From NCBI GenBank assembly GCA_903837135.1, contig CAILTK010000072.1, positions 1-64,000 of the forward strand: a stretch of 64,000 bases of DNA. Direction: 5' to 3'. Numbering within the stretch: the first letter of the stretch is position 1; each line of letters opens with the position of its first letter. A program made the position numbers and the translations under genes. Shown here piece by piece: positions 1 through 64,000 of the stretch. Source of the stretch: an uncultured Caulobacterales bacterium. Lineage in GTDB: Bacteria; Pseudomonadota; Alphaproteobacteria; Caulobacterales; Caulobacteraceae. The notes beneath the pieces are model-generated. The model was not told the origin of the DNA and made no database searches. It saw only the letters and a list, made by a program, of their open reading frames with translations.

Positions 1-1
1 A

Positions 2-265
2 TCTTTGGCACAAAAGTGGTCACAGGAGCGTCAGACAGAGGCTCCCAACCTGTCCCCGCAACTGTCGCCCGAGAGCCAAGCGAAACCGTTCAAACCGTTG
101 AGAAATAACGGTCTGCGACGGTCTCGGGGAACAGGAAGAAATGGCGCGCCCGGAACGATTCGAACGTCCGACCCTCAGATTCGTAGTCTGATGCTCTATC
201 CAGCTGAGCTACGGGCGCGTGCCGCGGTCGCCGGTCGCCCGGCGGCGGGAAGGGCGTGCACATAG
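2..265 (+). CDS. Partial ORF entering from left edge; possible mobile-element (integrase?) C-terminus
   Basis: An open frame runs in from before the window and stops at 263-265, reading antisense through the tRNA-Arg. The part before the tRNA (to about 141) is Gln/Ser/Pro-rich and is visibly lower in G+C, with codons such as AGA, ACA and TTG that its neighbours avoid. ORFs that end against the 3' end of a tRNA are often integrase genes of elements inserted there. No catalytic motif falls inside the window, so that identity is inference only. The residues beyond 141 are tRNA read-through and may not matter. It may also be a chance frame. Confidence 0.25.
   Translation, partial: SLAQKWSQERQTEAPNLSPQLSPESQAKPFKPLRNNGLRRSRGTGRNGAPGTIRTSDPQIRSLMLYPAELRARAAVAGRPAAGRACT
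142..218 (-). tRNA. tRNA-Arg (anticodon ACG)
   Basis: Read on the minus strand, the 77 bases fold as a full cloverleaf. The acceptor arm is GCGCCCG paired with CGGGCGC, the discriminator is G, and CCA is encoded at 144-142. The D-arm contains AGCTCAG with GGATAGAG. The anticodon arm is TCAGA-CTACGAA-TCTGA, giving anticodon ACG, which after A34-to-inosine editing reads CGU/CGC/CGA. The T-loop is TTCGAAT. The 3' end faces the left edge of the window, where the DNA changes composition, so it could be an integration target. Confidence 0.97.
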
Positions 266-427
266 CCTCATAGGCGCGCGCGCGCAAGCCTGCGCCGTGC
301 GCGGTGCGCCGCCTGCGCGGCGGGCGCCCGGCCCATTCCGTGCGATTGGAGAAGGTTTGGCCGGACCCGATCTTGTCCCTCCGCGATTTAGCGTCCAGAT
401 CGAAGCGCCGCCGCCTGGAGATCGCCC

Positions 428-2179
428 GTGTCCCGTTCCCGCCTGCCCGCGCTTCTGGCCGCCCTCCTGCTGAGTTCGGCCCTGGCGGCGCCCGGCGTGC
501 GGGCCAGGCCCGCGGAGGCGGTCCTGCCGGCGACGACCCACGACTTGGCCGGTCACGCCATGGTCGCCGCCGCCAACCCCATGGCGGCCGAGGCCGGGCT
601 GAGGGTGCTGAAGGAGGGCGGCTCAGCGGTGGACGCCGCCGTGGCGATCCAGGCGGTGCTGGGCCTGGTCGAGCCGCAGAGCTCGGGCCTCGGCGGCGGG
701 TCGTTCATGACCTTCTATGACGGCAAGACGCACAAGACGGTGATCTACGACGGGCGCGAAAAGGCCCCCGCGGCCGCCACCCCGCAGTACTTCTTCGGCC
801 CGGATGGCAAGCCGATGGGCTTCCTGAACGCCATCCTGTCCGGCCGCTCGGAGGGCGTGCCGGGGGCGATCGCGTCGCTCTATGTGGCGCACAAGGCGCA
901 CGGCCGCCTGCCCTGGGCCTCCCTGTTCACCCAGGCCGAGACCATGGCCCGCGAGGGCTTTCCCATGCCGCAGCGGATGAGCGACGCGGCCAACTCGCGC
1001 ATCCCGATGGCGCTGACGCCGGATTCGACCGCCTATTTCAGCAAGCCCGACGGCACGCGCTATCACGCCGGCGAGACGATGAAGAACCCGGCCTACGCCG
1101 CCACGCTGAAGCGGGTGGCGGCGGAAGGGCCGGCCGCGATCCTGACCGGCAAGGTGGCCGACGACATCGTCGCCAGGATCCACCAGGAACCCAACCCCGG
1201 CGTCCTGACCAAGGCGGATCTGGCCGCCTACCAGCCCACCGTGGACGCGCCGGTCTGCCGGCCCTATCGCGCCTATGTGATCTGCGCGCCCTCTCCGCCC
1301 GGCGGCGGGGTCGGCGTGCTGGAGATCCTCGGCATCCTCGAGAGCACCGACATCGCCACGCGCGGGCCGGCCGATCCGCAGGCCTGGCTTGAGTTCGCCG
1401 AGGCCAGCCGGCTCGGCTACGCCGACCGAGACCACTACGTGGGCGACCCCAAGTTCGTCTCCGTGCCGGTGCAGGGCCTGCTCGATCCGGCCTATGACGC
1501 GGCGCGGGCGAAGCTGATGGACACGGCCGGCGCGGCGCCCGGCCAGCCGCCGTTCGGCGCGCCCGCCGCAGCGACCACGGCCGGGATCGACCACACCGCC
1601 GAGCCCGGCGGCACCACCCATTTCGTCATCGTCGACGCCGAGGGGAACGCCGTGTCGATGACCACCACGGTGGAGAGCGTGTTCGGCTCGGGCCGGATGG
1701 TCGACGGCTTCTATCTCAACAACCAGCTGACCGACTTCTCGCTGTCGCCGACCGATCCGCAGACGGGGGCGCCGGCGCAGAACGCGGTGGCCGGCGGCAA
1801 GCGGCCGCGCTCGTCGATGGCCCCGGTGATCGTGTTCGACAAACGCCCCGACGGCTCGGCCGGCGGCTTCGTGATGGCGATCGGCTCGCCCGGCGGCAAC
1901 TCGATCATCGCCTATGTGGCCAAGGCCCTGGTGGGCCTGATCGACTGGAAGATGGAGCCCAAGGCGGCGATCTCCCTGCCCAACATCGTCGCGCGCGGAA
2001 CGACAGTGTCGGTGGAGAAGGGGGCGGACCCGGCCGTGGTGGCCCTGCTGAAGGCCAAGGGGCTGAACGTCTCCGCCGACGCCGGCGAGAACTCGGGCCT
2101 GCATGTGATCGTCAAGACCAAGGCCGGCTACATCGGCGCCGCCGACCCCCGCCGCGAAGGCGTGGCGATCGGGTACTGA
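428..2179 (+). CDS. ggt: Gamma-glutamyltransferase precursor
   Basis: An N-terminal nucleophile hydrolase that removes or transfers the gamma-glutamyl group of glutathione and related compounds, normally in the periplasm. The 583-residue product begins with a signal peptide of about 26 residues. The family's autoprocessing site is present: T396 in the G-G-T-T-H stretch should become the N-terminus of the small subunit, leaving about 395 residues of propeptide and large subunit. Downstream are the substrate-binding S-S-M (near residue 464) and the GSPGG loop. The GTG at 428 is chosen because a GGAG lies 7 bases upstream and the signal peptide follows directly. The gene stands alone between the tRNA and hisI. 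gshA, about 33 kb away, makes the glutathione precursor. Confidence 0.93.
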
Positions 2180-2225
2180 CGGGCGCGGGTTCGACGTTCG
2201 CCGCGCCGCGCGCTACATGGGGGGC

Positions 2226-2603
2226 ATGAGCGCCTCCCACGATCTCGAGCACGGCTCAGTGCTGACCCCAAGGTTCGACGCCGCCGGCCTGGTGGCGGCG
2301 ATCGCCACCCATGCGGACACCGGCGAGGTCTTGATGTTCGCCTGGATGAACGCGGAGGCGCTGGAGAAGACCCTGGCCACCGGGGAGGCTCACTACTGGA
2401 GCCGGTCGCGCGCCGAGCTCTGGCATAAGGGCGCGACCTCGGGCCAGATCCAGACGGTGGTCGAAGCGCGGATCGACTGCGACCAGGACGCCATCTGGCT
2501 GAAGGTTCGGCCGCAGGGCGATGGCGGCGCCTGCCACACCGGCGCGCGCTCGTGCTTCTACCGGGTGATCGCCCCGGACGGGACGCTGACGGAGCCGGTT
2601 TGA
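2226..2603 (+). CDS. hisI: Phosphoribosyl-AMP cyclohydrolase
   Basis: Opens the adenine ring of phosphoribosyl-AMP in the third step of histidine synthesis, in the cytoplasm. The 125-residue product shows the family core: a W-S-R-S-R segment around residue 60, an Asp-rich metal site D-C-D-x-D near residue 83, and two further cysteines in the C-H-T-G-x-R-S-C stretch that bind zinc. It is a single-domain HisI without the HisE part. ATG 2226 is preferred over ATG 2217 because a run of G bases just before it can act as a ribosome-binding site. Its stop TGA overlaps the TTG start of the next gene, so the two are probably translated together. No other his gene is in the window. Confidence 0.92.
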
Positions 2604-3598
2604 GCACGCCCCCCGCCGACGAGGACGAGGCCCCGGAGGGCGACCTGGTCGAGATCGTCCTGCCGGAGACCGCCAAGGGCCGGCTCGACAAGGCGCTGGC
2701 CGGGGCGGCCGACGGGCTTTCGCGGGCGCGGATCCAGGCGCTGATGGCCGAAGGGGCGGTGACGCTGGACGGCCAGCTCATGACCGACGCCTCGGAGAAG
2801 GCGCGTCCGGGCGGCGCCTATCTGATCCTGGTCCCGCCGCTGGAGCCGGCCGAGCCCGTGGCCCAGGCCATTCCGCTGAACGTGCTCTACGAGGACGCCT
2901 ATCTGATCGTGATCGACAAACCGGCGGGCATGGCCGCGCACCCGGCGCCGGGCACGCCGGACCGGACCCTGGTCAACGCCCTTTTGGCCCACTGCGGACC
3001 CAGCCTTTCGGGCATCGGCGGTGTGGCGCGGCCGGGCATCGTGCATCGGCTCGACAAGGACACCTCGGGGGTGATGGTCGCCGCCAAGACCGACGCGGCG
3101 CACCAGGGACTGTCGAGGCTGTTCGCGGCCCACGACATCGATCGGCGCTATGTGGCCCTGGTCCGCGGCGCGCCGACGCCGGCGGAGGGAACGATCACGA
3201 CCCGGATCGGCCGTCCGCATTTCGACCGCCAGCGCATGGCGGTGCTGAAGGCCGGCGGACGGGACGCGGTCACCCACTATCGCGTGGCGGCCGACTATGG
3301 CGACGGCCAGAAGCCGCTGGCGTCGAAGGTGATCTGCACGCTGGAGACCGGGCGCACCCACCAGATCCGCGTACACCTGGCGCACAGGGGATCGCCGGTG
3401 CTGGCCGACGCGCTCTATGGCTCGGCGCCGCCCACGGCCGCCGTGCGCGCCGCCATCGCCGAGGCGGGCGTCACGCGCCAGGCCCTGCACGCCGCGGTGC
3501 TGGGCTTCGTCCACCCGATCACCGGCGAGCGCCTGCGGTTCGAGACCCCGCCCCCCGAGGACATGGCCCGGCTGGAGCAGGCGTTGGGAGAGCTTTAG
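2600..3598 (+). CDS. RluA/RluD-family pseudouridine synthase
   Basis: Converts uridine to pseudouridine in RNA, most likely 23S rRNA. The 332-residue product has an N-terminal S4 RNA-binding domain (about residues 15-70, with R-L-D-K-A-L) followed by the RluA catalytic domain. The family signature H-R-L-D-K-D-T-S-G carries the catalytic Asp, and the later G-R-T-H-Q-I-R-V-H motif is also intact. I chose TTG 2600, which overlaps the hisI stop as TTGA and has GGAG about 6 bases upstream; longer frames run into hisI. Sequence alone does not separate RluD from RluC-like or TruC-like targets, although S4 plus length favours RluD. A clear hairpin terminator follows at 3664-3689. Confidence 0.88.
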
Positions 3599-3663
3599 CC
3601 ACCACCGCGGTGATGCAGGCGGCGGCAAAGCGCAGCCACAAGGCTAACGAAAAATTCACCGAG

Positions 3664-3689
3664 AAACCGACTCCCACAGTCGGTTTTTT
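3664..3689 (+). terminator. Rho-independent terminator after the hisI/pseudouridine synthase pair
   Basis: A 9-base-pair stem (AAACCGACT with AGTCGGTTT) closes a 5-base loop CCCAC and is followed by six T bases. It lies 65 bases after the pseudouridine synthase stop and just before the rpoH promoter region, separating the two transcription units. Confidence 0.9.
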
Positions 3690-3700
3690 CAGAGCGGGGC

Positions 3701-3729
3701 CTTAAAAAGGGCGCAACCAAGCGCTATAT
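3701..3729 (+). promoter_or_regulatory. Probable sigma-32 (RpoH) promoter of rpoH
   Basis: CTTA at 3701-3704 and GCTATAT at 3723-3729 are separated by 18 bases. This differs at one position per element from the alphaproteobacterial heat-shock consensus CTTG-N17/18-CYTATNT. Transcription would start near 3736 and leave a leader of about 130 bases before rpoH. An RpoH-dependent rpoH promoter is known in Caulobacter, which supports autoregulation here. A separate housekeeping promoter was not identified. Confidence 0.5.
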
Positions 3730-3864
3730 GGGGACGTACTACCGGTAGGGACGCCGCGCTCCCACCGACCCCCGCCTTCGCCTTCCCCGTCATTGCCGGG
3801 GGATCCACCGCATCGGGCCGGAGCGACGCCTCGCCTTACATAGGGTTCGAGGGGATTAAAACCA

Positions 3865-4752
3865 ATGGCTACCAATGCACTGGCGGTGATTTCGCCGGAC
3901 GGCGGGCTGTCCCGCTATCTCACTGAGATTCGCAAGTTTCCCATGCTCAGCAAGGACGAAGAGTTCATGCTGGCCAAGGCCTGGCGCGAACACGAGGATT
4001 CCGAGGCGGCGCACAAGCTCGTCACCTCGCACCTGCGCCTCGTGGCCAAGATCGCCATGGGCTATCGCGGCTATGGCCTGCCGATCGGCGAGGTGATCTC
4101 CGAAGGCAACGTCGGCCTGATGCAGGCGGTCAAGAAGTTCGAGCCGGACCGCGGCTTCCGCCTGGCGACCTACGCCATGTGGTGGATTCGCGCCTCGATC
4201 CAGGAGTACATCCTGCGGTCCTGGTCGCTGGTGAAGATGGGCACGACCGCCGCGCAGAAGAAGCTGTTCTTCAACCTGCGCAAGGCCAAGAGCCAGATCT
4301 CAGCCATCGAGGACGGCGACCTGCACCCCGACCAGGTGGCGGTGATCGCCACCAAGCTCGGCGTCACCAACGACGACGTGATCTCGATGAACCGGCGCCT
4401 GGCCGGCCCTGACAGTTCGCTGAACGCGCCCCTGCGCTCGGACAGCGAGAGCGAGTGGCAGGACTGGCTGGCCGACGACACCCAGGTCTCGGCCGAGACC
4501 CATGTGGCCGACACCGAGGAGTATTCCCAGCGCATGGGCCTGCTCGGCGACGCCATGCAGGGCCTGACCGACCGCGAACGTCATATCCTGACCGAGCGGC
4601 GCCTGCGCGACGATCCGACCACGCTCGAGGATCTCGCCGGCCAGTACGGCGTCTCGCGCGAGCGGGTGCGCCAGATCGAGGTCCGCGCCTTCGAGAAGCT
4701 GCAGAAGGCGATGAAGACCGCCGCGGTGGAAAAGCACTACGTCGAGGCTTGA
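3865..4752 (+). CDS. rpoH: RNA polymerase heat-shock sigma factor (sigma-32)
   Basis: Directs RNA polymerase to heat-shock promoters. The 295-residue product has sigma region 2 (around residues 50-120, with E-G-N-V-G-L-M and Y-A-M-W-W-I) and region 4 at the C-terminus (helix-turn-helix near residues 250-285, with S-R-E-R-V-R-Q-I-E). The RpoH box, Q-K-K-L-F-F-N-L-R-K near residue 130, identifies it as RpoH rather than RpoD or RpoS. ATG 3865 is preceded by GAGGGGATT. A sigma-32-like promoter lies upstream, and a 14-bp inverted repeat follows the stop. Confidence 0.97.
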   Translation: MATNALAVISPDGGLSRYLTEIRKFPMLSKDEEFMLAKAWREHEDSEAAHKLVTSHLRLVAKIAMGYRGYGLPIGEVISEGNVGLMQAVKKFEPDRGFRLATYAMWWIRASIQEYILRSWSLVKMGTTAAQKKLFFNLRKAKSQISAIEDGDLHPDQVAVIATKLGVTNDDVISMNRRLAGPDSSLNAPLRSDSESEWQDWLADDTQVSAETHVADTEEYSQRMGLLGDAMQGLTDRERHILTERRLRDDPTTLEDLAGQYGVSRERVRQIEVRAFEKLQKAMKTAAVEKHYVEA

Positions 4753-4765
4753 GGCCCAACGCCTC

Positions 4766-4794
4766 CCCCGATCTGCGGGCCCCGCAGATCGGGG
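4766..4794. repeat. Perfect 14-bp inverted repeat after rpoH
   Basis: Arms CCCCGATCTGCGGG and its exact complement flank a single central base, starting 13 bases after the rpoH stop. Transcribed, it would form a very stable hairpin, but no T-run follows. It may be a terminator working without a U-tract, a 3'-end stabiliser or a protein site. The 282-base gap to the next gene otherwise holds only the second palindrome at 4877. Confidence 0.75.
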
Positions 4795-4876
4795 ACGGTG
4801 GGCCGAAGGGCTCGGAGGGTGTCGATCGCGCCGACGCGTCGGCGTGTTCCTACCCCTTCCGTCCGCCGCGCGGCCG

Positions 4877-4900
4877 CCTACCCCGCCCGGGCGGGGTAGG
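4877..4900. repeat. Perfect 24-bp palindrome upstream of the bkd operon
   Basis: CCTACCCCGCCC followed directly by its own reverse complement, 135-158 bases before the E1 alpha start. With no loop it suits a dimeric DNA-binding protein better than an RNA hairpin, but it could also be part of a G/C-rich repeat. A weak TTGACC at 4983 could be a -35 element for the operon. I cannot name a regulator. Confidence 0.6.
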
Positions 4901-5034
4901 AGAGGCCCCCAACGCAATCCCATGCCCCGAATTTTCGCCGGTGCAGCATGGACCATCCGCTTTGCCGAGCGTTTCAGGTCTATTGACCCGGCAAGACGCC
5001 GAGGTCATAGCACGTCGGCCCCCGCCGACTTTCG

Positions 5035-6315
5035 ATGGACCACGCCATGGCATCCACCCGGACTGCGCCGCCCGCGAAGGGGCTGAAAAACAGCCGCGCT
5101 CTCAGCCTGCGCATTCCTGAGCCCCGCTTCCGCCCCGGGGAAAAGGCCGATTTCTCCAGCCTGGTCATCCCCGAGGCCGGCGCAACGCCCCGTCCTGAGG
5201 TCGATACCGCGCCCAAGGACATGCGCGAACTGGCCTACGGCATGATCCGCGTGCTGGACAGGGACGGCCAGCCGGTGGGCCCCTGGAACCCCAAGCTCGA
5301 CCCGGCCACCCTCAAGCGCGGCCTCAAGACCATGATGCTGACCCGCGCCTACGACGACCGGATGTACCGGGCCCAGCGGCAGGGCAAGACCAGCTTCTAC
5401 ATGAAGTGCACGGGCGAAGAGGCGGTGGCGGCCGCCGCCGCCATGGTGCTGACGCGGGAGGACATGTGCTTCCCCACCTATCGCCAGCAGGGCCTGCTGA
5501 TCGCCCGCGACTACCCGCTGGTCGACATGATGAACCAGGTCTATTCGAACGCGAAGGACCCGATGAAGGGCCGGCAGCTGCCGGTGATGTACTCGTCGAA
5601 GAAGGACGGTTTCTTCACCATCTCGGGCAACCTCGGCACCCAGGTGCCGCAGGCGGTGGGCTGGGCCATGGCCTCGGCCTACAAGGGCGACGACAAGATC
5701 GCGGCCACCTGGATCGGCGACGGCTCGACCGCCGAGGGCGACTTCCACGAGGCGATGATCTTCGCCAGCGTCTACCGCGCCCCGGTGATCCTCAACATCG
5801 TCAACAACCAGTGGGCCATCTCCTCCTTCCATGGCATCGCCGGCGGCGAGGACGCCACCTTCGCCAGCCGGGCGATCGGCTACAACCTGCCGGCCCTGCG
5901 CGTGGATGGGAACGACTTCCTGGCGGTCTACGCCGCCACCGAATGGGCGGCGGAGCGGGCGCGCTCGAACCTCGGCGCCACCCTGATCGAGCACTACACC
6001 TACCGGGCCGAGGGCCACTCCACCTCGGACGACCCGTCGCGCTACCGGCCCACCGACGAGGGCAAGATCTGGCCCCTCGGCGATCCGATCGAACGGCTGA
6101 AGCAGCACCTGATCGCGCTCGGCGAATGGTCCGACGACAAGCAGCAGGCCCTGTACGAGGAGCTGGTCGAACTGGTCCGCGCCGCCGGCCGCGAGAGCGA
6201 GACCCACGGCACCCTGCACGCCGGCGAGCGGCCCAGCATCAAGACCATGTTCGAGGACGTCTATAAGGAGATGGACTGGCGGCTGGTCGAACAGCGCCAG
6301 GAGCTGGGGATATGA
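5035..6315 (+). CDS. bkdA1: Branched-chain 2-oxoacid dehydrogenase E1 component, alpha subunit
   Basis: With the next gene's beta subunit it forms the thiamine-diphosphate decarboxylase of the complex that oxidises the keto acids of Val, Leu and Ile to acyl-CoA. The 426-residue product contains the ThDP motif G-D-G-S-T (near residue 228) ending in V-N-N-Q. It also has the long N-terminal extension (residues 1-85) and the M-Y-R-A-Q-R-Q-G-K segment typical of BCKDH rather than pyruvate dehydrogenase E1 alpha. ATG 5035 and ATG 5047 are both possible, and neither has a strong ribosome-binding site. It opens a four-gene operon containing every subunit. The 166 bases before the beta subunit are almost entirely a palindromic repeat element. 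Confidence 0.92.
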   Translation: MDHAMASTRTAPPAKGLKNSRALSLRIPEPRFRPGEKADFSSLVIPEAGATPRPEVDTAPKDMRELAYGMIRVLDRDGQPVGPWNPKLDPATLKRGLKTMMLTRAYDDRMYRAQRQGKTSFYMKCTGEEAVAAAAAMVLTREDMCFPTYRQQGLLIARDYPLVDMMNQVYSNAKDPMKGRQLPVMYSSKKDGFFTISGNLGTQVPQAVGWAMASAYKGDDKIAATWIGDGSTAEGDFHEAMIFASVYRAPVILNIVNNQWAISSFHGIAGGEDATFASRAIGYNLPALRVDGNDFLAVYAATEWAAERARSNLGATLIEHYTYRAEGHSTSDDPSRYRPTDEGKIWPLGDPIERLKQHLIALGEWSDDKQQALYEELVELVRAAGRESETHGTLHAGERPSIKTMFEDVYKEMDWRLVEQRQELGI

Positions 6316-6333
6316 GGGGCCAAGCAATTATCT

Positions 6334-6468
6334 CCTCTCCCCCCTTGAGGGGGAGAGGGCAAGGTGAGGGGGGTGCCGGCGTGCGGCTGGCAGGTCCGCG
6401 TCAAGGGTTCGGCCGCCTTCGTCGGCCGCACCCCCGCCCCCTGCCCCCCTCCCCTCAAGGGGGAGGCG
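6334..6468. repeat. Palindromic repeat element, family A, copy 1 (between bkdA1 and bkdA2)
   Basis: The left end has a 9-bp hairpin (CTCTCCCCC with GGGGGAGAG, loop CTTGA, 6335-6357) followed by GGGGGGTG. The right end has CACCCCC followed by CTCCCCTCAAGGGGGAGG, so the two ends are themselves inverted relative to each other. The same layout recurs at 8157-8315 and 58050-58177, both inside genes. Here it fills the spacer and leaves only the GGAAGGAG ribosome-binding site of bkdA2 intact. The paired hairpins may affect the relative levels of the two E1 subunits. Confidence 0.85.
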
Positions 6469-6481
6469 GAAGGAGCATCCG

Positions 6482-7537
6482 ATGAACGCCATGACCAAGA
6501 CCGAAGAAGCGAAGCTCGACGCCGCCTCGCCGATGAACATGATCCAGGCGATCAACTCCGCCCTGGACATCATGCTGGGGCGCGACCCCAACGTTCTGAC
6601 CTTCGGCGAGGACGTCGGCTATTTCGGCGGGGTGTTTCGCGCCACCGAGGGGCTGCAGAAGAAGTACGGGCTGAACCGTTGCTTCGACACCCCGATCACC
6701 GAGGGCGGCATCATCGGCACGGCCATCGGCATGGCCACCTATGGCCTGCGCCCCGTGGTGGAGATCCAGTTCGCCGACTACATCTACCCGGGCTACGACC
6801 AGATCGTCTCCGAAGCGGCGCGCATCCGCTACCGGTCGGCCGGCGACTTCACCGCGCCGATGACCATCCGCACCCCCTACGGCGGCGGCATCTTCGGCGG
6901 CCAGACCCACAGCCAGTCGCCCGAGGCCCTGTTCACCCATGTGGCCGGCGTGGTCACGGTGATCCCGTCCAATCCCTATGACGCCAAAGGCCTCCTGATC
7001 TCGGCGATCGAGAGCGACGACCCGGTGGTGATCTTCGAGCCCAAGCGGCTCTACAACGGCCCGTTCGAGGGCTATCCCGACAAGCCGGTGACGCCCTGGC
7101 AGAAGGTCGAGGGCAACCTCGTGCCGGAGGGGTATTACACCGTGCCGCTCGGCAAGGCGCGGACCGTGCGCGAGGGCCAGGATGTGACCGTGCTGGCCTA
7201 CGGCACCATGGTGCACGTGGCCGTAGCGGCGGCGACCGAGGCGGGCGTCGACGCCGAGGTGATCGACCTGCGCACCCTGGCCCCGGTCGACCTCGAGGCC
7301 ATCGTCGCCTCGGTGCGCAAGACCGGACGCTGCGTCATCGTCCACGAGGCGACCCGCACCTCGGGGTTCGGCGCAGAGCTGTCGGCCCTGGTGCAGGAAC
7401 ACTGTTTCTACGCCCTCGAGGCGCCGATCCTCAGGGTCACCGGCTGGGACACGCCCTATCCCCACGCCTTCGAGTGGGAATACTTCCCCGGTCCGACCCG
7501 GGTGGCGCGGGCGCTGAAGCAGGTGATGGTGGGCTGA
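6482..7537 (+). CDS. bkdA2: Branched-chain 2-oxoacid dehydrogenase E1 component, beta subunit
   Basis: Partner of the alpha subunit upstream. Its 351 residues contain the pyrimidine-binding domain (F-G-E-D-V-G-Y-F-G-G-V-F near residue 40, E-G-G-I-I-G-T near 75, and the Q-F-A-D-Y segment) and the C-terminal transketolase domain. The V-F-R-A-T-E-G-L style of the cofactor loop matches BCKDH E1 beta. ATG 6482 has GGAAGGAG at a good distance. The stop TGA is directly followed by the ATG of E2, so the two are likely coupled. Confidence 0.93.
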   Translation: MNAMTKTEEAKLDAASPMNMIQAINSALDIMLGRDPNVLTFGEDVGYFGGVFRATEGLQKKYGLNRCFDTPITEGGIIGTAIGMATYGLRPVVEIQFADYIYPGYDQIVSEAARIRYRSAGDFTAPMTIRTPYGGGIFGGQTHSQSPEALFTHVAGVVTVIPSNPYDAKGLLISAIESDDPVVIFEPKRLYNGPFEGYPDKPVTPWQKVEGNLVPEGYYTVPLGKARTVREGQDVTVLAYGTMVHVAVAAATEAGVDAEVIDLRTLAPVDLEAIVASVRKTGRCVIVHEATRTSGFGAELSALVQEHCFYALEAPILRVTGWDTPYPHAFEWEYFPGPTRVARALKQVMVG

Positions 7538-9217
7538 ATGGGGCGCTTTGTCTTCAAACTGCCGGACGTGGGCGAAGGCACCGCCGAGGCCGAGATCGTC
7601 GCCTGGCACGTCAAGGTCGGCGACCTGATCGCCGAGGACGCGCCGCTCGTGGACGTGATGACCGACAAGGCCACCGTGGAGATGACCTCGCCCGTGGCGG
7701 GCCGGGTGATCGAGACCCGCGGCGCGCCGGGCGACCTGGCCCCCGTCGGCGGCCCCATCGCCGTGTTCGAGGTCGAGGGCGCGGGGAATGCGGCCGCCGT
7801 CGCGCCGCCTCCTCAGTCGCTCCGCGACAGCTCCTCCAAAGGGGGAGCAGCGCCAGCTCCTCCCCCTCAGGGGGAGGAGGCGCGGAGCGCCGGAGGGGGG
7901 CCAGCCGCCGCCGGCCTCAAAGGTGATTACGCCTTCCGCCTCCCCGACGTCGGCGAAGGCACCGCCGAGGCCGAGATCGTCGCCTGGCACGTCAGGGTCG
8001 GCGACACGGTCGCCGAGGACGCGCCGCTGGTCGACGTGATGACCGACAAGGCGACGGTGGAGATGACCTCGCCGGTGGCCGGGACCATCGTCGCCATCCA
8101 CGGCGACGTGGGCGCCATGGCCGCGGTCGGCGGAGTGCTGGTGGAATTTTCAACGGGTCTCCCTTCCCCCGCGAGGGGGGAAGGGGCGGGGATGGGGGTG
8201 AACACGCCGCCATTGCAGCAGGAGGCGCAGGAGGCGGCGCCTCCCTCGCCCACCCTGGCGGCCGTGGCGCCCGTTCACCCCCCCTCCCCACCTCTCCCCC
8301 CTCGAGGGGGAGAGGCCATGCGCCCCAGCCGCGCCGAAGGCGAACGGCCGCTGGCCTCGCCCGCCGTGCGCCGTCGCGCCGAGGATCTCGGCGTGAAGTT
8401 GTCGTACGTGGCGGGAACCGGGCCCGCCGGGCGGATCACGCACGAGGATCTGGACGCTTTCCTGGCGTCCGGCGGCCCGCCGGCTCCCACGGCGGCGCCG
8501 ACCTCGGCCTACGCCCCGCGCGAGGGCGTGGACTCGGTGAAGGTGATCGGCATGCGCCGCGCCATCGCCCGGCAGATGCAGGAAGCCAAGCGCCGCATCC
8601 CCCACTTCGCCTATATCGAGGAAGTGGACATGACCGAGGTGGAGCGGCTGCGCGCCCATCTCAACGCCACCCACAAGGACCGGCCCAAGCTGACCGTCCT
8701 GCCGTTCATCATGCGGGCGCTGGTCAAGGTGCTGCCCGACTATCCGCAGATCAACGCCCGCTTCGACGACGAGGCCGGGATCGTGCACCGCTCGCGGCCG
8801 GTGCACTTCGGCATCGCCACCCAGACGCCGCAGGGGCTGATGGTGCCGGTGGTGCGCCATGCCGAGGCGCTCGACCTGTGGGGTTCGGCGGCGGCGGTGA
8901 CCCGGGCGGCGGACGTCGCCCGCTCGGGCAAGGGCTCCAAGGACGAGCTGTCCGGCTCGACCCTGACCATCACCTCGCTGGGACCGCTCGGCGGGATCGC
9001 CACCACCCCGGTGATCAACCACCCCGAGGTCGCCATCATCGGCCCGAACAAAATCGTCGACCGTCCGGTGGTGCAGAACGGCCAGGTGGTGGTGCGCAAG
9101 ATGATGAACCTGTCGTCCTCGTTCGATCACCGGGTGGTGGACGGCTTCGACGCCGCCGAATTCATCCAGCGCATCAAGGCCCTGCTCGAGAACCCGGCCG
9201 CCCTGTTCATCGATTGA
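7538..9217 (+). CDS. bkdB: Branched-chain 2-oxoacid dehydrogenase E2 (dihydrolipoamide acyltransferase) with two lipoyl domains and repeat-derived linkers
   Basis: Core acyltransferase of the complex, 559 residues. Domain order: lipoyl domain 1 (about 1-80, lipoyl-Lys K44 in D-K-A), linker, lipoyl domain 2 (about 128-205, K171), linker, E1/E3-binding domain (about 272-310), then the catalytic domain ending with S-F-D-H-R-V-V-D-G, whose His is catalytic. The first 55 residues of the two lipoyl domains are almost identical, pointing to a recent internal duplication. Most bacterial BCKDH E2 proteins have one lipoyl domain. Both linkers are the in-frame translation of genomic palindromic repeats (7806-7905 and 8157-8315), hence runs such as P-P-Q-S-L-R-D-S-S and L-P-S-P-A-R-G-E-G. 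It starts immediately after bkdA2, and E3 follows 11 bases later. Confidence 0.92.
   Translation: MGRFVFKLPDVGEGTAEAEIVAWHVKVGDLIAEDAPLVDVMTDKATVEMTSPVAGRVIETRGAPGDLAPVGGPIAVFEVEGAGNAAAVAPPPQSLRDSSSKGGAAPAPPPQGEEARSAGGGPAAAGLKGDYAFRLPDVGEGTAEAEIVAWHVRVGDTVAEDAPLVDVMTDKATVEMTSPVAGTIVAIHGDVGAMAAVGGVLVEFSTGLPSPARGEGAGMGVNTPPLQQEAQEAAPPSPTLAAVAPVHPPSPPLPPRGGEAMRPSRAEGERPLASPAVRRRAEDLGVKLSYVAGTGPAGRITHEDLDAFLASGGPPAPTAAPTSAYAPREGVDSVKVIGMRRAIARQMQEAKRRIPHFAYIEEVDMTEVERLRAHLNATHKDRPKLTVLPFIMRALVKVLPDYPQINARFDDEAGIVHRSRPVHFGIATQTPQGLMVPVVRHAEALDLWGSAAAVTRAADVARSGKGSKDELSGSTLTITSLGPLGGIATTPVINHPEVAIIGPNKIVDRPVVQNGQVVVRKMMNLSSSFDHRVVDGFDAAEFIQRIKALLENPAALFID
7806..7905. repeat. Palindromic repeat element, family B, in frame inside the E2 gene (linker 1)
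   Basis: Reversed, its first part reads GCTCCCCCTTTGG, GGAGCTGTC, GCGGAGCGACTGAGG. This nearly matches the intergenic element at 13219-13258 (GCTCCCCCTTTGG, GGAACTGTC, ACGAAGTGACTGAGG). The second part adds another hairpin (CTCCTCCCCCT with AGGGGGAGGAG). It encodes the stretch between the two lipoyl domains without breaking the frame. Confidence 0.8.
8157..8315. repeat. Palindromic repeat element, family A, copy 2, in frame inside the E2 gene (linker 2)
   Basis: The left end CTCCCTTCCCCCGCGAGGGG... ending GGGGGTG and the right end CACCCCCC... CTCTCCCCCCTCGAGGGGGAGAGG follow the same layout as the element at 6334-6468. It lies between lipoyl domain 2 and the subunit-binding domain and is translated as a Pro/Gly/Ala-rich linker. 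The middle part differs from copy 1 and has probably diverged under coding use. Confidence 0.75.
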
Positions 9218-9228
9218 TCCGTCCCAAG

Positions 9229-10626
9229 ATGCCCCAAACCATCACCACCAGACTCCTCATCCTCGGCGGCGGCCCCGGCGGCTATGTGGCGGGGATCCGC
9301 GCCGGCCAGCTCGGCATCGAGACCGTGCTGGTGGAGGGCGACCGGGTGGGCGGAACCTGCCTGATCCGCGGTTGCATCCCGTCCAAGGCGCTGATCCATG
9401 TGGCGTCCAAGTTCGACGGCATGGCGCACGCGGTCGGCGGCGCCGCCGACGGGATCGGCCTCTCGGCCACGCCGACCCTGGACATGGCGCGGACCGTCGC
9501 CTGGAAGGAGACGGTGGTCGACAAGCTGAACGGCGGGGTCGCGGCCCTGCTCAAGCGGCAGAAGGTCAGGGTCGTGAACGGCTGGGGCAAGTTCACCGAC
9601 GCCAAGACCTGCGTGGTCGAGACGGCCGACGGCGAGCTGACCATCAAGGCCGAAACCGTGCTCCTGGCCGCGGGCTCCGTTCCCGCCGCCCTGCCGCACA
9701 TTCCGTTCGGCGGCGACGTGATCTCGTCCACCGAGGCGCTGAGCCTGCCTGAGCTGCCCAAACGGCTGGTGGTGATCGGGGCCGGCTATATCGGCCTCGA
9801 GCTGGGTTCGGCCTTCCGCAAGTTCGGCTGCGAGGTCACCGTCGTCGAGGCCCTGGACCGCATCCTGCCGCTTTACGACGACGCCCTGACCAAGCCGGTG
9901 AAGGCCTGGCTGGAGAAGGCCGGCGTGACCCTCCACCTCGGGGCCAAGGCCATGGCGTTCGAGAACGGCGAACTCGTGGTCGAGAAGAACGGCGAGACCC
10001 TGCGGCTGCCCGCCGACAAGCTGCTGGTCACCGTCGGCCGGCGCCCGCGCACGCAGGGCTGGGGCCTCGAAGCCATGGGTCTCGACATGACCGGCCCGTT
10101 CGTCAAGGTGAACGCGCGGATGGAGACGGCCATGCGCGGCGTCTACGCCATCGGCGACCTGGTCGGCGAACCCATGCTCGAGCACAAGGCGGCGGCGCAG
10201 GCGCACGTGGCGGTGGAGAACATCGCCGGGCAGACCCGCGCCTTCGCCCCCAACGCCATCGCCGCGGTCTGCTTCACCGAGCCGGAGATCGTCTCCTGCG
10301 GCCTGTCGCCCGCCGAGGCCGAGGCCCTGGGGATCGAGGCGATCAGCGCCGTTTTCCCGTTCGCCGCCAACGGCCGGGCCCTGTCGATGGAAGCCGGCGA
10401 CGGCGGCGGCTTCACCCGGGTGGTGGCGCGCAAGTCCGACCACCGGGTGATCGGCCTGCAGGCGGTCGGCCACCATGTGTCGGAACTGGCCGGCGAGTTC
10501 TGCATGAGCGTCGAGATGGGCGCGGTGCTGGAGGATCTGGCCGGCACGATCCATGTCCACCCGACCCTGTCGGAGACGGTGCATGAGGCGGCCCTGCGCG
10601 CCCTTGGGCATCCGATTCATATCTAA
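9229..10626 (+). CDS. lpdV: Dihydrolipoamide dehydrogenase (E3), LpdV type
   Basis: FAD enzyme that re-oxidises the lipoyl groups of E2 and passes electrons to NAD+. The 465-residue product starts with the FAD-binding G-G-G-P-G-G-Y and carries the redox pair C44 and C49 in G-G-T-C-L-I-R-G-C-I-P-S-K. The NAD fold (G-A-G-Y-I-G-L-E) is near residue 184, and the C-terminal H-x-H-P-T-L-S-E contributes the active-site base. L-I-R replaces the more usual L-N-I or L-N-V between the cysteines. The A-L-I-H-V-A segment after the disulfide is typical of branched-chain-specific E3. ATG 9229 lies 11 bases after the E2 stop and the gene ends the operon. Confidence 0.92.
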   Translation: MPQTITTRLLILGGGPGGYVAGIRAGQLGIETVLVEGDRVGGTCLIRGCIPSKALIHVASKFDGMAHAVGGAADGIGLSATPTLDMARTVAWKETVVDKLNGGVAALLKRQKVRVVNGWGKFTDAKTCVVETADGELTIKAETVLLAAGSVPAALPHIPFGGDVISSTEALSLPELPKRLVVIGAGYIGLELGSAFRKFGCEVTVVEALDRILPLYDDALTKPVKAWLEKAGVTLHLGAKAMAFENGELVVEKNGETLRLPADKLLVTVGRRPRTQGWGLEAMGLDMTGPFVKVNARMETAMRGVYAIGDLVGEPMLEHKAAAQAHVAVENIAGQTRAFAPNAIAAVCFTEPEIVSCGLSPAEAEALGIEAISAVFPFAANGRALSMEAGDGGGFTRVVARKSDHRVIGLQAVGHHVSELAGEFCMSVEMGAVLEDLAGTIHVHPTLSETVHEAALRALGHPIHI

Positions 10627-10761
10627 CGCGAGCCTGACGCCCGGCCACGCTTGCTTCGGGCGTGGCGCCCTTGCATCTAACCGTGATCAAGTAACGGTAG
10701 ACGCGACCGCCCCTTTGCACCGGCGAAACGAATGGTCGATAGAGCCCGTGGGGGATTTTGG

Positions 10762-12243
10762 ATGTCGCGGCGCTCTCACATTGCAGGCTGGATCACGGCC
10801 GCGGCCGTGATGGGACTGACGGCCGGCGCGCAGGCGAGCCAGCCGAACGTCCCGTCGAACACCACCGGCCCCGCCGCGCTCTATCCGTCGCCGGCGGTCC
10901 CCCCACAGCCGTTGCGGCGCGACCAGGTGTCGGTGATCCTCGCCACCCTGAAGGAGGCCGAGACGCACGGCTTCCGCGCCGGCGAGTTCTACCCGGCCGA
11001 CCTCGAGGCCGAGGTCTATGCGGCCGACCCTACCTTCCGCGCCCAGGGCGACGCCCTGCTGCGCAGCATGATCGTCCGCTATGCGCGCGCCCAGCACGGC
11101 CTGCGCATCACCAACTGGCCGAAGAACTGGGCGATGAAGCCGCCGCCCTACGACGCGGAGACCGAGTTCAATCTGGCGGTCCAGCAGGACCGGGTCTCGC
11201 AGTGGATCGACAGCCTGCCTCCGCCGTTCGACCGCTACCGGCTGCTTCGCGGCGCCCTGGCCCGCTACAAGACGATCGTCGCCGCCGGCGGCTGGCCGAC
11301 CGTCGACGGGGGACCGGCGCTGAAGGTCGGTTCGGATGGACCGCGGGTCGTGGCCCTGCGCCAGCGGCTGATGGCCGAGGAGCCGACACTGAACCTCGAC
11401 ACCACGAGCGAACAGTTCGACGACGCGCTCGGCGAGGCGGTGAAATTCTACCAGCGCCGCAACGGCTTCGACGCCACCGGCAAGGTCGATACCCTGACGC
11501 TTGAGGCGCTGAACGTCGCCGCCCAGAGCCGGGTGTTGCAGATCATCGCCAATATGGAGCGCTGGCGCTGGGAGCCGCGCCTTTGGCCGGCCACGCGGAT
11601 CGAGGTGAACATCGCCGCCGCGGAGATGACCCTGTTCGAAGACAACGCGCTGACGCTGGAGATGCGCGCCGCCCCGGGCCGTCCGAACGACCAGACCCCG
11701 CTTCTGGCGTCGCAGATCGATTCGGTGGTGCTGAACCCGCCGTGGAACGTGCCCTCGTCCATCGCCGAGAAGGAATACTACCCCAAGGAGGCCGCCCATC
11801 CCGGCTATCTGGCGGCGCACGGCTTCCGTTTCATCGACACGCCCGACGGCGGGCGCCGGCTGCAGCAGAAGTCGGGCGCGAAATCGGCGCTCGGCCAGAT
11901 CAAGTTCGATTTTCCCAACGCCTTCGCCGTCTACCTGCACGATACGCCGTCGCACAAGGCGTTCAGCCAGGACTCCCGCAACGTCAGCCATGGCTGCGTG
12001 CGGCTGGAGCATCCGTTCGACCTGGCCAACAAGCTGTTCGCCGGTGACGAGACCTGGACGCCTGAGCGGATCCAGGATGCGGTGCAGGACGGCAAGACCC
12101 AGCGCGTCCAGCTTACCCGGCCGACGCCGGTGTTCCTGATGTACTGGACCGTCTATCCCGACGTTAAGGGTCGGATGGACTTCCGCAACGACGTCTATGA
12201 CTGGGACAGCCAGTTGCTGGGACTGATCGCCGCATCACGGTAA
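10762..12243 (+). CDS. YcbB-type L,D-transpeptidase with peptidoglycan-binding domain
   Basis: Makes 3-3 cross-links in, or attaches proteins to, peptidoglycan in the periplasm. The 493-residue protein has a signal peptide (about 1-25), a YcbB-like N-terminal scaffold, a peptidoglycan-binding module (about 190-255) and the YkuD catalytic domain. The active-site motif H-D-T-P-S-H ... S-H-G-C-V-R-L is complete, with nucleophile C412. The A-M-K-P-P-P-Y-D style N-terminal half resembles alphaproteobacterial YcbB proteins. ATG 10762, behind GGGGGAT and followed by the signal peptide, is preferred over ATG 10732. A YcbK-type peptidase follows on the same strand, a pairing also found in Enterobacteria. 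Confidence 0.9.
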   Translation: MSRRSHIAGWITAAAVMGLTAGAQASQPNVPSNTTGPAALYPSPAVPPQPLRRDQVSVILATLKEAETHGFRAGEFYPADLEAEVYAADPTFRAQGDALLRSMIVRYARAQHGLRITNWPKNWAMKPPPYDAETEFNLAVQQDRVSQWIDSLPPPFDRYRLLRGALARYKTIVAAGGWPTVDGGPALKVGSDGPRVVALRQRLMAEEPTLNLDTTSEQFDDALGEAVKFYQRRNGFDATGKVDTLTLEALNVAAQSRVLQIIANMERWRWEPRLWPATRIEVNIAAAEMTLFEDNALTLEMRAAPGRPNDQTPLLASQIDSVVLNPPWNVPSSIAEKEYYPKEAAHPGYLAAHGFRFIDTPDGGRRLQQKSGAKSALGQIKFDFPNAFAVYLHDTPSHKAFSQDSRNVSHGCVRLEHPFDLANKLFAGDETWTPERIQDAVQDGKTQRVQLTRPTPVFLMYWTVYPDVKGRMDFRNDVYDWDSQLLGLIAASR

Positions 12244-12346
12244 ACGGTCGACCGGCGCGCGAGAGGGGCGACGGGGCCAGCCGCCTTGAATCTGCAAGGA
12301 AAACCGGCAGCTTGGCCGCATCAAAAAGCGGCGCCATGACATATGT

Positions 12347-12367
12347 CGTTCACGCACTTCGTGAACG
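12347..12367. repeat. Hairpin between the L,D-transpeptidase and YcbK-like genes
   Basis: CGTTCACG and CGTGAACG form a perfect 8-bp stem around CACTT, about 100 bases after the transpeptidase stop. The bases that follow (CGCATGGGGTTTT) include a short T-run, so it may terminate or attenuate transcription into the next gene. The rest of this 231-base gap shows nothing I recognise. Confidence 0.5.
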
Positions 12368-12474
12368 CGCATGGGGTTTTCAGGCCGGTCCGTTTTTGCG
12401 AAGTGTGGGTTGTCGGTAACAGTCGGGGAACATCTCGACGCGCATAGATGGCGCTTCGAGGTTCAGAATTGCCC

Positions 12475-13215
12475 ATGGAAATTTCGCGGCGGCGTCTCTT
12501 CACAGCCTCCCTCGCCACGGCCGTATGCACGTCCGTGGGGACCGAAGCGCTGGCGAAAACCGCGCATCACGCGCGTCACGCAGTCTCCAAACACGCGAGC
12601 GCGCATTTGGTTCACGGCCACGCTTCGCATGCGGCTCACCTGGCCAAGCTTCACGGTCACGCCCATCACACGACCCTGGCTAAGCAGGTCACGCGCCGCG
12701 GCGTCGCCAAGCCCTATCTGGCGCGGGACTTCGCCACCGGCGGCCCGGAGGCGCCGGTGCGCAAGATCGCCCTGCACAACCTGCACACCGATGAGCGGCT
12801 CGAGACCGTCTATTTCGAAGACGGCCGCTATATCCCCGAAGCCATGCACGACCTGAAGCGCGTGCTGCGCGACTTCCGCAACGGCGAGCAGCACGAGATC
12901 GAATCCAGCCTGATCGACCTTCTGGACACCGTGCGCGCCCGCACCGGCACGCGCCAGCCGTTCCAGGTGATCTCCGGTTACCGCTCGCCCACCACCAACG
13001 CCATGCTGCACGAGGAGCACGAACACTCGGGCGTCGCCGTGCACAGCCTGCACATGCAGGGTGAAGCCATGGACATCCGCCTGGCGGATGTGGCGCTCGA
13101 CCATCTGCGCAACGCCGCCTTCAGCCTGCAGCGGGGCGGCGTCGGCTATTATCCCGCCTCCGACTTCGTCCACGTGGACGTCGGCGCCGTGCGGCACTGG
13201 GGGTTCGCGGCCTAA
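12475..13215 (+). CDS. YcbK-type M15 murein endopeptidase (DUF882) with Tat signal and His-rich segment
   Basis: Predicted zinc D-alanyl endopeptidase that cuts peptidoglycan cross-links. The 246-residue protein starts M-E-I-S-R-R-R-L-F, a twin-arginine signal. A His-rich stretch at about residues 33-70 holds more than a dozen histidines in H-A, H-H and H-x-x-H spacing. The M15A/DUF882 domain fills the C-terminal half, with H-S-L-H-M-Q-G-E-A-M-D-I near residue 190 and H-V-D-V-G near 230 supplying the zinc ligands. I prefer ATG 12475 because it begins at the Tat signal; ATG 12448 would add nine residues. The neighbouring L,D-transpeptidase suggests they act on the same murein. Confidence 0.87.
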   Translation: MEISRRRLFTASLATAVCTSVGTEALAKTAHHARHAVSKHASAHLVHGHASHAAHLAKLHGHAHHTTLAKQVTRRGVAKPYLARDFATGGPEAPVRKIALHNLHTDERLETVYFEDGRYIPEAMHDLKRVLRDFRNGEQHEIESSLIDLLDTVRARTGTRQPFQVISGYRSPTTNAMLHEEHEHSGVAVHSLHMQGEAMDIRLADVALDHLRNAAFSLQRGGVGYYPASDFVHVDVGAVRHWGFAA

Positions 13216-13218
13216 GGT

Positions 13219-13370
13219 GCTCCCCCTTTGGGGGAACTGTCACGAAGTGACTGAGGGGCAGCGCCGACATCGGCCGCTTTCCGCAGCGCCCACCCAACTG
13301 CGTCGAGATAGAGCGGCGGCGGCGCTGGCCCCCTTCGTCCGCTTCGCGGCCACTTCCCCCACAGGGGAAA
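13219..13370. repeat. Palindromic repeat element, family B, intergenic copy
   Basis: Begins CTCCCCCTTTGGGGGA (a hairpin), then CTGTCACGAAGTGAC (a second small hairpin), CTGAGGGG, and ends in CTTCCCCCACAGGGGAAAG. It fills the whole space between two convergent genes (YcbK-like and the racemase) and may act as a two-way terminator. A relative of its left end lies inside the E2 gene at 7806-7905. Confidence 0.8.
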
Positions 13371-13374
13371 GACC

Positions 13375-14088
13375 TTAAGCAGCCGGCAACGCTTCGCCAT
13401 CCCGCGCGTAGGCCAGGGTCCGTTCGACCAGCACCGCCATGGTGTCGAGCAGGGGCTTGGCGATGTCGGGCTGGGCCAGCACCAGCGGAACCTCGGTGCA
13501 GCCGGCGATCACCAGCTCGGCCCCCGCGGCGATCAGCAGATCCGCCAGAGCCCGCATCTCCGCCCGCGCGGCGTCGGACAGGTCGCCGCGCTTGATCTCG
13601 TAAAGCAGGGTCATGAACCTCTGCAGCCCCTCGGCGTCGAGGGTCAGCGTCTCCACCTCATTCTTGGCCAGGGCGTCCTGATAGAGGCGTGCGTCGAGAC
13701 AGCCGGACGCCGCCAGCAGGCCGGCCCGCTTCACCTGCGGATGGCGCGCCTTGAGCATGGCGGCGGTCTCGGCGATCAGGCTGACGAAGGGGACGGTCAG
13801 GGCGGCGCGGATCTCGCCCTCGTAGGCGTGGGCGGTGTTGCAGGCCATGACCACGAAGTCGGCGCCCGAGCGTTCGAGCCCGCGCGCCATCTGCGCCAGC
13901 ACCGGTCCCGGCTGCGGTCCGTCCGGCTGCAGATGGTTGCGGTCGGGCACATGCGGGTTGCAGTCGACCAGCAGGCGCAGATTGTCCTGCTCGGTCGGCG
14001 CCTTGGTGGCCTTCAGCAGCCGGTCCATGAAGTCGACCGTGGCGGCCGGGCCCATGCCGCCGATCACGCCCACCGTCTTCAGGCTCAT
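13375..14088 (-). CDS. Aspartate/glutamate racemase family protein
   Basis: Cofactor-independent two-cysteine racemase; 237 residues. Both catalytic cysteines are seen, C83 in M-A-C-N-T-A-H and C197 in A-G-C-T-E-V-P, along with the N-terminal G-V-I-G-G-M-G-P phosphate-loop-like motif. This is the aspartate racemase (RacD/YgeA) subfamily rather than MurI. The ATG at 14088 overlaps the stop of the upstream PLP-dependent lyase gene as ATGA, so the two are co-translated and probably act on one amino acid. Given that neighbour, the substrate could be cysteine or cysteate rather than aspartate, which is inference. The gene ends against a family B repeat. Confidence 0.85.
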   Translation of the reverse strand: MSLKTVGVIGGMGPAATVDFMDRLLKATKAPTEQDNLRLLVDCNPHVPDRNHLQPDGPQPGPVLAQMARGLERSGADFVVMACNTAHAYEGEIRAALTVPFVSLIAETAAMLKARHPQVKRAGLLAASGCLDARLYQDALAKNEVETLTLDAEGLQRFMTLLYEIKRGDLSDAARAEMRALADLLIAAGAELVIAGCTEVPLVLAQPDIAKPLLDTMAVLVERTLAYARDGEALPAA

Positions 14089-15080
14089 GACTGCAGCACC
14101 GACTGGTAGGCGTAGAGGCCGGGCGAGCCGCCGGTGTGCAGGAACACGATCCGCTGGCCCTTCTTGAAATGGCCGCGCCGAACCAGGCCGATCAGGCCGG
14201 CCATGGCCTTGCCGGTGTAGACCGGATCCAGCAGCACGCCCTCGAGCGAGGCCACCAGGCGCACCGCCTCGACCATGTCGTCGGTCGGGATCGAATAGCC
14301 GGGGCCGACCCATTCATCGAGGGCGACCACGCTCTCGCGCGGCACGGCGGGCAGACCGAGCAGCTCCGCCGTCGCCTGGGCCAGACCGTGGACATTGCCC
14401 TCCTGCTCGGCGCGCGGGCGACGGACGTTGATCCCGGTTACCGGCAGATGGGCGTGGGTACCGAGCAGGCCGACCAGGAAGCCGGCGTGGGTTCCGGCCG
14501 AACCCGAGGCGCAGACCGCCTGGTCGAAGGCGACGCCCTGGTCGAAGCTCTGGGCCATCAGCTCCTCGGCGCAGGCCACGTAGCCGAGCGCGCCCAGGGG
14601 GTTGGAGCCGCCGCCGGGGATGACGTAGGCCTTGCGGCCCTCTCTCGCGACCTCGCCGGCCACGCGCTGCATCTCGTGCGCGAGGTCGGTCCCGGCCTTG
14701 ACCGGGCTGAGGCTTTCGACGCCCAAGAGATCGAACAGGAAGTTGTTGCCCGAGGCCTTGGGGTCGTAGGTGCCCGGCACGCGCTCCTCGATCACCAGGC
14801 GGCATTTCAGCCCTTCCTTGACCGCCGCGGCCAGGGTGAGCCGGCAGTGGTTGGACTGGGGCGCGCCGACGGTGACCAGGGTGTCGGCGCCCTGGGCCAG
14901 GGCGTCGGCGACCAGGAACTCGAGCTTGCGGGTCTTGTTGCCGCCGCCGGTCAGGCCGGTCAGGTCGTCGCGCTTGATCCAGATCTCGGGTCCGCCGAGG
15001 TGTTTCGACAGGTGCGTCAGCGGCTCCAGCGGCGTGGGGTGCGGCGTGTAACGGCGACGGGGAAAGCGGGCGAGGTTCAT
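14085..15080 (-). CDS. PLP-dependent D-cysteine desulfhydrase / L-cysteate sulfo-lyase family protein
   Basis: Fold-type II PLP enzyme of the ACC deaminase/DcyD group, 331 residues. The PLP lysine is K49 in G-G-G-N-K-T-R-K-L-E-F, followed by the Q-S-N-H motif near residue 75, the P-G-G-G-S-N phosphate-binding loop and G-S-A-G-T-H. Known relatives release ammonia and pyruvate with sulfide (from D-cysteine) or sulfite (from L-cysteate). The sequence here does not decide between them. It is cotranscribed with a racemase downstream with a 4-base overlap, which could supply the required enantiomer. It diverges from the alcohol dehydrogenase gene across a 138-base gap. Confidence 0.85.
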   Translation of the reverse strand: MNLARFPRRRYTPHPTPLEPLTHLSKHLGGPEIWIKRDDLTGLTGGGNKTRKLEFLVADALAQGADTLVTVGAPQSNHCRLTLAAAVKEGLKCRLVIEERVPGTYDPKASGNNFLFDLLGVESLSPVKAGTDLAHEMQRVAGEVAREGRKAYVIPGGGSNPLGALGYVACAEELMAQSFDQGVAFDQAVCASGSAGTHAGFLVGLLGTHAHLPVTGINVRRPRAEQEGNVHGLAQATAELLGLPAVPRESVVALDEWVGPGYSIPTDDMVEAVRLVASLEGVLLDPVYTGKAMAGLIGLVRRGHFKKGQRIVFLHTGGSPGLYAYQSVLQS

Positions 15081-15218
15081 GGCCGAGCCTGTAGCGCGAG
15101 GCGCGGGACGGGGGAAGCGTCGCCGCCATCAAACCGGCGACCCGCCCCTTGCGCCGCGCCGCTCGGCGTGATGTTGAACACGGCAAGAAGGACATACCGA
15201 AGCTTCGAGGAGCGCCCG

Positions 15219-16304
15219 ATGAAAGCCGCCGTACTGCGCCAGACCAAGACGCCGCTGGTGATCGAAGACGTGCAGATCTCCAAGCCCGGCCCGCACGAGG
15301 TGCTGATCCGCACCGTCGCCGCCGGCGTCTGCCACTCCGACCTGCACTTCGTGGAGGGCTCCTATCCCTATCCCCTGCCCGCCGTGCTCGGACACGAGAG
15401 CGCCGGCATCGTCGAGCAGGTCGGCTCGGAAGTGCGCACGGTGAAGCCGGGCGACCATGTGATCACCTGCCTGTCGGCCTTCTGCGGCCACTGCGAATTC
15501 TGCCTCGGCGGACGGATGAGCCTGTGCGTCTCGCCCGAGACTCGCCGCGGCAAGGGCGACGCCCCGCGCCTGAAGGAAGGCGCCGGCGACATGAACCAGT
15601 TCCTGAACCTGTCGTCCTTCGCCGAGCAGATGCTGATCCACGAGCACGCCTGCACCAAGATCCGCGATGACATGCCGCTCGACCGCGCCGCCCTGATCGG
15701 CTGCGGCGTCACCACGGGCGTCGGCGCGGTGATCCATACCTCCAACGTTCGCCCCGGCGAGACCGTGGCCGTGATCGGCTGCGGCGGCGTGGGCCTGGCG
15801 GCGGTGAACGGCGCGGCCATCGCCGGCGCCGGACGCATCATCGCCATCGACATGCAGGGCTCCAAGCTCAACCTGGCCAAGGCGTTCGGCGCCACCGACG
15901 TGATCAATCCCGCCGACGGCGATCCGGTGAAGCAGGTGATGGACCTGACCAGCGGCGGCGTGCATCACAGCTTCGAGGCCATCGGCCTGAAGCAGACCGC
16001 CGAACAGGCCTTCCGCATGCTGCGCCGGGGCGGCACGGCCAACATCATCGGCATGATCCCGGTCGGGGTGTCCATCGAGCTGATGGGCGCGGACTTCCTT
16101 GGCGAGAAGCGTATCCAGGGCTCGCTGATGGGCTCCAACCGCTTCCCGATCGACATGCCGCGGTTCGTCGACTTCTACATGTCGGGCAAGCTGAAGCTCG
16201 ACGAGATGATCGCCCAGCGCATCAAGCTCGAGCAGGTCAACGACGCGCTCGACGAGCTGCGCCGCGGCGAGCTGGCCCGCAGCGTGATCGTGTTCGACAG
16301 CTAG
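15219..16304 (+). CDS. Zinc-dependent alcohol dehydrogenase (class III-like MDR family)
   Basis: NAD(P)-dependent medium-chain dehydrogenase of 361 residues. Catalytic zinc ligands C38 (G-V-C-H-S-D) and H59-E60 (G-H-E) are present, and the structural zinc site is complete with C89, C92, C95 and C103. The nucleotide-binding G-C-G-G-V-G-L starts near residue 190. It resembles the AdhC/class III group, but the formaldehyde (S-hydroxymethylglutathione) function is not assured. ATG 15219 follows GAGGAG at the right spacing. A hairpin repeat overlaps its stop codon. Confidence 0.9.
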   Translation: MKAAVLRQTKTPLVIEDVQISKPGPHEVLIRTVAAGVCHSDLHFVEGSYPYPLPAVLGHESAGIVEQVGSEVRTVKPGDHVITCLSAFCGHCEFCLGGRMSLCVSPETRRGKGDAPRLKEGAGDMNQFLNLSSFAEQMLIHEHACTKIRDDMPLDRAALIGCGVTTGVGAVIHTSNVRPGETVAVIGCGGVGLAAVNGAAIAGAGRIIAIDMQGSKLNLAKAFGATDVINPADGDPVKQVMDLTSGGVHHSFEAIGLKQTAEQAFRMLRRGGTANIIGMIPVGVSIELMGADFLGEKRIQGSLMGSNRFPIDMPRFVDFYMSGKLKLDEMIAQRIKLEQVNDALDELRRGELARSVIVFDS

Positions 16305-16352
16305 AGCGCCGCGCGAAAAGCGGGAACCGGCTTTCGCGGCGGCGGCGCTCTA
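16302..16352. repeat. Palindromic element overlapping the adh stop codon
   Basis: TAGAGCGCCGC at 16302-16312 pairs exactly with GCGGCGCTCTA at 16342-16352. The inner GCGAAAAGCGGGAACCGG...TTTCGC core is the sequence style of common alphaproteobacterial intergenic repeats. The first three bases are the alcohol dehydrogenase stop codon. It probably forms the 3' end of that transcript. Confidence 0.75.
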
Positions 16353-16377
16353 AACTTCAGACTCCAGAGCAAATTAT

Positions 16378-16407
16378 CCGCCCTTAGACGATGCCGTTTA
16401 AGGGCGG
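16378..16407. repeat. Inverted repeat upstream of the PEBP gene
   Basis: CCGCCCTTA and TAAGGGCGG, perfect 9-base arms around a 12-base loop, lie 120-149 bases before the PEBP start. It could be an operator or an untranslated-leader hairpin. Nothing else stands out in this 222-base gap apart from the adh-end repeat. Confidence 0.5.
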
Positions 16408-16526
16408 TTCGCTCCAGCCGGACTGTTCGAGACGGAGCCCCCTAAGGACGTCATCGCCGGGCTTTTCTGCGGCCAAGGTGAGGCGGATCGCGCGGCGTGG
16501 CGTTCCTAGCTCCGAAAGGAGCCCCC

Positions 16527-17099
16527 ATGCTCGAGAACGTTCCCGCCGGAGTCGGCAAGGCCCTGGCCGGCCTGCGCGCCGGCTTCGAAAAGATCGTCAG
16601 CGAAGCTGACTTCGCCTCCACGCCGGAGACGATTAGCCTCGCCAGCCCCGCCTTCGAAGACGAAGCGCCGATCCCGGCACGCTATACCGAGGATGGCGAG
16701 GGCGTGTCGCCGCCCCTGCGCTGGAGCGACCTGCCCGCCGGAACCGAGGCGCTGGTCCTGATCGTGGAGGATCCGGACGCGCCGACCCCGCACCCATTGG
16801 CGCATCTCCTGGCCTGGGACCTCGCCCCGTCGCCAAGCGATCTGGCCGAAGCCCTGTTCGCCAGTCCCGATCACGTCGGCATCCACGAGATCCTCGGGCG
16901 CAACAGCTTCCTCAAGGCGGAGTACCTGCCGCCGGACCCGCCGCCCGGCCACGGACGCCATCGCTATGTGTTCCAGCTCTACGCGCTGGACGAGGCGCTG
17001 AGCTTCGACACCCCGCCCACGCGCGAGGCCATCGTCGAGGCCATGAAGGCACGCGTGCTGGCCAAGGGTCTGCTGATCGGGACCTACGAGCGGGGGTAA
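16527..17099 (+). CDS. YbhB/YbcL-family (PEBP-like) protein
   Basis: A 190-residue member of the phosphatidylethanolamine-binding / Raf-kinase-inhibitor-like family, whose bacterial role is poorly known. The core is recognisable: P-A-R-Y-T-E-D-G-E-G-V-S-P-P-L-R-W near residue 55, the D-P-D-A-P ligand loop with downstream H-x-L-A-W, and the G-H-G-R-H-R-Y-V-F-Q-L-Y-A-L segment near residue 145. There is no signal peptide, so it is likely cytoplasmic. A leading stretch of about 35 residues precedes the domain. ATG 16527 is chosen over an upstream in-frame start because GAAAGGAG precedes it closely. Confidence 0.85.
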   Translation: MLENVPAGVGKALAGLRAGFEKIVSEADFASTPETISLASPAFEDEAPIPARYTEDGEGVSPPLRWSDLPAGTEALVLIVEDPDAPTPHPLAHLLAWDLAPSPSDLAEALFASPDHVGIHEILGRNSFLKAEYLPPDPPPGHGRHRYVFQLYALDEALSFDTPPTREAIVEAMKARVLAKGLLIGTYERG

Positions 17100-17128
17100 C
17101 CTTCAGGCGCGAGGACGGCCCTCTCTCT

Positions 17129-17199
17129 CCGCTCGTCCCGGCGCCTTATCTGGCTCCCGGCATTGGCTTCGCCGCCCTTCGGGTCGCCGGGACGAGCGG
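17129..17199. repeat. Long inverted repeat between convergent genes
   Basis: CCGCTCGTCCCGGCG (17129-17143) and its exact complement (17185-17199) flank 41 bases. It sits in the 139-base gap between the PEBP gene and the aldo/keto reductase gene, which end towards each other, so a two-way terminator is the simplest reading. Confidence 0.7.
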
Positions 17200-17238
17200 G
17201 TTTAGGGGCGATAGCCTGCCCGCGGAATGGGCAGGAGC

Positions 17239-18195
17239 TTACCCCGGCGAGGCCTCCGCCACGATCGCTTCGGCCCTGGCGAACAGGGCTGGATCAACCT
17301 TGGCGCCCGAGGCGCCGCAGTTCTCGTCGAGCTGTTCGGGGCGGCTGGCGCCGACGATGGCCGAGGCGACGTTGGGCTCGCGCAGCACCCAGGCCAGGGC
17401 GAACTGGCCAAGGGTCAGGCCAGCCTCGGCCGCGATCGGCTTCAGCGCCTGCACCGCTTCCAGCGTCGGCGTCTCCATCAGCCGCTGGATGAAGCCGCCC
17501 ATCTGGTCCGAGGAGGCGCGGCTGTCGGCGGGCGGCGGGCTGTCCGGCGCATACTTGCCGGTGAGTACGCCCTGGGCCAGCGGCGACCAGACGATCTGCG
17601 ACACCCCGTTCGCGGCGCAGATCGGAATCACCTTCTTCTCCGGCCGGCGGTAGAGCAGCGAATACTGCGGCTGGCTGGAGACGAACTTCTCGACTCCGGC
17701 GTCCTTGGCCATCTTGAGGGCGGCCTCGATCTGCTCCGGCGCCCATTCGGAGAAGCCGATGAAGCGCGCCTTGCCGGCGCGCACAATCTCCGACAGCGCC
17801 TGCATGGTCTCCTCCAGCGGCGTGTTCACGTCGTAGCGGTGGCACTGGTAGAGGTCGACGAAGTCGGTCTTCAGCCGGTTCAGCGAGGCGTCGATCTGCT
17901 TGAACACCTGGGCGCGAGACAAGCCCTGGTCGCCATTGCCCATGTCGCCGAACAGTTTGGTGGCCAGGACATAGCTGTCCCGCGGCCGGCCCTGCAGGGC
18001 GCCGCCGAGAAAGGTTTCCGCCGCGCCGCGGCCGTAGACGTTGGCGGTATCGATCAGATTGATGCCGAGATCGAAGGCGCGGTCGAGGCAGGCCTTGGCC
18101 TTGTCGGCCTCCACCCCCACCCCGTAGGTCAGCCAGGAGCCGAGGGAGATCTCCGAGACCTTGAGGTCGCTGGAGCCGAGCTGGCGGTAGAGCAT
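17239..18195 (-). CDS. Aldo/keto reductase (Kv-beta/YghZ-like)
   Basis: NADPH-dependent carbonyl reductase, 318 residues, single TIM-barrel. The catalytic tetrad is complete: D49, Y54 (N-V-Y-G), K80 (A-T-K) and H119 (Q-C-H-R-Y-D). The G-S-W-L-T-Y-G start and the W-S-P-L-A-Q-G-V-L-T-G-K-Y segment match the voltage-gated-potassium-channel beta-subunit-like branch. The C-terminal A-I-V-G-A-S-R-P-E-Q-L forms part of the NADP site. It is on the minus strand after the S1/P1 nuclease, 28 bases away, and may be cotranscribed with it. The true substrate is unknown. Confidence 0.9.
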   Translation of the reverse strand: MLYRQLGSSDLKVSEISLGSWLTYGVGVEADKAKACLDRAFDLGINLIDTANVYGRGAAETFLGGALQGRPRDSYVLATKLFGDMGNGDQGLSRAQVFKQIDASLNRLKTDFVDLYQCHRYDVNTPLEETMQALSEIVRAGKARFIGFSEWAPEQIEAALKMAKDAGVEKFVSSQPQYSLLYRRPEKKVIPICAANGVSQIVWSPLAQGVLTGKYAPDSPPPADSRASSDQMGGFIQRLMETPTLEAVQALKPIAAEAGLTLGQFALAWVLREPNVASAIVGASRPEQLDENCGASGAKVDPALFARAEAIVAEASPG

Positions 18196-18223
18196 GGCGA
18201 TCGTCCCTGTTTTGATATGGCTC

Positions 18224-19165
18224 TTATTTCAGGATGGCTTTTAGCACGTCGGCGATCCGATAACCGCCGGTGGCCACGCGCTGCTCGGCGACGACCCGGC
18301 TGCGGGCGTCATAGTCCGCCGGCAGGATCGGCGCATCCGCCGCGGCGCTCGGGACGCCGGACACCGCCCCCTCACGGTAGACCTCCTTCACCGCCAGGGC
18401 GTAGCTCTCGCCGGCCCAGCCGCGGAACGCCGCCGCGTCGGTCTTGCCGGGGTCGAGGTTGGGCAGGCCGGCGCGCGGAACCCTGGCCTCGACCCGAGCC
18501 GCCGTGGCGGCGACGGCCGCGTCGTCATCCTCGTCCGCGCCCAGACGATCGTCCCAGTACATGTGCAGATAGATCGGCGCCGCGCCGGCGCCGGCGCGGA
18601 CGAAGTCGATCATCCCGCCCCGGTCGCTCATCGGAAAACGCGTCGAGGCCAGGTGGCCGGCGTGCAGCGGCTGCTGGATGTCGCCGACGAGGTGCAGGAT
18701 CCAGCACAGGGCCACCGCCCGCTCGGCGTCGCCGGAGAAGGCGTCGGCGACCGTGGCGCGGGCCAGGGCGAAGGCCTCGACCGCTTCGCCGGTCTTGGTG
18801 GCCAGGAGGGCCGGCGGAAGTTTCGCCGGATGGGCGGGATCGTTGATGGCCGAAAGCCAGTAGTGCCAGCTCGGATGGTCGTATGGCCCGTCGCGCGCGT
18901 CGTCGGGCCAGCGCGCCATCAGCTCGAACAGCATGCGGTCGCGCGCGGCGCCGGTGAGCGCGCCGAGCCGCTTGTCGAAGCGCGCCTTGTCGGGGTGGTT
19001 CTTCTCGATCTCGACGATCCTGGCGACGATCTTCGGATCGGTTTTGATCAGGTCGTCGTAGGCGATGGCGCCCGTCGCCTGGTGTCCCTGGTTCGACCAG
19101 GCCAGAGCCGCGCCCGGCGCCGCCAGAGCCGCTGCGGCGGCCAGCGCCGCCCCCATCCGCTTCAT
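18224..19165 (-). CDS. S1/P1-type nuclease, secreted
   Basis: Zinc-dependent single-strand nuclease/phosphodiesterase, 313 residues. A 22-residue signal peptide ends in A-L-A, so the mature protein starts with W23. In this family the N-terminal Trp itself ligates zinc, and H28 (N-Q-G-H) is the next ligand. Further ligands sit in H-P-S-W-H-Y-W and in H-L-V-G-D-I-Q-Q-P-L-H-A-G near residue 160. The active protein should be periplasmic or exported and could salvage phosphate or nucleosides from nucleic acid. It lies 31 bases downstream of the CCA-adding enzyme gene on the same strand. Confidence 0.92.
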   Translation of the reverse strand: MKRMGAALAAAAALAAPGAALAWSNQGHQATGAIAYDDLIKTDPKIVARIVEIEKNHPDKARFDKRLGALTGAARDRMLFELMARWPDDARDGPYDHPSWHYWLSAINDPAHPAKLPPALLATKTGEAVEAFALARATVADAFSGDAERAVALCWILHLVGDIQQPLHAGHLASTRFPMSDRGGMIDFVRAGAGAAPIYLHMYWDDRLGADEDDDAAVAATAARVEARVPRAGLPNLDPGKTDAAAFRGWAGESYALAVKEVYREGAVSGVPSAAADAPILPADYDARSRVVAEQRVATGGYRIADVLKAILK

Positions 19166-19196
19166 ACCGTCACTCCCTGTCGCGATCGTTGTCGGC

Positions 19197-20435
19197 TCAG
19201 TAGGCGAGCCCCTGCGCCACCGCCTTCAGCCGCTCGATGGCGGCGAGCTTGTCGTCGGTGAAGTCCATGTCGATCCACCAGTCCTCGACCTCGCGGCGCA
19301 CGCGCCCGTGCAGCGGCCCCTCGGCCACGCCGGCGGCCCGGATGTCCTCGCCGCTGATCGGAAAGGCGGGCGGGGTCCAGGTGTCGGGATAGGTGTAGAG
19401 CATGCGAAACTGCGGATGTACGGCGGTGCGCTCAGCGCTCGCCCAGGCCAGCTGCACCCGGTCGCGAAAGGCTTCCGGGCCAAGCCGGTAGATCGCCCGG
19501 CGCGCCTCGCGCGGCGACATCCACGAGGTCAGGGCCGGCGCCCCGGCCACGGCGGCGACGAGCCGGTCGCGCATCAGGTTGGACAGCCGCAGCCGCGCCG
19601 CCGCCGAGCGGACCGCCTCCGCCTCGTCCGGCAGCAGGGCAGACAGCCGCAGCACCGGATCGCAGGTGAACAGCTGGCCGGTCTCGATCTCCACCAGGCC
19701 TTCGAACCGGGCCAGGCCCCGCGCCTCGGGCAGGAGCGCGCCGAGCACGCCCGAGGCCGCCATCAACCGCACCGCCGGCCGGGGGTCGTCGGCGCCGAGC
19801 AGCTTCAAGAACTCCTTGGACACCCGTTCGCCCGAAAGGCCCTTCAGCCCCTCGCGCAGGGCGGCGCAGGCGTTCAGCCCGTCCGCGTCGGCCTCGCCCC
19901 GGCCGTACCAGGCGAAGAAGCGGAAGAAGCGCAGGATGCGCAGATAGTCCTCGCGGATGCGGGTCTCGGGCTCGCCGACGAAGACGATCCGCCCGGCCCG
20001 CGCATCGGCCACGCCCTCCCCGGTCGGGTCGAGGATGGCGCCGTCCTCGTCGAGGTAGAGGGCGTTCAGCCGGAAGTCGCGCCGCTGCGCGTCCTCGGCC
20101 CAGTCGTCGGTGAAGGCGACCACCGCCCGGCGGCCGTCGGTCTCGACGTCGCGGCGCAGGGTGGTGATCTCGAACGACTGGCCGTCGGCGAGGGCGGTGA
20201 CCGTGCCGTGCTCGATCCCGGTGGGAATGGCGCGAAGGCCCGCCGCGCCCAGGGCGACGATCACCACCGGGGGCTCCAGCGGGGTGGCGATGTCGATGTC
20301 GCCGATCCGCCGGCCGAGCAGGGCGTCGCGCACGCAGCCGCCGACGAACCGCGCCGGGCCCTGCGCGTGCAGCGCCGCCATGACCTTGCGCGTCGGCTCG
20401 GCCGTCATCCACGGCTGGGGCTTGAGGTCCGCCAT
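19197..20435 (-). CDS. cca: CCA-adding tRNA nucleotidyltransferase
   Basis: Adds or repairs the 3' CCA of tRNAs. The 412-residue class II nucleotidyltransferase has the G-G-C-V-R-D-A-L-L motif at about residue 31, the catalytic D-I-D-I-A-T, the R-R-D-F-R-L-N-A-L motif near 120 and the R-I-x-E-D-Y-L-R-I-L-R-F-F-R-F template motif near 160. The rest is the helical neck/body domain. ATG 20435 is preferred because GGAGAG precedes it on the minus strand; an in-frame ATG at 20501 would give 22 extra unmatched residues. A poly(A) polymerase function cannot be fully excluded by eye, but the alphaproteobacterial CCA layout fits best. Confidence 0.9.
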   Translation of the reverse strand: MADLKPQPWMTAEPTRKVMAALHAQGPARFVGGCVRDALLGRRIGDIDIATPLEPPVVIVALGAAGLRAIPTGIEHGTVTALADGQSFEITTLRRDVETDGRRAVVAFTDDWAEDAQRRDFRLNALYLDEDGAILDPTGEGVADARAGRIVFVGEPETRIREDYLRILRFFRFFAWYGRGEADADGLNACAALREGLKGLSGERVSKEFLKLLGADDPRPAVRLMAASGVLGALLPEARGLARFEGLVEIETGQLFTCDPVLRLSALLPDEAEAVRSAAARLRLSNLMRDRLVAAVAGAPALTSWMSPREARRAIYRLGPEAFRDRVQLAWASAERTAVHPQFRMLYTYPDTWTPPAFPISGEDIRAAGVAEGPLHGRVRREVEDWWIDMDFTDDKLAAIERLKAVAQGLAY

Positions 20436-20540
20436 TCGATATTCCGCTCTCCCGGCGCGCGTGTTCTGTCCGGCTTGGCGCGGGCGGGCAATAGAAACCA
20501 AGACGTCGCGGACGTCATCCTTCGCCGGCGGGCGGCGGGA

Positions 20541-21281
20541 TCAGATGGCGAACTCCACGACGCCGGTGTCGAGGTCGTAATAGGCCGGAACCACCTTGAG
20601 CGTGCGCGCCGCCACCTTTTCGGCGACGAGCGGGCTTTCGGCGACGATCCGCCTGGCGGTCGCCCTGGCGCTCATGCGGACCGCGGTGGTGACGAGATCC
20701 CCGCCGCCCTTCCCGGCCGCAAGGCTCTTCTGGGCCGCGAGGGCGATGGGGATCAACGGCTGGATCATCTTGCCGACGGCGCCGTGGACGCTCGCGCCCT
20801 TGGTGGCGACATCGCACGCGGCCGAAACCGCGCCGCAGCGTTCATGGCCAAGCACCAGGACCAGCGAGGAGCCGAGATGCTCCGCGCCGTATTCGATGGT
20901 GCCGAGCTCGTCGACCCCCAGGAGATTGCCGGCGTTGCGGATCACGAACAGCTCGCCGAGGGTGGCGCCGCCGAACAGCAGTTCGGGCGCGACCCGGCTG
21001 TCGGAGCAGGTCAGGATCGTCGCCCACGGTCGCTGACTGGTCGCGACCTCGCCGCGGCGCGCCTTGATGTCGGACGCGCAGGCCAGGGCGTTCTCGACGA
21101 AACGCTTGTTGCCCGTCTGCAGCTTCCTCAGCGCCTGTTCCGGCGTGACGTCCGGCGTCTCCGACGCCAGAGCGATGGACGGAGCGACGCCGAACCCCAG
21201 TCCCGCAGCCGCGACGCCAGCCCCGCCCATCGTGAAGACCCGGCGGCGGGTCAGGTCATGCATCTCACAGACGTCGCACAT
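20541..21281 (-). CDS. Beta-class carbonic anhydrase with twin-arginine signal
   Basis: Interconverts CO2 and bicarbonate. The 246-residue product has zinc ligands C92 and D94 (C-S-D-S-R), H147 and C150 (G-H-E-R-C-G). The N-terminus reads D-L-T-R-R-R-V-F-T followed by an Ala/Gly-rich hydrophobic stretch ending A-L-A-S, a convincing Tat signal, so the folded zinc enzyme should be exported to the periplasm. Before the Tat motif sits a small M-C-D-V-C-E-M-H-D leader with two cysteines, unusual in an n-region. ATG 21281, behind GGAGAG, is better than the in-frame ATG at 21365. Confidence 0.9.
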   Translation of the reverse strand: MCDVCEMHDLTRRRVFTMGGAGVAAAGLGFGVAPSIALASETPDVTPEQALRKLQTGNKRFVENALACASDIKARRGEVATSQRPWATILTCSDSRVAPELLFGGATLGELFVIRNAGNLLGVDELGTIEYGAEHLGSSLVLVLGHERCGAVSAACDVATKGASVHGAVGKMIQPLIPIALAAQKSLAAGKGGGDLVTTAVRMSARATARRIVAESPLVAEKVAARTLKVVPAYYDLDTGVVEFAI

Positions 21282-21435
21282 GGGTCTCTCCGTCAGCTGA
21301 AAGGTTGATTTACAAGAGACGTGAATCTGCTCTTTGCGAGACCCTACGGGTTCGACGTGACCCAATGATGATAGGCCCTTCAGTCTTCGCTATCCTATGT
21401 TTTTCTTTCACCTCACCCGCAGTTCCGAGAGCCAC

Positions 21436-22056
21436 ATGCAGATCGCCGTCCTGACCTTCGACGGGTTCAACGAGCTGGATTCCTTCATCGCCGCCGCGAT
21501 CCTGAACCGGATGAAGCCCAAGGGGTGGGCCGCGCACATCACCGCCCCCACCGCGGCGGTCACGTCCATGAACGGCGTGACGGTCCGTCGGCAGAAGCCG
21601 CTCGACTTCGTGCGGGAGGCGGACGCCGTCCTGATCGGCAGCGGGATCAGGACCCGCGAGATCGCCGCCGACGCGGCCCTTCTGTCGCGGATCGTCCTCG
21701 ATCCGTCGCGCCAGCTGATCGGGGCGCAGTGTTCGGGCACGCTCCTGCTGGCCAGGCTCGGCCTGATCGGCGAGCTGCCGGCCTGCACCGACCTGACCAC
21801 CAAGCCCTGGGTGGTGGAGGCCGGGGTCGACGTGCTGGACGCGCCGTTCGTGGCCCACGGCAATGTCGCCACCGCCGGCGGCTGCCTGGCGTCCCAGTAT
21901 CTGGCGGCCTGGATGATCGCCCGCGCGGCGACACTCCAGGACGCAGAAGCGGCGATCCACTATGTCGCCCCGGTCGCCGAGAAGGCGGTCTACGTCGAGC
22001 GCGCGCTCGCGGCGGTCTCGCCCTTCCTCGATGCGGCGCCGTCGTTCGCCGCCTGA
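21436..22056 (+). CDS. DJ-1/PfpI family protein
   Basis: A 206-residue class-I glutamine-amidotransferase-like protein. The nucleophile-elbow cysteine is C99 in G-A-Q-C-S-G-T, and an N-terminal Glu (E13, F-N-E-L-D) takes the place of the conserved acid. The V-A-T-A-G-G-C-L-A-S segment follows near residue 155. Such proteins act as glyoxalases, isonitrile hydratases or stress chaperones; this one is closest in layout to the PfpI/IhpI group, but I cannot assign a reaction. M at 21436 fits the start of the fold; the longer frame from 21397 adds 13 residues that do not look like the family. It diverges from the carbonic anhydrase gene. Confidence 0.82.
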   Translation: MQIAVLTFDGFNELDSFIAAAILNRMKPKGWAAHITAPTAAVTSMNGVTVRRQKPLDFVREADAVLIGSGIRTREIAADAALLSRIVLDPSRQLIGAQCSGTLLLARLGLIGELPACTDLTTKPWVVEAGVDVLDAPFVAHGNVATAGGCLASQYLAAWMIARAATLQDAEAAIHYVAPVAEKAVYVERALAAVSPFLDAAPSFAA

Positions 22057-22132
22057 ACCAGGCCCGTCCGCCGCGATGAGCGCCGGCAAGGTTTGACTAA
22101 AACACCGCGCCAGGATGCGTTAAACTCCGCCC

Positions 22133-23533
22133 ATGAACGCCCAGCTCCCCCCCCTTGAGCGCCTGAAGGTCCTGGTCGGCGAGGGAGGCTGGTCGAACGA
22201 TCCGGACCGGCTGCATCCCAAGCTGGTGGAGTGGCGCGAGCGGTGGGTGGGGAGCACGCCCCTGCTCCTCCTGCCGCGCACCACCGACGAGGTCTCCGCC
22301 ATCGTCCGCCTGTGCGCCGAAACCGGCACGGCGATCGTCCCTCAGGGCGGCAACACCGGTCTCGTCGGCGGGCAGATCCCCCACGGCGAAATCCTGCTCT
22401 CCACCGAGCGCCTGAACCGGATCCGCGAGGTGGCGCCGGACGACGACGTGATGGTGGTGGAGGCGGGCGTCACCCTGCTGCAGGCGCAGGAGGCGGCGGC
22501 CGCGGCCGGCCGGTTCTTCCCGCTGAGCCTGGCCGCCGAGGGCACGGCCACCATCGGCGGCAATATCTCCACCAACGCCGGCGGCACGGCGGTGCTGCGC
22601 TATGGAACCATGCGCGACCTGGTGCTGGGGCTGGAGGCGGTGCTGCCGTCGGGCGAGGTGTTCCATGGGCTGAAGCGGCTGCGCAAGGACAACACCGGCT
22701 ATGACCTCAAACAGCTCCTGATCGGGGCCGAAGGCACGCTGGGGGTGGTCACCGCCGCGGCGCTGAAGCTGTTCCCCGTGCTGGCCGACCGGGCCGTGGC
22801 CACCGTGGCTCTGAAGAGCCCGGCCGACGCCATCGCCCTGCTGCACCGCGCCAAGGCCGAGAGCGGCGGCGCGGTCGAAGCCTTCGAGCTGATGAATGCG
22901 CTCGGCGTCGGCTTCGCCGAGACCCACCTCGGCCTGCGCCCGGCGCTGCAGGGCGCGCCGCCCTGGGTGGCGCTGATCGAGATGGCTTCGGCGGAGCCCG
23001 GGCTCGCCGGGCGGGCGATGGAGCGCCTCTTGGCCGCCGCCCTCGAGGACGACCTGATCCAGGATGCGGCCCTGGCCCAGAACGAGACCCAGGCTAAGGC
23101 CATGTGGGCGGTGCGCGAGGGCCAGTCGGGCGCGCAGAAGCCCGAAGGCGCGGCGTGGAAGCACGACATCTCCGTTCCCGTCAGCCAGGTGGCGCGCTTC
23201 ATCGAGCAGGCTTCGGCCGCCGTGGTGCGGCTTGCGCCCGGCGCCCGCATCGTCGCCTTCGGCCACGTGGGCGACGGCAACATCCACTACGACGTGCTGC
23301 GGCCGCCGGGCTCGGACGAGGCGGCGCACACGGCGATGCGGGACGAGGGGGCCAAGGCGGTGCACGACATCGCCGTCGGCCTTGGCGGCTCGATCTCGGC
23401 CGAACACGGCCTCGGCACGATGAAGTCCGCCGAGGCCCTGACCTACAAGTCGCCCGTCGAGATCGCCACCCTGCGCGCCCTCCGCGCCGCCCTGGACCCC
23501 AAGCGGATCATGAACCCGAAGGTGATGTTCTGA
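22133..23533 (+). CDS. FAD-linked oxidase, D-2-hydroxyglutarate/lactate dehydrogenase-like (GlcD family)
   Basis: Flavoprotein of the vanillyl-alcohol-oxidase fold, 466 residues. The FAD-binding domain carries P-Q-G-G-N-T-G-L-V-G-G near residue 71 and N-I-S-T-N-A-G-G near 144. The C-terminal domain has G-H-V-G-D-G-N-I-H-Y near residue 380, whose histidines bind the metal and substrate in D-2-HGDH homologues, and the terminal S-A-E-H-G-L-G and P-K-R-I-M-N-P-K motifs. The best guess is D-2-hydroxyacid oxidation, feeding electrons to a quinone or ETF. ATG 22133 is the only sensible start. The gene ends against a repeat shared with the 26.1-kb region. Confidence 0.88.
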   Translation: MNAQLPPLERLKVLVGEGGWSNDPDRLHPKLVEWRERWVGSTPLLLLPRTTDEVSAIVRLCAETGTAIVPQGGNTGLVGGQIPHGEILLSTERLNRIREVAPDDDVMVVEAGVTLLQAQEAAAAAGRFFPLSLAAEGTATIGGNISTNAGGTAVLRYGTMRDLVLGLEAVLPSGEVFHGLKRLRKDNTGYDLKQLLIGAEGTLGVVTAAALKLFPVLADRAVATVALKSPADAIALLHRAKAESGGAVEAFELMNALGVGFAETHLGLRPALQGAPPWVALIEMASAEPGLAGRAMERLLAAALEDDLIQDAALAQNETQAKAMWAVREGQSGAQKPEGAAWKHDISVPVSQVARFIEQASAAVVRLAPGARIVAFGHVGDGNIHYDVLRPPGSDEAAHTAMRDEGAKAVHDIAVGLGGSISAEHGLGTMKSAEALTYKSPVEIATLRALRAALDPKRIMNPKVMF

Positions 23534-23561
23534 GACCTTCTACAGGATCGTCGCAACAGTA

Positions 23562-23622
23562 GGCCTCATCCTGAGGCGCCCGCGCAGCGGGCCCCGACCC
23601 GAAGGGCGGCGAAGCCAACGAC
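23562..23622. repeat. Palindromic repeat, family C, copy 1
   Basis: GGCCTCATCCTGAGGCGCCCGCGCAGCGGGCC is the reverse complement, bar one base, of 26117-26148. It contains the CCTCATCCTGAGG core typical of alphaproteobacterial intergenic repeats, and the CCCGC...GCGGG part forms a hairpin. It lies between the convergent FAD oxidase and bfr genes. Confidence 0.8.
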
Positions 23623-23635
23623 AGGGCGGCCCCGT

Positions 23636-24139
23636 CTATCCCCCCGCGGCGTCGTCGCCGTGGTTGGAGAGTTCGCCCAGGGCCGACTGGAGGTAGTTGG
23701 CCTCGCCGAGCGAGCGCAGCAGCAGCAGCTGGGTCTCGAGGAAGTCGATGTGCTCCTCGGTGTCGACCAGGATCTCCTTGAGCATTTCGCGCGAGACGTA
23801 GTCCTCGGCCTGCTCGCACTGGCGGACGCCCTCGACCAGGGTGGCGCGGCCGCCGAGCTCAAGGGCCAGGTCGGCCTCGAGGCATTCCGGTACGGCCTCG
23901 CCGATCGACAGCTTGTGCAGGTCCTGCAGGTTGGGCAGGCCGTCGAGGAACAGCACCCGCTTGATCAGCTTGTCGGCGTGCTTCATCTCGCCGATCGATT
24001 CGTCGTAGGTGATCTTGCCGAGCCGGGCGAACCCCCAGTTCTGATACATCCGCGCGTGCAGGAAGTACTGGTTGACCGCGGTCAGCTCATTGGTGAGCAC
24101 TGCGTTCAGGAGCCTGATGATCGCCGGGTCGCCGCGCAT
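23636..24139 (-). CDS. bfr: Bacterioferritin
   Basis: Haem-containing 24-mer iron store, 167 residues. Residues matching the Escherichia coli pattern include E18, E51, H54 and E94 of the di-iron ferroxidase centre and M52 (G-E-M-K-H-A-D), the haem ligand. At the second ExxH the sequence is T127-E128-E129-H130, where E. coli has Glu at 127, so the ligand set may shift by a residue. Immediately upstream on the same strand is bfd, its redox partner, 24 bases away. A Fur-like box lies before bfd, so the pair is probably iron-controlled. Confidence 0.95.
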   Translation of the reverse strand: MRGDPAIIRLLNAVLTNELTAVNQYFLHARMYQNWGFARLGKITYDESIGEMKHADKLIKRVLFLDGLPNLQDLHKLSIGEAVPECLEADLALELGGRATLVEGVRQCEQAEDYVSREMLKEILVDTEEHIDFLETQLLLLRSLGEANYLQSALGELSNHGDDAAGG

Positions 24140-24163
24140 TGGCCCCTCCTTTAGAGGTTGTGG

Positions 24164-24349
24164 TTATTCCGCCGCGAGCTTCATGGCCTGATCCTGCTCC
24201 TGGATCATCCGCCGCATGTCGCAGACGCATTTGGCGCATTGGGCCTCCGCTTGGCAATGGCGGAAGATATCGGCCGGACGGCGGGCGCCGTGGTCGATGG
24301 CGGCGCGGCAGTCGCGCTCCCGGATTCCGTTGCAATTGCAGACGTACAC
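24164..24349 (-). CDS. bfd: Bacterioferritin-associated ferredoxin
   Basis: A 61-residue [2Fe-2S] protein that reduces the haem of bacterioferritin so that stored iron can be released. The cluster ligands are C4 and C6 (C-N-C-N) with C38 and C41 (C-A-K-C), the defining BFD arrangement. Bfd is usually made under iron starvation. The Fur-like site at 24409-24427 fits this, and bfr lies downstream in the same unit. Confidence 0.95.
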   Translation of the reverse strand: MYVCNCNGIRERDCRAAIDHGARRPADIFRHCQAEAQCAKCVCDMRRMIQEQDQAMKLAAE

Positions 24350-24408
24350 GACCCGACTCCGCGCTCAGGCGATTGCGACCCAAACGCATCTATCAAATTG
24401 CGACCGCT

Positions 24409-24427
24409 GTTGCAACTCATTCTCAAC
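24409..24427. promoter_or_regulatory. Probable Fur box in the bfd / PepSY divergent promoter
   Basis: GTTGCAACTCATTCTCAAC (read on the other strand, GTTGAGAATGAGTTGCAAC) matches the general Fur-box style, with a GAGAATGA half and a partly symmetric TTGCAA half. It stands 60 bases before bfd and 37 bases before the PepSY gene, so it could repress both divergent units. Alphaproteobacterial Irr or RirA sites look different, but I cannot exclude them. Confidence 0.6.
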
Positions 24428-24463
24428 AAATGTAGGCGACGTCTTCGAATGAGGAGATGACCC

Positions 24464-25675
24464 ATGGCCGACGGGCCCCTGCGCACCTTGCGCAAGATCT
24501 GGTTCCAGCTGCACCTGTGGCTGGGGATCGGCCTCGTGGTGCTGATGATTCCGCTGGGCCTCAGCGGCTCGGCCCTGGTGTTCAGCCAGCCGCTGGGCCG
24601 GGCGCTGGCGCCGCAGCGCTACGCCACCTCGGGCGCGCCCGCCGACCTTCCGGCGTCGGCCTATCTCGCCGCCGCACGCCAGGCGTTCGGCGAGCGGGAC
24701 AACCCCGTCGAGATCAGGCCGCTCGAGGTCAGATTGCCGATGCAGCCGCAAGACCCGGTGACGGTCACCGGGCGAAGCGGATCCGCCGCCGGCCAGGGCC
24801 GGCCGGCGGCCAGCCTCACCGCCTGGCTCGACCCCCGCGACGCCCGCGTGCTCGATGTGGGCGACCCGCGCGGCGGGCCGATGGGCCTGATCCACCGTCT
24901 GCACGGGGCTCTGGCGATCCCTCCGGCGCCCGGATCCGGACCCGGCGTGGGCCGGCTGATCGTCGGCTGGCTGGGGGTCGCCATGGCCGTCTCGTGCCTG
25001 ACCGGCCTTTGGCTGTGGTTTCCGCGCGGGGCGATGGAGCGGGGCTGGTGGAGCCGCGCCTTCCGCTGGCGCCGGTCGCCGCTGTTCACCGACAACCTGC
25101 ATCATCTGGTGGGGTTCTGGCTGTGCCTGCCCCTGCTGCTGCTGTCGTTGACCGGAGTCTACATCGCCTTCCCGCAGCAGAGCCACGCCCTGTTCGGCGC
25201 GCCGCCGCCCGCGGTGCGAATGGGTGACGCCGATCGCGCCGGAGGCGGGGGCGGGCGCCCCCCCGGTGAACGCCGGAGCCGCGATCGTGGCGACGCCCCC
25301 ACCCCGTTCTCGATCGATCAGGCCGTGGCGGCGGCCCTCAGCGCACGGCCGGGCGCCCGGGCCCAGGTGATCACCCTGCCCAGCCGCAGGACCCCGGCGT
25401 GGAAGATCGCCTTCGCGGGCGCGGAGGCCCCCGTGCTGGTCGACGCCGCCAGCGGCGCCGTCACCCCCGCGCCGCCCGAGCCGGCCCGCGGCGGGGATCC
25501 GATCTCGCGCTGGATGCGGCAGACCCACGAAGGCGAGGGCCTGGGGCCGGTATGGACCTGGCTGTCCTTCGCCGCCGGTCTCGCGCCGACCATCCTCGGT
25601 GTCACGGGCGTCTGGCTATGGCTGCTGAAGCGGCGGCGTCGCCGGTTGCAAATCCGGACGGCCGGTCCGACATAG
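24464..25675 (+). CDS. PepSY-associated transmembrane protein (probable ferric-siderophore reductase type)
   Basis: Inner-membrane protein of 403 residues with four apparent helices: about 15-37, 163-187, 214-240 and 364-388. Conserved PepSY-TM histidines are seen (Q-L-H-L-W near 17, H-R-L-H-G near 145, N-L-H-H-L near 213 and H-E near 357), which in this family are thought to bind haem b. A soluble region (about 250-355) with a PepSY-like fold lies between helices 3 and 4 and contains a Gly/Arg-rich low-complexity stretch (262-283). Members often reduce siderophore iron. The adjacent Fur-like box and bfd/bfr support iron handling. ATG 24464 follows GAGGAG. No siderophore receptor is next to it. 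Confidence 0.8.
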   Translation: MADGPLRTLRKIWFQLHLWLGIGLVVLMIPLGLSGSALVFSQPLGRALAPQRYATSGAPADLPASAYLAAARQAFGERDNPVEIRPLEVRLPMQPQDPVTVTGRSGSAAGQGRPAASLTAWLDPRDARVLDVGDPRGGPMGLIHRLHGALAIPPAPGSGPGVGRLIVGWLGVAMAVSCLTGLWLWFPRGAMERGWWSRAFRWRRSPLFTDNLHHLVGFWLCLPLLLLSLTGVYIAFPQQSHALFGAPPPAVRMGDADRAGGGGGRPPGERRSRDRGDAPTPFSIDQAVAAALSARPGARAQVITLPSRRTPAWKIAFAGAEAPVLVDAASGAVTPAPPEPARGGDPISRWMRQTHEGEGLGPVWTWLSFAAGLAPTILGVTGVWLWLLKRRRRRLQIRTAGPT

Positions 25676-25698
25676 CGAGCGCCGCCAGGGAGGCCGTC

Positions 25699-26091
25699 AT
25701 GGGCGATCATTGCCGCGAACACTGTGGGACCCGCGTGCTGGAATGCGCGGCCGACGGGCCGAAGATCGGCGGCGAGCGCGATGCGGCCGACCTGGTCAAC
25801 GAAGCCTTCAACGAGAAGGCCAGCGTGATCGCGGTGCCGGTCGAGCGGCTGTCCGAGGACTTCTTCACCCTGTCCACCCGCGTCGCCGGCGAGGTGGCGC
25901 AGAAGGTGGTCAACTATGGCCTGAAACTGGCCATCGTCGGCGACATCACCCGCCAGTTGAAGCAGAGCGCGCCGCTGCGCGACTGGGTCCGCGAGTCCAA
26001 CCGCGGGGCTGACCTGTGGTTCGTCGAGGACTTCGTCGCCCTCGACCAGAAGCTGGAAGCCCGCCACCGCGCGACGGCGGCTTCGGAGTAG
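25699..26091 (+). CDS. DUF4180 domain protein
   Basis: A 130-residue protein of unknown function. The DUF4180 core is recognised from D-A-A-D-L, P-V-E-R-L-S-x-D-F-F-x-L, A-G-E-V-A-Q-K-V-V-N-Y, L-A-I-V-G-D-I and E-S-N-R-G segments; no catalytic motif is known. The N-terminus has three cysteines and two histidines within about 16 residues (H-C-R-E-H-C, then C16), an extra that could bind metal. It follows the PepSY gene by 23 bases on the same strand with GGGAGG before ATG 25699, so it may share the iron-controlled transcript. Confidence 0.75.
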   Translation: MGDHCREHCGTRVLECAADGPKIGGERDAADLVNEAFNEKASVIAVPVERLSEDFFTLSTRVAGEVAQKVVNYGLKLAIVGDITRQLKQSAPLRDWVRESNRGADLWFVEDFVALDQKLEARHRATAASE

Positions 26092-26109
26092 CGGGCCCAA
26101 AATCTTCGC

Positions 26110-26220
26110 CCTTCGAGGCCCGCTCCGCGGGCGCCTCAGGATGAGGGTTTCTACTGAAGCGACCAAAAAAGTGGCCTCATCCTGAGGGGCGAGGCGCAGC
26201 GGAGCCTCGAAGGACGAGGC
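26110..26220. repeat. Inverted pair of family C repeats
   Basis: The first unit (26110-26147, ending CTCAGGATGAGG) and the second (26173-26220, starting CCTCATCCTGAGG and ending CCTCGAAGGACGAGG) face each other across about 25 bases, a BIME-like pair. The first unit repeats the 23.56-kb element. They occupy the gap between the convergent DUF4180 and uppP genes. Confidence 0.85.
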
Positions 26221-26223
26221 GGC

Positions 26224-27066
26224 TCAGTGCATCAGCTTCCAGGCCAGGGCCAGGGCGCCGGCGAAGATGCAGTAGATGGCGAAGGGGGTGAAGCCCTTGA
26301 CCTCGTGCTGCTTGAACCAGCGCATCAGCACCCAGACGCTGACGAAGGCGGCGACGCCGGCGACGGCGCCCGCGATCACCGAGCTCTGCAGCATGTGGCC
26401 GCCGACCTGGGCGTGGTGTTTCAGGAGCTTGGGCAGTTCGAACACGGTGGCGCCGATGATGATCGGCGTCGCCGTCAGGAAGGAGAAACGCGCGGCGTCC
26501 TCATGGTTCAGCCCGACGCGGTAGCCGCCGACCATGGTGGAGCCGGAGCGAGAGATGCCGGGGATCAGCGCCAGGCACTGCATCAGGCCGATGATGATCG
26601 CATCGACCCAGGTCAGCGCGTCGATGCTCTTGGTTTCGGCGCGTTTCATCCGGTCGGCGACGAACAGCATGACGCCGTTCAGCACCAGGAAGGCGCAGGC
26701 CAGTTCGGACGAGGCGAAGACGTGGCGCAGCACCTTCTCGAGCGCGGCGCCGACGATGACGGCGGGGATCGTCGCCACCACCACCCGCCAGAACAGCCGG
26801 CGCTCCTCGTGCGGGCGCGGTCCGCGATTGGCCAATACGGCCATGGCGAAGTCGAACCAGTCGCGCCAGAAATACAGCAGGAGGGCGATGGCGGTGCCGA
26901 GGTGCATGACCACCAGGAAGGGCAGCCAGGTCTCGTCGTCCTGACGGATGTTCCAGCCGAGCAGGTCCGGCAGGATCACCGCGTGCCCGAGGCTCGAGAC
27001 CGGGAACAGTTCGGTGACGCCCTGGATCAAGGCCAGGATCACCACCTGCCACAGCTGAATCAGCAA
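26224..27066 (-). CDS. uppP: Undecaprenyl-diphosphatase
   Basis: Integral membrane phosphatase that recycles undecaprenyl pyrophosphate for peptidoglycan and other envelope polymers. The 280-residue product has about eight helices. Motif 1 is present as Q-G-V-T-E-L-F-P-V-S-S-L-G-H, where Leu stands in for the more common Thr before G-H. Motif 2 is P-G-I-S-R-S-G-S-T. The reading frame has no ATG at the conserved start. TTG 27066, preceded by GGGAGGAC about five bases away, gives M-L-I-Q-L-W and the right family length. Upstream frame in the same phase is not protein-like. It is divergent from tldD. Confidence 0.92.
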   Translation of the reverse strand: MLIQLWQVVILALIQGVTELFPVSSLGHAVILPDLLGWNIRQDDETWLPFLVVMHLGTAIALLLYFWRDWFDFAMAVLANRGPRPHEERRLFWRVVVATIPAVIVGAALEKVLRHVFASSELACAFLVLNGVMLFVADRMKRAETKSIDALTWVDAIIIGLMQCLALIPGISRSGSTMVGGYRVGLNHEDAARFSFLTATPIIIGATVFELPKLLKHHAQVGGHMLQSSVIAGAVAGVAAFVSVWVLMRWFKQHEVKGFTPFAIYCIFAGALALAWKLMH

Positions 27067-27243
27067 ACCGTCCTCCCGCCCCGTTCGTCGGCCTTGTATC
27101 GCGGTTTGCGGGGAAATGCGCCAGGGCGCCCGGCGCAGTTTCCGCGAGCGCCGGCGCGGCGCCGCGTCGCTGCGCGGGGTAGACCCTTGCCCCGACGGGC
27201 GGGCGTTGCGATCTAGGAGGCTGTTGTTCGAGGTCGCCTGCGC

Positions 27244-28674
27244 ATGAACGCCTTCACTCCCTCTCCTTCCCTGCTCGAAGCCGCCGGCGTCGAGCCCGAC
27301 CGCGCCCTGGCGACCTTGGGCGAGGCCATGGCCGGGGCCGACGACGGGGAGTTGTTCCTCGAGCGATCGGAAAGCGAATTTCTGATGTTCGACGACGGGC
27401 GGCTGAAGCAGGCCACCTACGACACCGGCGAAGGCTTCGGCCTGCGCGTGGTGGCCGGCGAGACCGCGGGCTACGCCCACGCCAGCGAGATCTCCCAGGG
27501 CGCCATCGGCCGGGCGGCGCAAGCGGCGGCGCTCGCCAAGCGCGGCTATCAGGGCGAGGCCGCCGAAGGCCCGCGCGGCACCAACCGCAAGCTCTACGGC
27601 GAGGACGACCCCCTGGCCGCCCCGGCGTTCGGCGACAAGGTGGCGCTGCTGCAGGAGATCGACGCCTTCGCCCGCGCCCGCGATCCGCGGGTGGTGCAGG
27701 TGACCGCGACCCTGGCCGGCGAGCGCCGGATCGTCGAGGTGCTGCGCGCCGACGGACGGCTGCTGCGCGACGTGCGCCCCCTGGTGCGGGTCAACGTCTC
27801 GGTGACGGTGGAGAAGGACGGCCGGCGCGAAGGCGGCTTCTCGGGCGCCGGCGGCCGCGCCTCGTTCGACACCTGGATCACGCCTCAGGCCTGGCAGGGA
27901 CAGGTGGACGAAGCCTTGCGCCAGGCCCTGGTCAACCTCGACGCCGTGGCCTGTCCGGCCGGCGAGATGGACGTGGTGCTGGGCCCGGGCTGGAATGGCG
28001 TGCTGCTGCACGAGGCGGTGGGCCATGGCCTGGAGGGCGATTTCAACCGCAAGGGCTCCTCGGCCTTCTCCGGCCGGATCGGCGACCGGGTGGCGGCGCC
28101 CGGCGTGACGGTGATCGACGACGGCTCCATCCCGGGCCGGCGCGGCTCGCTGACCATCGACGACGAGGGCACGCCCACCGGCCGCACCGTGCTGATCGAG
28201 GACGGCATCCTCAAGGGCTACATTCACGACCGCCAGTCGGCGCGGCTGATGGGGCTGGCGGCGACCGGCAACGCGCGGCGCCAGTCCTACGCCTACATGC
28301 CGATGCCGCGCATGACCAACACCGCCATGCTCGGCGGCGACCATACGCTGGAGGAGATGATCGCCTCGACCCAGCGCGGCCTGTTCTGCGCCCATCTCGG
28401 CGGCGGCCAGGTGGACATCACCAACGGCAAATTCGTGTTCCAGTGCACCGAAGCCTACCTGATCGAGGGCGGCAAAATCACCCGACCGGTAAAGGGCGCG
28501 ACCCTGATCGGCGACGGCCCCTCGGCCCTGACCAAGGTCAGCATGATCGGCGACGACTTTGATTTCGACCCCGGCGTCGGCGTCTGCGGCAAGGCGGGTC
28601 AGAGCGTGCCGGTGGGGGTGGGGCAGCCCTCCCTGAAGATGGGCGGCCTCACGGTCGGCGGCACCAGCCTGTAG
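27244..28674 (+). CDS. tldD: TldD metalloprotease subunit
   Basis: TldD and TldE (PmbA) form a zinc protease that degrades unfolded peptides and matures some ribosomal peptides. The 476-residue product has the H-E-A-V-G-H metal motif near residue 258 followed by G-L-E-G-D, and the family's C-terminal G-K-A-G-Q-S-V-P-V-G motif. ATG 27244 is the natural start. No TldE partner is in the window, so it is encoded elsewhere. It begins 177 bases from uppP in divergent orientation; that gap shows no clear promoter motif to me. Confidence 0.94.
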   Translation: MNAFTPSPSLLEAAGVEPDRALATLGEAMAGADDGELFLERSESEFLMFDDGRLKQATYDTGEGFGLRVVAGETAGYAHASEISQGAIGRAAQAAALAKRGYQGEAAEGPRGTNRKLYGEDDPLAAPAFGDKVALLQEIDAFARARDPRVVQVTATLAGERRIVEVLRADGRLLRDVRPLVRVNVSVTVEKDGRREGGFSGAGGRASFDTWITPQAWQGQVDEALRQALVNLDAVACPAGEMDVVLGPGWNGVLLHEAVGHGLEGDFNRKGSSAFSGRIGDRVAAPGVTVIDDGSIPGRRGSLTIDDEGTPTGRTVLIEDGILKGYIHDRQSARLMGLAATGNARRQSYAYMPMPRMTNTAMLGGDHTLEEMIASTQRGLFCAHLGGGQVDITNGKFVFQCTEAYLIEGGKITRPVKGATLIGDGPSALTKVSMIGDDFDFDPGVGVCGKAGQSVPVGVGQPSLKMGGLTVGGTSL

Positions 28675-28849
28675 GGCTGGCGGGAGCGGGCCCGCCTTTA
28701 CGAAGCTGTCCCCGATTTAATCTACATGTCCGCAATGTAACTGGCTCGAAACGGGCTCTGACGGGCAGGTTCGCCTCAGGTTTCTGGGGTGTTTCATGGG
28801 CTTGCCGTTTCCGCTTGACGTCGGATTTTACAAACGTCAACCATCGCGG

Positions 28850-30886
28850 ATGACTTACAGTCGTAAGTGCAACTTGCTCGCCACGCTGGCGATCCCGTGC
28901 CTGATGCTGGCCGCGCCGGCCCGGAGCGCGGCGGCGGAGACCGCGTCGGGTGGGGCCGGCGTCACCAGCTATCCGCCGTCCTTCTTCGCCGCCTACCAGC
29001 CCACCACGGCCCTGGATCTGATCAACCATCTTCCGGGGTTCGGGTACGATCCCGGCGACCAGGTGCGCGGCTTCGCCGGCGCCGCGTCCAATGTCCTGAT
29101 CGACGGCGCCCGCCCGGCCAGCAAGAGCGACACCACCGACAACATCCTGAGCCGCATTCCCGCCGGCGACGTGGACCACATCGACCTGATCCGCGGCGGA
29201 GCGCCGGGAATCGACATGCACGGCCGCACCGTGATGGCCAATGTGGTCCGCCGTAAGGGCGACAAGACCGAGATCATCGCCAGCCTGCAGGACAATCTGT
29301 TCCTGAACGACGGTCACACCGTCCCGGGCGGATCGCTGCAGATCACCAGCCGGATCGGCCCGCGCAACCTCGAGGCGCAGGTCTCGCGCTACGCGAGCTT
29401 CGACGATTCCGTGGGCAACGGAACCCTCGACACCATGCTCCCCGGCGTGTCGACCGTCCGCCAGAACGTCCACAACTCGGGCGCGGGCGGCGGGGTGGGG
29501 ATCACCGGCAGCTATTCCGGCCCGGACCTCGGCGGCGTGCTGCGCATCAACCTGAAGCTCGAGGAGACCTATTTTCACTCGGGCCTCGACTACGGCCTGC
29601 CGCCGCAGACGGTGGTCGTCGACAAGAACCGCGGCCGCGACGGCGAAATCGGGGTCAACTACGAACGGAAGTTCGGTCCCTGGGACCTGCAGCTGATCGG
29701 CCTGCAGCACCTCGAGCGCGACAATACGCGGGAGTGGTCGACCTCGCCCGGCGACGTCTATTTCGACAACCAGATCCAGAGATCGGGCGAGAGCATCGGC
29801 CGGACGGTGGTGCGCTATGAAGCCGGCCCGGCGCTGACCTTCGAGGGCGGCGGCGAGGCGGTCTATAACTTCCTGGCCGGGCACGAACTCTATGTCGACA
29901 ACGGCTCACAAATTCCGCTGCCCTCCGACAATGTCCTGGTGACCGAGACCCGGGGCGAGGTGTTCGGCCAGGCCAGCTGGAAGATCGATCCCAAGCTGCG
30001 GCTCGAGGCGGGCGTGCGTCTGGAATACTCGCAGATCGCCGAGAGCGGCGATGCGACCAACAACCGGTCGTTCTTCTACCCCAAGCCGCGCCTGCTTTTG
30101 ACCTGGGATCCGCTCAGCAACACCGAAGTCCGCGTGCGGGTCGAACGCAAGGTCGGCCAGCTGAACTTCTCCAACTTCGTCTCCGCCGTGGATTTCGGCA
30201 CCGACGGTCAGATCAACGCCGGCAATCCCGACCTGCGCCCCGACGACCATTGGCAGTACGAGGCGGCGGTGGAGCAGCGCTTCTGGGGCAAGGGCTCGAT
30301 CGTCGTCACCGGTCTGCACGAAGAGATTTCCGACGTGAACGACTATCTGCCGATCGCCGGGACCCACCCCCTCGTCGACGGCCCGGGCAACATCGGTTCG
30401 GGTACCTCGGACCAGCTCGATATCGAGGAGACCCTTCCGCTCGACAAACTCGGCGTGCACGGCGGCCTGCTCAAGACCACCACCGTCTGGCGGATATCCT
30501 CCGTGCCGGACCCGATCACCCACGTGGATCGCCGTATCTCCGGGCAACGTCCGGACAATATCCAGTTCGTCTACGAACAGGACGTACCGGAATGGAAGTC
30601 GACCTTCAGCTTTACCTATTACAAAGGCTGGCGCGAGACCTATTATCGGCTCGGCGAGGTCGAACACTACCATATCGGCAACCAGTTCATCGTGGTGGAG
30701 TGGGATTACAAACCGACCCGCGACCTTACCTTTGTGATCCAAGGCGCCGATCTGGCGCCGTTCAAATTCTACCGTTACCGCCAGATCTGGAACGGCGTGC
30801 GCGACGCCTCGCCCGTGGACGAAAACGAATTCCGCACCGTGCAGTCGCAGCCGCGGCTCTACCTGCGGGTCCGGAAGACCCTGTAG
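28850..30886 (+). CDS. TonB-dependent receptor-like outer-membrane protein
   Basis: Outer-membrane beta-barrel transporter of 678 residues. After a signal peptide (about 1-30) comes a plug domain (L-D-L-I-N-H-L-P-G-F near 60, then V-L-I-D-G-A-R-P, S-R-I-P, and V-D-H-I-D-L-I-R-G near 105). A barrel follows with regular alternating strands to residue 678, which does not end in the classical aromatic residue. No clear TonB box precedes the plug. The style is that of the short, alphaproteobacterial plug-barrel receptors of unknown ligand. ATG 28850 is favoured because the signal peptide starts there; ATG 28796 would add 18 residues. It ends only 2 bases from the stop of the facing peptide transporter. 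Confidence 0.88.
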   Translation: MTYSRKCNLLATLAIPCLMLAAPARSAAAETASGGAGVTSYPPSFFAAYQPTTALDLINHLPGFGYDPGDQVRGFAGAASNVLIDGARPASKSDTTDNILSRIPAGDVDHIDLIRGGAPGIDMHGRTVMANVVRRKGDKTEIIASLQDNLFLNDGHTVPGGSLQITSRIGPRNLEAQVSRYASFDDSVGNGTLDTMLPGVSTVRQNVHNSGAGGGVGITGSYSGPDLGGVLRINLKLEETYFHSGLDYGLPPQTVVVDKNRGRDGEIGVNYERKFGPWDLQLIGLQHLERDNTREWSTSPGDVYFDNQIQRSGESIGRTVVRYEAGPALTFEGGGEAVYNFLAGHELYVDNGSQIPLPSDNVLVTETRGEVFGQASWKIDPKLRLEAGVRLEYSQIAESGDATNNRSFFYPKPRLLLTWDPLSNTEVRVRVERKVGQLNFSNFVSAVDFGTDGQINAGNPDLRPDDHWQYEAAVEQRFWGKGSIVVTGLHEEISDVNDYLPIAGTHPLVDGPGNIGSGTSDQLDIEETLPLDKLGVHGGLLKTTTVWRISSVPDPITHVDRRISGQRPDNIQFVYEQDVPEWKSTFSFTYYKGWRETYYRLGEVEHYHIGNQFIVVEWDYKPTRDLTFVIQGADLAPFKFYRYRQIWNGVRDASPVDENEFRTVQSQPRLYLRVRKTL

Positions 30887-30888
30887 CG

Positions 30889-32688
30889 CTACGGCTCGCC
30901 GTGGTCCGTGGCCAGGGCCGGATGGTTGGCGGCGTCGTTCACCCCGTTCGACCAGCGTTTCAGCCAGGGCCCCAGCACGAGGTAGAGCGCGCCGACTCCC
31001 ACAGCGACCCAGCCGATGATGCTGAAGATGTGATTGGCCGCCAGCAGCGAGGCGTGCCGGTCGAGCACCTGCCCGCCGACCGTTTCCGAGCCGGTGAACT
31101 TGGCGAGTTCGGCGCCGACCGAATTGGCGATGGAGATCGACAGGAACCAGACCGCCACCATGGTCGACAGCAGCACTGGCGGAGCCAGCTTGGTCACCTC
31201 CGAAAGACCGACCGGGGACAGGCAGAGTTCGCCGGTGGTATGCAGCAGGTACGCGAGCACCAGGAAGATCAGCGGAACCCGCCAGGCCGCGTCGACGAAG
31301 TGAGCGCCGTAGACCAGCAGCAGGAAGCCCGCGCCGACCTGGATCAGCGCCAGGCCGAACTTCCAGACCGGGTTCGGATCGAGCCTGCGCCGACCGAGCC
31401 AGGTCCAGAGCAGGGCGAACACCGGGGCGAAGATCAGGATGAAGCCGGGGTTGATCGCCTGCGTCTGCGCCGTGGTCATGGCGAAGGCGCCGATGCTGAG
31501 ATTCACGTTGGAATCGGCGAACAGATTCAGCGAGGTGCCGGCCTGTTCGAACAGGGTCCAGAACACCACCGAGCCCGCGATCAGCACCAAGGCGAGGCCC
31601 AGCCGCTCGCGCTCGACCCGGTTGCACTTGGTGAGCATGTACCAACCGATATAGCCGAGCATGACCAGCGAGCTCAGGATCAGCAGCGACTGGACCCACT
31701 GGTTGTGGCCGACCAGCACATAGGCGACGACGATGCCGGGAATGGCCGCAAGATAGAGCACCCATTCGAGATTGATAGGGCCGAGGGTCGGGCGCTTGAG
31801 CCGCTCGGGCGCCGGCGGCTCGCCCACTCCCTGCAGCATCGGGCGGCCGAGCAGGAACATGACGAAGCCCGCGGCCATGCCGAGGGCGCCGAGGCCGAAG
31901 CCGGCCCACCAGCCGACGGTCGCCCCCACGAAGCCCGGCAGGATCCCGGCCCAGAACGAGCCGAGGTTGATGCCGAAATAGTAGAGGGTGAAGCCCGGAT
32001 CGCGCCGGGGGTCGCCCTGCGGATAGAGCTGGCCGACGATCGAGGAGATGTTGGCCTTCAGGTAGCCCACGCCCATGATGTTTGCGGCCAGGGCCAGGTA
32101 GAACAGGTTGAGGAACAGGTCGTTGCGGTCCTTCACCGACAGGCTGTAGCTGCCCTTGGGCAGAACGGGCGGCAGGACCGCGCCGGCGGGCAGGCCGTTG
32201 ATCCTGAGGCCGCCCTCGCCCGACGATTCGAAGCTATAGCCCTGGCCGCCGACCATGATCTTCGTGGTGCGGTCGGCCATGCGGCCCTGCACGGCCACCG
32301 AATAGTCGTGGCCTTGATAGGTCACCACCTGCCGTGCGCCCGGCCCTTCGACCGCCAGGCCGAGCTGGCCGAGGATCAGGAGCAGGGCGCCGAACTGGAT
32401 CGCCTTGCGCGTGCCGAGCCAGCGGTCGGCGAGAATGCCGCCGACCAGCGGCATGAGGTACATCAGGGCGACGTAGGCGCCGTAGTGATCGGCGGCGTCC
32501 GACTGGTCGAACAGGAACTTCTGCGTCAGATAGAGGATCAGCAGGCCGCGCATGCCGTAGTAGGAGAACCGCTCCCACATCTCGGCGAAGAACAGGATGA
32601 ACAGCCCGCGCGGGTGCTGGCGCAGCTGCAACATGACCGGGATCATCGTCAGTACCGTGACGATGAGGCCGGCGACGAGAACGAGCAT
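30889..32688 (-). CDS. Proton-dependent oligopeptide transporter (POT/PTR2 family)
   Basis: Inner-membrane H+/di- and tripeptide symporter, 599 residues, with 12-14 helices. The family motif A-E-M-W-E-R-F-S-Y-Y-G-M-R near residue 35 holds the proton-coupling ExxER group, and the PTR2 signature Y-F-G-I-N-L-G-S occurs near residue 238. An extra soluble loop (about 115-185), charged and Gly-rich, interrupts helices 3-5 and is absent from DtpA-like proteins. It resembles insertions seen in other alphaproteobacterial members. The gene is read towards the TonB-receptor gene, with stops 2 bases apart. Confidence 0.9.
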   Translation of the reverse strand: MLVLVAGLIVTVLTMIPVMLQLRQHPRGLFILFFAEMWERFSYYGMRGLLILYLTQKFLFDQSDAADHYGAYVALMYLMPLVGGILADRWLGTRKAIQFGALLLILGQLGLAVEGPGARQVVTYQGHDYSVAVQGRMADRTTKIMVGGQGYSFESSGEGGLRINGLPAGAVLPPVLPKGSYSLSVKDRNDLFLNLFYLALAANIMGVGYLKANISSIVGQLYPQGDPRRDPGFTLYYFGINLGSFWAGILPGFVGATVGWWAGFGLGALGMAAGFVMFLLGRPMLQGVGEPPAPERLKRPTLGPINLEWVLYLAAIPGIVVAYVLVGHNQWVQSLLILSSLVMLGYIGWYMLTKCNRVERERLGLALVLIAGSVVFWTLFEQAGTSLNLFADSNVNLSIGAFAMTTAQTQAINPGFILIFAPVFALLWTWLGRRRLDPNPVWKFGLALIQVGAGFLLLVYGAHFVDAAWRVPLIFLVLAYLLHTTGELCLSPVGLSEVTKLAPPVLLSTMVAVWFLSISIANSVGAELAKFTGSETVGGQVLDRHASLLAANHIFSIIGWVAVGVGALYLVLGPWLKRWSNGVNDAANHPALATDHGEP

Positions 32689-32836
32689 GGATCCCCCTTG
32701 ATCGCGCCGGCCGATGCGGCGTCGACGGCGCTCCGATTTGCCGGGATAGGATCACGGCCCCCGGCGTTTCACAAGGCGAGCCCCTGGTCACGGCCGCGCG
32801 GGCGCCTACCTGAGCATGATCCGAAGGACATACGCC

Positions 32837-33205
32837 ATGAAACAGCCCGGCCCAGACCATCCGATCACCGTCGCCCTCAACCCGCGCCGGGTGCGTGTGG
32901 AGGTGAACGGCCATGTGATCGCCGACAGCGCCGCCGCCCTGACCCTCAAGGAGGCCGACTACCCGGCGGTGCAGTACATTCCGCGCGAGGACATCGAGAT
33001 GGGCTTCTTCGGCCGGACCGACCGCAGCAGCAACTGCCCCTACAAGGGCGACGCCAGCTATTACACCGCCACCATCGACGGCGAGGTGCTGGAGAACGTC
33101 GCCTGGAGCTACGAAGACCCCTACCCCGCCATGGAGCAGATCCGCGGCGCCCTGGCCTTCTACCCCGACAGGGTCAGGATCTACGAGGTCGACCCAAGCG
33201 TGTAA
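32837..33205 (+). CDS. DUF427 domain protein
   Basis: A 122-residue protein with the small beta-rich DUF427 domain. Recognised elements are the R-V-R-V-E-V-N-G-H-V-I-A-D start, Y-I-P-R-E-D-I-E-M-G-F-F, S-N-C-P-Y-K-G-D-A-S-Y-Y and Y-P-D-R-V-R-I-Y-E. The biochemical role is unknown. ATG 32837 has GAAGGA 9 bases upstream and is preferred to ATG 32816. It is divergent from the POT gene across about 150 bases and stands alone. Confidence 0.85.
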   Translation: MKQPGPDHPITVALNPRRVRVEVNGHVIADSAAALTLKEADYPAVQYIPREDIEMGFFGRTDRSSNCPYKGDASYYTATIDGEVLENVAWSYEDPYPAMEQIRGALAFYPDRVRIYEVDPSV

Positions 33206-33282
33206 GCCTGACGCTCCCTTTTATGGGGAGGGACGCAGGGCGAAGCCCGCGGCGTGGCGCAACTACGCCGCGCCGAAACCGG

Positions 33283-34080
33283 TCACACCCGCTCGATCAG
33301 GGCCATCGCCGCGGCGGGCGCGCGCTCCTTGGCGCCGTTGATCATGAAGACGAACACGTCGCGAGCCGTCCCGCCGGTATGGCTGGCGCGGTCGGCGTAG
33401 GTCAGGCCGTCGGGCTGATGGCCCTCGGCCCAGCTTCTCGCGACCCTGGCCCAGCGGTCGAGTTCGTCGGCCGTATAGCCCGTTTCGACCTCCGCCTTGG
33501 CGTCCTCGAGCCGCGCGTAGACGAAGTCGCCAGTGAGGTCGGCCAGGGCCGGATACTTGCCGCTGTCGGCGAAGACGATGGCCACCCCGGCCGCGCGGCA
33601 CATCTTCACGAAGTCGGGATGGATGAAGCTCTCGTGGCGCACCTCGACCGCATGGCGCAAGGCAAGGCCGTCCTGCTGGGGCGGCAGAAGCGCGAGGAAG
33701 GCGCGGAAGTCCTCCGGGTCGAATTTCTTGGTGGCCATGAACTGCCAGAGGATCGGCCCGAGCTTGTCGCCGAGTTCGGTGATGCCCTGGGTGACGAACC
33801 TGCCGATCGACTCCTCCGCCGTCGCCAGCACCTTGCGGTTGGTGCAGAACCGCGACGCCTTGAGCGTGAAGACGAACCCGTCCGGCGTCTGATCTCGCCA
33901 TTTGGCGAAGGTCGGCGGCTTGAAGCCGGAGTAGTAGGTGCCGTTGACCTCGATCGCGGTCATCTTTCGCGACGCGTACTCGAGCTCGCGCTTCTCCGGC
34001 CATTTCTCCGGGAAGAACACGCCGTCCCGCCAGGGTTCATAGGTCCATCCGCCGATCCCGACGCGGATCCTGCCTGACAT
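33283..34080 (-). CDS. DUF72 (YecE-like) protein
   Basis: A 265-residue TIM-barrel protein of the DUF72/YecE family, function not established. Landmarks: G-I-G-G-W-T-Y-E-P-W-R near residue 5, E-V-N-G-T-Y-Y-S near 44, F-T-L-K-A-S-R near 68, L-G-P-I-L-W-Q-F near 104, and E-V-R-H-E-S-F near 140. ATG 34080 follows a GGGGGGAG site; ATG 34113 would add unmatched residues. It is the third gene of a probable gshA-DUF3806-DUF72 unit, 35 bases behind DUF3806. Confidence 0.85.
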   Translation of the reverse strand: MSGRIRVGIGGWTYEPWRDGVFFPEKWPEKRELEYASRKMTAIEVNGTYYSGFKPPTFAKWRDQTPDGFVFTLKASRFCTNRKVLATAEESIGRFVTQGITELGDKLGPILWQFMATKKFDPEDFRAFLALLPPQQDGLALRHAVEVRHESFIHPDFVKMCRAAGVAIVFADSGKYPALADLTGDFVYARLEDAKAEVETGYTADELDRWARVARSWAEGHQPDGLTYADRASHTGGTARDVFVFMINGAKERAPAAAMALIERV

Positions 34081-34115
34081 ATCGGCTCCCCCCCTCTGCC
34101 GTCCGGCGCTCAATC

Positions 34116-34541
34116 CTACTTCGCGGAAAAGGCCATCTCGCTCAACCGTTCACACACGAGGTCGAACAGTTCGTGGACATCGACGGTGTCGCCCTTCTCC
34201 ACCCGCTTGGAGATCATCGTCAGAGGATGGCAGTAGATCTTGGTGCCCGGCCAGTGCAACGAGATCGTCCGTCCGTGTTCGTCGTCGACCACGACCCAGT
34301 CCAGCATCAATTTCTGGGCGAGCGCATCGCCGAGCGCGACTCCCATCCATTGCAGCTTGTTGGTTTCGGCCGGGCCGACCCACTGGTTCTGGAGAATGCC
34401 GTCGAGCACGCCGAGCTTGCCCTCGAGAGGGGCGTAGCGGACGTCGGCGTCTTCGGTGAAGTGGCCCCGCACCCAGTTCCGCGCCATGTCGAGGCTGGCG
34501 ATGTCGCCCTCGGTCAGCGCGGTGTGCTCCGTGACGGCCAT
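34116..34541 (-). CDS. DUF3806 domain protein coupled to gshA
   Basis: A 141-residue cytosolic protein matching DUF3806 by its overall pattern: a mid-protein G-V-A-L-G-D-A-L, W-V-V-V-D-D-E-H-G-R, L-H-W-P-G-T-K-I-Y-C-H-P-L-T-M and a C-terminal V-D-V-H-E-L-F. The function is unknown. Its ATG shares one base with the gshA stop (TGATG), so translation is almost certainly coupled. The H-P-L-T-M-I-S-K-R segment and the single Cys before it are the most conserved-looking part. Confidence 0.75.
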   Translation of the reverse strand: MAVTEHTALTEGDIASLDMARNWVRGHFTEDADVRYAPLEGKLGVLDGILQNQWVGPAETNKLQWMGVALGDALAQKLMLDWVVVDDEHGRTISLHWPGTKIYCHPLTMISKRVEKGDTVDVHELFDLVCERLSEMAFSAK

Positions 34542-35929
34542 CAATAGGCCAGATAGTCGAAGACCGGCTCGACCCTTCCGCCCCAAGGCCCGTGGTAGAG
34601 CTCCAGGAGGCGGTCGGCGGGGGTCAGGCCGCTGTCGGCGATCTCCTCCAGGCCGGTCAGGAAGGTGGTCTCGTCGATCATGCCGCCGTTGAAGTTGGCG
34701 CGCGCCTTCAGACCCGCCTTGGCGATGGCGACCATGTCTGCGGCCACGTCCTTGAGCGATCGGCCGTCGATCTCGGCCTTGAGGCCGATGCGGGCGGCGT
34801 CCACGCGCAAGGCGCGCTTCTGCTCGGACGTCCACGATTTGCAGAGGTCCCACGCGGCCTCGAGCGCGGCGTCGTCGTAGAAGACCCCGCCCCAAAGGGC
34901 CGGCAGGGCGCAGATCGAGGCCTGCGGGCCGCAGTCGGCGCCGCGCATCTCGAGGTAGGTCTTCAGCCGCACCTCGGGGAACAGGGTGGTCAGATGGTCC
35001 GACCAGTCCTTCAGCGTGGCCCGCTCGCCCGGCAGGGCGGGAAGCCTGCCGTCGACGAAGGCGCGGAACGACTGGCCGGAGGCGTCGATGTAAAGCCCGT
35101 TGCGCTTGACGAAATACATCGGCACGTCGAGCGCGTAGGCGGCGTAGCGCTCGAAGCCGAAGCCGTCCTCGAACACGAAGTCCAGCAGGCCGGTGCGGTC
35201 GGGGTCGGTGTCGGTCCACACCCGGGCGCGCGACGAAACCCAGCCGGTGGGCTCGCCCTCGATGAACGGCGAATTGGCGAACAGAGCTGTGGCCACCGGT
35301 TGCAGGGCCAGCGACACGCGGAACTTCTTGATCATGTCGGCTTCGGACTTGAAGTCGAGATTGGCCTGCACGGTGCAGGTGCGCAGCATCATGTCGAGCC
35401 CGAGGCCGCCGACCTTGGGCATATAGGCGCGCATGATCTTGTAGCGGCCCTTGGGCATGATCGGCACCTGGTCGCGGCGCAGAAGCGGGGTGAAGCCCAT
35501 GCCGAGGAAGCCGATGTCGAGCTGGTCGGCGACCTGCTTGGTCTCGGTCAGGTGGCGGGTGGTCTCGGCGCAGATCTCGTGCAGGGTGCGCAGCGGCGCG
35601 CCGGAGAGTTCGAACTGGCCGCCGGGCTCCAGCGAGATGTTGGCGATCCCGCCGTCGGCGTTGGTGCGCTCGAGCCCGATCATGGTCTGGCCGCCGTCTT
35701 CGCGATCCTCCATCACCGGCGTCCAGCCGTAGGCGCGAAGGCCGTTCAGCAGGGCCTCGATGCCGTTGTCGCCCTCATAGGGGATGCCCGCCAGGGTGTC
35801 GGGACGGAAGCCGAACTTCTCGTGCTCGGCGCCGATACGCCACTCCGACGCGGGCTTGCACCCCTGGGCCAGGGAGCCGGCCAGGGCCTCCATGTCGAGC
35901 GGGCGGTGATCCACGTCGCAGTCGCCCAT
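34541..35929 (-). CDS. gshA: Glutamate-cysteine ligase (plant/alphaproteobacterial type)
   Basis: First step of glutathione synthesis, joining glutamate to cysteine through the gamma-carboxyl. The 462-residue product matches the GCS2-type of alphaproteobacteria and plants: G-A-E-H-E-K-F-G near residue 33, L-E-P-G-G-Q-F-E-L-S-G near 101, R-Y-K-I-M-R-A-Y-M near 167, and Y-L-E-M-R-G-A-D near 327. ATG 35929 has a GGGGGACC stretch upstream. It heads a unit with DUF3806 and DUF72. gshB is not present. Together with ggt at the left end it implies active glutathione turnover. Confidence 0.93.
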   Translation of the reverse strand: MGDCDVDHRPLDMEALAGSLAQGCKPASEWRIGAEHEKFGFRPDTLAGIPYEGDNGIEALLNGLRAYGWTPVMEDREDGGQTMIGLERTNADGGIANISLEPGGQFELSGAPLRTLHEICAETTRHLTETKQVADQLDIGFLGMGFTPLLRRDQVPIMPKGRYKIMRAYMPKVGGLGLDMMLRTCTVQANLDFKSEADMIKKFRVSLALQPVATALFANSPFIEGEPTGWVSSRARVWTDTDPDRTGLLDFVFEDGFGFERYAAYALDVPMYFVKRNGLYIDASGQSFRAFVDGRLPALPGERATLKDWSDHLTTLFPEVRLKTYLEMRGADCGPQASICALPALWGGVFYDDAALEAAWDLCKSWTSEQKRALRVDAARIGLKAEIDGRSLKDVAADMVAIAKAGLKARANFNGGMIDETTFLTGLEEIADSGLTPADRLLELYHGPWGGRVEPVFDYLAY

Positions 35930-36030
35930 CCTAGGTCCCCCGCGGCCGGGCCCACCCGATCCGGCCGCTCTGCGGCCCGGGGGAGATAAGCCGACAAGGC
36001 GGGCGGCTCAAGGGGCGAGCCTCGCAAGCC

Positions 36031-36813
36031 TCAGCCGAGGCCCTGGCCGCCGGCGTCGCCGAGCTGGGAGCCGCCGTCGCAGTCGAGGATGGTTCCGGTC
36101 ACGTAGGCGGCGCTCTCCGAGCACAGGAAGACGGCGCTTTCGGCCACCTCGCCGATCTCGCCCCAGCGGCGCAGGGCGATGCGGCCCTTGCTGCGGGCGC
36201 TGGCCTCTTCGTCGGGGCTGAGCCGGGCCATACCCTCGGTGCCGGCGATCGGTCCCGGCGAGATGCCGTTCACCCGCACGCCGTCCGGGCCCCACTCCAT
36301 GGCCAGCACCCGGATCACCTGGTTGATCCCCGCCTTGGCGGCGCAGGCGTGGATCTGCAGCATCATCGGATTGACCGCCTGCGGTGCGGTGATGGCGATC
36401 AGCGAGGCGCCGGGCTTTTGCAGCAGGTCATAGCAGCCACGGAAGACGTTGAAGGTGCCGTCGAGATCGATGTCCACAACGGTGCGGAAGGCGTTGGCCG
36501 ACATGCCGAGGGCGGGGGCGAGGAAGTTGCCGGCGGCGCCGGAGATGACGATGTCGAGCCGGCCGAAGGCCTCCACCACCTGCTCCATCACCGTGCGGGT
36601 GGCGGCGTAGTCGCGGACGTCGCAGGAATACCCACGGGCGCCGCGCCCGATCTCCTCGGCCGCCTTGGCCGCCTTGTCCGGGTTGCGGCCGGCCACCGCG
36701 ACCTTGGCCCCGAGCTCGGCGAAGCGTTTGGCGATGCCGAGGTTGATACCGCTCGTGCCGCCGGCGATGAAGGCCGTCTTGCCGGCCAGAAGATCGTCCC
36801 TGAACGCGCTCAT
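36031..36813 (-). CDS. Short-chain dehydrogenase, 2,4-dienoyl-CoA reductase-like
   Basis: NADP(H)-dependent reductase of 260 residues. The Rossmann motif I-A-G-G-T-S-G-I-N-L-G-I is at about 16-27 and N-x-A-A-G-like S-G-A-A-G-N near 91. The classical Y-x-x-x-K is replaced by H-A-C-A-A-K, so the usual catalytic Tyr is missing. This and the later P-G-P-I-A-G-T-E-G-M-A-R-L loop are features of the 2,4-dienoyl-CoA reductase (DECR) group, which uses other residues. The divergently transcribed enoyl-CoA hydratase across 129 bases supports a role in unsaturated fatty-acid oxidation. ATG 36813 follows an AGAGGGA site. Confidence 0.85.
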   Translation of the reverse strand: MSAFRDDLLAGKTAFIAGGTSGINLGIAKRFAELGAKVAVAGRNPDKAAKAAEEIGRGARGYSCDVRDYAATRTVMEQVVEAFGRLDIVISGAAGNFLAPALGMSANAFRTVVDIDLDGTFNVFRGCYDLLQKPGASLIAITAPQAVNPMMLQIHACAAKAGINQVIRVLAMEWGPDGVRVNGISPGPIAGTEGMARLSPDEEASARSKGRIALRRWGEIGEVAESAVFLCSESAAYVTGTILDCDGGSQLGDAGGQGLG

Positions 36814-36942
36814 CCCAGTCCCTCTTTTCCGTTGCGATCCATTCGCCATCGGCCCGTATCGTCGCGGCAGTCAAGGCCGCGCCGTTTGCGTCCGCGCCGC
36901 CGCCGACGCTACACCGTCCTGGCGCAGGACGGGACGAGGATC

Positions 36943-37722
36943 ATGGCCCTGGTGAAGATCGAGACGGCCGGCGGCGTCGCCGTGCTGACCCTGAACCGGC
37001 CGGAACAGAGGAACGCCCTCTCGCGCGCCCTGCAGACCGCCCTGGCCGAGGCGATCGAGGCGGCTTCGGCCGACGACGCCGTGCGCGTGCTGATCCTGAC
37101 CGGCGCCGGCGACCGGGCCTTCAGCGCGGGCCTGGACCTGAAGGAGGTCGCCGCGTTCGGTCTGGCGCAGGGGGCCGACGACACGCCGCGCAAGGATCCT
37201 GTGCGGGCGCTGGACGCCTGCCCCAAGCCCGTCATCGCCGCCATAAACGGCGTGGCGGTGACCGGCGGCTTCGAACTCGCCCTCGCCTGCGACATCCTCT
37301 TGGCCTCCAGCAACGCCCGCTTCGCCGACACCCATGTGCGGGTCGGCGTCATCCCCGGCTGGGGCCTGTCGCAGCGGCTGTCGCGGCTGATCGGGATCTC
37401 CCGCGCCAAGCAGATGTCGTTCAGCGGCGCCTACATCGACGCGCAGACCGCCCTGGCGTGGGGCCTCGTCAACAGCGTGGTCGAGCCGGACCGACTTTTG
37501 CCGACGGCGCGGATGCTGGCCGCCGACATCGCCTCGTGCGACGCCGGCATGGTGGGCCGCTACAAGGCCCTGATCGACGACGGCTTCGACCTGCCGTTCG
37601 GCGAGGCCATGGCCCTGGAGCGCGCGCGCACCCTCGCCGGCAACACCGGTGTGACCGCCGAATCGGTAGCGCGGATCCGGGAGGCGATCCAGGCGCGCGG
37701 CCGGGGGCAAACCGGCGGCTAG
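36943..37722 (+). CDS. Enoyl-CoA hydratase/isomerase family protein
   Basis: Crotonase-fold enzyme of 259 residues, probably hydrating enoyl-CoA in beta-oxidation. The oxyanion-hole segments are A-F-S-A-G-L-D-L near residue 62 and N-G-V-A-V-T-G-G-F-E near 102; the second Gly is kept. A Glu occupies the first catalytic site (G-F-E-L), while the second Glu is replaced in V-I-P-G-W-G-L-S, so a hydratase role is likely but not certain. ATG 36943 follows ACGAGGA. Its TAG stop shares the tetranucleotide CTAG with the stop codon of nadE, which is read towards it. Confidence 0.85.
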   Translation: MALVKIETAGGVAVLTLNRPEQRNALSRALQTALAEAIEAASADDAVRVLILTGAGDRAFSAGLDLKEVAAFGLAQGADDTPRKDPVRALDACPKPVIAAINGVAVTGGFELALACDILLASSNARFADTHVRVGVIPGWGLSQRLSRLIGISRAKQMSFSGAYIDAQTALAWGLVNSVVEPDRLLPTARMLAADIASCDAGMVGRYKALIDDGFDLPFGEAMALERARTLAGNTGVTAESVARIREAIQARGRGQTGG

Positions 37723-39761
37723 TCCGGAACGTTGGCCTCGAGTTCGGCCAGCCATGCAGCAGCCGCAGCGTCGGACGGCATGCGCCAGTCGCCGCGCGGC
37801 GACAACGACCCGCCGGAGGAGATCTTGGGCCCGTTGGGCAGGGCCGAGCGCTTGAACTGGTTGGCGAAGAACCGCTTCAGGAACAGGGCCATCCAGCGCT
37901 TGATGGTCGGCAGGTCGTAGGCGCGCCGGTCGGCCTCGGCGATCCCCGGCGGCCAGCGGCCGGCGTCGGCGTCGCTCCACGCGGTCCAGGCCAGGAAGGC
38001 GATCTTGGACGGGGTGAAGCCATAGCGCGTCAGATAGAACAGGTTGAAGTCCTGCAGGGCGTAGGGGCCCACCGAGGCCTCGGTCGACTGGCCCTTGCCG
38101 TCCGCGGCGGGGATCAGCTCGGGGGAGATCTCGGCGGCCAGCACGGTCTTCAACGTCAGGGCGACCGCGTCGCCGAAGCCGCCATGCTCGGCGGCGAAGC
38201 GGATCAGGTGCTGGATCAGCGTCTTGGAGACCCCGGCGTTGGGGTTGTAGTGGCTCATCTGGTCGCCGACGCCATAGGTGGCCCAGCCGAGGCCGAGTTC
38301 GGACAGGTCGCCGGTGCCGACCACCAGACCCCCGTGCTGGTTGGCGAGCCGGAACAAGAGGTCGGTGCGCAGGCCCGCCTGCACGTTCTCGTAGGTGATG
38401 TCGTAGACGGGCGCCCCGTCCGCCGCCGGATGCCCGAGGTCCTTCAGCATCTGCAGGGCCAGGGGACGGATGTCGAGCTCCTGGGCCGACACGCCGAGCC
38501 CCTTCATCAGCGCCCAGGCCGAGGCCCTGGTGCCCTCGGAGGTGGCGAAGCCGGGCAGGGTGTAGGCCATCACGTTGGCGCGCCGGTGGCCGAGCCGGTC
38601 CATGGCCTTGACCGCGACGATCAGCGCCTGGGTGGAGTCGAGGCCGCCGGACACGCCGATCACCAGCTTGGACAGGCCGGTGGAGCGCAACCGCTCGGTC
38701 AGCCCCTGCACCTGGATGTTCCAGGCCTCATGGCAATTGGCGAACAGCTGTTCCGGATCGGCCGGCACGTAGGGATAGCGCTCGACCCCACGGACGAGCC
38801 CTCCGCGCGCGTCGGCCGGCGGCGGCGCCTGGTCGAAGGCGATGGTGCGGAAGGCCGGCCCCCTGTCCGCCTTGGCGGCGTCGGCGAAGGAGGAGGTGCG
38901 CAGGCGCTCGGCCCGGATGCGGTCGAGGTCGACATCGGCGACGATCATCACGCTGCCCGCGGGAAAGCGTTCGGTCTCGGCCAACCGGTCGCCAAGCTCG
39001 TAGACGGCGGCGTGACCGTCCCAGGCCAGGTCGGTGGTCGACTCCCCGGGTCCGGCGGCCGAATAGGCGTAGGCCGCGAGGCAGCGGGCGGACTGTGAAC
39101 CACACAGCAGGCGGCGCATCTCGGCCTTGCCGATGGTGATGTTGGAGGCCGACAGGTTCAGCAGCACTTCGGCGCCGTGCAGGGCCGCGCGGCCCGACGG
39201 CGGCTGCGGCGTCCATACGTCCTCGCAGATCTCCGCGTGCGCCACGAACGGCACGCCGCCTTCGGCGCGGAACAGAAGGTCGGCGCCGAACGGGACGGAC
39301 TGGCCGGCCAAGGTCAGGCTTTCGCCGACGACGCCGGCGCCGGGCGCGAACCAGCGCCGCTCGTAGAACTCCCGGTAGTTCGGCAGGAAACTCTTGGGGA
39401 CGACGCCCAGGATCCGGCCGCGGTGCAGCAGGACGGCGGTGTTGTAGAGCAGGCTCCCCGCGCGAACCGGCGCGCCCAGCGCCACCAGCACGTCGAGGTC
39501 CGCGGTCGCCGCGGCGAGGAGGGCGATCTCGGCCTCCACCGCGTCGAGCAGGGTGGCCTGCAGCAATAGGTCGTCGATGGCGTAGGCCGAGAGGCCGAGC
39601 TCGGGGAACAACAGGACGGAGCATCCCGCGGCCGCGCCCTCGCGGATCATCTGCAGGGTCTGCGCGCCGTTCGCGCGCACATCGGCGGGCCTCACCCTCG
39701 GCGTGCACACGCCGACGCGCAGGAAGTTGTGCGTGGCCGGATCGAAGAAGGCGGCGCTCAT
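37719..39761 (-). CDS. nadE: Glutamine-dependent NAD+ synthetase
   Basis: Last step of NAD synthesis, using glutamine as nitrogen source. The 680-residue two-domain protein has an N-terminal nitrilase-type glutaminase domain with E54 (F-P-E-L-G-L-S), the Lys of V-V-P-K-S-F-L-P-N-Y and the Cys of H-A-E-I-C-E-D-V-W. The C-terminal synthetase domain carries the ATP P-loop S-G-G-L-D-S-T-Q-A-L near residue 370. The long form (about 680) matches the Mycobacterium-type synthetase. It overlaps the stop of the hydratase gene by four bases (CTAG). Confidence 0.93.
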   Translation of the reverse strand: MSAAFFDPATHNFLRVGVCTPRVRPADVRANGAQTLQMIREGAAAGCSVLLFPELGLSAYAIDDLLLQATLLDAVEAEIALLAAATADLDVLVALGAPVRAGSLLYNTAVLLHRGRILGVVPKSFLPNYREFYERRWFAPGAGVVGESLTLAGQSVPFGADLLFRAEGGVPFVAHAEICEDVWTPQPPSGRAALHGAEVLLNLSASNITIGKAEMRRLLCGSQSARCLAAYAYSAAGPGESTTDLAWDGHAAVYELGDRLAETERFPAGSVMIVADVDLDRIRAERLRTSSFADAAKADRGPAFRTIAFDQAPPPADARGGLVRGVERYPYVPADPEQLFANCHEAWNIQVQGLTERLRSTGLSKLVIGVSGGLDSTQALIVAVKAMDRLGHRRANVMAYTLPGFATSEGTRASAWALMKGLGVSAQELDIRPLALQMLKDLGHPAADGAPVYDITYENVQAGLRTDLLFRLANQHGGLVVGTGDLSELGLGWATYGVGDQMSHYNPNAGVSKTLIQHLIRFAAEHGGFGDAVALTLKTVLAAEISPELIPAADGKGQSTEASVGPYALQDFNLFYLTRYGFTPSKIAFLAWTAWSDADAGRWPPGIAEADRRAYDLPTIKRWMALFLKRFFANQFKRSALPNGPKISSGGSLSPRGDWRMPSDAAAAAWLAELEANVPD

Positions 39762-39905
39762 GCGTGCTGGCCTCCGCCGCCAACCCTTATGCTACGATTG
39801 AGCATATGTCTGTATACCCGTTTGACCGCGCTCCCACAAGCTTGTCGATACGGCAAGCCAATCGATCAGCCGGCCTCTCGCCGCGCACGCCGGCCGACGC
39901 CTCCG

Positions 39906-40670
39906 TCAGGGGCGGGTCTGGATATAGCCGCGCTGGTCGCCCTCGAGCCGGAGCGCGGTGAGGACGCCGGTCGCATAGGCGCCGGTATCGATATCGATCC
40001 GGCCCGGCCCCTCGGACGGCTCGGCGAAGGGCGTGTGGCCGTGCACGATCATCTGCGGCAGCCATGGGGGCGCATCGAGAAACGCCTCGCGGATCCACAG
40101 CATGTCCTCGTCCACCTGCTGCGCCAGCGGCGTGTTGGGGCGAAAGCCCGCATGGACGAACAGGTAGTCGCCGATCTCCGCGAAGGGCTGCAGTTCGCTC
40201 AGGAACCGCAGGTGGTCGGCGGGCAGGGCCAGGCGCAAGGCGTCGCGCGCCGCGATCCAGTCCTCCGGCTTGCGGGTGTGTGGGGCGACGACCCCATAGG
40301 ACAGCAGGGTGTCGCGGCCGCCGTACTCGCACCAGGTGGAGCCGGTCCTGGGTCGCTCCAGGAAGTCGAGCATGGCTGATTCGTGATTGCCGCGAAGCGC
40401 TGTGAGCCGCCCGTGGCCGCCGCTCTTCTGCAGCTCGACCAACATCTCAATGACGCGTCGCGATTCCGCGCCCCGGTCGACATAGTCGCCCAGCATGACG
40501 AGGCGGGGCCGCAGGTCCGGACGGCTGGCCGCGTCGGTCCCGATCTACTCCAGCAGAGCGGCGAGCAGATCGGCGCGACCGTGAACGTCGCCGATGGCGT
40601 AGACGACCTCGCCCATCGGCGCGGACGCCGCGATGGGGAGCGCCTTGGTTTTTCGTCGAAGCCAGGCCAT
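39906..40670 (-). pseudogene. Serine/threonine-phosphatase-like metallophosphoesterase interrupted by an amber codon
   Basis: On the minus strand an ATG at 40670 opens a frame that runs M-A-W-L-R-R-K-T-K to the first metal motif G-D-V-H-G-R (residues 27-32) and L-L-A-A-L-L-E, then meets TAG at 40547-40545 (codon 42). The same frame continues after it to 39906 with I-G-T-D, G-D-Y-V-D-R-G, G-N-H-E and H-G-H-T, all of the family's remaining motifs. There is no frame shift, so the damage is a single stop codon. A restart at ATG 40496 would lack the G-D-V-H-G metal ligands and should be inactive. Intact length would be about 254 residues. It may be a recent pseudogene, a sequencing error or a suppressible stop. 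Confidence 0.8.
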
Positions 40671-40770
40671 GACGTCCTACCGGCGATCGCGGGGGCGCAC
40701 GCCTTGCCGATGCATAACGCGCCAGCGTGAACAAAGGTGATGCGATCGCGTCCCCGCGGCCGGCCGGGTC

Positions 40771-41547
40771 TCAGATCCCGCCGTACCACTCGTAGCCGCG
40801 ATCCTCCCAATAGCCGCCGTGACCGCCGTGCAGATGGTCGAGGCTGGCGACCGCCTCGAGCTTCATCACGTACTTGGCCTGCTTGTAACCGAGGTGACGC
40901 TCGACGCGCAGGCGGATCGGCGCCCCGTGCGGCACCTCCAGCGGCGCGTCGTTCATGTCGTAGGCGAGGATGGTCTGCGGGTGGAAGGCGTCGGCCAGGC
41001 CGATGCTTTCGTAATAGTCGTCAGAGCCGTCGCCGGCGTCGCCCAGGCTGTCGGCGCAATGGAAGACGATGTACTTCGCCTGCGGCTTCAGCTTCGCCCG
41101 GGCCAGCAGGTCGCCAAGCTTGGCCCCCTTCCACTTGCCGATGCAGCTCCAGCCCTCCACGCAGTCGTGCCGGGTGATCTGCGTGCGCGAAGGCAGCGCG
41201 CGGAGCTGGTCGAGCGAGAGCGACAGCGGGTGTTCGACCAGACCGGCCACCTCGAGCTTCCAGTCCCTGAAACCGGCGTCCCTGAGGGCGACGTAGGCGT
41301 CGCTGTCCGGATCGGTCGAGCCGTTCGGCTTGAAGAACCTGGAGATTTCGCTTTCCTTGTACTCGGGCGCAAGCTGACCCGGCGACAGGATCAGGCGCTG
41401 CGCCTTGCGCGTCAGCACCTCCGCCGAGCCGACCGCGCGCGCGACCTTGTCGTCGTCGGCGATCTGGTCGCAGGCGCCGAGGGCGGCCGCGCCCGATGCG
41501 GCGATCAGCGCCGCGACCCGGCGGCGGTTGAACATCGAGCGGATCAT
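40771..41547 (-). CDS. Sulfite-oxidase-like molybdopterin enzyme (MsrP/YedY-related), possible lipoprotein
   Basis: Single-domain molybdopterin oxidoreductase of 258 residues. The molybdenum-ligating cysteine is C129 in R-H-D-C-V-E-G-W-S-C. The H-P-L-S-L-S-L region and the W-K-G-A-K-L-G-D-L-L segment are typical of the sulfite-oxidase fold. The N-terminus has R-R-R-V-A-A-L-I-A-A followed by L-G-A-C (C26), which looks like a lipobox, so the enzyme may be membrane-anchored in the periplasm. It starts inside the stop of the cytochrome b gene (ATGA), so the pair forms a quinol-linked system, as in MsrP/MsrQ. The partner is not MsrQ but a hydrogenase-type cytochrome b561. The substrate is unknown. 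Confidence 0.87.
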   Translation of the reverse strand: MIRSMFNRRRVAALIAASGAAALGACDQIADDDKVARAVGSAEVLTRKAQRLILSPGQLAPEYKESEISRFFKPNGSTDPDSDAYVALRDAGFRDWKLEVAGLVEHPLSLSLDQLRALPSRTQITRHDCVEGWSCIGKWKGAKLGDLLARAKLKPQAKYIVFHCADSLGDAGDGSDDYYESIGLADAFHPQTILAYDMNDAPLEVPHGAPIRLRVERHLGYKQAKYVMKLEAVASLDHLHGGHGGYWEDRGYEWYGGI

Positions 41548-42434
41548 TCACCGGCTCCTTCTGAGGCGACCCGTGCGGGCGCCGTCGTCTTGACGGCGAA
41601 ATAGCCGGTCACGATCGAGCGCATCTCGTTGAACAGGCCTGCGGCGAACACCTCGAAGATATGGATCAGGAAGAAGATGACGATGGACGACGCGGACAGG
41701 AAGTGAATCGTCCGCGCCGATTGCCGGCCGCCGAACACCCAGAGCAGGCCCGGAAAGGCCGCGTCCATGCCCGGCGACATGGTGAGGCCGGTCAGCAGCA
41801 TCAGCGGCAGAAGGCCGTACAGCACCACCAGATAGGCCAGCTTCTGCAGCACATTGTAGCGTGTCGCCGCCTCGCCCTCCGCATGCTTCAACCGGATGTG
41901 CTCCCAGATCGAGGCGGGGATGGATTTGAGGTCTTCGACCGTGGGCCAGAGGTCGCGTTTCAGATGCCGGCTCCAAAGCGTGTAGGCGACGAAGAAGGCG
42001 CCGTTCAGCACGAAGATCCACGCGAACAGGAAGTGCCAGTGCCGGCCGGCGCCGAGGTCGCGCAGGCTGGGGATGGTGGCCCAGCGGGGGAAGGCCCGGT
42101 CCTCGGGCTGGCCGTCCGCGCCCTTGGAGGCGCCCAGCACGCCGGTGGTGTCGAACGGGTGGCCGAACACGGTGGTCACGCCGCGCATCCGCGGGCCGTC
42201 GCCAGCGGAATCGATCGACACGAGTGGATGGTCGAAGTTGGTGGTCATGCCCCAGCTGAGCTGCGGGTCGGCGTTGAAGATCTGCAGGCCGCTCAGCAAC
42301 AGGAGCAGCAGCGACAGGGCGTTGATCCAGTGCCAACTGCGTACCCACAGGGTGTGGCGATAGATCAGCCGGGTCCGGGGCTCCGCGATCGCCGACGCGG
42401 TGACGGCCGCGTCTTCCGCCGCAAGTTCGCTCAT
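41544..42434 (-). CDS. Cytochrome b561-type membrane subunit
   Basis: Di-haem b-type membrane protein of 296 residues, resembling the Ni/Fe-hydrogenase cytochrome b/thiosulfate reductase gamma group. Helix 1 (about 32-52) holds H35 in W-V-R-S-W-H-W. Others are near 130-155, 200-225 and 245-275, with a His pair in F-L-L-I-H-I-F. A loop of some 70 residues after helix 1 is Asp/Gly-rich and probably periplasmic. ATG 42434 follows GGAGGGC. Its stop overlaps the start of the molybdoenzyme gene by four bases, so it most likely carries electrons between the quinone pool and that enzyme. Confidence 0.85.
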   Translation of the reverse strand: MSELAAEDAAVTASAIAEPRTRLIYRHTLWVRSWHWINALSLLLLLLSGLQIFNADPQLSWGMTTNFDHPLVSIDSAGDGPRMRGVTTVFGHPFDTTGVLGASKGADGQPEDRAFPRWATIPSLRDLGAGRHWHFLFAWIFVLNGAFFVAYTLWSRHLKRDLWPTVEDLKSIPASIWEHIRLKHAEGEAATRYNVLQKLAYLVVLYGLLPLMLLTGLTMSPGMDAAFPGLLWVFGGRQSARTIHFLSASSIVIFFLIHIFEVFAAGLFNEMRSIVTGYFAVKTTAPARVASEGAGE

Positions 42435-42663
42435 GACGCCCTCCGATGCAGTGCAGTCTGACCCCAGTTCGCGCCGAGGCCAACCTGGTTTCAATCCTGC
42501 GAGATTTACGAACGGCCACGCTGGGCCCGCAACCCGGCCAGCTTTGCGCCAAGGGGCGCTTTTTGTCTTTAATTTAAGGCGTTTGCGAGCCCGCCGTCGA
42601 TTGACGGCCCGCCGGCGCTCTGGCTCCCTTTCCACGCCGGTAAAGGCTCGACCGGCGGAGATC

Positions 42664-45600
42664 ATGGACATGGCGGGGGGGTTTTCGCGGGCGGCGATCG
42701 CGGCGGTGGTCGCGGGCGTCGTCGTGGCGTTCGGCGCGGGCGTCGTCATCGGCAAGATGTCGCCGAGCCGGCCGCCGGGCGCCGCCCCCGAGCAGGGGTT
42801 CGACTGGCCCTTGTTCGGCAAGCCGCGCGCCGCCGGCGCGGTCAGGCCCGCCGTCCCCAAGCCTGACGGGTTCGCGGTCTGGACCACCCGGATCGACACC
42901 AGCCAGACCCAGCCCCTGGCCTGCGTCCGCATGACCCGCGAGCTCGATCCGTCGAGATCCTACGGCGACTTCGTGCAGGTCCAGCCCGACCTCGGTCACG
43001 CTCCGGCCGTATCGGTGCGCGGGGACGAGCTGTGCATCGCCGGGACCGGCTTCGACAGCCACCGCTTCACCCTCTTGAAGGGCCTTCGCGCCCGCACCGG
43101 CGAGACCCTGAGCGAGAACGCCGACGTCGACTTCACCTTCGGCGACAAGCCGCCGTCGATCGCCTTCGCCGGCGAAGGGGTGATTCTGCCGCGCGAGGAG
43201 TCCGACGGCGTCGGCATCCAGAGCGTCAACGTGGCCAAGATCGGCGTCGAGGTCTGGCGGGTGCCCGACCGCAACCTGGTCCGCCAGGAGATCAATGCCC
43301 CGGATCCGACCCCGGACGGCGGCTACAGCTACGACGAGACCGGCGCCGAACAGGAAGGCCGGATGGTGTGGAAGGGCGCCTTGCCGGTGAAGGGGCCGGC
43401 GGCCCAGACCGCCACCACCGTCTTCCCGCTCGGCAGCGTGCTGAAGGACATGCCGCCCGGCGCCTATGTGATCAAGGCGCAGGACGTCTCCGGCGGCCGC
43501 GACGTCAAGCTCGGCAAGGACAAGGCGCGCTCGGACAACGACCGTCCCGCGACGGCGCGGCGCTGGATTCTGTTCACCGACATGGCGCTGGTGGCTTACC
43601 AGGGCTCGGACGGGCTGGACGTGGTGGTCCGCTCGCTGAACAGCGCCAAGGTCATGCCGGGCGTCCGCCTGCAGCTGACCGCGCGCGACGGCGAGACCCT
43701 GGCCAACGCCAGTTCCGACGCCGACGGCCGCGTGCACTTCGACAAGGCGCTGCTGGCCGGCGAAGGCTCGCAGCACGCCAAGATGGTCATGGCCTACGGC
43801 CCCAAGGTGGATTTCACCGCCCTCGACCTCGACCGCTCGCCGGTCGACCTGTCGCACCAGCCGGTGCAGGGCCGCACGGCCACGGGCGAGGTCGACGCCT
43901 ATCTCTACGCCGACCGCGGGATTTATCGCCCGGGCGAGATCGTCCACTTGGTGTCGCTGGTCCGCGACCGGCTGGCCAAGGCGGTCAAGGACCGCAAGGG
44001 CGCCCTGGTCATCCGCCGGCCCTCCGGCGTCGAGTACCAGAAGGTCCGCTTCGACAAGGTGGCGGACGGCGCCGTGGCCCAGGACGTGATCCTGCCCAAG
44101 AGCGCGCCGCACGGGCGCTGGCGCGCGACGCTGGAGATGGACGGCTCCGACACGCCCGCCGGCGAGGTCGACTTCCAGGTCGAGGACTTCGCGCCCCAGC
44201 GGCTCGACGTGAAGATCGACGGCAGGGCCGCGACGCCCGTCGCCGCCGCCGAGGTGCGCAAGGTGGATGTGACCGCCCGCTTCCTCTACGGCGCCACCGG
44301 CGCCGGCCTGCAGACCCAGGGCGAGGCGCGCATCCGGATCGACGCGGACCCCTTCCCGGCGCTGAAGGACTACAAGTGGGGCGATCAGAAGGCCCCCTTC
44401 GACGAGAAGTTCGAGGAGCTGGGCTCGACCGTGACCGACGGCCAGGGCCATGCCGTCCTGAGCTTCGACGCCGCCAAGGCCGGCGATACCGCCGTGCCCC
44501 TCGCCGCCTCGGTCACCGCCTCGGTGTTCGAGCCTGGCGGGCGGCCCGTGCGCGAGAGCGCCGAGCTGAAGATCCGCACCAAGCCGCTCTATCTCGGGGT
44601 GAAGACCGCCTCGGCCGGCTCCGGCGACAGCCCGACCCAGATGTTCGACATCGTCGCCGTCGACGCCTCGGGCCGGCGCGTGGCAGCGCAGGGCGTCAGC
44701 TATAATCTGATCGCCGAGAACTGGACCTATGACTGGTATCAGAAGGACGGCCGCTGGAGCTGGCGGCGCAATGCGCGCGACAAGAGCATCGTCGCCGGCG
44801 TGCTCGACATCGGCGCCGGTCAGCCCGCGCGCCTGACCCGCCGCCTGCCGTGGGGCGACTACCGGCTGGAGCTGACCGAAGCCAGGACCGGCGCACGGAC
44901 CGTGATCCGCATCGCCCCCGGCTGGGGCGACGCGGCCACCGACGCCGAGGCGCCGGACACGGTGCGCGTGTCGGCGGGGACAGGGTCCTATGTGCAGGGC
45001 GACACCGTCACGCTTCACCTGCAGGCGCCCTACGCCGGCGAGGCCCAGGTGGCGGTGGCCACCGACCGGGTGATCGACTTCAAGACCCTGTCAGTCGGCA
45101 AGGACGGGGCGACGGTGAAGCTGAAGACCTCGGCGGCCTGGAACGGCGGGGCCTACGTGCTGGTCAGCGTGATCCAGCCGCGCGACCCCTCGGTGACGCC
45201 CAAGCCGCGCCGGGCGCTCGGCCTGATCTACATCCCGCTCGACCCCAAGGGCCGCAAGCTGACCGTGGCGCTCGGCGCGCCGCCCAAGCTCGACAGCAAG
45301 GCCCAGGTGACCATCCCCGTTTCCGTGCAGGGCCTGGGTTTCGGCCAGCACGCGCACGTGACCGTGGCCGCGGTGGACGAGGGGATTCTGCGCATCACCC
45401 ACCAGGCCAATCCCGACCCGGTGAAATGGTACTTCGGCAAGCGGGCGCTGACGCTCGATTATCGCGACGACTACGGTCGGCTGCTCGATCCCAACCTCGG
45501 CGCGCCGGCGGCGCTGAACTACGGCGCCGACGAGATCGGCGGCCAGGGTCTGTCGGTGGTGCCGATCAAGACCGTGGCCCTGTGGTCCGGGGTGGTGACC

Positions 45601-47616
45601 ACCGGCGCCGACGGCAAGGCGACGATCCGTCTGCCCGCCGCCGACTTCAACGGCGAACTGCGGCTGATGGCCGTGGCCTGGACCGACAACGCCGTCGGCT
45701 CGGGCGCATCGAAGATGACCGTGCGCCAGGCGGTGGTGGCCGATCTGGCCACGCCGCGGTTCCTGGCCCCCGGCGATCAGGCCTCCGCCACGCTCGAGCT
45801 GCACAATGTGGAGGGCCGGCCCGGCGGCTATACGGCGAAGATCGCCGGGGCCGGCGGCCTGATGGCGCCGTTCGAGAAGCTCTATCAGCTGGCCCTCGGC
45901 CAGCGGGTGGTGGAGCGGACGCCGCTGAACGCACCCACCGTGGCCGGGATCGGCCGCGTCGATCTCAGCGTCGCTGGCCCGGGCTTCGCCACCCAGAAAT
46001 CCTATCCGCTGCAGACCCGCATCGGCTGGGGCCCGGTCACCCGCACGGTCACCGACGCCCAGGCGCCGGGGCAGGCCTACACCCCGCCGGTCGCGTTGCT
46101 GGACGGCCTGTCGGCGGGCACGGTGTCGATGACCATCAGCTACTCCCCGTTCAAGGGCTTCGACCCCGGCCCGATCGCCGACGCTCTGAACCGCTATCCC
46201 TACGGCTGCACCGAACAGCAGGTCTCCACCGCCTGGCCATTGCTCTACGCCGCCGAACTGGCGTCCGATCCCCGCGCCAAACGGGTGACTCCCGGCCTGA
46301 TCGAGGCGGTGTCCAAGCTGCTCGACCGGCAGTCCACCGACGGGGCCTTCGGCCTGTGGCGCCCCGGCGACGGCGAGGCCGACGGCTGGCTCGGCGCCTA
46401 CGCCGTCGACTTCCTGCTTTCGGCGCGGGCCCAGGGCGTGCCCATGCCCGACGAGGCGGTGAACCGGGCTCTGGCCGCCCTGCGGTCGATCTCCCGGCCC
46501 GACGGCTATGTGAGCTCCGGCTACAAGCTTGACTATCCCGGCCCCTGGTTCACCACGCCGGACGCCGCCAAGGCGGCCACCGCGCGGCTGCGGTCGCGCG
46601 CCGCCGCCTACGCCCTCTACGACATGGCCAAGGGCGGTCAGGGCGACCTGGCCCGGCTGCGCTGGTTCCACGACGTCCAGTTCAAGGACGAGGCCTCGCC
46701 CCTGGCCATGGCCCAGGTCGGCGCCGGCCTCGCCCTGACGGGCGACCGGGCCCGCGCCCACGACAGTTTCGTGCGGGCGCAGGCCGCGCTCGGCTTCAAG
46801 GACGCGGACGACTGGTATCAGAGTCCGCTGCGCGACCTCGGCGGGGTGATCGCGCTGGCCTATGAGGCCGGCGAGCCCGGCGTGGCGCATGCGCTGCAAG
46901 ACCGGCTGGCCGGCGCGGTGAAGGACCCCGACCGCCTCAACACCCAGGAGGAGGCGCGCCTGCTGCAGGCCGCTCACGCCATGCTGAAGGCCGCGGGACC
47001 GATGCGGATCGACACCGCCGGGGTGAACCGGCTCACCGACGGCCGCTTCATGGTCGGCCGCCTGCAGGACGCCCGCCTGACCAACCGCGGAACCGGCGTG
47101 GTGTGGCGTACGGTGACCGTGCGCGGCCAGCCGACCGCAGCGCCCCAAGCCATGGGCGCGGGCATGAGCGTGTCCAAGCGGCTGTTCACCATGACCGGCG
47201 TCCCGGCCAGCGCCGCGGCGCTGAAACAGGGCGACCGGGTGATCGTGCTGATCTCCGGCGCCTCGCAGCAGGGCCGCTCGATGATGGCGGTGGTGGACGA
47301 CGCCCTGCCCGCCGGCTTCGAGGTGGAGACCGTGCTGGGCCCGCAGGACGGGGCGTCGACCCAGAAGGATCAGGCCGGAGGGCCGTTCAGGTTCCTGGGC
47401 GCCCTCACTGAGGTCAGCGTGCAGGAGGCCCGTGACGACCGCTATGTCGCCTCGCTGAGCCTGCCCGGAAACAAGAGCTTCGCCGTCGCCTACGTGGCGC
47501 GCGCGACCACCCCGGGCGACTTTTTCCTGCCTGGGGTCGAGGCGCGCGACATGTACCATCCGGCCGTCGCCGCCCGCTCCGCCGCCGGCCGAGCGAAGAT
47601 CGCCGCGGGGCCGTGA
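42664..47616 (+). CDS. Bacterial alpha-2-macroglobulin (thioester type)
   Basis: Large periplasmic protease-trapping protein, 1650 residues, thought to protect the envelope. A membrane anchor lies at about 7-30 rather than a lipoprotein signal as in E. coli YfhM. Repeated MG domains precede the bait-like region. The thioester motif is complete: C1182-T-E-Q1185 in Y-G-C-T-E-Q-Q. Its presence separates it from thioester-less copies. ATG 42664 has GGCGGAG ahead. The PbpC gene overlaps its stop (GTGA), the classical partner that repairs murein at damage sites. It is divergent from the cytochrome b gene; the 229-base gap contains an AT-rich TTTAATTTAA near 42573 that may belong to its promoter. 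Confidence 0.93.
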   Translation: MDMAGGFSRAAIAAVVAGVVVAFGAGVVIGKMSPSRPPGAAPEQGFDWPLFGKPRAAGAVRPAVPKPDGFAVWTTRIDTSQTQPLACVRMTRELDPSRSYGDFVQVQPDLGHAPAVSVRGDELCIAGTGFDSHRFTLLKGLRARTGETLSENADVDFTFGDKPPSIAFAGEGVILPREESDGVGIQSVNVAKIGVEVWRVPDRNLVRQEINAPDPTPDGGYSYDETGAEQEGRMVWKGALPVKGPAAQTATTVFPLGSVLKDMPPGAYVIKAQDVSGGRDVKLGKDKARSDNDRPATARRWILFTDMALVAYQGSDGLDVVVRSLNSAKVMPGVRLQLTARDGETLANASSDADGRVHFDKALLAGEGSQHAKMVMAYGPKVDFTALDLDRSPVDLSHQPVQGRTATGEVDAYLYADRGIYRPGEIVHLVSLVRDRLAKAVKDRKGALVIRRPSGVEYQKVRFDKVADGAVAQDVILPKSAPHGRWRATLEMDGSDTPAGEVDFQVEDFAPQRLDVKIDGRAATPVAAAEVRKVDVTARFLYGATGAGLQTQGEARIRIDADPFPALKDYKWGDQKAPFDEKFEELGSTVTDGQGHAVLSFDAAKAGDTAVPLAASVTASVFEPGGRPVRESAELKIRTKPLYLGVKTASAGSGDSPTQMFDIVAVDASGRRVAAQGVSYNLIAENWTYDWYQKDGRWSWRRNARDKSIVAGVLDIGAGQPARLTRRLPWGDYRLELTEARTGARTVIRIAPGWGDAATDAEAPDTVRVSAGTGSYVQGDTVTLHLQAPYAGEAQVAVATDRVIDFKTLSVGKDGATVKLKTSAAWNGGAYVLVSVIQPRDPSVTPKPRRALGLIYIPLDPKGRKLTVALGAPPKLDSKAQVTIPVSVQGLGFGQHAHVTVAAVDEGILRITHQANPDPVKWYFGKRALTLDYRDDYGRLLDPNLGAPAALNYGADEIGGQGLSVVPIKTVALWSGVVTTGADGKATIRLPAADFNGELRLMAVAWTDNAVGSGASKMTVRQAVVADLATPRFLAPGDQASATLELHNVEGRPGGYTAKIAGAGGLMAPFEKLYQLALGQRVVERTPLNAPTVAGIGRVDLSVAGPGFATQKSYPLQTRIGWGPVTRTVTDAQAPGQAYTPPVALLDGLSAGTVSMTISYSPFKGFDPGPIADALNRYPYGCTEQQVSTAWPLLYAAELASDPRAKRVTPGLIEAVSKLLDRQSTDGAFGLWRPGDGEADGWLGAYAVDFLLSARAQGVPMPDEAVNRALAALRSISRPDGYVSSGYKLDYPGPWFTTPDAAKAATARLRSRAAAYALYDMAKGGQGDLARLRWFHDVQFKDEASPLAMAQVGAGLALTGDRARAHDSFVRAQAALGFKDADDWYQSPLRDLGGVIALAYEAGEPGVAHALQDRLAGAVKDPDRLNTQEEARLLQAAHAMLKAAGPMRIDTAGVNRLTDGRFMVGRLQDARLTNRGTGVVWRTVTVRGQPTAAPQAMGAGMSVSKRLFTMTGVPASAAALKQGDRVIVLISGASQQGRSMMAVVDDALPAGFEVETVLGPQDGASTQKDQAGGPFRFLGALTEVSVQEARDDRYVASLSLPGNKSFAVAYVARATTPGDFFLPGVEARDMYHPAVAARSAAGRAKIAAGP

Positions 47617-49664
47617 ACGGGTTCGTTCGGGGGCTGACGCTCGGTCTGATCGCCGTCCTCGCCGTCGAGGTGCTGCTGTTCGGCCTCGACACGGTGTTGC
47701 CGCCGGACCTCGGCAAGGCGCAGCGGTCCTCGCCCGTGGTGCTGGACCGGGGCGGCGCCTGGCTGCGCGCCCTGCCGGTGGAGCATGGCCGCTGGCGGAT
47801 CCGGGACGACCTCGACCGCACTGATCCGGTGTTCGTGCAGCGAGTGCTGGCGGTGGAGGACGCGCGGTTCGGGCTGCATCCCGGCGTCGATCCGGTCTCG
47901 ATCCTGCGCGCCGCGGCCGGCGACCTGGTTCACCGGCGGATCACCTCGGGCGGCTCGACCCTGACCATGCAGGCGGCGCGGCGGCTGGAGCCCCGGCCCC
48001 GCACCCTGGCCGCCAAAGCCTTCCAGGCGGTGCGCGCCGTCCAGCTCGAGGCGCGCTACTCCAAGCGGCAGATCCTGGCCCTCTATCTCACCCTCGCGCC
48101 CTACGGCGGGTCGCTCGAGGGCGTGCGCGCCGCCTCCCTGGCCTGGTTCGGCCATGAGCCGTCGAGCCTGACCGACGGGGAGCAGGCCCTGCTGATCGCC
48201 CTGCCGCAGTCGCCGGAGGCGCGCCGGCCAGACCGGCATCCCGAGGCCGCGCGCCACGCGCGGGCGCAGGTGTTGCGCAAGCTCGTCCGCCTCCGGATGA
48301 TCACGCCCGAAGCGGCGGCGAACGCCGACGCGGAGCCTCTGCCGCGTGCGCGCAATCCGTTCCCCGGCCTGGCCTGGCAGGTCTCGGGCGAGCTGGCCCG
48401 GCATGCGCCGCCGGGTCAGCCGACCGTGATGTCGACCCTCGACGCGGTGCTGCAGCGCCGGCTCGAGCCCTTGGCCGCGGCGATGGCGGAAAAGCAGGGC
48501 GAAGCCTCCTCGGCCGCCATCCTGGTGGTGGACGTGAAGACCAGGGCGGTCCGCGCCGCCGTGGCCTCGGCGGGACTGGGGCGCCCCGGCGGCTGGATGG
48601 ACATGACCCGCGCGCTGCGCTCGCCGGGCTCGGCGCTGAAGCCGTTCATCTACGCCATGGCCTTCGACCAGGGACTCGCCGCGCCCGACACCACGCTGAA
48701 GGACGCGCCGACCCGTTTCGACGGCTATGCGCCGGAGAACTTCGACCGCAGCTTCCATGACCAGGTGACGGCGCGCGAGGCCCTGGCCAATTCGCTGAAC
48801 GTGCCGGCCGTCGCCACCCTGGCCAAGCTCGGGCCCGAGGCGTTCGAAGCCCGGCTCACGGCCGCCGGGGCGCGCCTGGTCCGCCCGCGCACCGGCCTGA
48901 CCGACCCCGGCCTGGCGCTGGCGCTCGGCGGCGAGGGGATCACCCTGCGCGACGTGGCCATGCTCTACGCCGCGCTGGCCGACGACGGGCTGGCCAAACC
49001 GCTCGCCTGGACCGAGGCCGACGCCGCGCGGCGCGAGCATGGGGACGGCGTGCGGCTGGTGCGGCCCGAGGCGGCGCAGCAGGTGGTCGACATCCTGCGC
49101 GAAAGCCCGGCCCCGCCGGGCCGGGCGCCGAGCGCCCTGGTGGCGGACGGGGCCAAGGTGGCGTTCAAGACCGGCACCTCCTACGGCTTTCGCGACGCCG
49201 TCGCCGCGGCCATCGTCGGCGGCTACGTCGTGGTGGTGTGGACCGGCCGGCCGGACGGCGGCGCCCGGCCGGGCATGACCGGCCGCGAGGCCGCCCTGCC
49301 CCTGCTGTTCGACGTGGTCGACATCCTGCACCCGGCGCCCGAGGCGGCGCATGTCATCGCCCCCAAAGGCGCGCCCGGGGGACTGCAGGTCCTGGCCGGC
49401 GAGGACGCGGCCCCGGGGCCGCGCCTCGTCTTTCCGCCGGACGGCGCGCGGGTGGAGGCGGATAGCCTGGGCCCCGGCGCCCGCGGCTTGGCGCTGGCGG
49501 CCCGCGGCGAGGGGCTTCGCTGGTATGTGGAGGGGCGACCTTTGGCGACCGACGCCGCCGGGCAGGCGGTCTGGAAGCCGGACGCGCCGGGCTTCTACCG
49601 TCTCGAGGTGACCGACGCGGAGGGGCGCCGGGCCAGGGCGAGGGTACGCATCACGGTTCATTGA
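47613..49664 (+). CDS. pbpC: Penicillin-binding protein 1C
   Basis: Bifunctional murein synthase of 683 residues. A membrane anchor (about 5-25) is followed by the glycosyltransferase domain (E82 in A-V-E-D-A-R-F, then G-G-S-T-L-T-M-Q). The transpeptidase domain has S340-A-L-K343, S-L-N near residue 394 and K-T-G-T-S near 520. A C-terminal BiPBP_C domain closes the protein. The GTG 47613 overlaps the stop of the alpha-2-macroglobulin gene by four bases, so both should be made together, as in many Gram-negatives. It probably works at sites of envelope damage rather than general growth. Confidence 0.94.
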   Translation: MNGFVRGLTLGLIAVLAVEVLLFGLDTVLPPDLGKAQRSSPVVLDRGGAWLRALPVEHGRWRIRDDLDRTDPVFVQRVLAVEDARFGLHPGVDPVSILRAAAGDLVHRRITSGGSTLTMQAARRLEPRPRTLAAKAFQAVRAVQLEARYSKRQILALYLTLAPYGGSLEGVRAASLAWFGHEPSSLTDGEQALLIALPQSPEARRPDRHPEAARHARAQVLRKLVRLRMITPEAAANADAEPLPRARNPFPGLAWQVSGELARHAPPGQPTVMSTLDAVLQRRLEPLAAAMAEKQGEASSAAILVVDVKTRAVRAAVASAGLGRPGGWMDMTRALRSPGSALKPFIYAMAFDQGLAAPDTTLKDAPTRFDGYAPENFDRSFHDQVTAREALANSLNVPAVATLAKLGPEAFEARLTAAGARLVRPRTGLTDPGLALALGGEGITLRDVAMLYAALADDGLAKPLAWTEADAARREHGDGVRLVRPEAAQQVVDILRESPAPPGRAPSALVADGAKVAFKTGTSYGFRDAVAAAIVGGYVVVVWTGRPDGGARPGMTGREAALPLLFDVVDILHPAPEAAHVIAPKGAPGGLQVLAGEDAAPGPRLVFPPDGARVEADSLGPGARGLALAARGEGLRWYVEGRPLATDAAGQAVWKPDAPGFYRLEVTDAEGRRARARVRITVH

Positions 49665-49752
49665 TCGCCCACGGAGCAAGCGGAGCCGTGAACAAGCGCG
49701 GTTGTGCGGCGTTCGGAGGGGGTCGGGGAGACCAATCACGGAGAGACCCCCT

Positions 49753-50214
49753 ATGAAACGCCTCCTGATCGCGACCGCCGCCATGGCGCTCATCGGCGCC
49801 GGCTCGGCCATGGCCCAGGTCACGCCTCCGGCGACGCCCTCCATGCCGGCGACCACCTCAGCGACTCCGCCGGCCGACTCGGCGACGCCCCAGCTTGCAT
49901 CGCCCTCGACGCCGACCGCGGCGGCGAGCCAGCCCGCCACCACGCCCGACCCTGTCGCCAGCCAGGCTGCGACGCCCAGCCCGTCACCCGCTCCGGCCAC
50001 GGAGACCGCGAGCGCCGCCGCAACGCCCCAGAGCGCGTCGGCTCAGGGTGCGTCGGCTCAGGGCGCGACCGCTACGGGCCCGGTCGTCGGCGATCTGGCC
50101 CAGGCCAATCCGCCGCCGGCCCAATACAAGCCCTGCACCAGCAGGAAGCAGGATCGCTGCATCGTGATGGCGCAGGCCAAACACCCCGCGGCCTCGAGCC
50201 GCAGCGGCGCCTAG
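49753..50214 (+). CDS. Small secreted Ala/Pro/Thr/Ser-rich protein
   Basis: A 153-residue protein of unknown function. Residues 1-22 are a signal peptide ending A-M-A-Q. The mature part to about 118 is low-complexity (Ala, Pro, Thr, Ser) with a short repeat Q-G-A-S-A-Q-G-A. A basic C-terminal part contains two cysteines (K-P-C-T-S and D-R-C-I) that could form a disulfide. It resembles proline-rich periplasmic or wall-associated spacers. The start ATG 49753 is preceded by GGAGAG. I see no family. It follows pbpC after 88 bases, but a joint operon is not shown. Confidence 0.6.
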   Translation: MKRLLIATAAMALIGAGSAMAQVTPPATPSMPATTSATPPADSATPQLASPSTPTAAASQPATTPDPVASQAATPSPSPAPATETASAAATPQSASAQGASAQGATATGPVVGDLAQANPPPAQYKPCTSRKQDRCIVMAQAKHPAASSRSGA

Positions 50215-50223
50215 ACCGAAGGG

Positions 50224-51081
50224 CTAAAGGAGCGGCTGGCCCATCAGCCGCTCCAGCACCCTGACCGGCGCCCGCGCCGGCTCGGTCATGGCGTCGGGCG
50301 GCAGGTAGAAGGTCTGCTCGAAGGCGTGCTGGCCCGACAGGGCGGCGTGCAGAACGCTATCCGTATAGACCATCCAGGTCGCGCCGGGCGGGAACGCCAG
50401 GCGGGATTTCGGCTCGCCCGCCTGCCAGGCGTCGTCGAGCTTTCCCTTGTCGTGCAGCTGCAGCATCACCGAGTCGTAAGCGGTGCGCCGGCCTTTTGTC
50501 AGACCAACCGCCTCACGCCAGGCGCCGCCGGGGCGCGGGGTCACCTGCCCGACCCAACGCTTCGCGTAGGCTTCGAAGTCGTCGTTCCCCACCGCCCACA
50601 CCCGCTCCAGGCCGGTCGGATGGACGTTGGTGAACACGCGCAGGATCCGTCGTCCCTGGTTGGGGTTGGAGGGGAAGGCGTCGATGTGCAGCCGCCGGTC
50701 GTCCTTTCGCTTGGACATCACCCGCGTGTCCACCGGTCCCGGTCGGAACGAGGTGCGGCGAAGCTGAAGATGTGGTCCGTAGGTGGGAGCGACCCTCGCC
50801 AGCACCGTCTGAGCGAAGTCCGAATAGCGCGCGATCATGGCGCGCATCCGCTCCAGCGGGTCGCCCTCGAGCTTGGTCCCGCCGACCTTTCCCGACGCCG
50901 GGTCGTAGCTGACGTTCTTGGACTCGCCCGAAAACACCTCGGTGGACAGGAACGCCTCCTCGCCCGGTTCGAGCGCGAACGGCAGGTGGGGGAACATCAC
51001 CAGACCGTCATGCTCGAGCGCGCCCACCGCCTCGCCGAGGCGGGGATCGTCGAGGCCGTCGAGGGTGAGGACGTCGGCCAT
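50224..51081 (-). CDS. kdoO: Kdo 3-hydroxylase-like Fe(II)/2-oxoglutarate dioxygenase
   Basis: Predicted to hydroxylate the 3-position of Kdo in lipid A-core, giving the Ko sugar, as in Burkholderia and Yersinia. The 285-residue product shows an H132-x-D134 motif (R-L-H-I-D-A-F-P-S-N-P) and a downstream H245 (V-L-H-A-A-L-S-G), which with an Arg near the end of the barrel would complete the iron/2OG site. Other family marks are F-P-H-L-P-F and S-Y-D-P. It follows an M28 peptidase gene on the same strand by two bases. The assignment rests on overall pattern memory, so the symbol is tentative. Confidence 0.72.
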   Translation of the reverse strand: MADVLTLDGLDDPRLGEAVGALEHDGLVMFPHLPFALEPGEEAFLSTEVFSGESKNVSYDPASGKVGGTKLEGDPLERMRAMIARYSDFAQTVLARVAPTYGPHLQLRRTSFRPGPVDTRVMSKRKDDRRLHIDAFPSNPNQGRRILRVFTNVHPTGLERVWAVGNDDFEAYAKRWVGQVTPRPGGAWREAVGLTKGRRTAYDSVMLQLHDKGKLDDAWQAGEPKSRLAFPPGATWMVYTDSVLHAALSGQHAFEQTFYLPPDAMTEPARAPVRVLERLMGQPLL

Positions 51082-51083
51082 GG

Positions 51084-52760
51084 CTACTGTCGCGCCGCCG
51101 TGGTCATGTCGCGCGCCGCCTTGAACTCCGATCCCGGCTTCCAGGTCGGCCAGTCTCGCGAATTGGCGAGGTCTCGGCCGAGGTCGTAGTAGAGGGTCAG
51201 GTCCTGCACCGCGCCCTCGAGATTCCAGTCGGCGCGCCATTCATCCGCCGGCTGATGATAGCGGTATTTGACGTAGTCCTGGTGCGCCGCTTCGCCGGCC
51301 GCGAAGCCGCCTTTGACCAGATCCTCGCCGGCTTCCATGGTCAGCGCCGGCACGCCGACCTTGGCCAGAGAGAAATGGTCGGCGCGGAAGAAATGGCCTT
51401 CCTCCTGGTGCGGGTCGGGCTTGAAGTCTCGACCCTGCTTCCTGGCGTAAACGCCCATCAGGTCGTCGAGGGTGGAATTGCCGACCCCGTGGCTCGACAG
51501 GTCGTGCGAGGGGCCGTCGAGCTGCAGGCCGTCGAGATTCAACAGGGCCACGGTCTTGGCCAGGGGAACCACCGGGTGGGTCCCATAGTACTCCGATCCC
51601 AGGAGGCCCTTTTCCTCGGCGGTGAAGCCGATGAAGTAGACGCTGCGCTCGGTCCTCGGGGCGTGCGCGAAGGCGCGGGCCAGTTCGAGCAGGCCGGCGA
51701 CGCCGGAGGCGTTATCGAGCGCCCCGTTATAGATCCGGTCCCCCTTGGCGTCGGGCGCGCCGACGCCGAGGTGGTCCCAGTGCGCGCCATACAGAACCGC
51801 CTCGCCGGGATGGGTGCTCCCCACCAGCTTGCCGATCACGTTGTGGCTGGTGATCACTGTGGTCTTCACCGCATAGTCGGCCGAGAAGGTCTCGCCCTTC
51901 AACTCCACGGGCTTGAACCCTTCGGTCTGAGCCGTCTTCTTCTCCGCTTCGAAATCGAGCCCCGCGGCCTTGAACAGCTCCACCGCCACGTCGCGCTGGA
52001 TCCAGCCCTCGACCTTGGGGTGGATTTCGCCGGGCTTCGGCCGGACGATGTCGAACTGGGCGTTGCCGTTGGAGTTCTTCACCGTGTTCCAGCCGTAGGC
52101 GGCCGGCGCGGTCTCGTGGACGATCAGCAGGCCCAGGGCGCCGCGCCTGGCGGCCTCGGCGTACTTGTAGGTCCAGCGGCCATAGTAGGTCATCGCCTTG
52201 CCGTCGAACCGGCCGTAAAGCGGATCCTTGGGGTCCATCTCGAAGTCGGGATCATTGATCAGGACCACGGCGATCTTGCCCTTCAGGTCATAGCCCTTGA
52301 AGTCGTCCCAGTGGCGCTCGGGCGCATGGACGCCGAAGCCGATAAACACCAGCGGCGCGTCCTTGACCGTCACGTGCGTGGCGGGCACCTGGGTGTGGAC
52401 CACGATATCCTTGAGCTCCTCGAGCGGCCGCGGCTTGCCGTTCAGGGTGAAGCCGACCTTGATCTCGCCCGGCGTTTCGAACCGGCGCAGCGGCACGGCC
52501 TGGGTCCAGCCGCCCCCAGGCGCTTTCGGGTCCCCGGCCGGCTTCAGCCCGATCGCCTTGTACTGGTCGATCAGGTAGGCGACCGTCCTGGTCTCGCCGG
52601 GCGTGGCCGGGCCCCGCCCCTCGAAGGCGTCGGACGCCAGCACCTTGATGTGCTGGGAGATCCTCGCGCCGTCGATGCCGGGCGGCTCCGCCGCGTGGGC
52701 CGCGAACGCCCCCGAAACCAACAGGGCCGCGCCCAGGCCTATCGCCGATATCGTCCGCAT
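51084..52760 (-). CDS. M28 family zinc aminopeptidase, secreted
   Basis: Two-zinc peptidase of 558 residues. A signal peptide ends near residue 24 (A-H-A-A). A PA insert domain (about 130-280) contains [10 protein letters not shown]. The zinc-binding residues appear in [28 protein letters not shown] and [11 protein letters not shown] 52760 lies after GAGGAG at about 9 bases. It would digest peptides in the periplasm. The short gap to the Kdo-hydroxylase gene suggests cotranscription, but the two share no obvious function. Confidence 0.9.
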
Positions 52761-52878
52761 CCACGTCTCCTCGAAGCGGCGGGACCATAGTCGGGCGGGC
52801 CCGCGCCGTGAAGGCCGGCTGCGACCGCTCGCCCAAGCATCCCCTGGAGCACCGCGCCGCGACGCGCTATCGGAGCGC

Positions 52879-53523
52879 ATGCCGCGCGCCGCCGACCCCT
52901 GCCGTCTCTATCTGATCACCCCGCCCCGCATCGACGTCCCCGACGGGTTCGCCGCAATCCTGGCCGAAGCCCTGGCGGGCGGCGACGTGGCGGCCCTGCA
53001 GGTGCGGCTGAAGGACGTTTCCGATGATCATATCGGCGCGGTGGTTCGCGCGCTCCAGCCTCTTTGTGAGGCCAGCGACGTCGCGCTGATCCTCAACGAC
53101 CGGCCGGACCTCGCCGCGCGGCTGGGCTGCGACGGCGTCCACATCGGCCAGACCGACGCCCCCTACGCCGAGGCGCGCCGGGCGATGGGCAAGGACCGTA
53201 TCGTCGGCGTCACCTGTCACGACAGCCGCCACCTGGCCATGGAGGCGGCCGAAGCCGGCGCCGACTATGTCGCCTTCGGGGCCTTCTTCCCGACTTCGAC
53301 CAAGGATGCGTCGACCCACGCCGAACCCGAGCTCCTGGAGATCTGGCAGGAGGTCATGCAGACCCCCTGCGTCGCCATCGGCGGGATCACCGTCGACAAC
53401 TGCGGGCCGCTGATCGAAGCGGGCGCCGACTTTCTGGCGGTGAGCGCGGGCGTGTGGGCCTATCCCCAGGGACCGCGCGCGGCGGTGGCGGCCTTCGCGG
53501 CGAGACTGGCGTCTCCCCTTTAG
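52879..53523 (+). CDS. thiE: Thiamine-phosphate synthase
   Basis: Joins the pyrimidine and thiazole halves of thiamine. The 214-residue TIM barrel shows [24 protein letters not shown], and the phosphate loop with A-I-G-G-I-T near residue 172. R-L-K-D at strand 2 in place of R-E-K is a common variant. ATG 52879 has GGAG ahead. No TPP riboswitch or other thi gene is seen next to it. The gene is divergent from the M28 gene and ends at a palindromic element. Confidence 0.85.
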
Positions 53524-53666
53524 TCATCCTCGGGCGGACACCCGCCCTGGCGGGCGGGAGACCCGAGGACCCAGCAGCGCGCCACTGGGAAGCGACTATG
53601 GGCGGCCGCGTCGACCGCAGGTCGGCTGGGTCCTCGGGTCTTCGCTCCGCTACGCCCGAGGATGAC
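53523..53666. repeat. Palindromic element, family E
   Basis: GTCATCCTCGGGC (53523-53535) and GCCCGAGGATGAC (53654-53666) are exact inverse copies. Inside them GACCCGAGGACCCAGC and GCTGGGTCCTCGGGTC form a second nested pair. GGTCATCCTCGGG...CGAGGACCCA repeats of this style are common in alphaproteobacterial genomes. It fills the gap between the convergent thiE and amidohydrolase genes. Confidence 0.85.
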
Positions 53667-53698
53667 CACATAATTTGGGCGACCTCAAATTGAGCGCC

Positions 53699-55450
53699 CT
53701 ACCGCTTCTCGTACACCACCTCGCCGCGGAACAGGGTCATCTCGCAGACCATGTCCTTCACCGCCGCCGGGGCGACGGCGTAGGGGTTGCGGTCCCAGAC
53801 GGCGATATCGGCCGACCGGCCGGGCTGCAGCGATCCGGTCCGGTCGCCGGCGCCGATCTGCGGCGCGGCCCAGGCGGTGTAGGATCGCAGAGCCGCGTGG
53901 GCGTCCACCGCCTCCGCCACGCCGAACGGCGTCCTGCCCCAGGTCCCTTTCAGGGTCTCGCGGGCCATCGACGCCCACAGGCCGTAGCGCGCCGCGATCG
54001 GCGTGACCGGCGCGTCAGACCCGCCGGCCCAATGGACGCCGCGCGTCAGATAGGTGTGGAACGGATCGAGCCTGAGGCTTCGCTCTGGACCGAGCTTGCC
54101 GGCGTAGATGTCGCCGAGCCACCAGGTGAACTCGGCCTGGCTTTCGGGCACGCCCGAGCCATAACGCGCCTGCAGTTCGGCCATCACCGCGATCGCATGG
54201 TCGGTCGGGGTGTTGGCGTGGATGATGCTGAGCATGGGCGCCGGACCGGGATGACCTTTCAGCGCCTCGGCGTAGCTGTCGACCACCCAGTCGATGGCGC
54301 GGTCCCCGATGGCGTGGGTGCCGACGCCGACGCCGGCGTCCACAAACAGCTTGACCTGGGCACGATAGATGGCCGGGTCGAGCTGGGGGTAGCCGTGGTT
54401 GCCGATGGCGACTTCGGTGCGGTCGTGATCCCAGTCCTGATACATCCAGGCGGTGGGCGCCGCGCCGCTGCCGTCCATGAAGATCTTGGCCCCGCACACG
54501 CGGAGGGCGGCGTCGTTCGGCAATCGGCCGACGTCGCTCTGGGCGGCGCCGATCACCGCCAGCACCTGGTGCGCGGCGGCGAGGGTCGGCGGGGTGGTGA
54601 ACAGCACGCAGGTGTTGGCGCCGAGCCGCCCCTCCGCCGCCAGGCTGCGATAGGCGGCCCAGTCGTCCGCCGAGATCGACGGATCCTTGAAGCCGGTCAT
54701 GCCCTCGGCGCGCAGCCGCGCGATCATGTGGGTGATCGCCTGCCGCCTCTGATCCAGGCTCGGCGGCGGGATCAGCGACTCCACCGCGTCGGCGGCCCGC
54801 TCCTTCAGCACCCCGGCCGGGCGGCCAGTCGCGTCGCGCTCGATCGTGCCGGCCGGCGGATCCTTTGTCGCGGCGTCCACATGGCCGAGCCTGAGCGCGA
54901 TGGAATTGCCCACGCCGTAGTGGCCGGTGGTGTTCTCGAGCCAGACCGGGTTGTCCGGCGCGACCCGGTCGAGGTCGGCGGCGGTCGGATAGCGATGTTC
55001 GAGGAGCTTGCCCTCGTCCCAGCCGGCGCCGACGATCCATTCGCCGGGCTTGGCCTTGGCCACCCGCGCCGCCACCGCGTCGGTGATGGCCGAGATCCGG
55101 TCGGCGCCGCTGAGGTCGATCCGGAAGAGGTCGATCATCCCGGTCTGCAGCAGGTGGGCGTGGGTGTCGATCAGCCCCGGCGTGGCCGTGCGGCCGTGCA
55201 GGTCGACGACCCTGGTCCCCGGCCCGATCAGGCGGGCGACGGCGCGGTCCGAACCGACCTCCACGATACGTCCCGCGCGGATGGCCAGGGCCTCGGCGAC
55301 GCTGTCCTTGGCGTCGACGGTGATGACCACGCCATGCAGGAGCACCGCATCGGCCGGCGCGGGCGCCGCCTTCGCCGCCAGCGGCGCGGCGAGACCGATC
55401 AGGCCCGCGGCCACCCACGCCACAGCCATCCCACGCCACCGACGAGCCAT
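53699..55450 (-). CDS. Amidohydrolase family protein (YtcJ-like), secreted
   Basis: Metal-dependent hydrolase of 583 residues with an N-terminal signal peptide (about 1-28). The first metal motif is T-H-A-H (near residue 97) after P-G-L-I-D. Later elements are the K near 315 in C-G-A-K-I-F-M-D-G, the H near 377 in T-H-A-I-G-D and the terminal G-G-S-D-A-P-V acid. YtcJ-type enzymes act on N-substituted formamides or amides, but the substrate of this one cannot be told. ATG 55450 is behind GGGGGA. Adjacent and divergent is miaB. Confidence 0.87.
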   Translation of the reverse strand: MARRWRGMAVAWVAAGLIGLAAPLAAKAAPAPADAVLLHGVVITVDAKDSVAEALAIRAGRIVEVGSDRAVARLIGPGTRVVDLHGRTATPGLIDTHAHLLQTGMIDLFRIDLSGADRISAITDAVAARVAKAKPGEWIVGAGWDEGKLLEHRYPTAADLDRVAPDNPVWLENTTGHYGVGNSIALRLGHVDAATKDPPAGTIERDATGRPAGVLKERAADAVESLIPPPSLDQRRQAITHMIARLRAEGMTGFKDPSISADDWAAYRSLAAEGRLGANTCVLFTTPPTLAAAHQVLAVIGAAQSDVGRLPNDAALRVCGAKIFMDGSGAAPTAWMYQDWDHDRTEVAIGNHGYPQLDPAIYRAQVKLFVDAGVGVGTHAIGDRAIDWVVDSYAEALKGHPGPAPMLSIIHANTPTDHAIAVMAELQARYGSGVPESQAEFTWWLGDIYAGKLGPERSLRLDPFHTYLTRGVHWAGGSDAPVTPIAARYGLWASMARETLKGTWGRTPFGVAEAVDAHAALRSYTAWAAPQIGAGDRTGSLQPGRSADIAVWDRNPYAVAPAAVKDMVCEMTLFRGEVVYEKR

Positions 55451-55581
55451 CGATATCCCCCTAAATCCCCGCCCATCGAAACTGGCGCCTTTCGCCGCGA
55501 AACGCCACGGCCCGGCGTTCAAACCGCTCGCCACGCGGCCATAACCTTGCCCCGGCGCCCCTCACACCCCATAACCCCGCG

Positions 55582-56967
55582 ATGACCGCAGCCCCTGAGC
55601 CGCAGGCGGGGAGCGCGCCGGAAAAGCGCCTCTTCATCAAGACCTACGGCTGCCAGATGAATGTCTACGATTCCGAGCGCATGGCCGACGTCCTGCGCCC
55701 GCTGGGGTATGGCGTGGTCGACAGCCCCGAGGGGGCGGACCTGGTGGTGCTCAACACCTGCCACATCCGCGAAAAGGCGGCCGAGAAGGTCTATTCCGAG
55801 ATCGGACGCTTGAAGGAGCTGCGCGCCGAGGATCCGGCGTCGGCGGGCATGACCATCGCCGTGGCCGGCTGCGTCGCCCAGGCCGAGGGTCAGGAGCTGA
55901 TGAACCGGGCTCCGGCGGTGGATTTCGTCATTGGCCCGCAGGCGTTCCACAAGCTGCCCGAGCTCGTGGCGCGGAACAGCCGCGTGCGGGGCGAACGCCT
56001 CTCGGCCGAGTTCGCGGCGGAGGAAAAGTTCGACGCCCTGGCCGGGCCGGCCGCGGCGCGCAAGGTCGCGGGCCCCGCCGCCTTTCTCACCGTGCAGGAG
56101 GGGTGCGACAAGTTCTGTACCTTCTGCGTGGTGCCCTATACGCGCGGCGCGGAGTTTTCGCGTCCCGCCGAGGCCATTCTGGCCGAGGCGCGCGCCCTGG
56201 CCGAGCAGGGCGTGCGCGAGGTCACCCTGCTCGGCCAGAACGTCAACGCCTACGACGGCGCGCCAGGCGGCCTCGCCGCTCTTGTGCGGGCCCTGGCGGC
56301 GGTCCCGGGCCTGGACCGGATCCGCTACACCACCTCTCACCCGCGCGACATGGACGCCGCCCTGATCGCCGCCCACGGCGAGATCGAGGCCTTGATGCCC
56401 TATCTGCACCTGCCGGTGCAGTCCGGCTCGGACCGGGTGCTGAAGGCGATGAACAGGGCGCACACGGCCGAGCGCTATCTGCGCCTTGTCGAGCGGATTC
56501 GCGGCGCCCGCCCCGACATCGCCCTGTCCGGCGACTTCATCGTCGGCTTCCCCGGCGAAACCGACGCGGACTTCGACGCGACGCTCGAACTGGTGCGGCA
56601 GGTCCGCTACGCCTCGGCCTTCTCGTTCAAATACTCCCGCCGCCCCGGCACACCGGCGGCCGTCATGGCCGATCAGGTCGAGGAGACGGTGAAGGCCGAG
56701 CGGCTGGCGCGACTGCAGGCGCTGCTCGAAGAACAGCGGCAGAGCTTCAACGCCGCCGTGGTCGGCCGCACGCTTCCGGTGCTGTTCGAGCGCAAGGGGC
56801 GCTACGCCGGACAGGTCGTCGGCCGCACGCCCTATCTGCAGGGGATTTTCACCGAAGGCCCAGACACCCTGATCGGCCAGATCGCCGCCGTCGAGATCAC
56901 CGCCACGGGGCCGAACAGCCTGTCCGGGCGTCTGGCCGCCGCCGACGCCGCGCTGGAGCCCGCTTGA
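55582..56967 (+). CDS. miaB: tRNA-2-methylthio-N6-isopentenyladenosine synthase
   Basis: Radical-SAM methylthiotransferase that modifies A37 of tRNAs. The 461-residue product has three N-terminal cluster cysteines, C24, C60 and C97, and the radical-SAM set C175, C179 and C182 (C-D-K-F-C-T-F-C). The C-terminal TRAM domain covers about 385-450. ATG 55582 is the only sensible start. It leads a five-gene unit (miaB, phoH, ybeY, corC-like, lnt) whose genes overlap by a few bases each. This order is shared by many Proteobacteria and joins tRNA/rRNA maturation to envelope genes. Confidence 0.97.
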
Positions 56968-57944
56968 GCCGCGGCCCTGAACCGACTCCCCCCCGCGCCC
57001 AGAGCGAGGCCTTCGTCGCCTTGCCCGACGACGCCGTGCGGGCGATCGCCGGACCGCACGGCCGCCACGCCGCCCTGATCGAGAACGCCTTCGACGTCCA
57101 TGTGGAGACCCCCGGCGGCGGGGTGCAGTTGAAGGGGCCGCCGGGCCGGCGCGCGCCGGCGCACCGCGCCGTCGAGCTCATCGCGGCCCGCGTGGCCCTC
57201 GGCGCCGAGGTGGACGAGAGCGACGTGCGCGCCGCCATCGCCGCCGCCCGCGCCCCCGCCACCGGCGAGGCCCAGGCCGCGCCCCTGCCGCTCGGCCGGC
57301 GCGGCGTGGTCGCCCCCAAGACCGGCGCCCAGGGCCGCTATCTTGAGGCCCTGCGCACCCATCCCTTGGTGTTCGGCGTGGGGCCGGCCGGCACCGGCAA
57401 GACCTTCCTGGCGGTGGCCCACGGCGCCTCCATGCTGATGCGCGGCGAGGTCGACCGGCTGGTGGTGACCCGGCCGGCGGTCGAGGCCGGCGAGCGGCTG
57501 GGCTTCCTGCCGGGCGATCTCAACGAGAAGGTCGATCCGTATCTGGCGCCGATCTGGGAGGCGCTGAACGATCTGATGGGCGGCGAGCAGGTGCGCCGGC
57601 GCCGCGACCGGGGCGAGATCGAAGTGGCGCCGATCGCCTTCATGCGCGGCCGCACCCTGAGCCACGCCTTCGTCATCCTCGACGAGGCGCAGAACACCAC
57701 GCGGCTGCAGATGAAGATGGTGCTGACCCGGCTCGGCGAAGGCGCCCGCATGGCGGTGACCGGCGATCCGAGCCAGGTCGACCTCGTCAACCGCTCCGAC
57801 AGCGGCCTGTCGCACGCCGTCTCCATCCTCGATGGCGTCGAGGGCGTCGCGATCTCGCGCTTCACCGCCTCGGACGTGGTCCGCCACCCCTTGGTCGAGC
57901 GGATCGTCAAGGCCTACGACGCCGACGCGGCCGGACGGCCGTGA
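56964..57944 (+). CDS. PhoH-like ATPase
   Basis: Predicted RNA-associated P-loop ATPase, 326 residues. The Walker A G-P-A-G-T-G-K-T is near residue 136 and the Walker [10 protein letters not shown] near 240. The M-V-L-T-R-L-G-E-G and V-T-G-D-P-S-Q-V-D motifs of PhoH follow. TTG 56964 overlaps the miaB stop (TTGA) and has GGAG seven bases earlier, so I take it as the start. Its stop overlaps the GTG start of ybeY. PhoH and YbeY are often adjacent and thought to act together on ribosome quality control or RNA decay. Confidence 0.92.
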
Positions 57945-58546
57945 CCATAGAACTCGTGACCATAGAAATGGAGGTCGAGGACGACGCGTGGACCAACGCG
58001 CTGCCGGACTGCATCGCGATCGTGGAGCACGCGGCGGCGGAAGCTTTGTCCTCTCCCCCCTTGAGGGGGAGAGGGAAGGGAGAGGGGGGTGAAGGCGCGA
58101 CGCCGAAAGGCTTGTACCCCAGGGACGGCCGCCTGACTTCGGCCGCACCCCCTACCCCCTCCCCTCAAGGGGGAGGGGGTATCTCAATCCTCCTCACCGA
58201 CGACGCGTCGATCCGCGAGCTCAACGCCGACTTCCGCGGCAAGGACACGCCGACCAACGTGCTGTCCTTCCCCGCCGCCGCGAGCGCCCGGCCGCATCTG
58301 GGCGACATCGCCCTGGCCTACGGCGTCTGCGCGCGCGAGGCCGAGGCTCAGCAAAAGCCCCTTGCGCACCATCTGATGCATTTGACCGTGCACGGCGTGC
58401 TGCATCTGCTAGGCTACGATCACGAATCCGACGCCGAGGCTGAGGCGATGGAGGGGGTCGAGCGCGCGATCCTGTCCAAGCTCGGCGTTCCCGATCCTTA
58501 TGCGCCCCCCGGCGATGGGGTCACCGAGGCGAATGCCCAGCTCTGA
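57941..58546 (+). CDS. ybeY: Endoribonuclease YbeY carrying an in-frame palindromic-repeat insertion
   Basis: Metal-dependent RNase for 16S rRNA 3'-end maturation and 70S quality control. The H-G-x-L-H-L-x-G-Y-D-H motif is complete (H151, H155, H161). The protein is 201 residues rather than the usual 150-160. About 44 residues (S-S-P-P-L-R-G-R-G to P-S-P-Q-G-G-G-G, roughly 37-80) interrupt the fold just before the I-S-I-L-L-T-D-D strand and are a translated family A repeat. Three starts are possible: GTG 57941, which overlaps the phoH stop; GTG 57956; and ATG 57968. The first 12 bases are repeated at 57956. The corC-like gene overlaps its end by 14 bases. Confidence 0.93.
58050..58177. repeat. 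Palindromic repeat element, family A, copy 3, in frame inside ybeY
   Basis: The left end CCTCTCCCCCCTTGAGGGGGAGAGGG is identical to that of the intergenic copy at 6334-6359. The right end CACCCCCTACCCCCTCCCCTCAAGGGGGAGG matches 6428-6466 with small changes. The copy is about 128 bases and keeps the reading frame of ybeY. Three sites share this element, two of them inside genes. Confidence 0.88.
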
Positions 58547-59504
58547 CGGCCGAAGTCCCGACACGCTCCCGCCCGCGATCCCCTCGCGGCGGCGAGGGCG
58601 GAGACGCTCGGTCGCGCGACGGCTGTTCAGCCTGTGGTTCGGCGAGCGGCCGCGCCACGCCAATGGTGGGATCGGCCACGACGGCGAACCGACCGAGGAT
58701 CCCGTCGCCGCCGAGATCGCCGATCAGGCCGAGGTCTTCGCCACCCTGCGCGTCTCCGACGTGGCCACGCCGCGCGCAGACATCCAGGCGCTGGAGGTCT
58801 CCACCCCCCTGTCCGAGGTCGTGCAGCGGTTCCTGGAGAACGAGCACTCGCGCATGCCGATCTATCGCGAGACCCTCGACGACCCCCTGGGCGTGGTTCA
58901 CATCAAGGATCTGTTCAAGTTCATCACCCCGACCGCCGCCGAGCCCGAACGGGCGCCGCGGGCCTCGTGGAAGGACCCGGTGCTGCACCGGCTGCGCCGC
59001 GACGTGCTGATCGTGCCGCCGTCCATGCGCGCCTCGGACCTGCTGGTGAAGATGCGCGCCCAGCGCATCCACATGGCCATGGTGATCGACGAGTACGGCG
59101 GCGTCGACGGCGTGGTGACGCTGGAGGATCTGGTCGAGGCGGTGGTCGGCGAGATCGACGACGAACACGACGAACACACCGCCGCCCTGGTCAGCCGTCC
59201 CGGCGGGGTGATCGAGGCCGACGCACGGGCCTCGCTCGAAGAGGTCGAGAAGCGGCTTGGCGCGGCCCTGGCGCCCGAGGATCTCGAGGAAGAGGTCGAT
59301 ACGGTGGCGGGCCTGGTGACCACCCTGGCCGGACGGGTGCCGCAGCGGGGCGAGGTGATCGTGAGCCCCGCCGGCTTCGAGTTCGAGGTGATGGAGGCCG
59401 ATCCGCGCCGCATCCGCCGCCTGCGCATCCGCCCGCCCCGTACGCCGGGCGCGCCGGGGGACGAGGCGGCCAAACCCCCGCTGACGGACGAAGACGCCGC
59501 GTGA
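58533..59504 (+). CDS. CorC/TlyC-family CBS-domain protein
   Basis: Cytosolic or membrane-associated protein of 323 residues with two CBS domains (about 70-200) and a C-terminal CorC_HlyC transporter-associated domain (about 215-290). Seen: R-M-P-I-Y-R-E-T in CBS 1, [14 protein letters not shown] in CBS 2 and D-T-V-A-G-L-V in the last domain. No DUF21 membrane part is present, as expected for CorC of the lnt neighbourhood. It is probably involved in Mg2+/Co2+ efflux. ATG 58533 overlaps the ybeY stop by 14 bases, and the lnt start overlaps its own stop (GTGA). Confidence 0.9.
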
Positions 59505-61093
59505 GCGAGCATCCGCTGCTGAGAAAAACCGGTCGCTGGCTCACCCTGGGGCTGGCGCTCGGCGCCGGTCTGTCCGCAGCCGCGGCGCATCCGCCGTTCG
59601 GCCTGCTCCCGGGCCTTCTGGGTTTCGGCCTGCTTCTGCATCTGCTCGACCGCGCCGATCCCGCAAAGCCGCTGAGGTCGGCGTTCTGGCGCGGCTGGCT
59701 GGCTGGATCGGCCTATTTCCTGGTCTCGACCTGGTGGGTCGGCGAGGCCTTCCTGGTCGATGTCGCCGAGCACGGCTGGCAGGCGCCCTTCGCCATCGGC
59801 TTCCTGGCCTGCGGGCTCGGCCTGCTGTGGGGCGCGGCGGGGCTGACCTACCGGCTGATCGCCCCCCGCCACGCCGGCCGGGTGCTGACCTTCGCCGCCG
59901 TGTTCGCGGTGTTCGAGTGGCTGCGCGGCCATATGCTGAGCGGCTTCCCGTGGGACCTGCCGGGCGAGGCCTGGCGCGCCGGCGGCTGGGTCAGCCAGGC
60001 GGCGTCGGTGTTCGGCGCCTATGGCCTGAGCCTGATCACCCTGGCCATGGCCGCCGCGGCCGGGATCTGGGGCGGGTCCGACAGCCGTCGCGCCAAGGCG
60101 GCCGCGAGCGGTCTGGCGATTCTGGCGCTGGTGGTCCTTGGCGGCGGCGGCGCGCTGAGGCTCGCCGCCCCGACGCGGTTCACGCCGGTGCGCGTGCGTG
60201 TGGTTCAGGCGGATATCGAACAGGCCGACAAGTGGACGCCCGAGGCCTTCCGCTCGATCTTCGACGCCTACACCGGCCTGACCGCCCAGCCACCGGCCAC
60301 CGGCGGTGTTCCGCAGGTGGTGCTGTGGCCCGAGGGCGCGATTCCGGCCGACAGCGCGGTCTTCCTGGCCGAGGGGACCTGGACCCACGACGCTCTGATG
60401 GCGGCGCTGAAGCCGGGGCAGATCCTGATCATGGGCGCCGCGCGCTCCGATGGAGTCGGTGCGGACCAGCGCTTCTTCAACGCCGCCCTGGCCCTACGGC
60501 GCGACGCGGGCGGGCTGACGCCGCTGGCGATCTACGACAAGCACCATCTGGTGCCGTTCGGCGAATACATGCCGATGGACAGCCTGATGGGCGCGATCGG
60601 CTTCAAGGCCCTGGTGCACGTGGGCGACGGCTTCACCGCCGGTCCCAGGCCCGCGCCGATCCTCCCGCCCGGCCTGCCGGCGCTGCAGGTGCTGATCTGC
60701 TACGAGAGCCTGTTCCCGGCCTTCGTCGCCGGCGACAAGCCGCGGCCCGCCTGGATCGCCAACCTGTCGAACGACGCCTGGTTCGGAAAGACCTCGGGCC
60801 CCTGGCAGCACCTGAACCTGGCCAGCTACCGCGCCATCGAGGAGGGGCTGCCGATGGTGCGTGCGACGCCGACCGGGGTGTCGGCGATGATCGACGCCTA
60901 TGGCCGGCCCCTGCGGCGCCTGGGCCAGGGCGCCCGCGGCGTGATCGACGCCGACCTGCCCACCGCCATCGCCTCCCCGCCCTATCGCACCCTGCGCGAC
61001 TGGCCGTTCTGGATCGCCGTCGGGCTGATCCTGGCCGGCTCGACGCGGTGGGTGAGGCTCAGTCCAGCGCCCGCGCCTCTTCGGGCAGCATGA
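59501..61093 (+). CDS. lnt: Apolipoprotein N-acyltransferase
   Basis: Inner-membrane enzyme that adds the third acyl chain to lipoproteins. The 530-residue product has about seven or eight helices (residues 10-210) before the nitrilase-type domain. The catalytic triad fits E278 (W-P-E-G-A), K347 ([12 protein letters not shown]) and C400 (I-C-Y-E-S), and [10 protein letters not shown] is present. GTG 59501 overlaps the corC-like stop; the ORF could only be longer through the neighbour. Its last 35 bases overlap the end of the facing Trm112-like gene. Confidence 0.95.
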
Positions 61094-61280
61094 TCGGGGC
61101 GCCGTTGCGGATCGGATAGGCGAGGCCGGCGCCGCGGCTGATCAGCTCCTGGCGCTCGCGGTCGTACTCGAGCGCGCCGTGGGTGATCGGGCAGACCAGC
61201 ACTTCCAACAGGCGCGGATCGACCGCCTGATCGAAATGGGCGTCGAAATCGAAATCGTCAGCGGGGGGCTTGTCGCTCAT
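61059..61280 (-). CDS. Trm112-family small protein
   Basis: A 73-residue protein with the Trm112/YcaR core ([14 protein letters not shown] near residue 24, then [14 protein letters not shown]). Only one of the usual zinc cysteines (C29) remains and the C-terminal pair is absent, as in other zinc-less bacterial forms. Function in bacteria is unclear; eukaryotic Trm112 stabilises methyltransferases. It begins a minus-strand run and overlaps lnt at its 3' end. Confidence 0.85.
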
Positions 61281-61312
61281 GGGACACTCTTAACCCAACG
61301 ACAGAGGCCCAG

Positions 61313-61978
61313 CTACTGCAGCGGGCGGGGCGAGCGGTCGTCGTCCTCGTCACGGCGGCCGGCCTCGTCGATCTGCAGCAGAGCACTGAGCGCGGTCATC
61401 CGGTCCGTCAGGGTGCGCGCCTCGACCAGCGCCTGCTTCTCGGCCACTTCGAACGGCAGGGCCATGCACAGGCTGGTGATCAGGGCGTCGGCGGGCGCCT
61501 CGCGCGCGGCCTCCCATTCGATGTCCATTCCGCGACGATGCAGAAAAGCCTTCAGCGACTCCAGCAGGAGGTCGCGCTCGAACGGAATGTCCTCGGGCGG
61601 CTGCAGGTCGACGGCGTAAAGGTCGTAGTCGGCGCGCACCTGCCGATAGGGCGCGGGCGAGGACAGCTCCTGGCCCAGGGTGAAGCGGCACACGCCCGAC
61701 AGGGTGATCAGATAGCGGCCGTCCTGGGTCTCGGCGAAGCTGGTCACCCGCCCGGCGCAGCCGACCCGGGCCAGCGGCGGATGGGCGCGGTCGCCCCCCA
61801 GGGTCTGCACCATGCCGATGATCCGGTCGCCCGCCATGACGTCGTCGATCATGTTGAGATAGCGCGGCTCGAAGATGTTGAGCGGCAGCCGGCCCCTCGG
61901 CAGCAGAACCGCGGCGTCCAGCGGGAACACCGGGATCAGCTGCGGCAGCTCGTCGGTGCGGATGTAGCCCTGAGCCAC
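61313..61978 (-). CDS. LON-substrate-binding-domain protein
   Basis: A 221-residue stand-alone LON N-terminal domain protein with I-P-V-F-P-L-D-A-A-V-L-L-P near residue 14, L-P-L-N-I-F-E-P-R-Y-L near 32 and G-R-V-T-S-F near 74. There is no ATPase or protease part. Such proteins may deliver substrates or bind misfolded protein, but the role is unproven. The C-terminus is acidic/basic (D-E-D-D-D-R-S-P-R). It is 11 bases downstream of the thioredoxin-domain gene on the same strand. Confidence 0.85.
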   Translation of the reverse strand: MAQGYIRTDELPQLIPVFPLDAAVLLPRGRLPLNIFEPRYLNMIDDVMAGDRIIGMVQTLGGDRAHPPLARVGCAGRVTSFAETQDGRYLITLSGVCRFTLGQELSSPAPYRQVRADYDLYAVDLQPPEDIPFERDLLLESLKAFLHRRGMDIEWEAAREAPADALITSLCMALPFEVAEKQALVEARTLTDRMTALSALLQIDEAGRRDEDDDRSPRPLQ

Positions 61979-61989
61979 GGAACCGGCCC

Positions 61990-62910
61990 TTATGCGAACA
62001 GCAGCGAGGATAACCTGCGGCGACCGTTGCGCGCCACCTCTGATCCGGGGCCCGCGGCCTCGAGCACGATCAGCAACTGCTTGCGGGCCGCCTCGTCGTT
62101 CCAGGCCCGGTCGCGCTCGATGATGGTGAGGAGGTGGTCGACGGCGCCCTGCAGGTCGCCGCGGCCGGCGAGCCGTTTGGCGAGTTCGAGCCGGGCCTCG
62201 TGGTCGTCGGGGTCGGCGGCGAGACGGGCGGTGAGCGGAGCCGTATCCCCCTCGGCCTGCTCGGCAAGCTTAAGGGCCGCGCGCACTGCGGAAAGGTCGG
62301 GGTCCTTGGCGTCGGCCGGGGCCATGGCCGCCACCTCGCGGGCGCGCTCGGCGTCGCCGCCGTTGAGGTAGCAGCGGGCCAGGCCGGCGATGGCCTTCAC
62401 GTTCTCGGGCTCGAGCTGCAGGGCCTGGGCGTAGGCCTGGGCCGCGCCGCCGGTGTCGCCGGCGGCCAGGGTCTCGGCCGCCAGCGCCAGCAGGCCGTCG
62501 AGGTCGCTGGGGCCGGCCGGACCGGCGAGCTCGTCGATGAAGGCCTTCACCTGGCTGTCAGGCAGGGCGCCCTGGAAGCCCTGGAACGCCTTGCCCTGGT
62601 CGACCACGAACACCGCCGGGATCGACTGCACGCGGAATTGCTGGGCGATGCCCGGGTTCTCGTCGATGTTGACCTTGGCCAGCCGCACCGCGCCCTTGCG
62701 GGCGGTCACGGCCTTCTCCAGCGACGGCGTCAGCTGACGGCACGGGCCGCACCAGGGGGCCCACAGGTCGATCACGACCGGCCGGGCCTGGCTCTCCTCA
62801 ATCACCTCTTTCATGAACGAGGCGTCGGTCACGTCCACGATGTCGCCCGGCGCGCCGGCCGGGGCCTTGTCGGCGGGTTTGGGGGTGGGCGTCAGGCCGA
62901 TCAGCGCCAT
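61990..62910 (-). CDS. cnoX: Thioredoxin-TPR chaperedoxin (CnoX/YbbN-like)
   Basis: A 306-residue protein with a thioredoxin domain (about 25-130) and TPR-like repeats (about 140-290). The W-C-G-P-C motif (C54, C57) is intact, so it should be redox-active, unlike E. coli CnoX, which has lost it. Caulobacter CnoX keeps oxidoreductase activity, so this belongs to that type. It holds client proteins under oxidising stress and passes them to chaperonin. It begins at ATG 62910 and the LON-domain protein follows, consistent with a protein-quality role. Confidence 0.9.
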   Translation of the reverse strand: MALIGLTPTPKPADKAPAGAPGDIVDVTDASFMKEVIEESQARPVVIDLWAPWCGPCRQLTPSLEKAVTARKGAVRLAKVNIDENPGIAQQFRVQSIPAVFVVDQGKAFQGFQGALPDSQVKAFIDELAGPAGPSDLDGLLALAAETLAAGDTGGAAQAYAQALQLEPENVKAIAGLARCYLNGGDAERAREVAAMAPADAKDPDLSAVRAALKLAEQAEGDTAPLTARLAADPDDHEARLELAKRLAGRGDLQGAVDHLLTIIERDRAWNDEAARKQLLIVLEAAGPGSEVARNGRRRLSSLLFA

Positions 62911-62971
62911 GGAGTCCTCCGTTGCAGGCCCTAGATGGTCGCGCCGGGCGGCCGCTGCAATCCGCTAACGC

Positions 62972-63469
62972 TCAGTCGGTGGTGAAGTCGATCACCAGCG
63001 GCTCAACGCCGAGCGCGGCGAGGAAGGCCAGGAAACCCTCGCGAGGGACGGCGGTGGTAGCGTCGTTCGACAGCGGATGGAAGTTGAGCGTCTCGTGCGC
63101 GATCAGCGCCGCGTCGAGCACGAAGCGGACCTTATGCTCGGGGTCGTTGATCAGGGCGAAGGCGGTGACCGAGCCCGGGGTCACGCCGAGGGCCTCGTAA
63201 AGCCGCTCGGGTGAGCCGAACGACAACCGGGCCGAGCCGATCCGCGCCGGAAGGGACTTCAGGTCGATGCGGGTCTCGCCGAGGGCCGAGACCAGCCAGA
63301 GCTGGCCCTTGGCGTCCTTCAGGAACAGGTTCTTGGTGTGGCCGCCCGGCAGGGCCGCCTTGATCTCGTGGCCCTCGTCGACCCGGAACACCCGGGCGTG
63401 CCGATGGGTCCGGTGCGCGATCCCGTGCGCGTCGAGGAAAGCGAACAGGTCGGCTTCGGTCGCGGGCAT
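62972..63469 (-). CDS. Prolyl-tRNA editing protein (ProX/PrdX, YbaK-like)
   Basis: A 165-residue trans-editing deacylase that clears mischarged tRNA-Pro, probably Ala-tRNA-Pro. Family marks are H-x-A-x-V-F-like R-H-A-R-V-F, the catalytic K in [20 protein letters not shown] near residue 105 and F-H-P-L-S-N-D near 135. The last is typical of the PrdX/ProXp-ala group, not YbaK. Start ATG 63469 sits one base past the HIT-gene stop. Confidence 0.87.
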
Positions 63470-63470
63470 T

Positions 63471-63896
63471 CTACAGCCTCAGCGCGTCCCGGACCGCACT
63501 CAGGGCCAGCATCAGCGCGGTATCCGAATAGGGCTGCGGCGATCCGACGCCCCACACCGGCGCGGGCCAGGCGGCGTCGTCGCTGCGGCGGCCGATCACG
63601 TGCACGTGCAGCTGAGGGGTCATATTGCCGAGGGCGGCGACGTTGAGCTTGGTCACCGGACGCAGCAGGGCCTCGCCCAGCGCGCGTACCGCGCCCATGG
63701 CCAGCACCTGCTCGTCCATCAGCCGGGCGCGATCGGCCGCCTCGAGATGGTCGAGGTCCGACACGCCCGGCCGCCGCGGGACCAGGATCAGCCACGGGAA
63801 GCGGGCGTCAGCCTGCAGCCGCACGGAACAGAGCGCGAGCTCGCCCACCGCGACCGAGGTCGGCTCGAAATCCGCGTGCAGCGTGAACCCGTTCAC
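63471..63896 (-). CDS. HIT-domain protein
   Basis: A 141-residue histidine-triad family protein with [10 protein letters not shown] at residues 96-105. The first His of the usual H-x-H-x-H-x-x triad is Gln here, while the middle, catalytic His and the third remain; this form is common in proteobacterial HIT proteins. Such proteins hydrolyse nucleotide phosphoramidates or diadenosine phosphates. GTG 63896 is the only start before the preceding gene, four bases after its stop. PrdX follows directly. Confidence 0.85.
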
Positions 63897-63900
63897 CGGC

Positions 63901-64000
63901 TCACGACACGCGGCGGGGGATGGCGGCCCAGTAGTCGAAGTCGAGCAGGACCTCGGGCGGGAACCCGCCCTTGTCGTCCTTGTCGGGGAAATCCGTGCAC
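63901..64000 (-). CDS. Partial ORF, C-terminus only, cut by the right edge
   Basis: A minus-strand frame from the right edge ends in TGA at 63903-63901 after 32 codons, giving a C-terminus rich in Asp and Pro with D-F-D-Y-W-A-A-I-P-R-R-V-S at the end. It is just four bases before the HIT start on the same strand. The fragment is too short to identify. Confidence 0.6.
   Translation of the reverse strand, partial: CTDFPDKDDKGGFPPEVLLDFDYWAAIPRRVS

Follow-up and report, generated by a model that had tools for sequence, protein, structure and literature searches.

In-frame palindromic repeats at one loop of the RNase gene ybeY in Caulobacteraceae

The locus described here raises the question of how a dispersed palindromic repeat came to lie in frame within a conserved RNase gene, and whether its position reflects tolerance of the insert or attraction to the site. 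The window, i.e., the whole stretch of DNA that was analysed, comprises the first 64,000 nucleotides of contig CAILTK010000072.1 from an uncultured Caulobacterales bacterium (genome G000 in the following). The ybeY gene of this window directly follows phoH on the plus strand, and its GTG start overlaps the 3' end of phoH. The features to which the text refers are listed below.

56997..57944, plus strand: phoH (5' bound provisional), adjoining ybeY upstream, served as control
57941..58546, plus strand: ybeY, endoribonuclease YbeY with insert, open reading frame with GTG start, 201 aa
57941..58048, plus strand: N-terminal YbeY segment (strand 1, helix 1), frame conserved, score 92 against the consensus peptide
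58049..58179, plus strand: palindromic repeat element of 131 bp, in frame at about residues 37-80 of ybeY, with genome copies, absent from most relatives read
58049..58075, plus strand: left terminal hairpin with 11-bp stem, from the fold of the 131-nt element
58155..58179, plus strand: right terminal hairpin with 11-bp stem, related to the left hairpin in inverted orientation, from the fold and minus-strand self-matches of the element
58180..58546, plus strand: C-terminal YbeY segment with HxxxHxxxxxGxxH, which we take to be the metal-site motif, from Pfam match and orthologue comparison
58536..59504, plus strand: CorC/HlyC-like gene (presumably so, from operons of such make-up), adjoining ybeY downstream, served as control
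6333..6469, plus strand: second copy of the ybeY element family in the window, outside any open reading frame of 100 aa

The element has a hairpin at either end and a longer inner stem, and the whole 131 nt fold at -82.6 kcal/mol. The preliminary description had reported a palindromic repeat in frame inside ybeY, an exact match of its left end to an intergenic copy and a gain of about 44 residues, and all three points were borne out. The extent of the element is placed at 58049-58179, which corresponds to codons 37-80; the 27 bases that start at 58049 recur without change at 6333-6359, followed by 82% similarity over 62 nt, and its right part matches 6438-6469 at 88%. Across the copy at 6333-6469 with 90 nt per side, zero frames are open. 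The genome-wide search revealed three further near-full copies, at C89:88430, C72:6333 (the one within the window) and C84:16413, with 75-76% identity to the ybeY element (E 9.4e-21 to 1.5e-18), as well as partial matches, many of which are single hairpins. The similarity of the ybeY element to its genome copies is far beyond chance.

The Pfam domain PF02130 (YbeY) spans residues 81-181 behind the insert (E 1.4e-33), and this match improves to E 6.6e-35 once both flanks are joined without the insert. The solved homologues of this YbeY are 1xax and 1xm5. The AlphaFold prediction (62 sequences) gave pLDDT values of 90-98 for blocks 11-40 and 81-190 and of 46-62 for blocks 41-80, and placed the insert between the helix at 24-36 and the strand at 80-86; the best structural match was E. 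coli YbeY 1xm5, with a TM-score of 0.83-0.85 by target length. The PF02130 domain and the YbeY fold are those expected of a YbeY endoribonuclease. The core is predicted to be intact and the insert to be disordered. Judging from the sequence, the protein is probably a working YbeY enzyme that tolerates the insert, and the insert would be translated in vivo. Orthologues, genome copies and the structure model all support the earlier proposal that a dispersed element was inserted in a loop.

The comparison with related YbeY sequences covered 119 nearest genomes (own included), of which 112 had a YbeY match, and the junctions were read in 70 genes. Most of these junctions lack the segment, the loop from helix 1 to the ILLTDD strand being about 5 to 15 residues long, and a conserved host domain is therefore rejected; the segments of the relatives that do carry one differ, and several are themselves genomic repeats, which excludes the conserved host segment that the preliminary description had named as a way to be wrong. 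Clear same-site inserts were found in four near relatives (G001, G019, G060 and G046). The wider family survey (390 genomes, 376 with a ybeY match) added the in-frame cases G311, G319, G393 and G386, and among the 376 family genomes at least 9, counting G000, have a palindrome inserted in frame in the loop that leads from helix 1 to strand 2. G303 is a tenth case, in which ybeY changes frame between its two halves, at a palindrome of 25 bp. This survey covered the best approximately 160 of the 376 places, 80 relisted low scorers and the 70 junctions read; about 100 mid-scoring genomes were left out of the one-by-one survey, and short inserts may be missed. The start of every insert is no more than about four codons away from the residue that ends the helix, and no such insert was seen at other points of ybeY among the family rows listed, which leave out those mid-scoring genomes. 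The 80 named genome loci (79 read) yielded one insert, in a record matching G393. The frame split of G303 (L133) may be a frameshift, a sequencing error or a decayed insert, and short GC-rich stretches in the ybeY loop of G023 (L084) and G013 (L035) resemble remnants of larger palindromes.

The neighbouring genes served as controls in the same 119 genomes. No insert of at least 20 aa was found in approximately 110 orthologue rows of phoH, where the match of the order relative G093 to PhoH set in at residue 106, nor in approximately 105 orthologue rows of the CorC-like gene, its variable first 60 or so residues excepted. By contrast, ybeY had four inserts (G000, G019, G046 and G060) among the 70 junctions. 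The phoH gene of G001 (L032), a genome that also has a ybeY insert, contains an extra loop of 14 residues, the DNA of which folds only moderately. An assembly artefact could be suspected because the window's genome is a draft of 120 contigs, but ten genomes have inserts at the ybeY site and one of them (G046) is a single contig; the finding of other inserts at the same site in different genomes makes this explanation, also raised in the preliminary description, hardly credible.

Outside the family, the order search gave a match in 393 of 398 genomes and the class search in 382 of 387; as these searches returned best places only, they are weak evidence of absence. Thirty low or split scorers were followed, and by eye no palindrome-like insert at the ybeY site was seen among the genes read, a reading that left out the genes of G776, G836, G709 and G691. 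A few other alphaproteobacteria, namely G891 (L342), G811 (L343), G922 (L347) and G776, have about 27-36 additional residues in loop 2 of YbeY, and no palindromic insert was seen in loop 2 in the rows read. The longer loop 2 is acidic in G891 and G811 and contains a short Met-Thr-Ser-Thr-Ala repeat in G922, and G831 (L345) has a Gln/Gly/Val-rich tandem repeat right before the YbeY domain, at loop 1.

Several kinds of element are represented among the ybeY inserts, and five genomes hold additional copies of their own insert. Besides G000, these are G060, the insert of which occurs in at least 39 other places at up to 93% (full length), G046 with about 26 other places among the matches listed and full-length ones at up to 82%, G386 with 22 other places among the matches listed and full-length ones at up to 83%, and G019 with two other near-full copies at 82-83%; this evidence covers these five genomes and not G001, G393 or G303. 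The insert of G001 is a short palindrome encoding the peptide IPAFAGM, and longer elements with paired ends occur in G019, G060, G386 and the Caulobacter-like group, insert lengths reaching about 220 bp. In the families of G046, G060 and G386, 20 further copies each were aligned and have the same borders as the ybeY copies; a target-site duplication was not visible by eye in these three alignments of 21 sequences each. The terminal inverted repeats of the G060 family are 27 bp long. The Rfam search returned 31 hits at E up to 1, all under the family thresholds and mostly microRNA models matching the long hairpin.

Based on these observations, we consider it probable, at roughly 70%, that REP- or MITE-like selfish repeats repeatedly landed in one permissive loop of YbeY and were tolerated there. 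The mechanism would be that a non-autonomous palindromic repeat (REP doublet/REPIN- or MITE-like) enters ybeY in frame at the loop that connects helix 1 with strand 2 and is translated as a disordered Pro/Gly/Arg-rich linker, leaving the enzyme core intact, and that different repeat families of other Caulobacteraceae enter the same loop on separate occasions. Insertions elsewhere in genes would mostly be lost, and those in the loop would survive if they are in frame and free of stops. A transposition enzyme presumably stands behind the elements, and tolerance rather than targeting would be the cause of the site.

All nine in-frame inserts are free of stops and leave the gene open; among 60 intergenic copies, the length is a multiple of 3 in 20, and the frame in which ybeY reads its insert is open in 23. 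The N-terminal half of the nine inserted genes scores 58-118 against the consensus peptide (median 89), and the mean score of 61 genes without a large insert is 89. These numbers bear on the explanation that the insert lies outside the working protein, the two halves being made apart or translation starting downstream of the insert. Such an arrangement is suggested by G303 with its halves in different frames, but nine of the ten occupied genes keep one open frame throughout, with conservation of the N-terminal half, which makes it very unlikely.

Occupied and empty genomes are interspersed in a simple tree, and parsimony suggests about seven separate insertions, a count based on a FastTree of short protein parts taken without support values. 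The occupied lineages are the pair G000/G001, G019, G060, G393, G386, and a group of five Caulobacter-like genomes (G319, G046, G303, G311 and G023) in which the ybeY site holds an insert or an apparent remnant. The spacers of the G046, G311 and G319 inserts have a mutual likeness of 0.53-0.72, as compared to at most 0.45 with the intergenic spacers of G046 (15 of 20, the ones that could be excised); this suggests a single old insertion in the Caulobacter-like group. Some inserts of different lineages belong to one superfamily: the insert of G393 is 84-88% similar to the Caulobacter-like ones over about 130 aligned columns, and those of G000 and G386 are 80% similar over 123 aligned columns. 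Both this likeness and the common descent indicated by the Caulobacter-like spacers would fit one old, family-wide insertion that was lost many times, with the differences between elements brought about by conversion. Such a history is nevertheless highly improbable, given that the sister genomes G000 and G001 hold unrelated elements, that the inserts of G060 and G386 are close to their own resident copies and that empty relatives stand between the occupied ones.

Among three Caulobacter-like genomes, the dN/dS of the insert is 0.89-1.23 versus 0.20-0.30 in the rest of ybeY, with dS of 0.46-0.56 at the synonymous sites of the gene; values of about 1 mean that the inserted peptide is free to change. 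Between the inserts of G046, G311 and G319, the core arms of the hairpin show just 0-3 differences in 80 positions, next to spacers that are 28-46% diverged, and one core A-T pair has become G-C on both sides. This conservation of the arms could be due to gene conversion by dispersed copies or to selection on the hairpin. Near-identical arms beside diverged spacers are unlike neutral filler, unless gene conversion keeps the arms alike.

Whether the other copies also lie inside genes was examined for 60 of them, the best-scoring ones (20 each) from G046, G060 and G386, genomes that were chosen for their ybeY insert, with up to 700 bp taken per side; for the copies L289 and L311 the right flank was just 30 and 59 nt. 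A copy was called genic when a frame ran open through the element and the adjoining 90 nt at both ends, with codon-usage scores above zero on both sides. This test recovered all nine ybeY inserts (9/9) and none of the 60 other copies; 28 of the latter have some open frame, none of them scoring above zero on both sides. The ybeY copy is therefore the sole genic one among the 21 looked at in each of these three genomes. An earlier coding-frame test with 240 nt per side likewise placed 0 of the 60 copies in one open coding frame. It missed the ybeY insert of G000 itself because the left flank there spans two genes, and it was therefore replaced by the 90-nt open-frame test, with the same conclusion. 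In the 240-nt test, the best frame was identical on the two sides for eight of the 60 copies; seven of them have a stop within about 50 bp outside the element, and the flank of the eighth was too short. Judged by the best frame on either flank, the neighbouring genes converge at 28 copies, run in tandem at 28 and diverge at 4, some of these scores being weak. The count of copies inside genes that had been proposed for the window's genome gave 0 of the 3 other near-full copies, which have no open frame at all. The idea that such families invade coding genes across Caulobacterales is thus to be narrowed: invasion is recurrent in ybeY, and otherwise genic copies look rare in the genomes tested (0/60 in three relatives, 0/3 here).

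About seven events at one point of ybeY, as against 0 of 60 other copies in genes in three genomes, may also be explained if this point is a real landing site, or if an mRNA hairpin is selected that tunes the decay or translation of phoH-ybeY. The arms conserved far beyond the spacer, with their compensatory pair change, and the occupied site throughout the Caulobacter-like group of five, provided that the short stretches in G023 and G303 count as remnants, speak in its favour. Moreover, loop 2 is length-tolerant yet had no palindromic insert in the rows read, and tolerance alone does not obviously explain the one site. But most relatives do without an insert, gene conversion or family similarity can keep the arms alike, and the inserted peptide is without sign of constraint. 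It is unlikely, though worth serious consideration, that unrelated palindrome families of Caulobacteraceae have a genuine landing site, or a home kept by selection, at the ybeY point; as a rival account of the data at hand, we rate a landing site or selected hairpin a shade lower still. If true, the hairpin in the mRNA would serve the phoH-ybeY operon or the site would attract transposition machinery, and an RNase gene would carry a long hairpin in its own message.

Tolerated landing of selfish repeats in a permissive loop, the reading that we prefer, can be set beside several known systems. The REPIN/RAYT system has two hairpins in inverted order. The ybeY elements resemble it in having two inverted hairpins and no obvious target duplication and, in G060, G046 and G386, a high copy number; with palindromes in inverted order, many copies and a position mostly outside genes, they have these features of REP/REPIN elements. 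A match to Y1_Tnp (RAYT-type) was present in five of the ten genomes and in none of the other five (several of them drafts); G001, G019, G060 and G386 had no match, and by eye no copy of the element was seen in the flanks of the single Y1_Tnp gene of G000. RAYT as the general mover is thus unsupported.

Rickettsia palindromic elements (RPE) of about 100-150 bp are self-folding and occur in frame in conserved genes as well as between genes, and one RPE-carrying enzyme, Gmk, is reported to be still active (PMC2229807). The ybeY element, a palindromic insert within 100-150 bp, is like them in size, self-folding, in-frame reading in a conserved gene and copies between genes. It differs in that the taxon is another one, the other copies are non-genic in the genomes tested and one gene has been struck repeatedly by different elements. 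The GTAG and CGTC REPs are palindromes, often in inverted pairs, which lie mostly near gene 3' ends and sometimes in open reading frames; different REPs occur at about the same recB site in two Xanthomonas species, and some REP-bearing open reading frames are the only modified one in a species (PMC3733652). The ybeY case was not found in the portion of that paper at hand. The ybeY inserts exceed such intragenic REPs in length (up to about 220 bp), and a single loop was hit about seven times. MITEs fused in frame include ERIC, RU and QMITE (PMC2229807 and PMC5896051), and in-frame MITEs occur in Coxiella (PMC5896051). The ybeY elements share with MITEs the terminal inverted repeats, the intergenic bulk and the occasional in-frame fusion, here in ybeY; no target-site duplication was seen by eye. 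The CIR of Caulobacter, linked to the cell-cycle methyltransferase, is described in PMC2229807 as having a GANTC site and stops in six frames and as not intragenic. The 131-nt element has open frames, sits in a gene and by reading contains no GANTC, and it does not fit that description. A further source on known relatives of in-frame palindromic elements is PMC2267715. In the literature searched for YbeY with palindromic elements, no report of recurrent ybeY inserts was found; events of this kind are already known from Rickettsia and REP surveys, and within the reach of these searches the repeated use of one YbeY loop is undescribed.

In-frame palindromic inserts are usually single curiosities, whereas here about seven of several kinds lie in one RNase loop. 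The recurrent ybeY inserts amount to a natural replicate experiment that can separate tolerance from targeting, and they would illustrate the way in which selfish repeats give proteins new segments, stay in frame and degenerate. For annotation, they are a warning that Pro/Gly/Arg-rich stretches of such kind can derive from repeats.

Other repeats were also observed in the window. Another repeat family, of the CCTCATCCTGAGG type, occurs at 23531-23597 and 26113-26190 as an inverted pair that is 94% complementary. An inverted repeat with 26-nt arms lies at 53550-53650, just upstream of the open reading frame at 53675, and a direct repeat of 201 nt, 83% identical, is found at 7552-7752 and 7933-8133.
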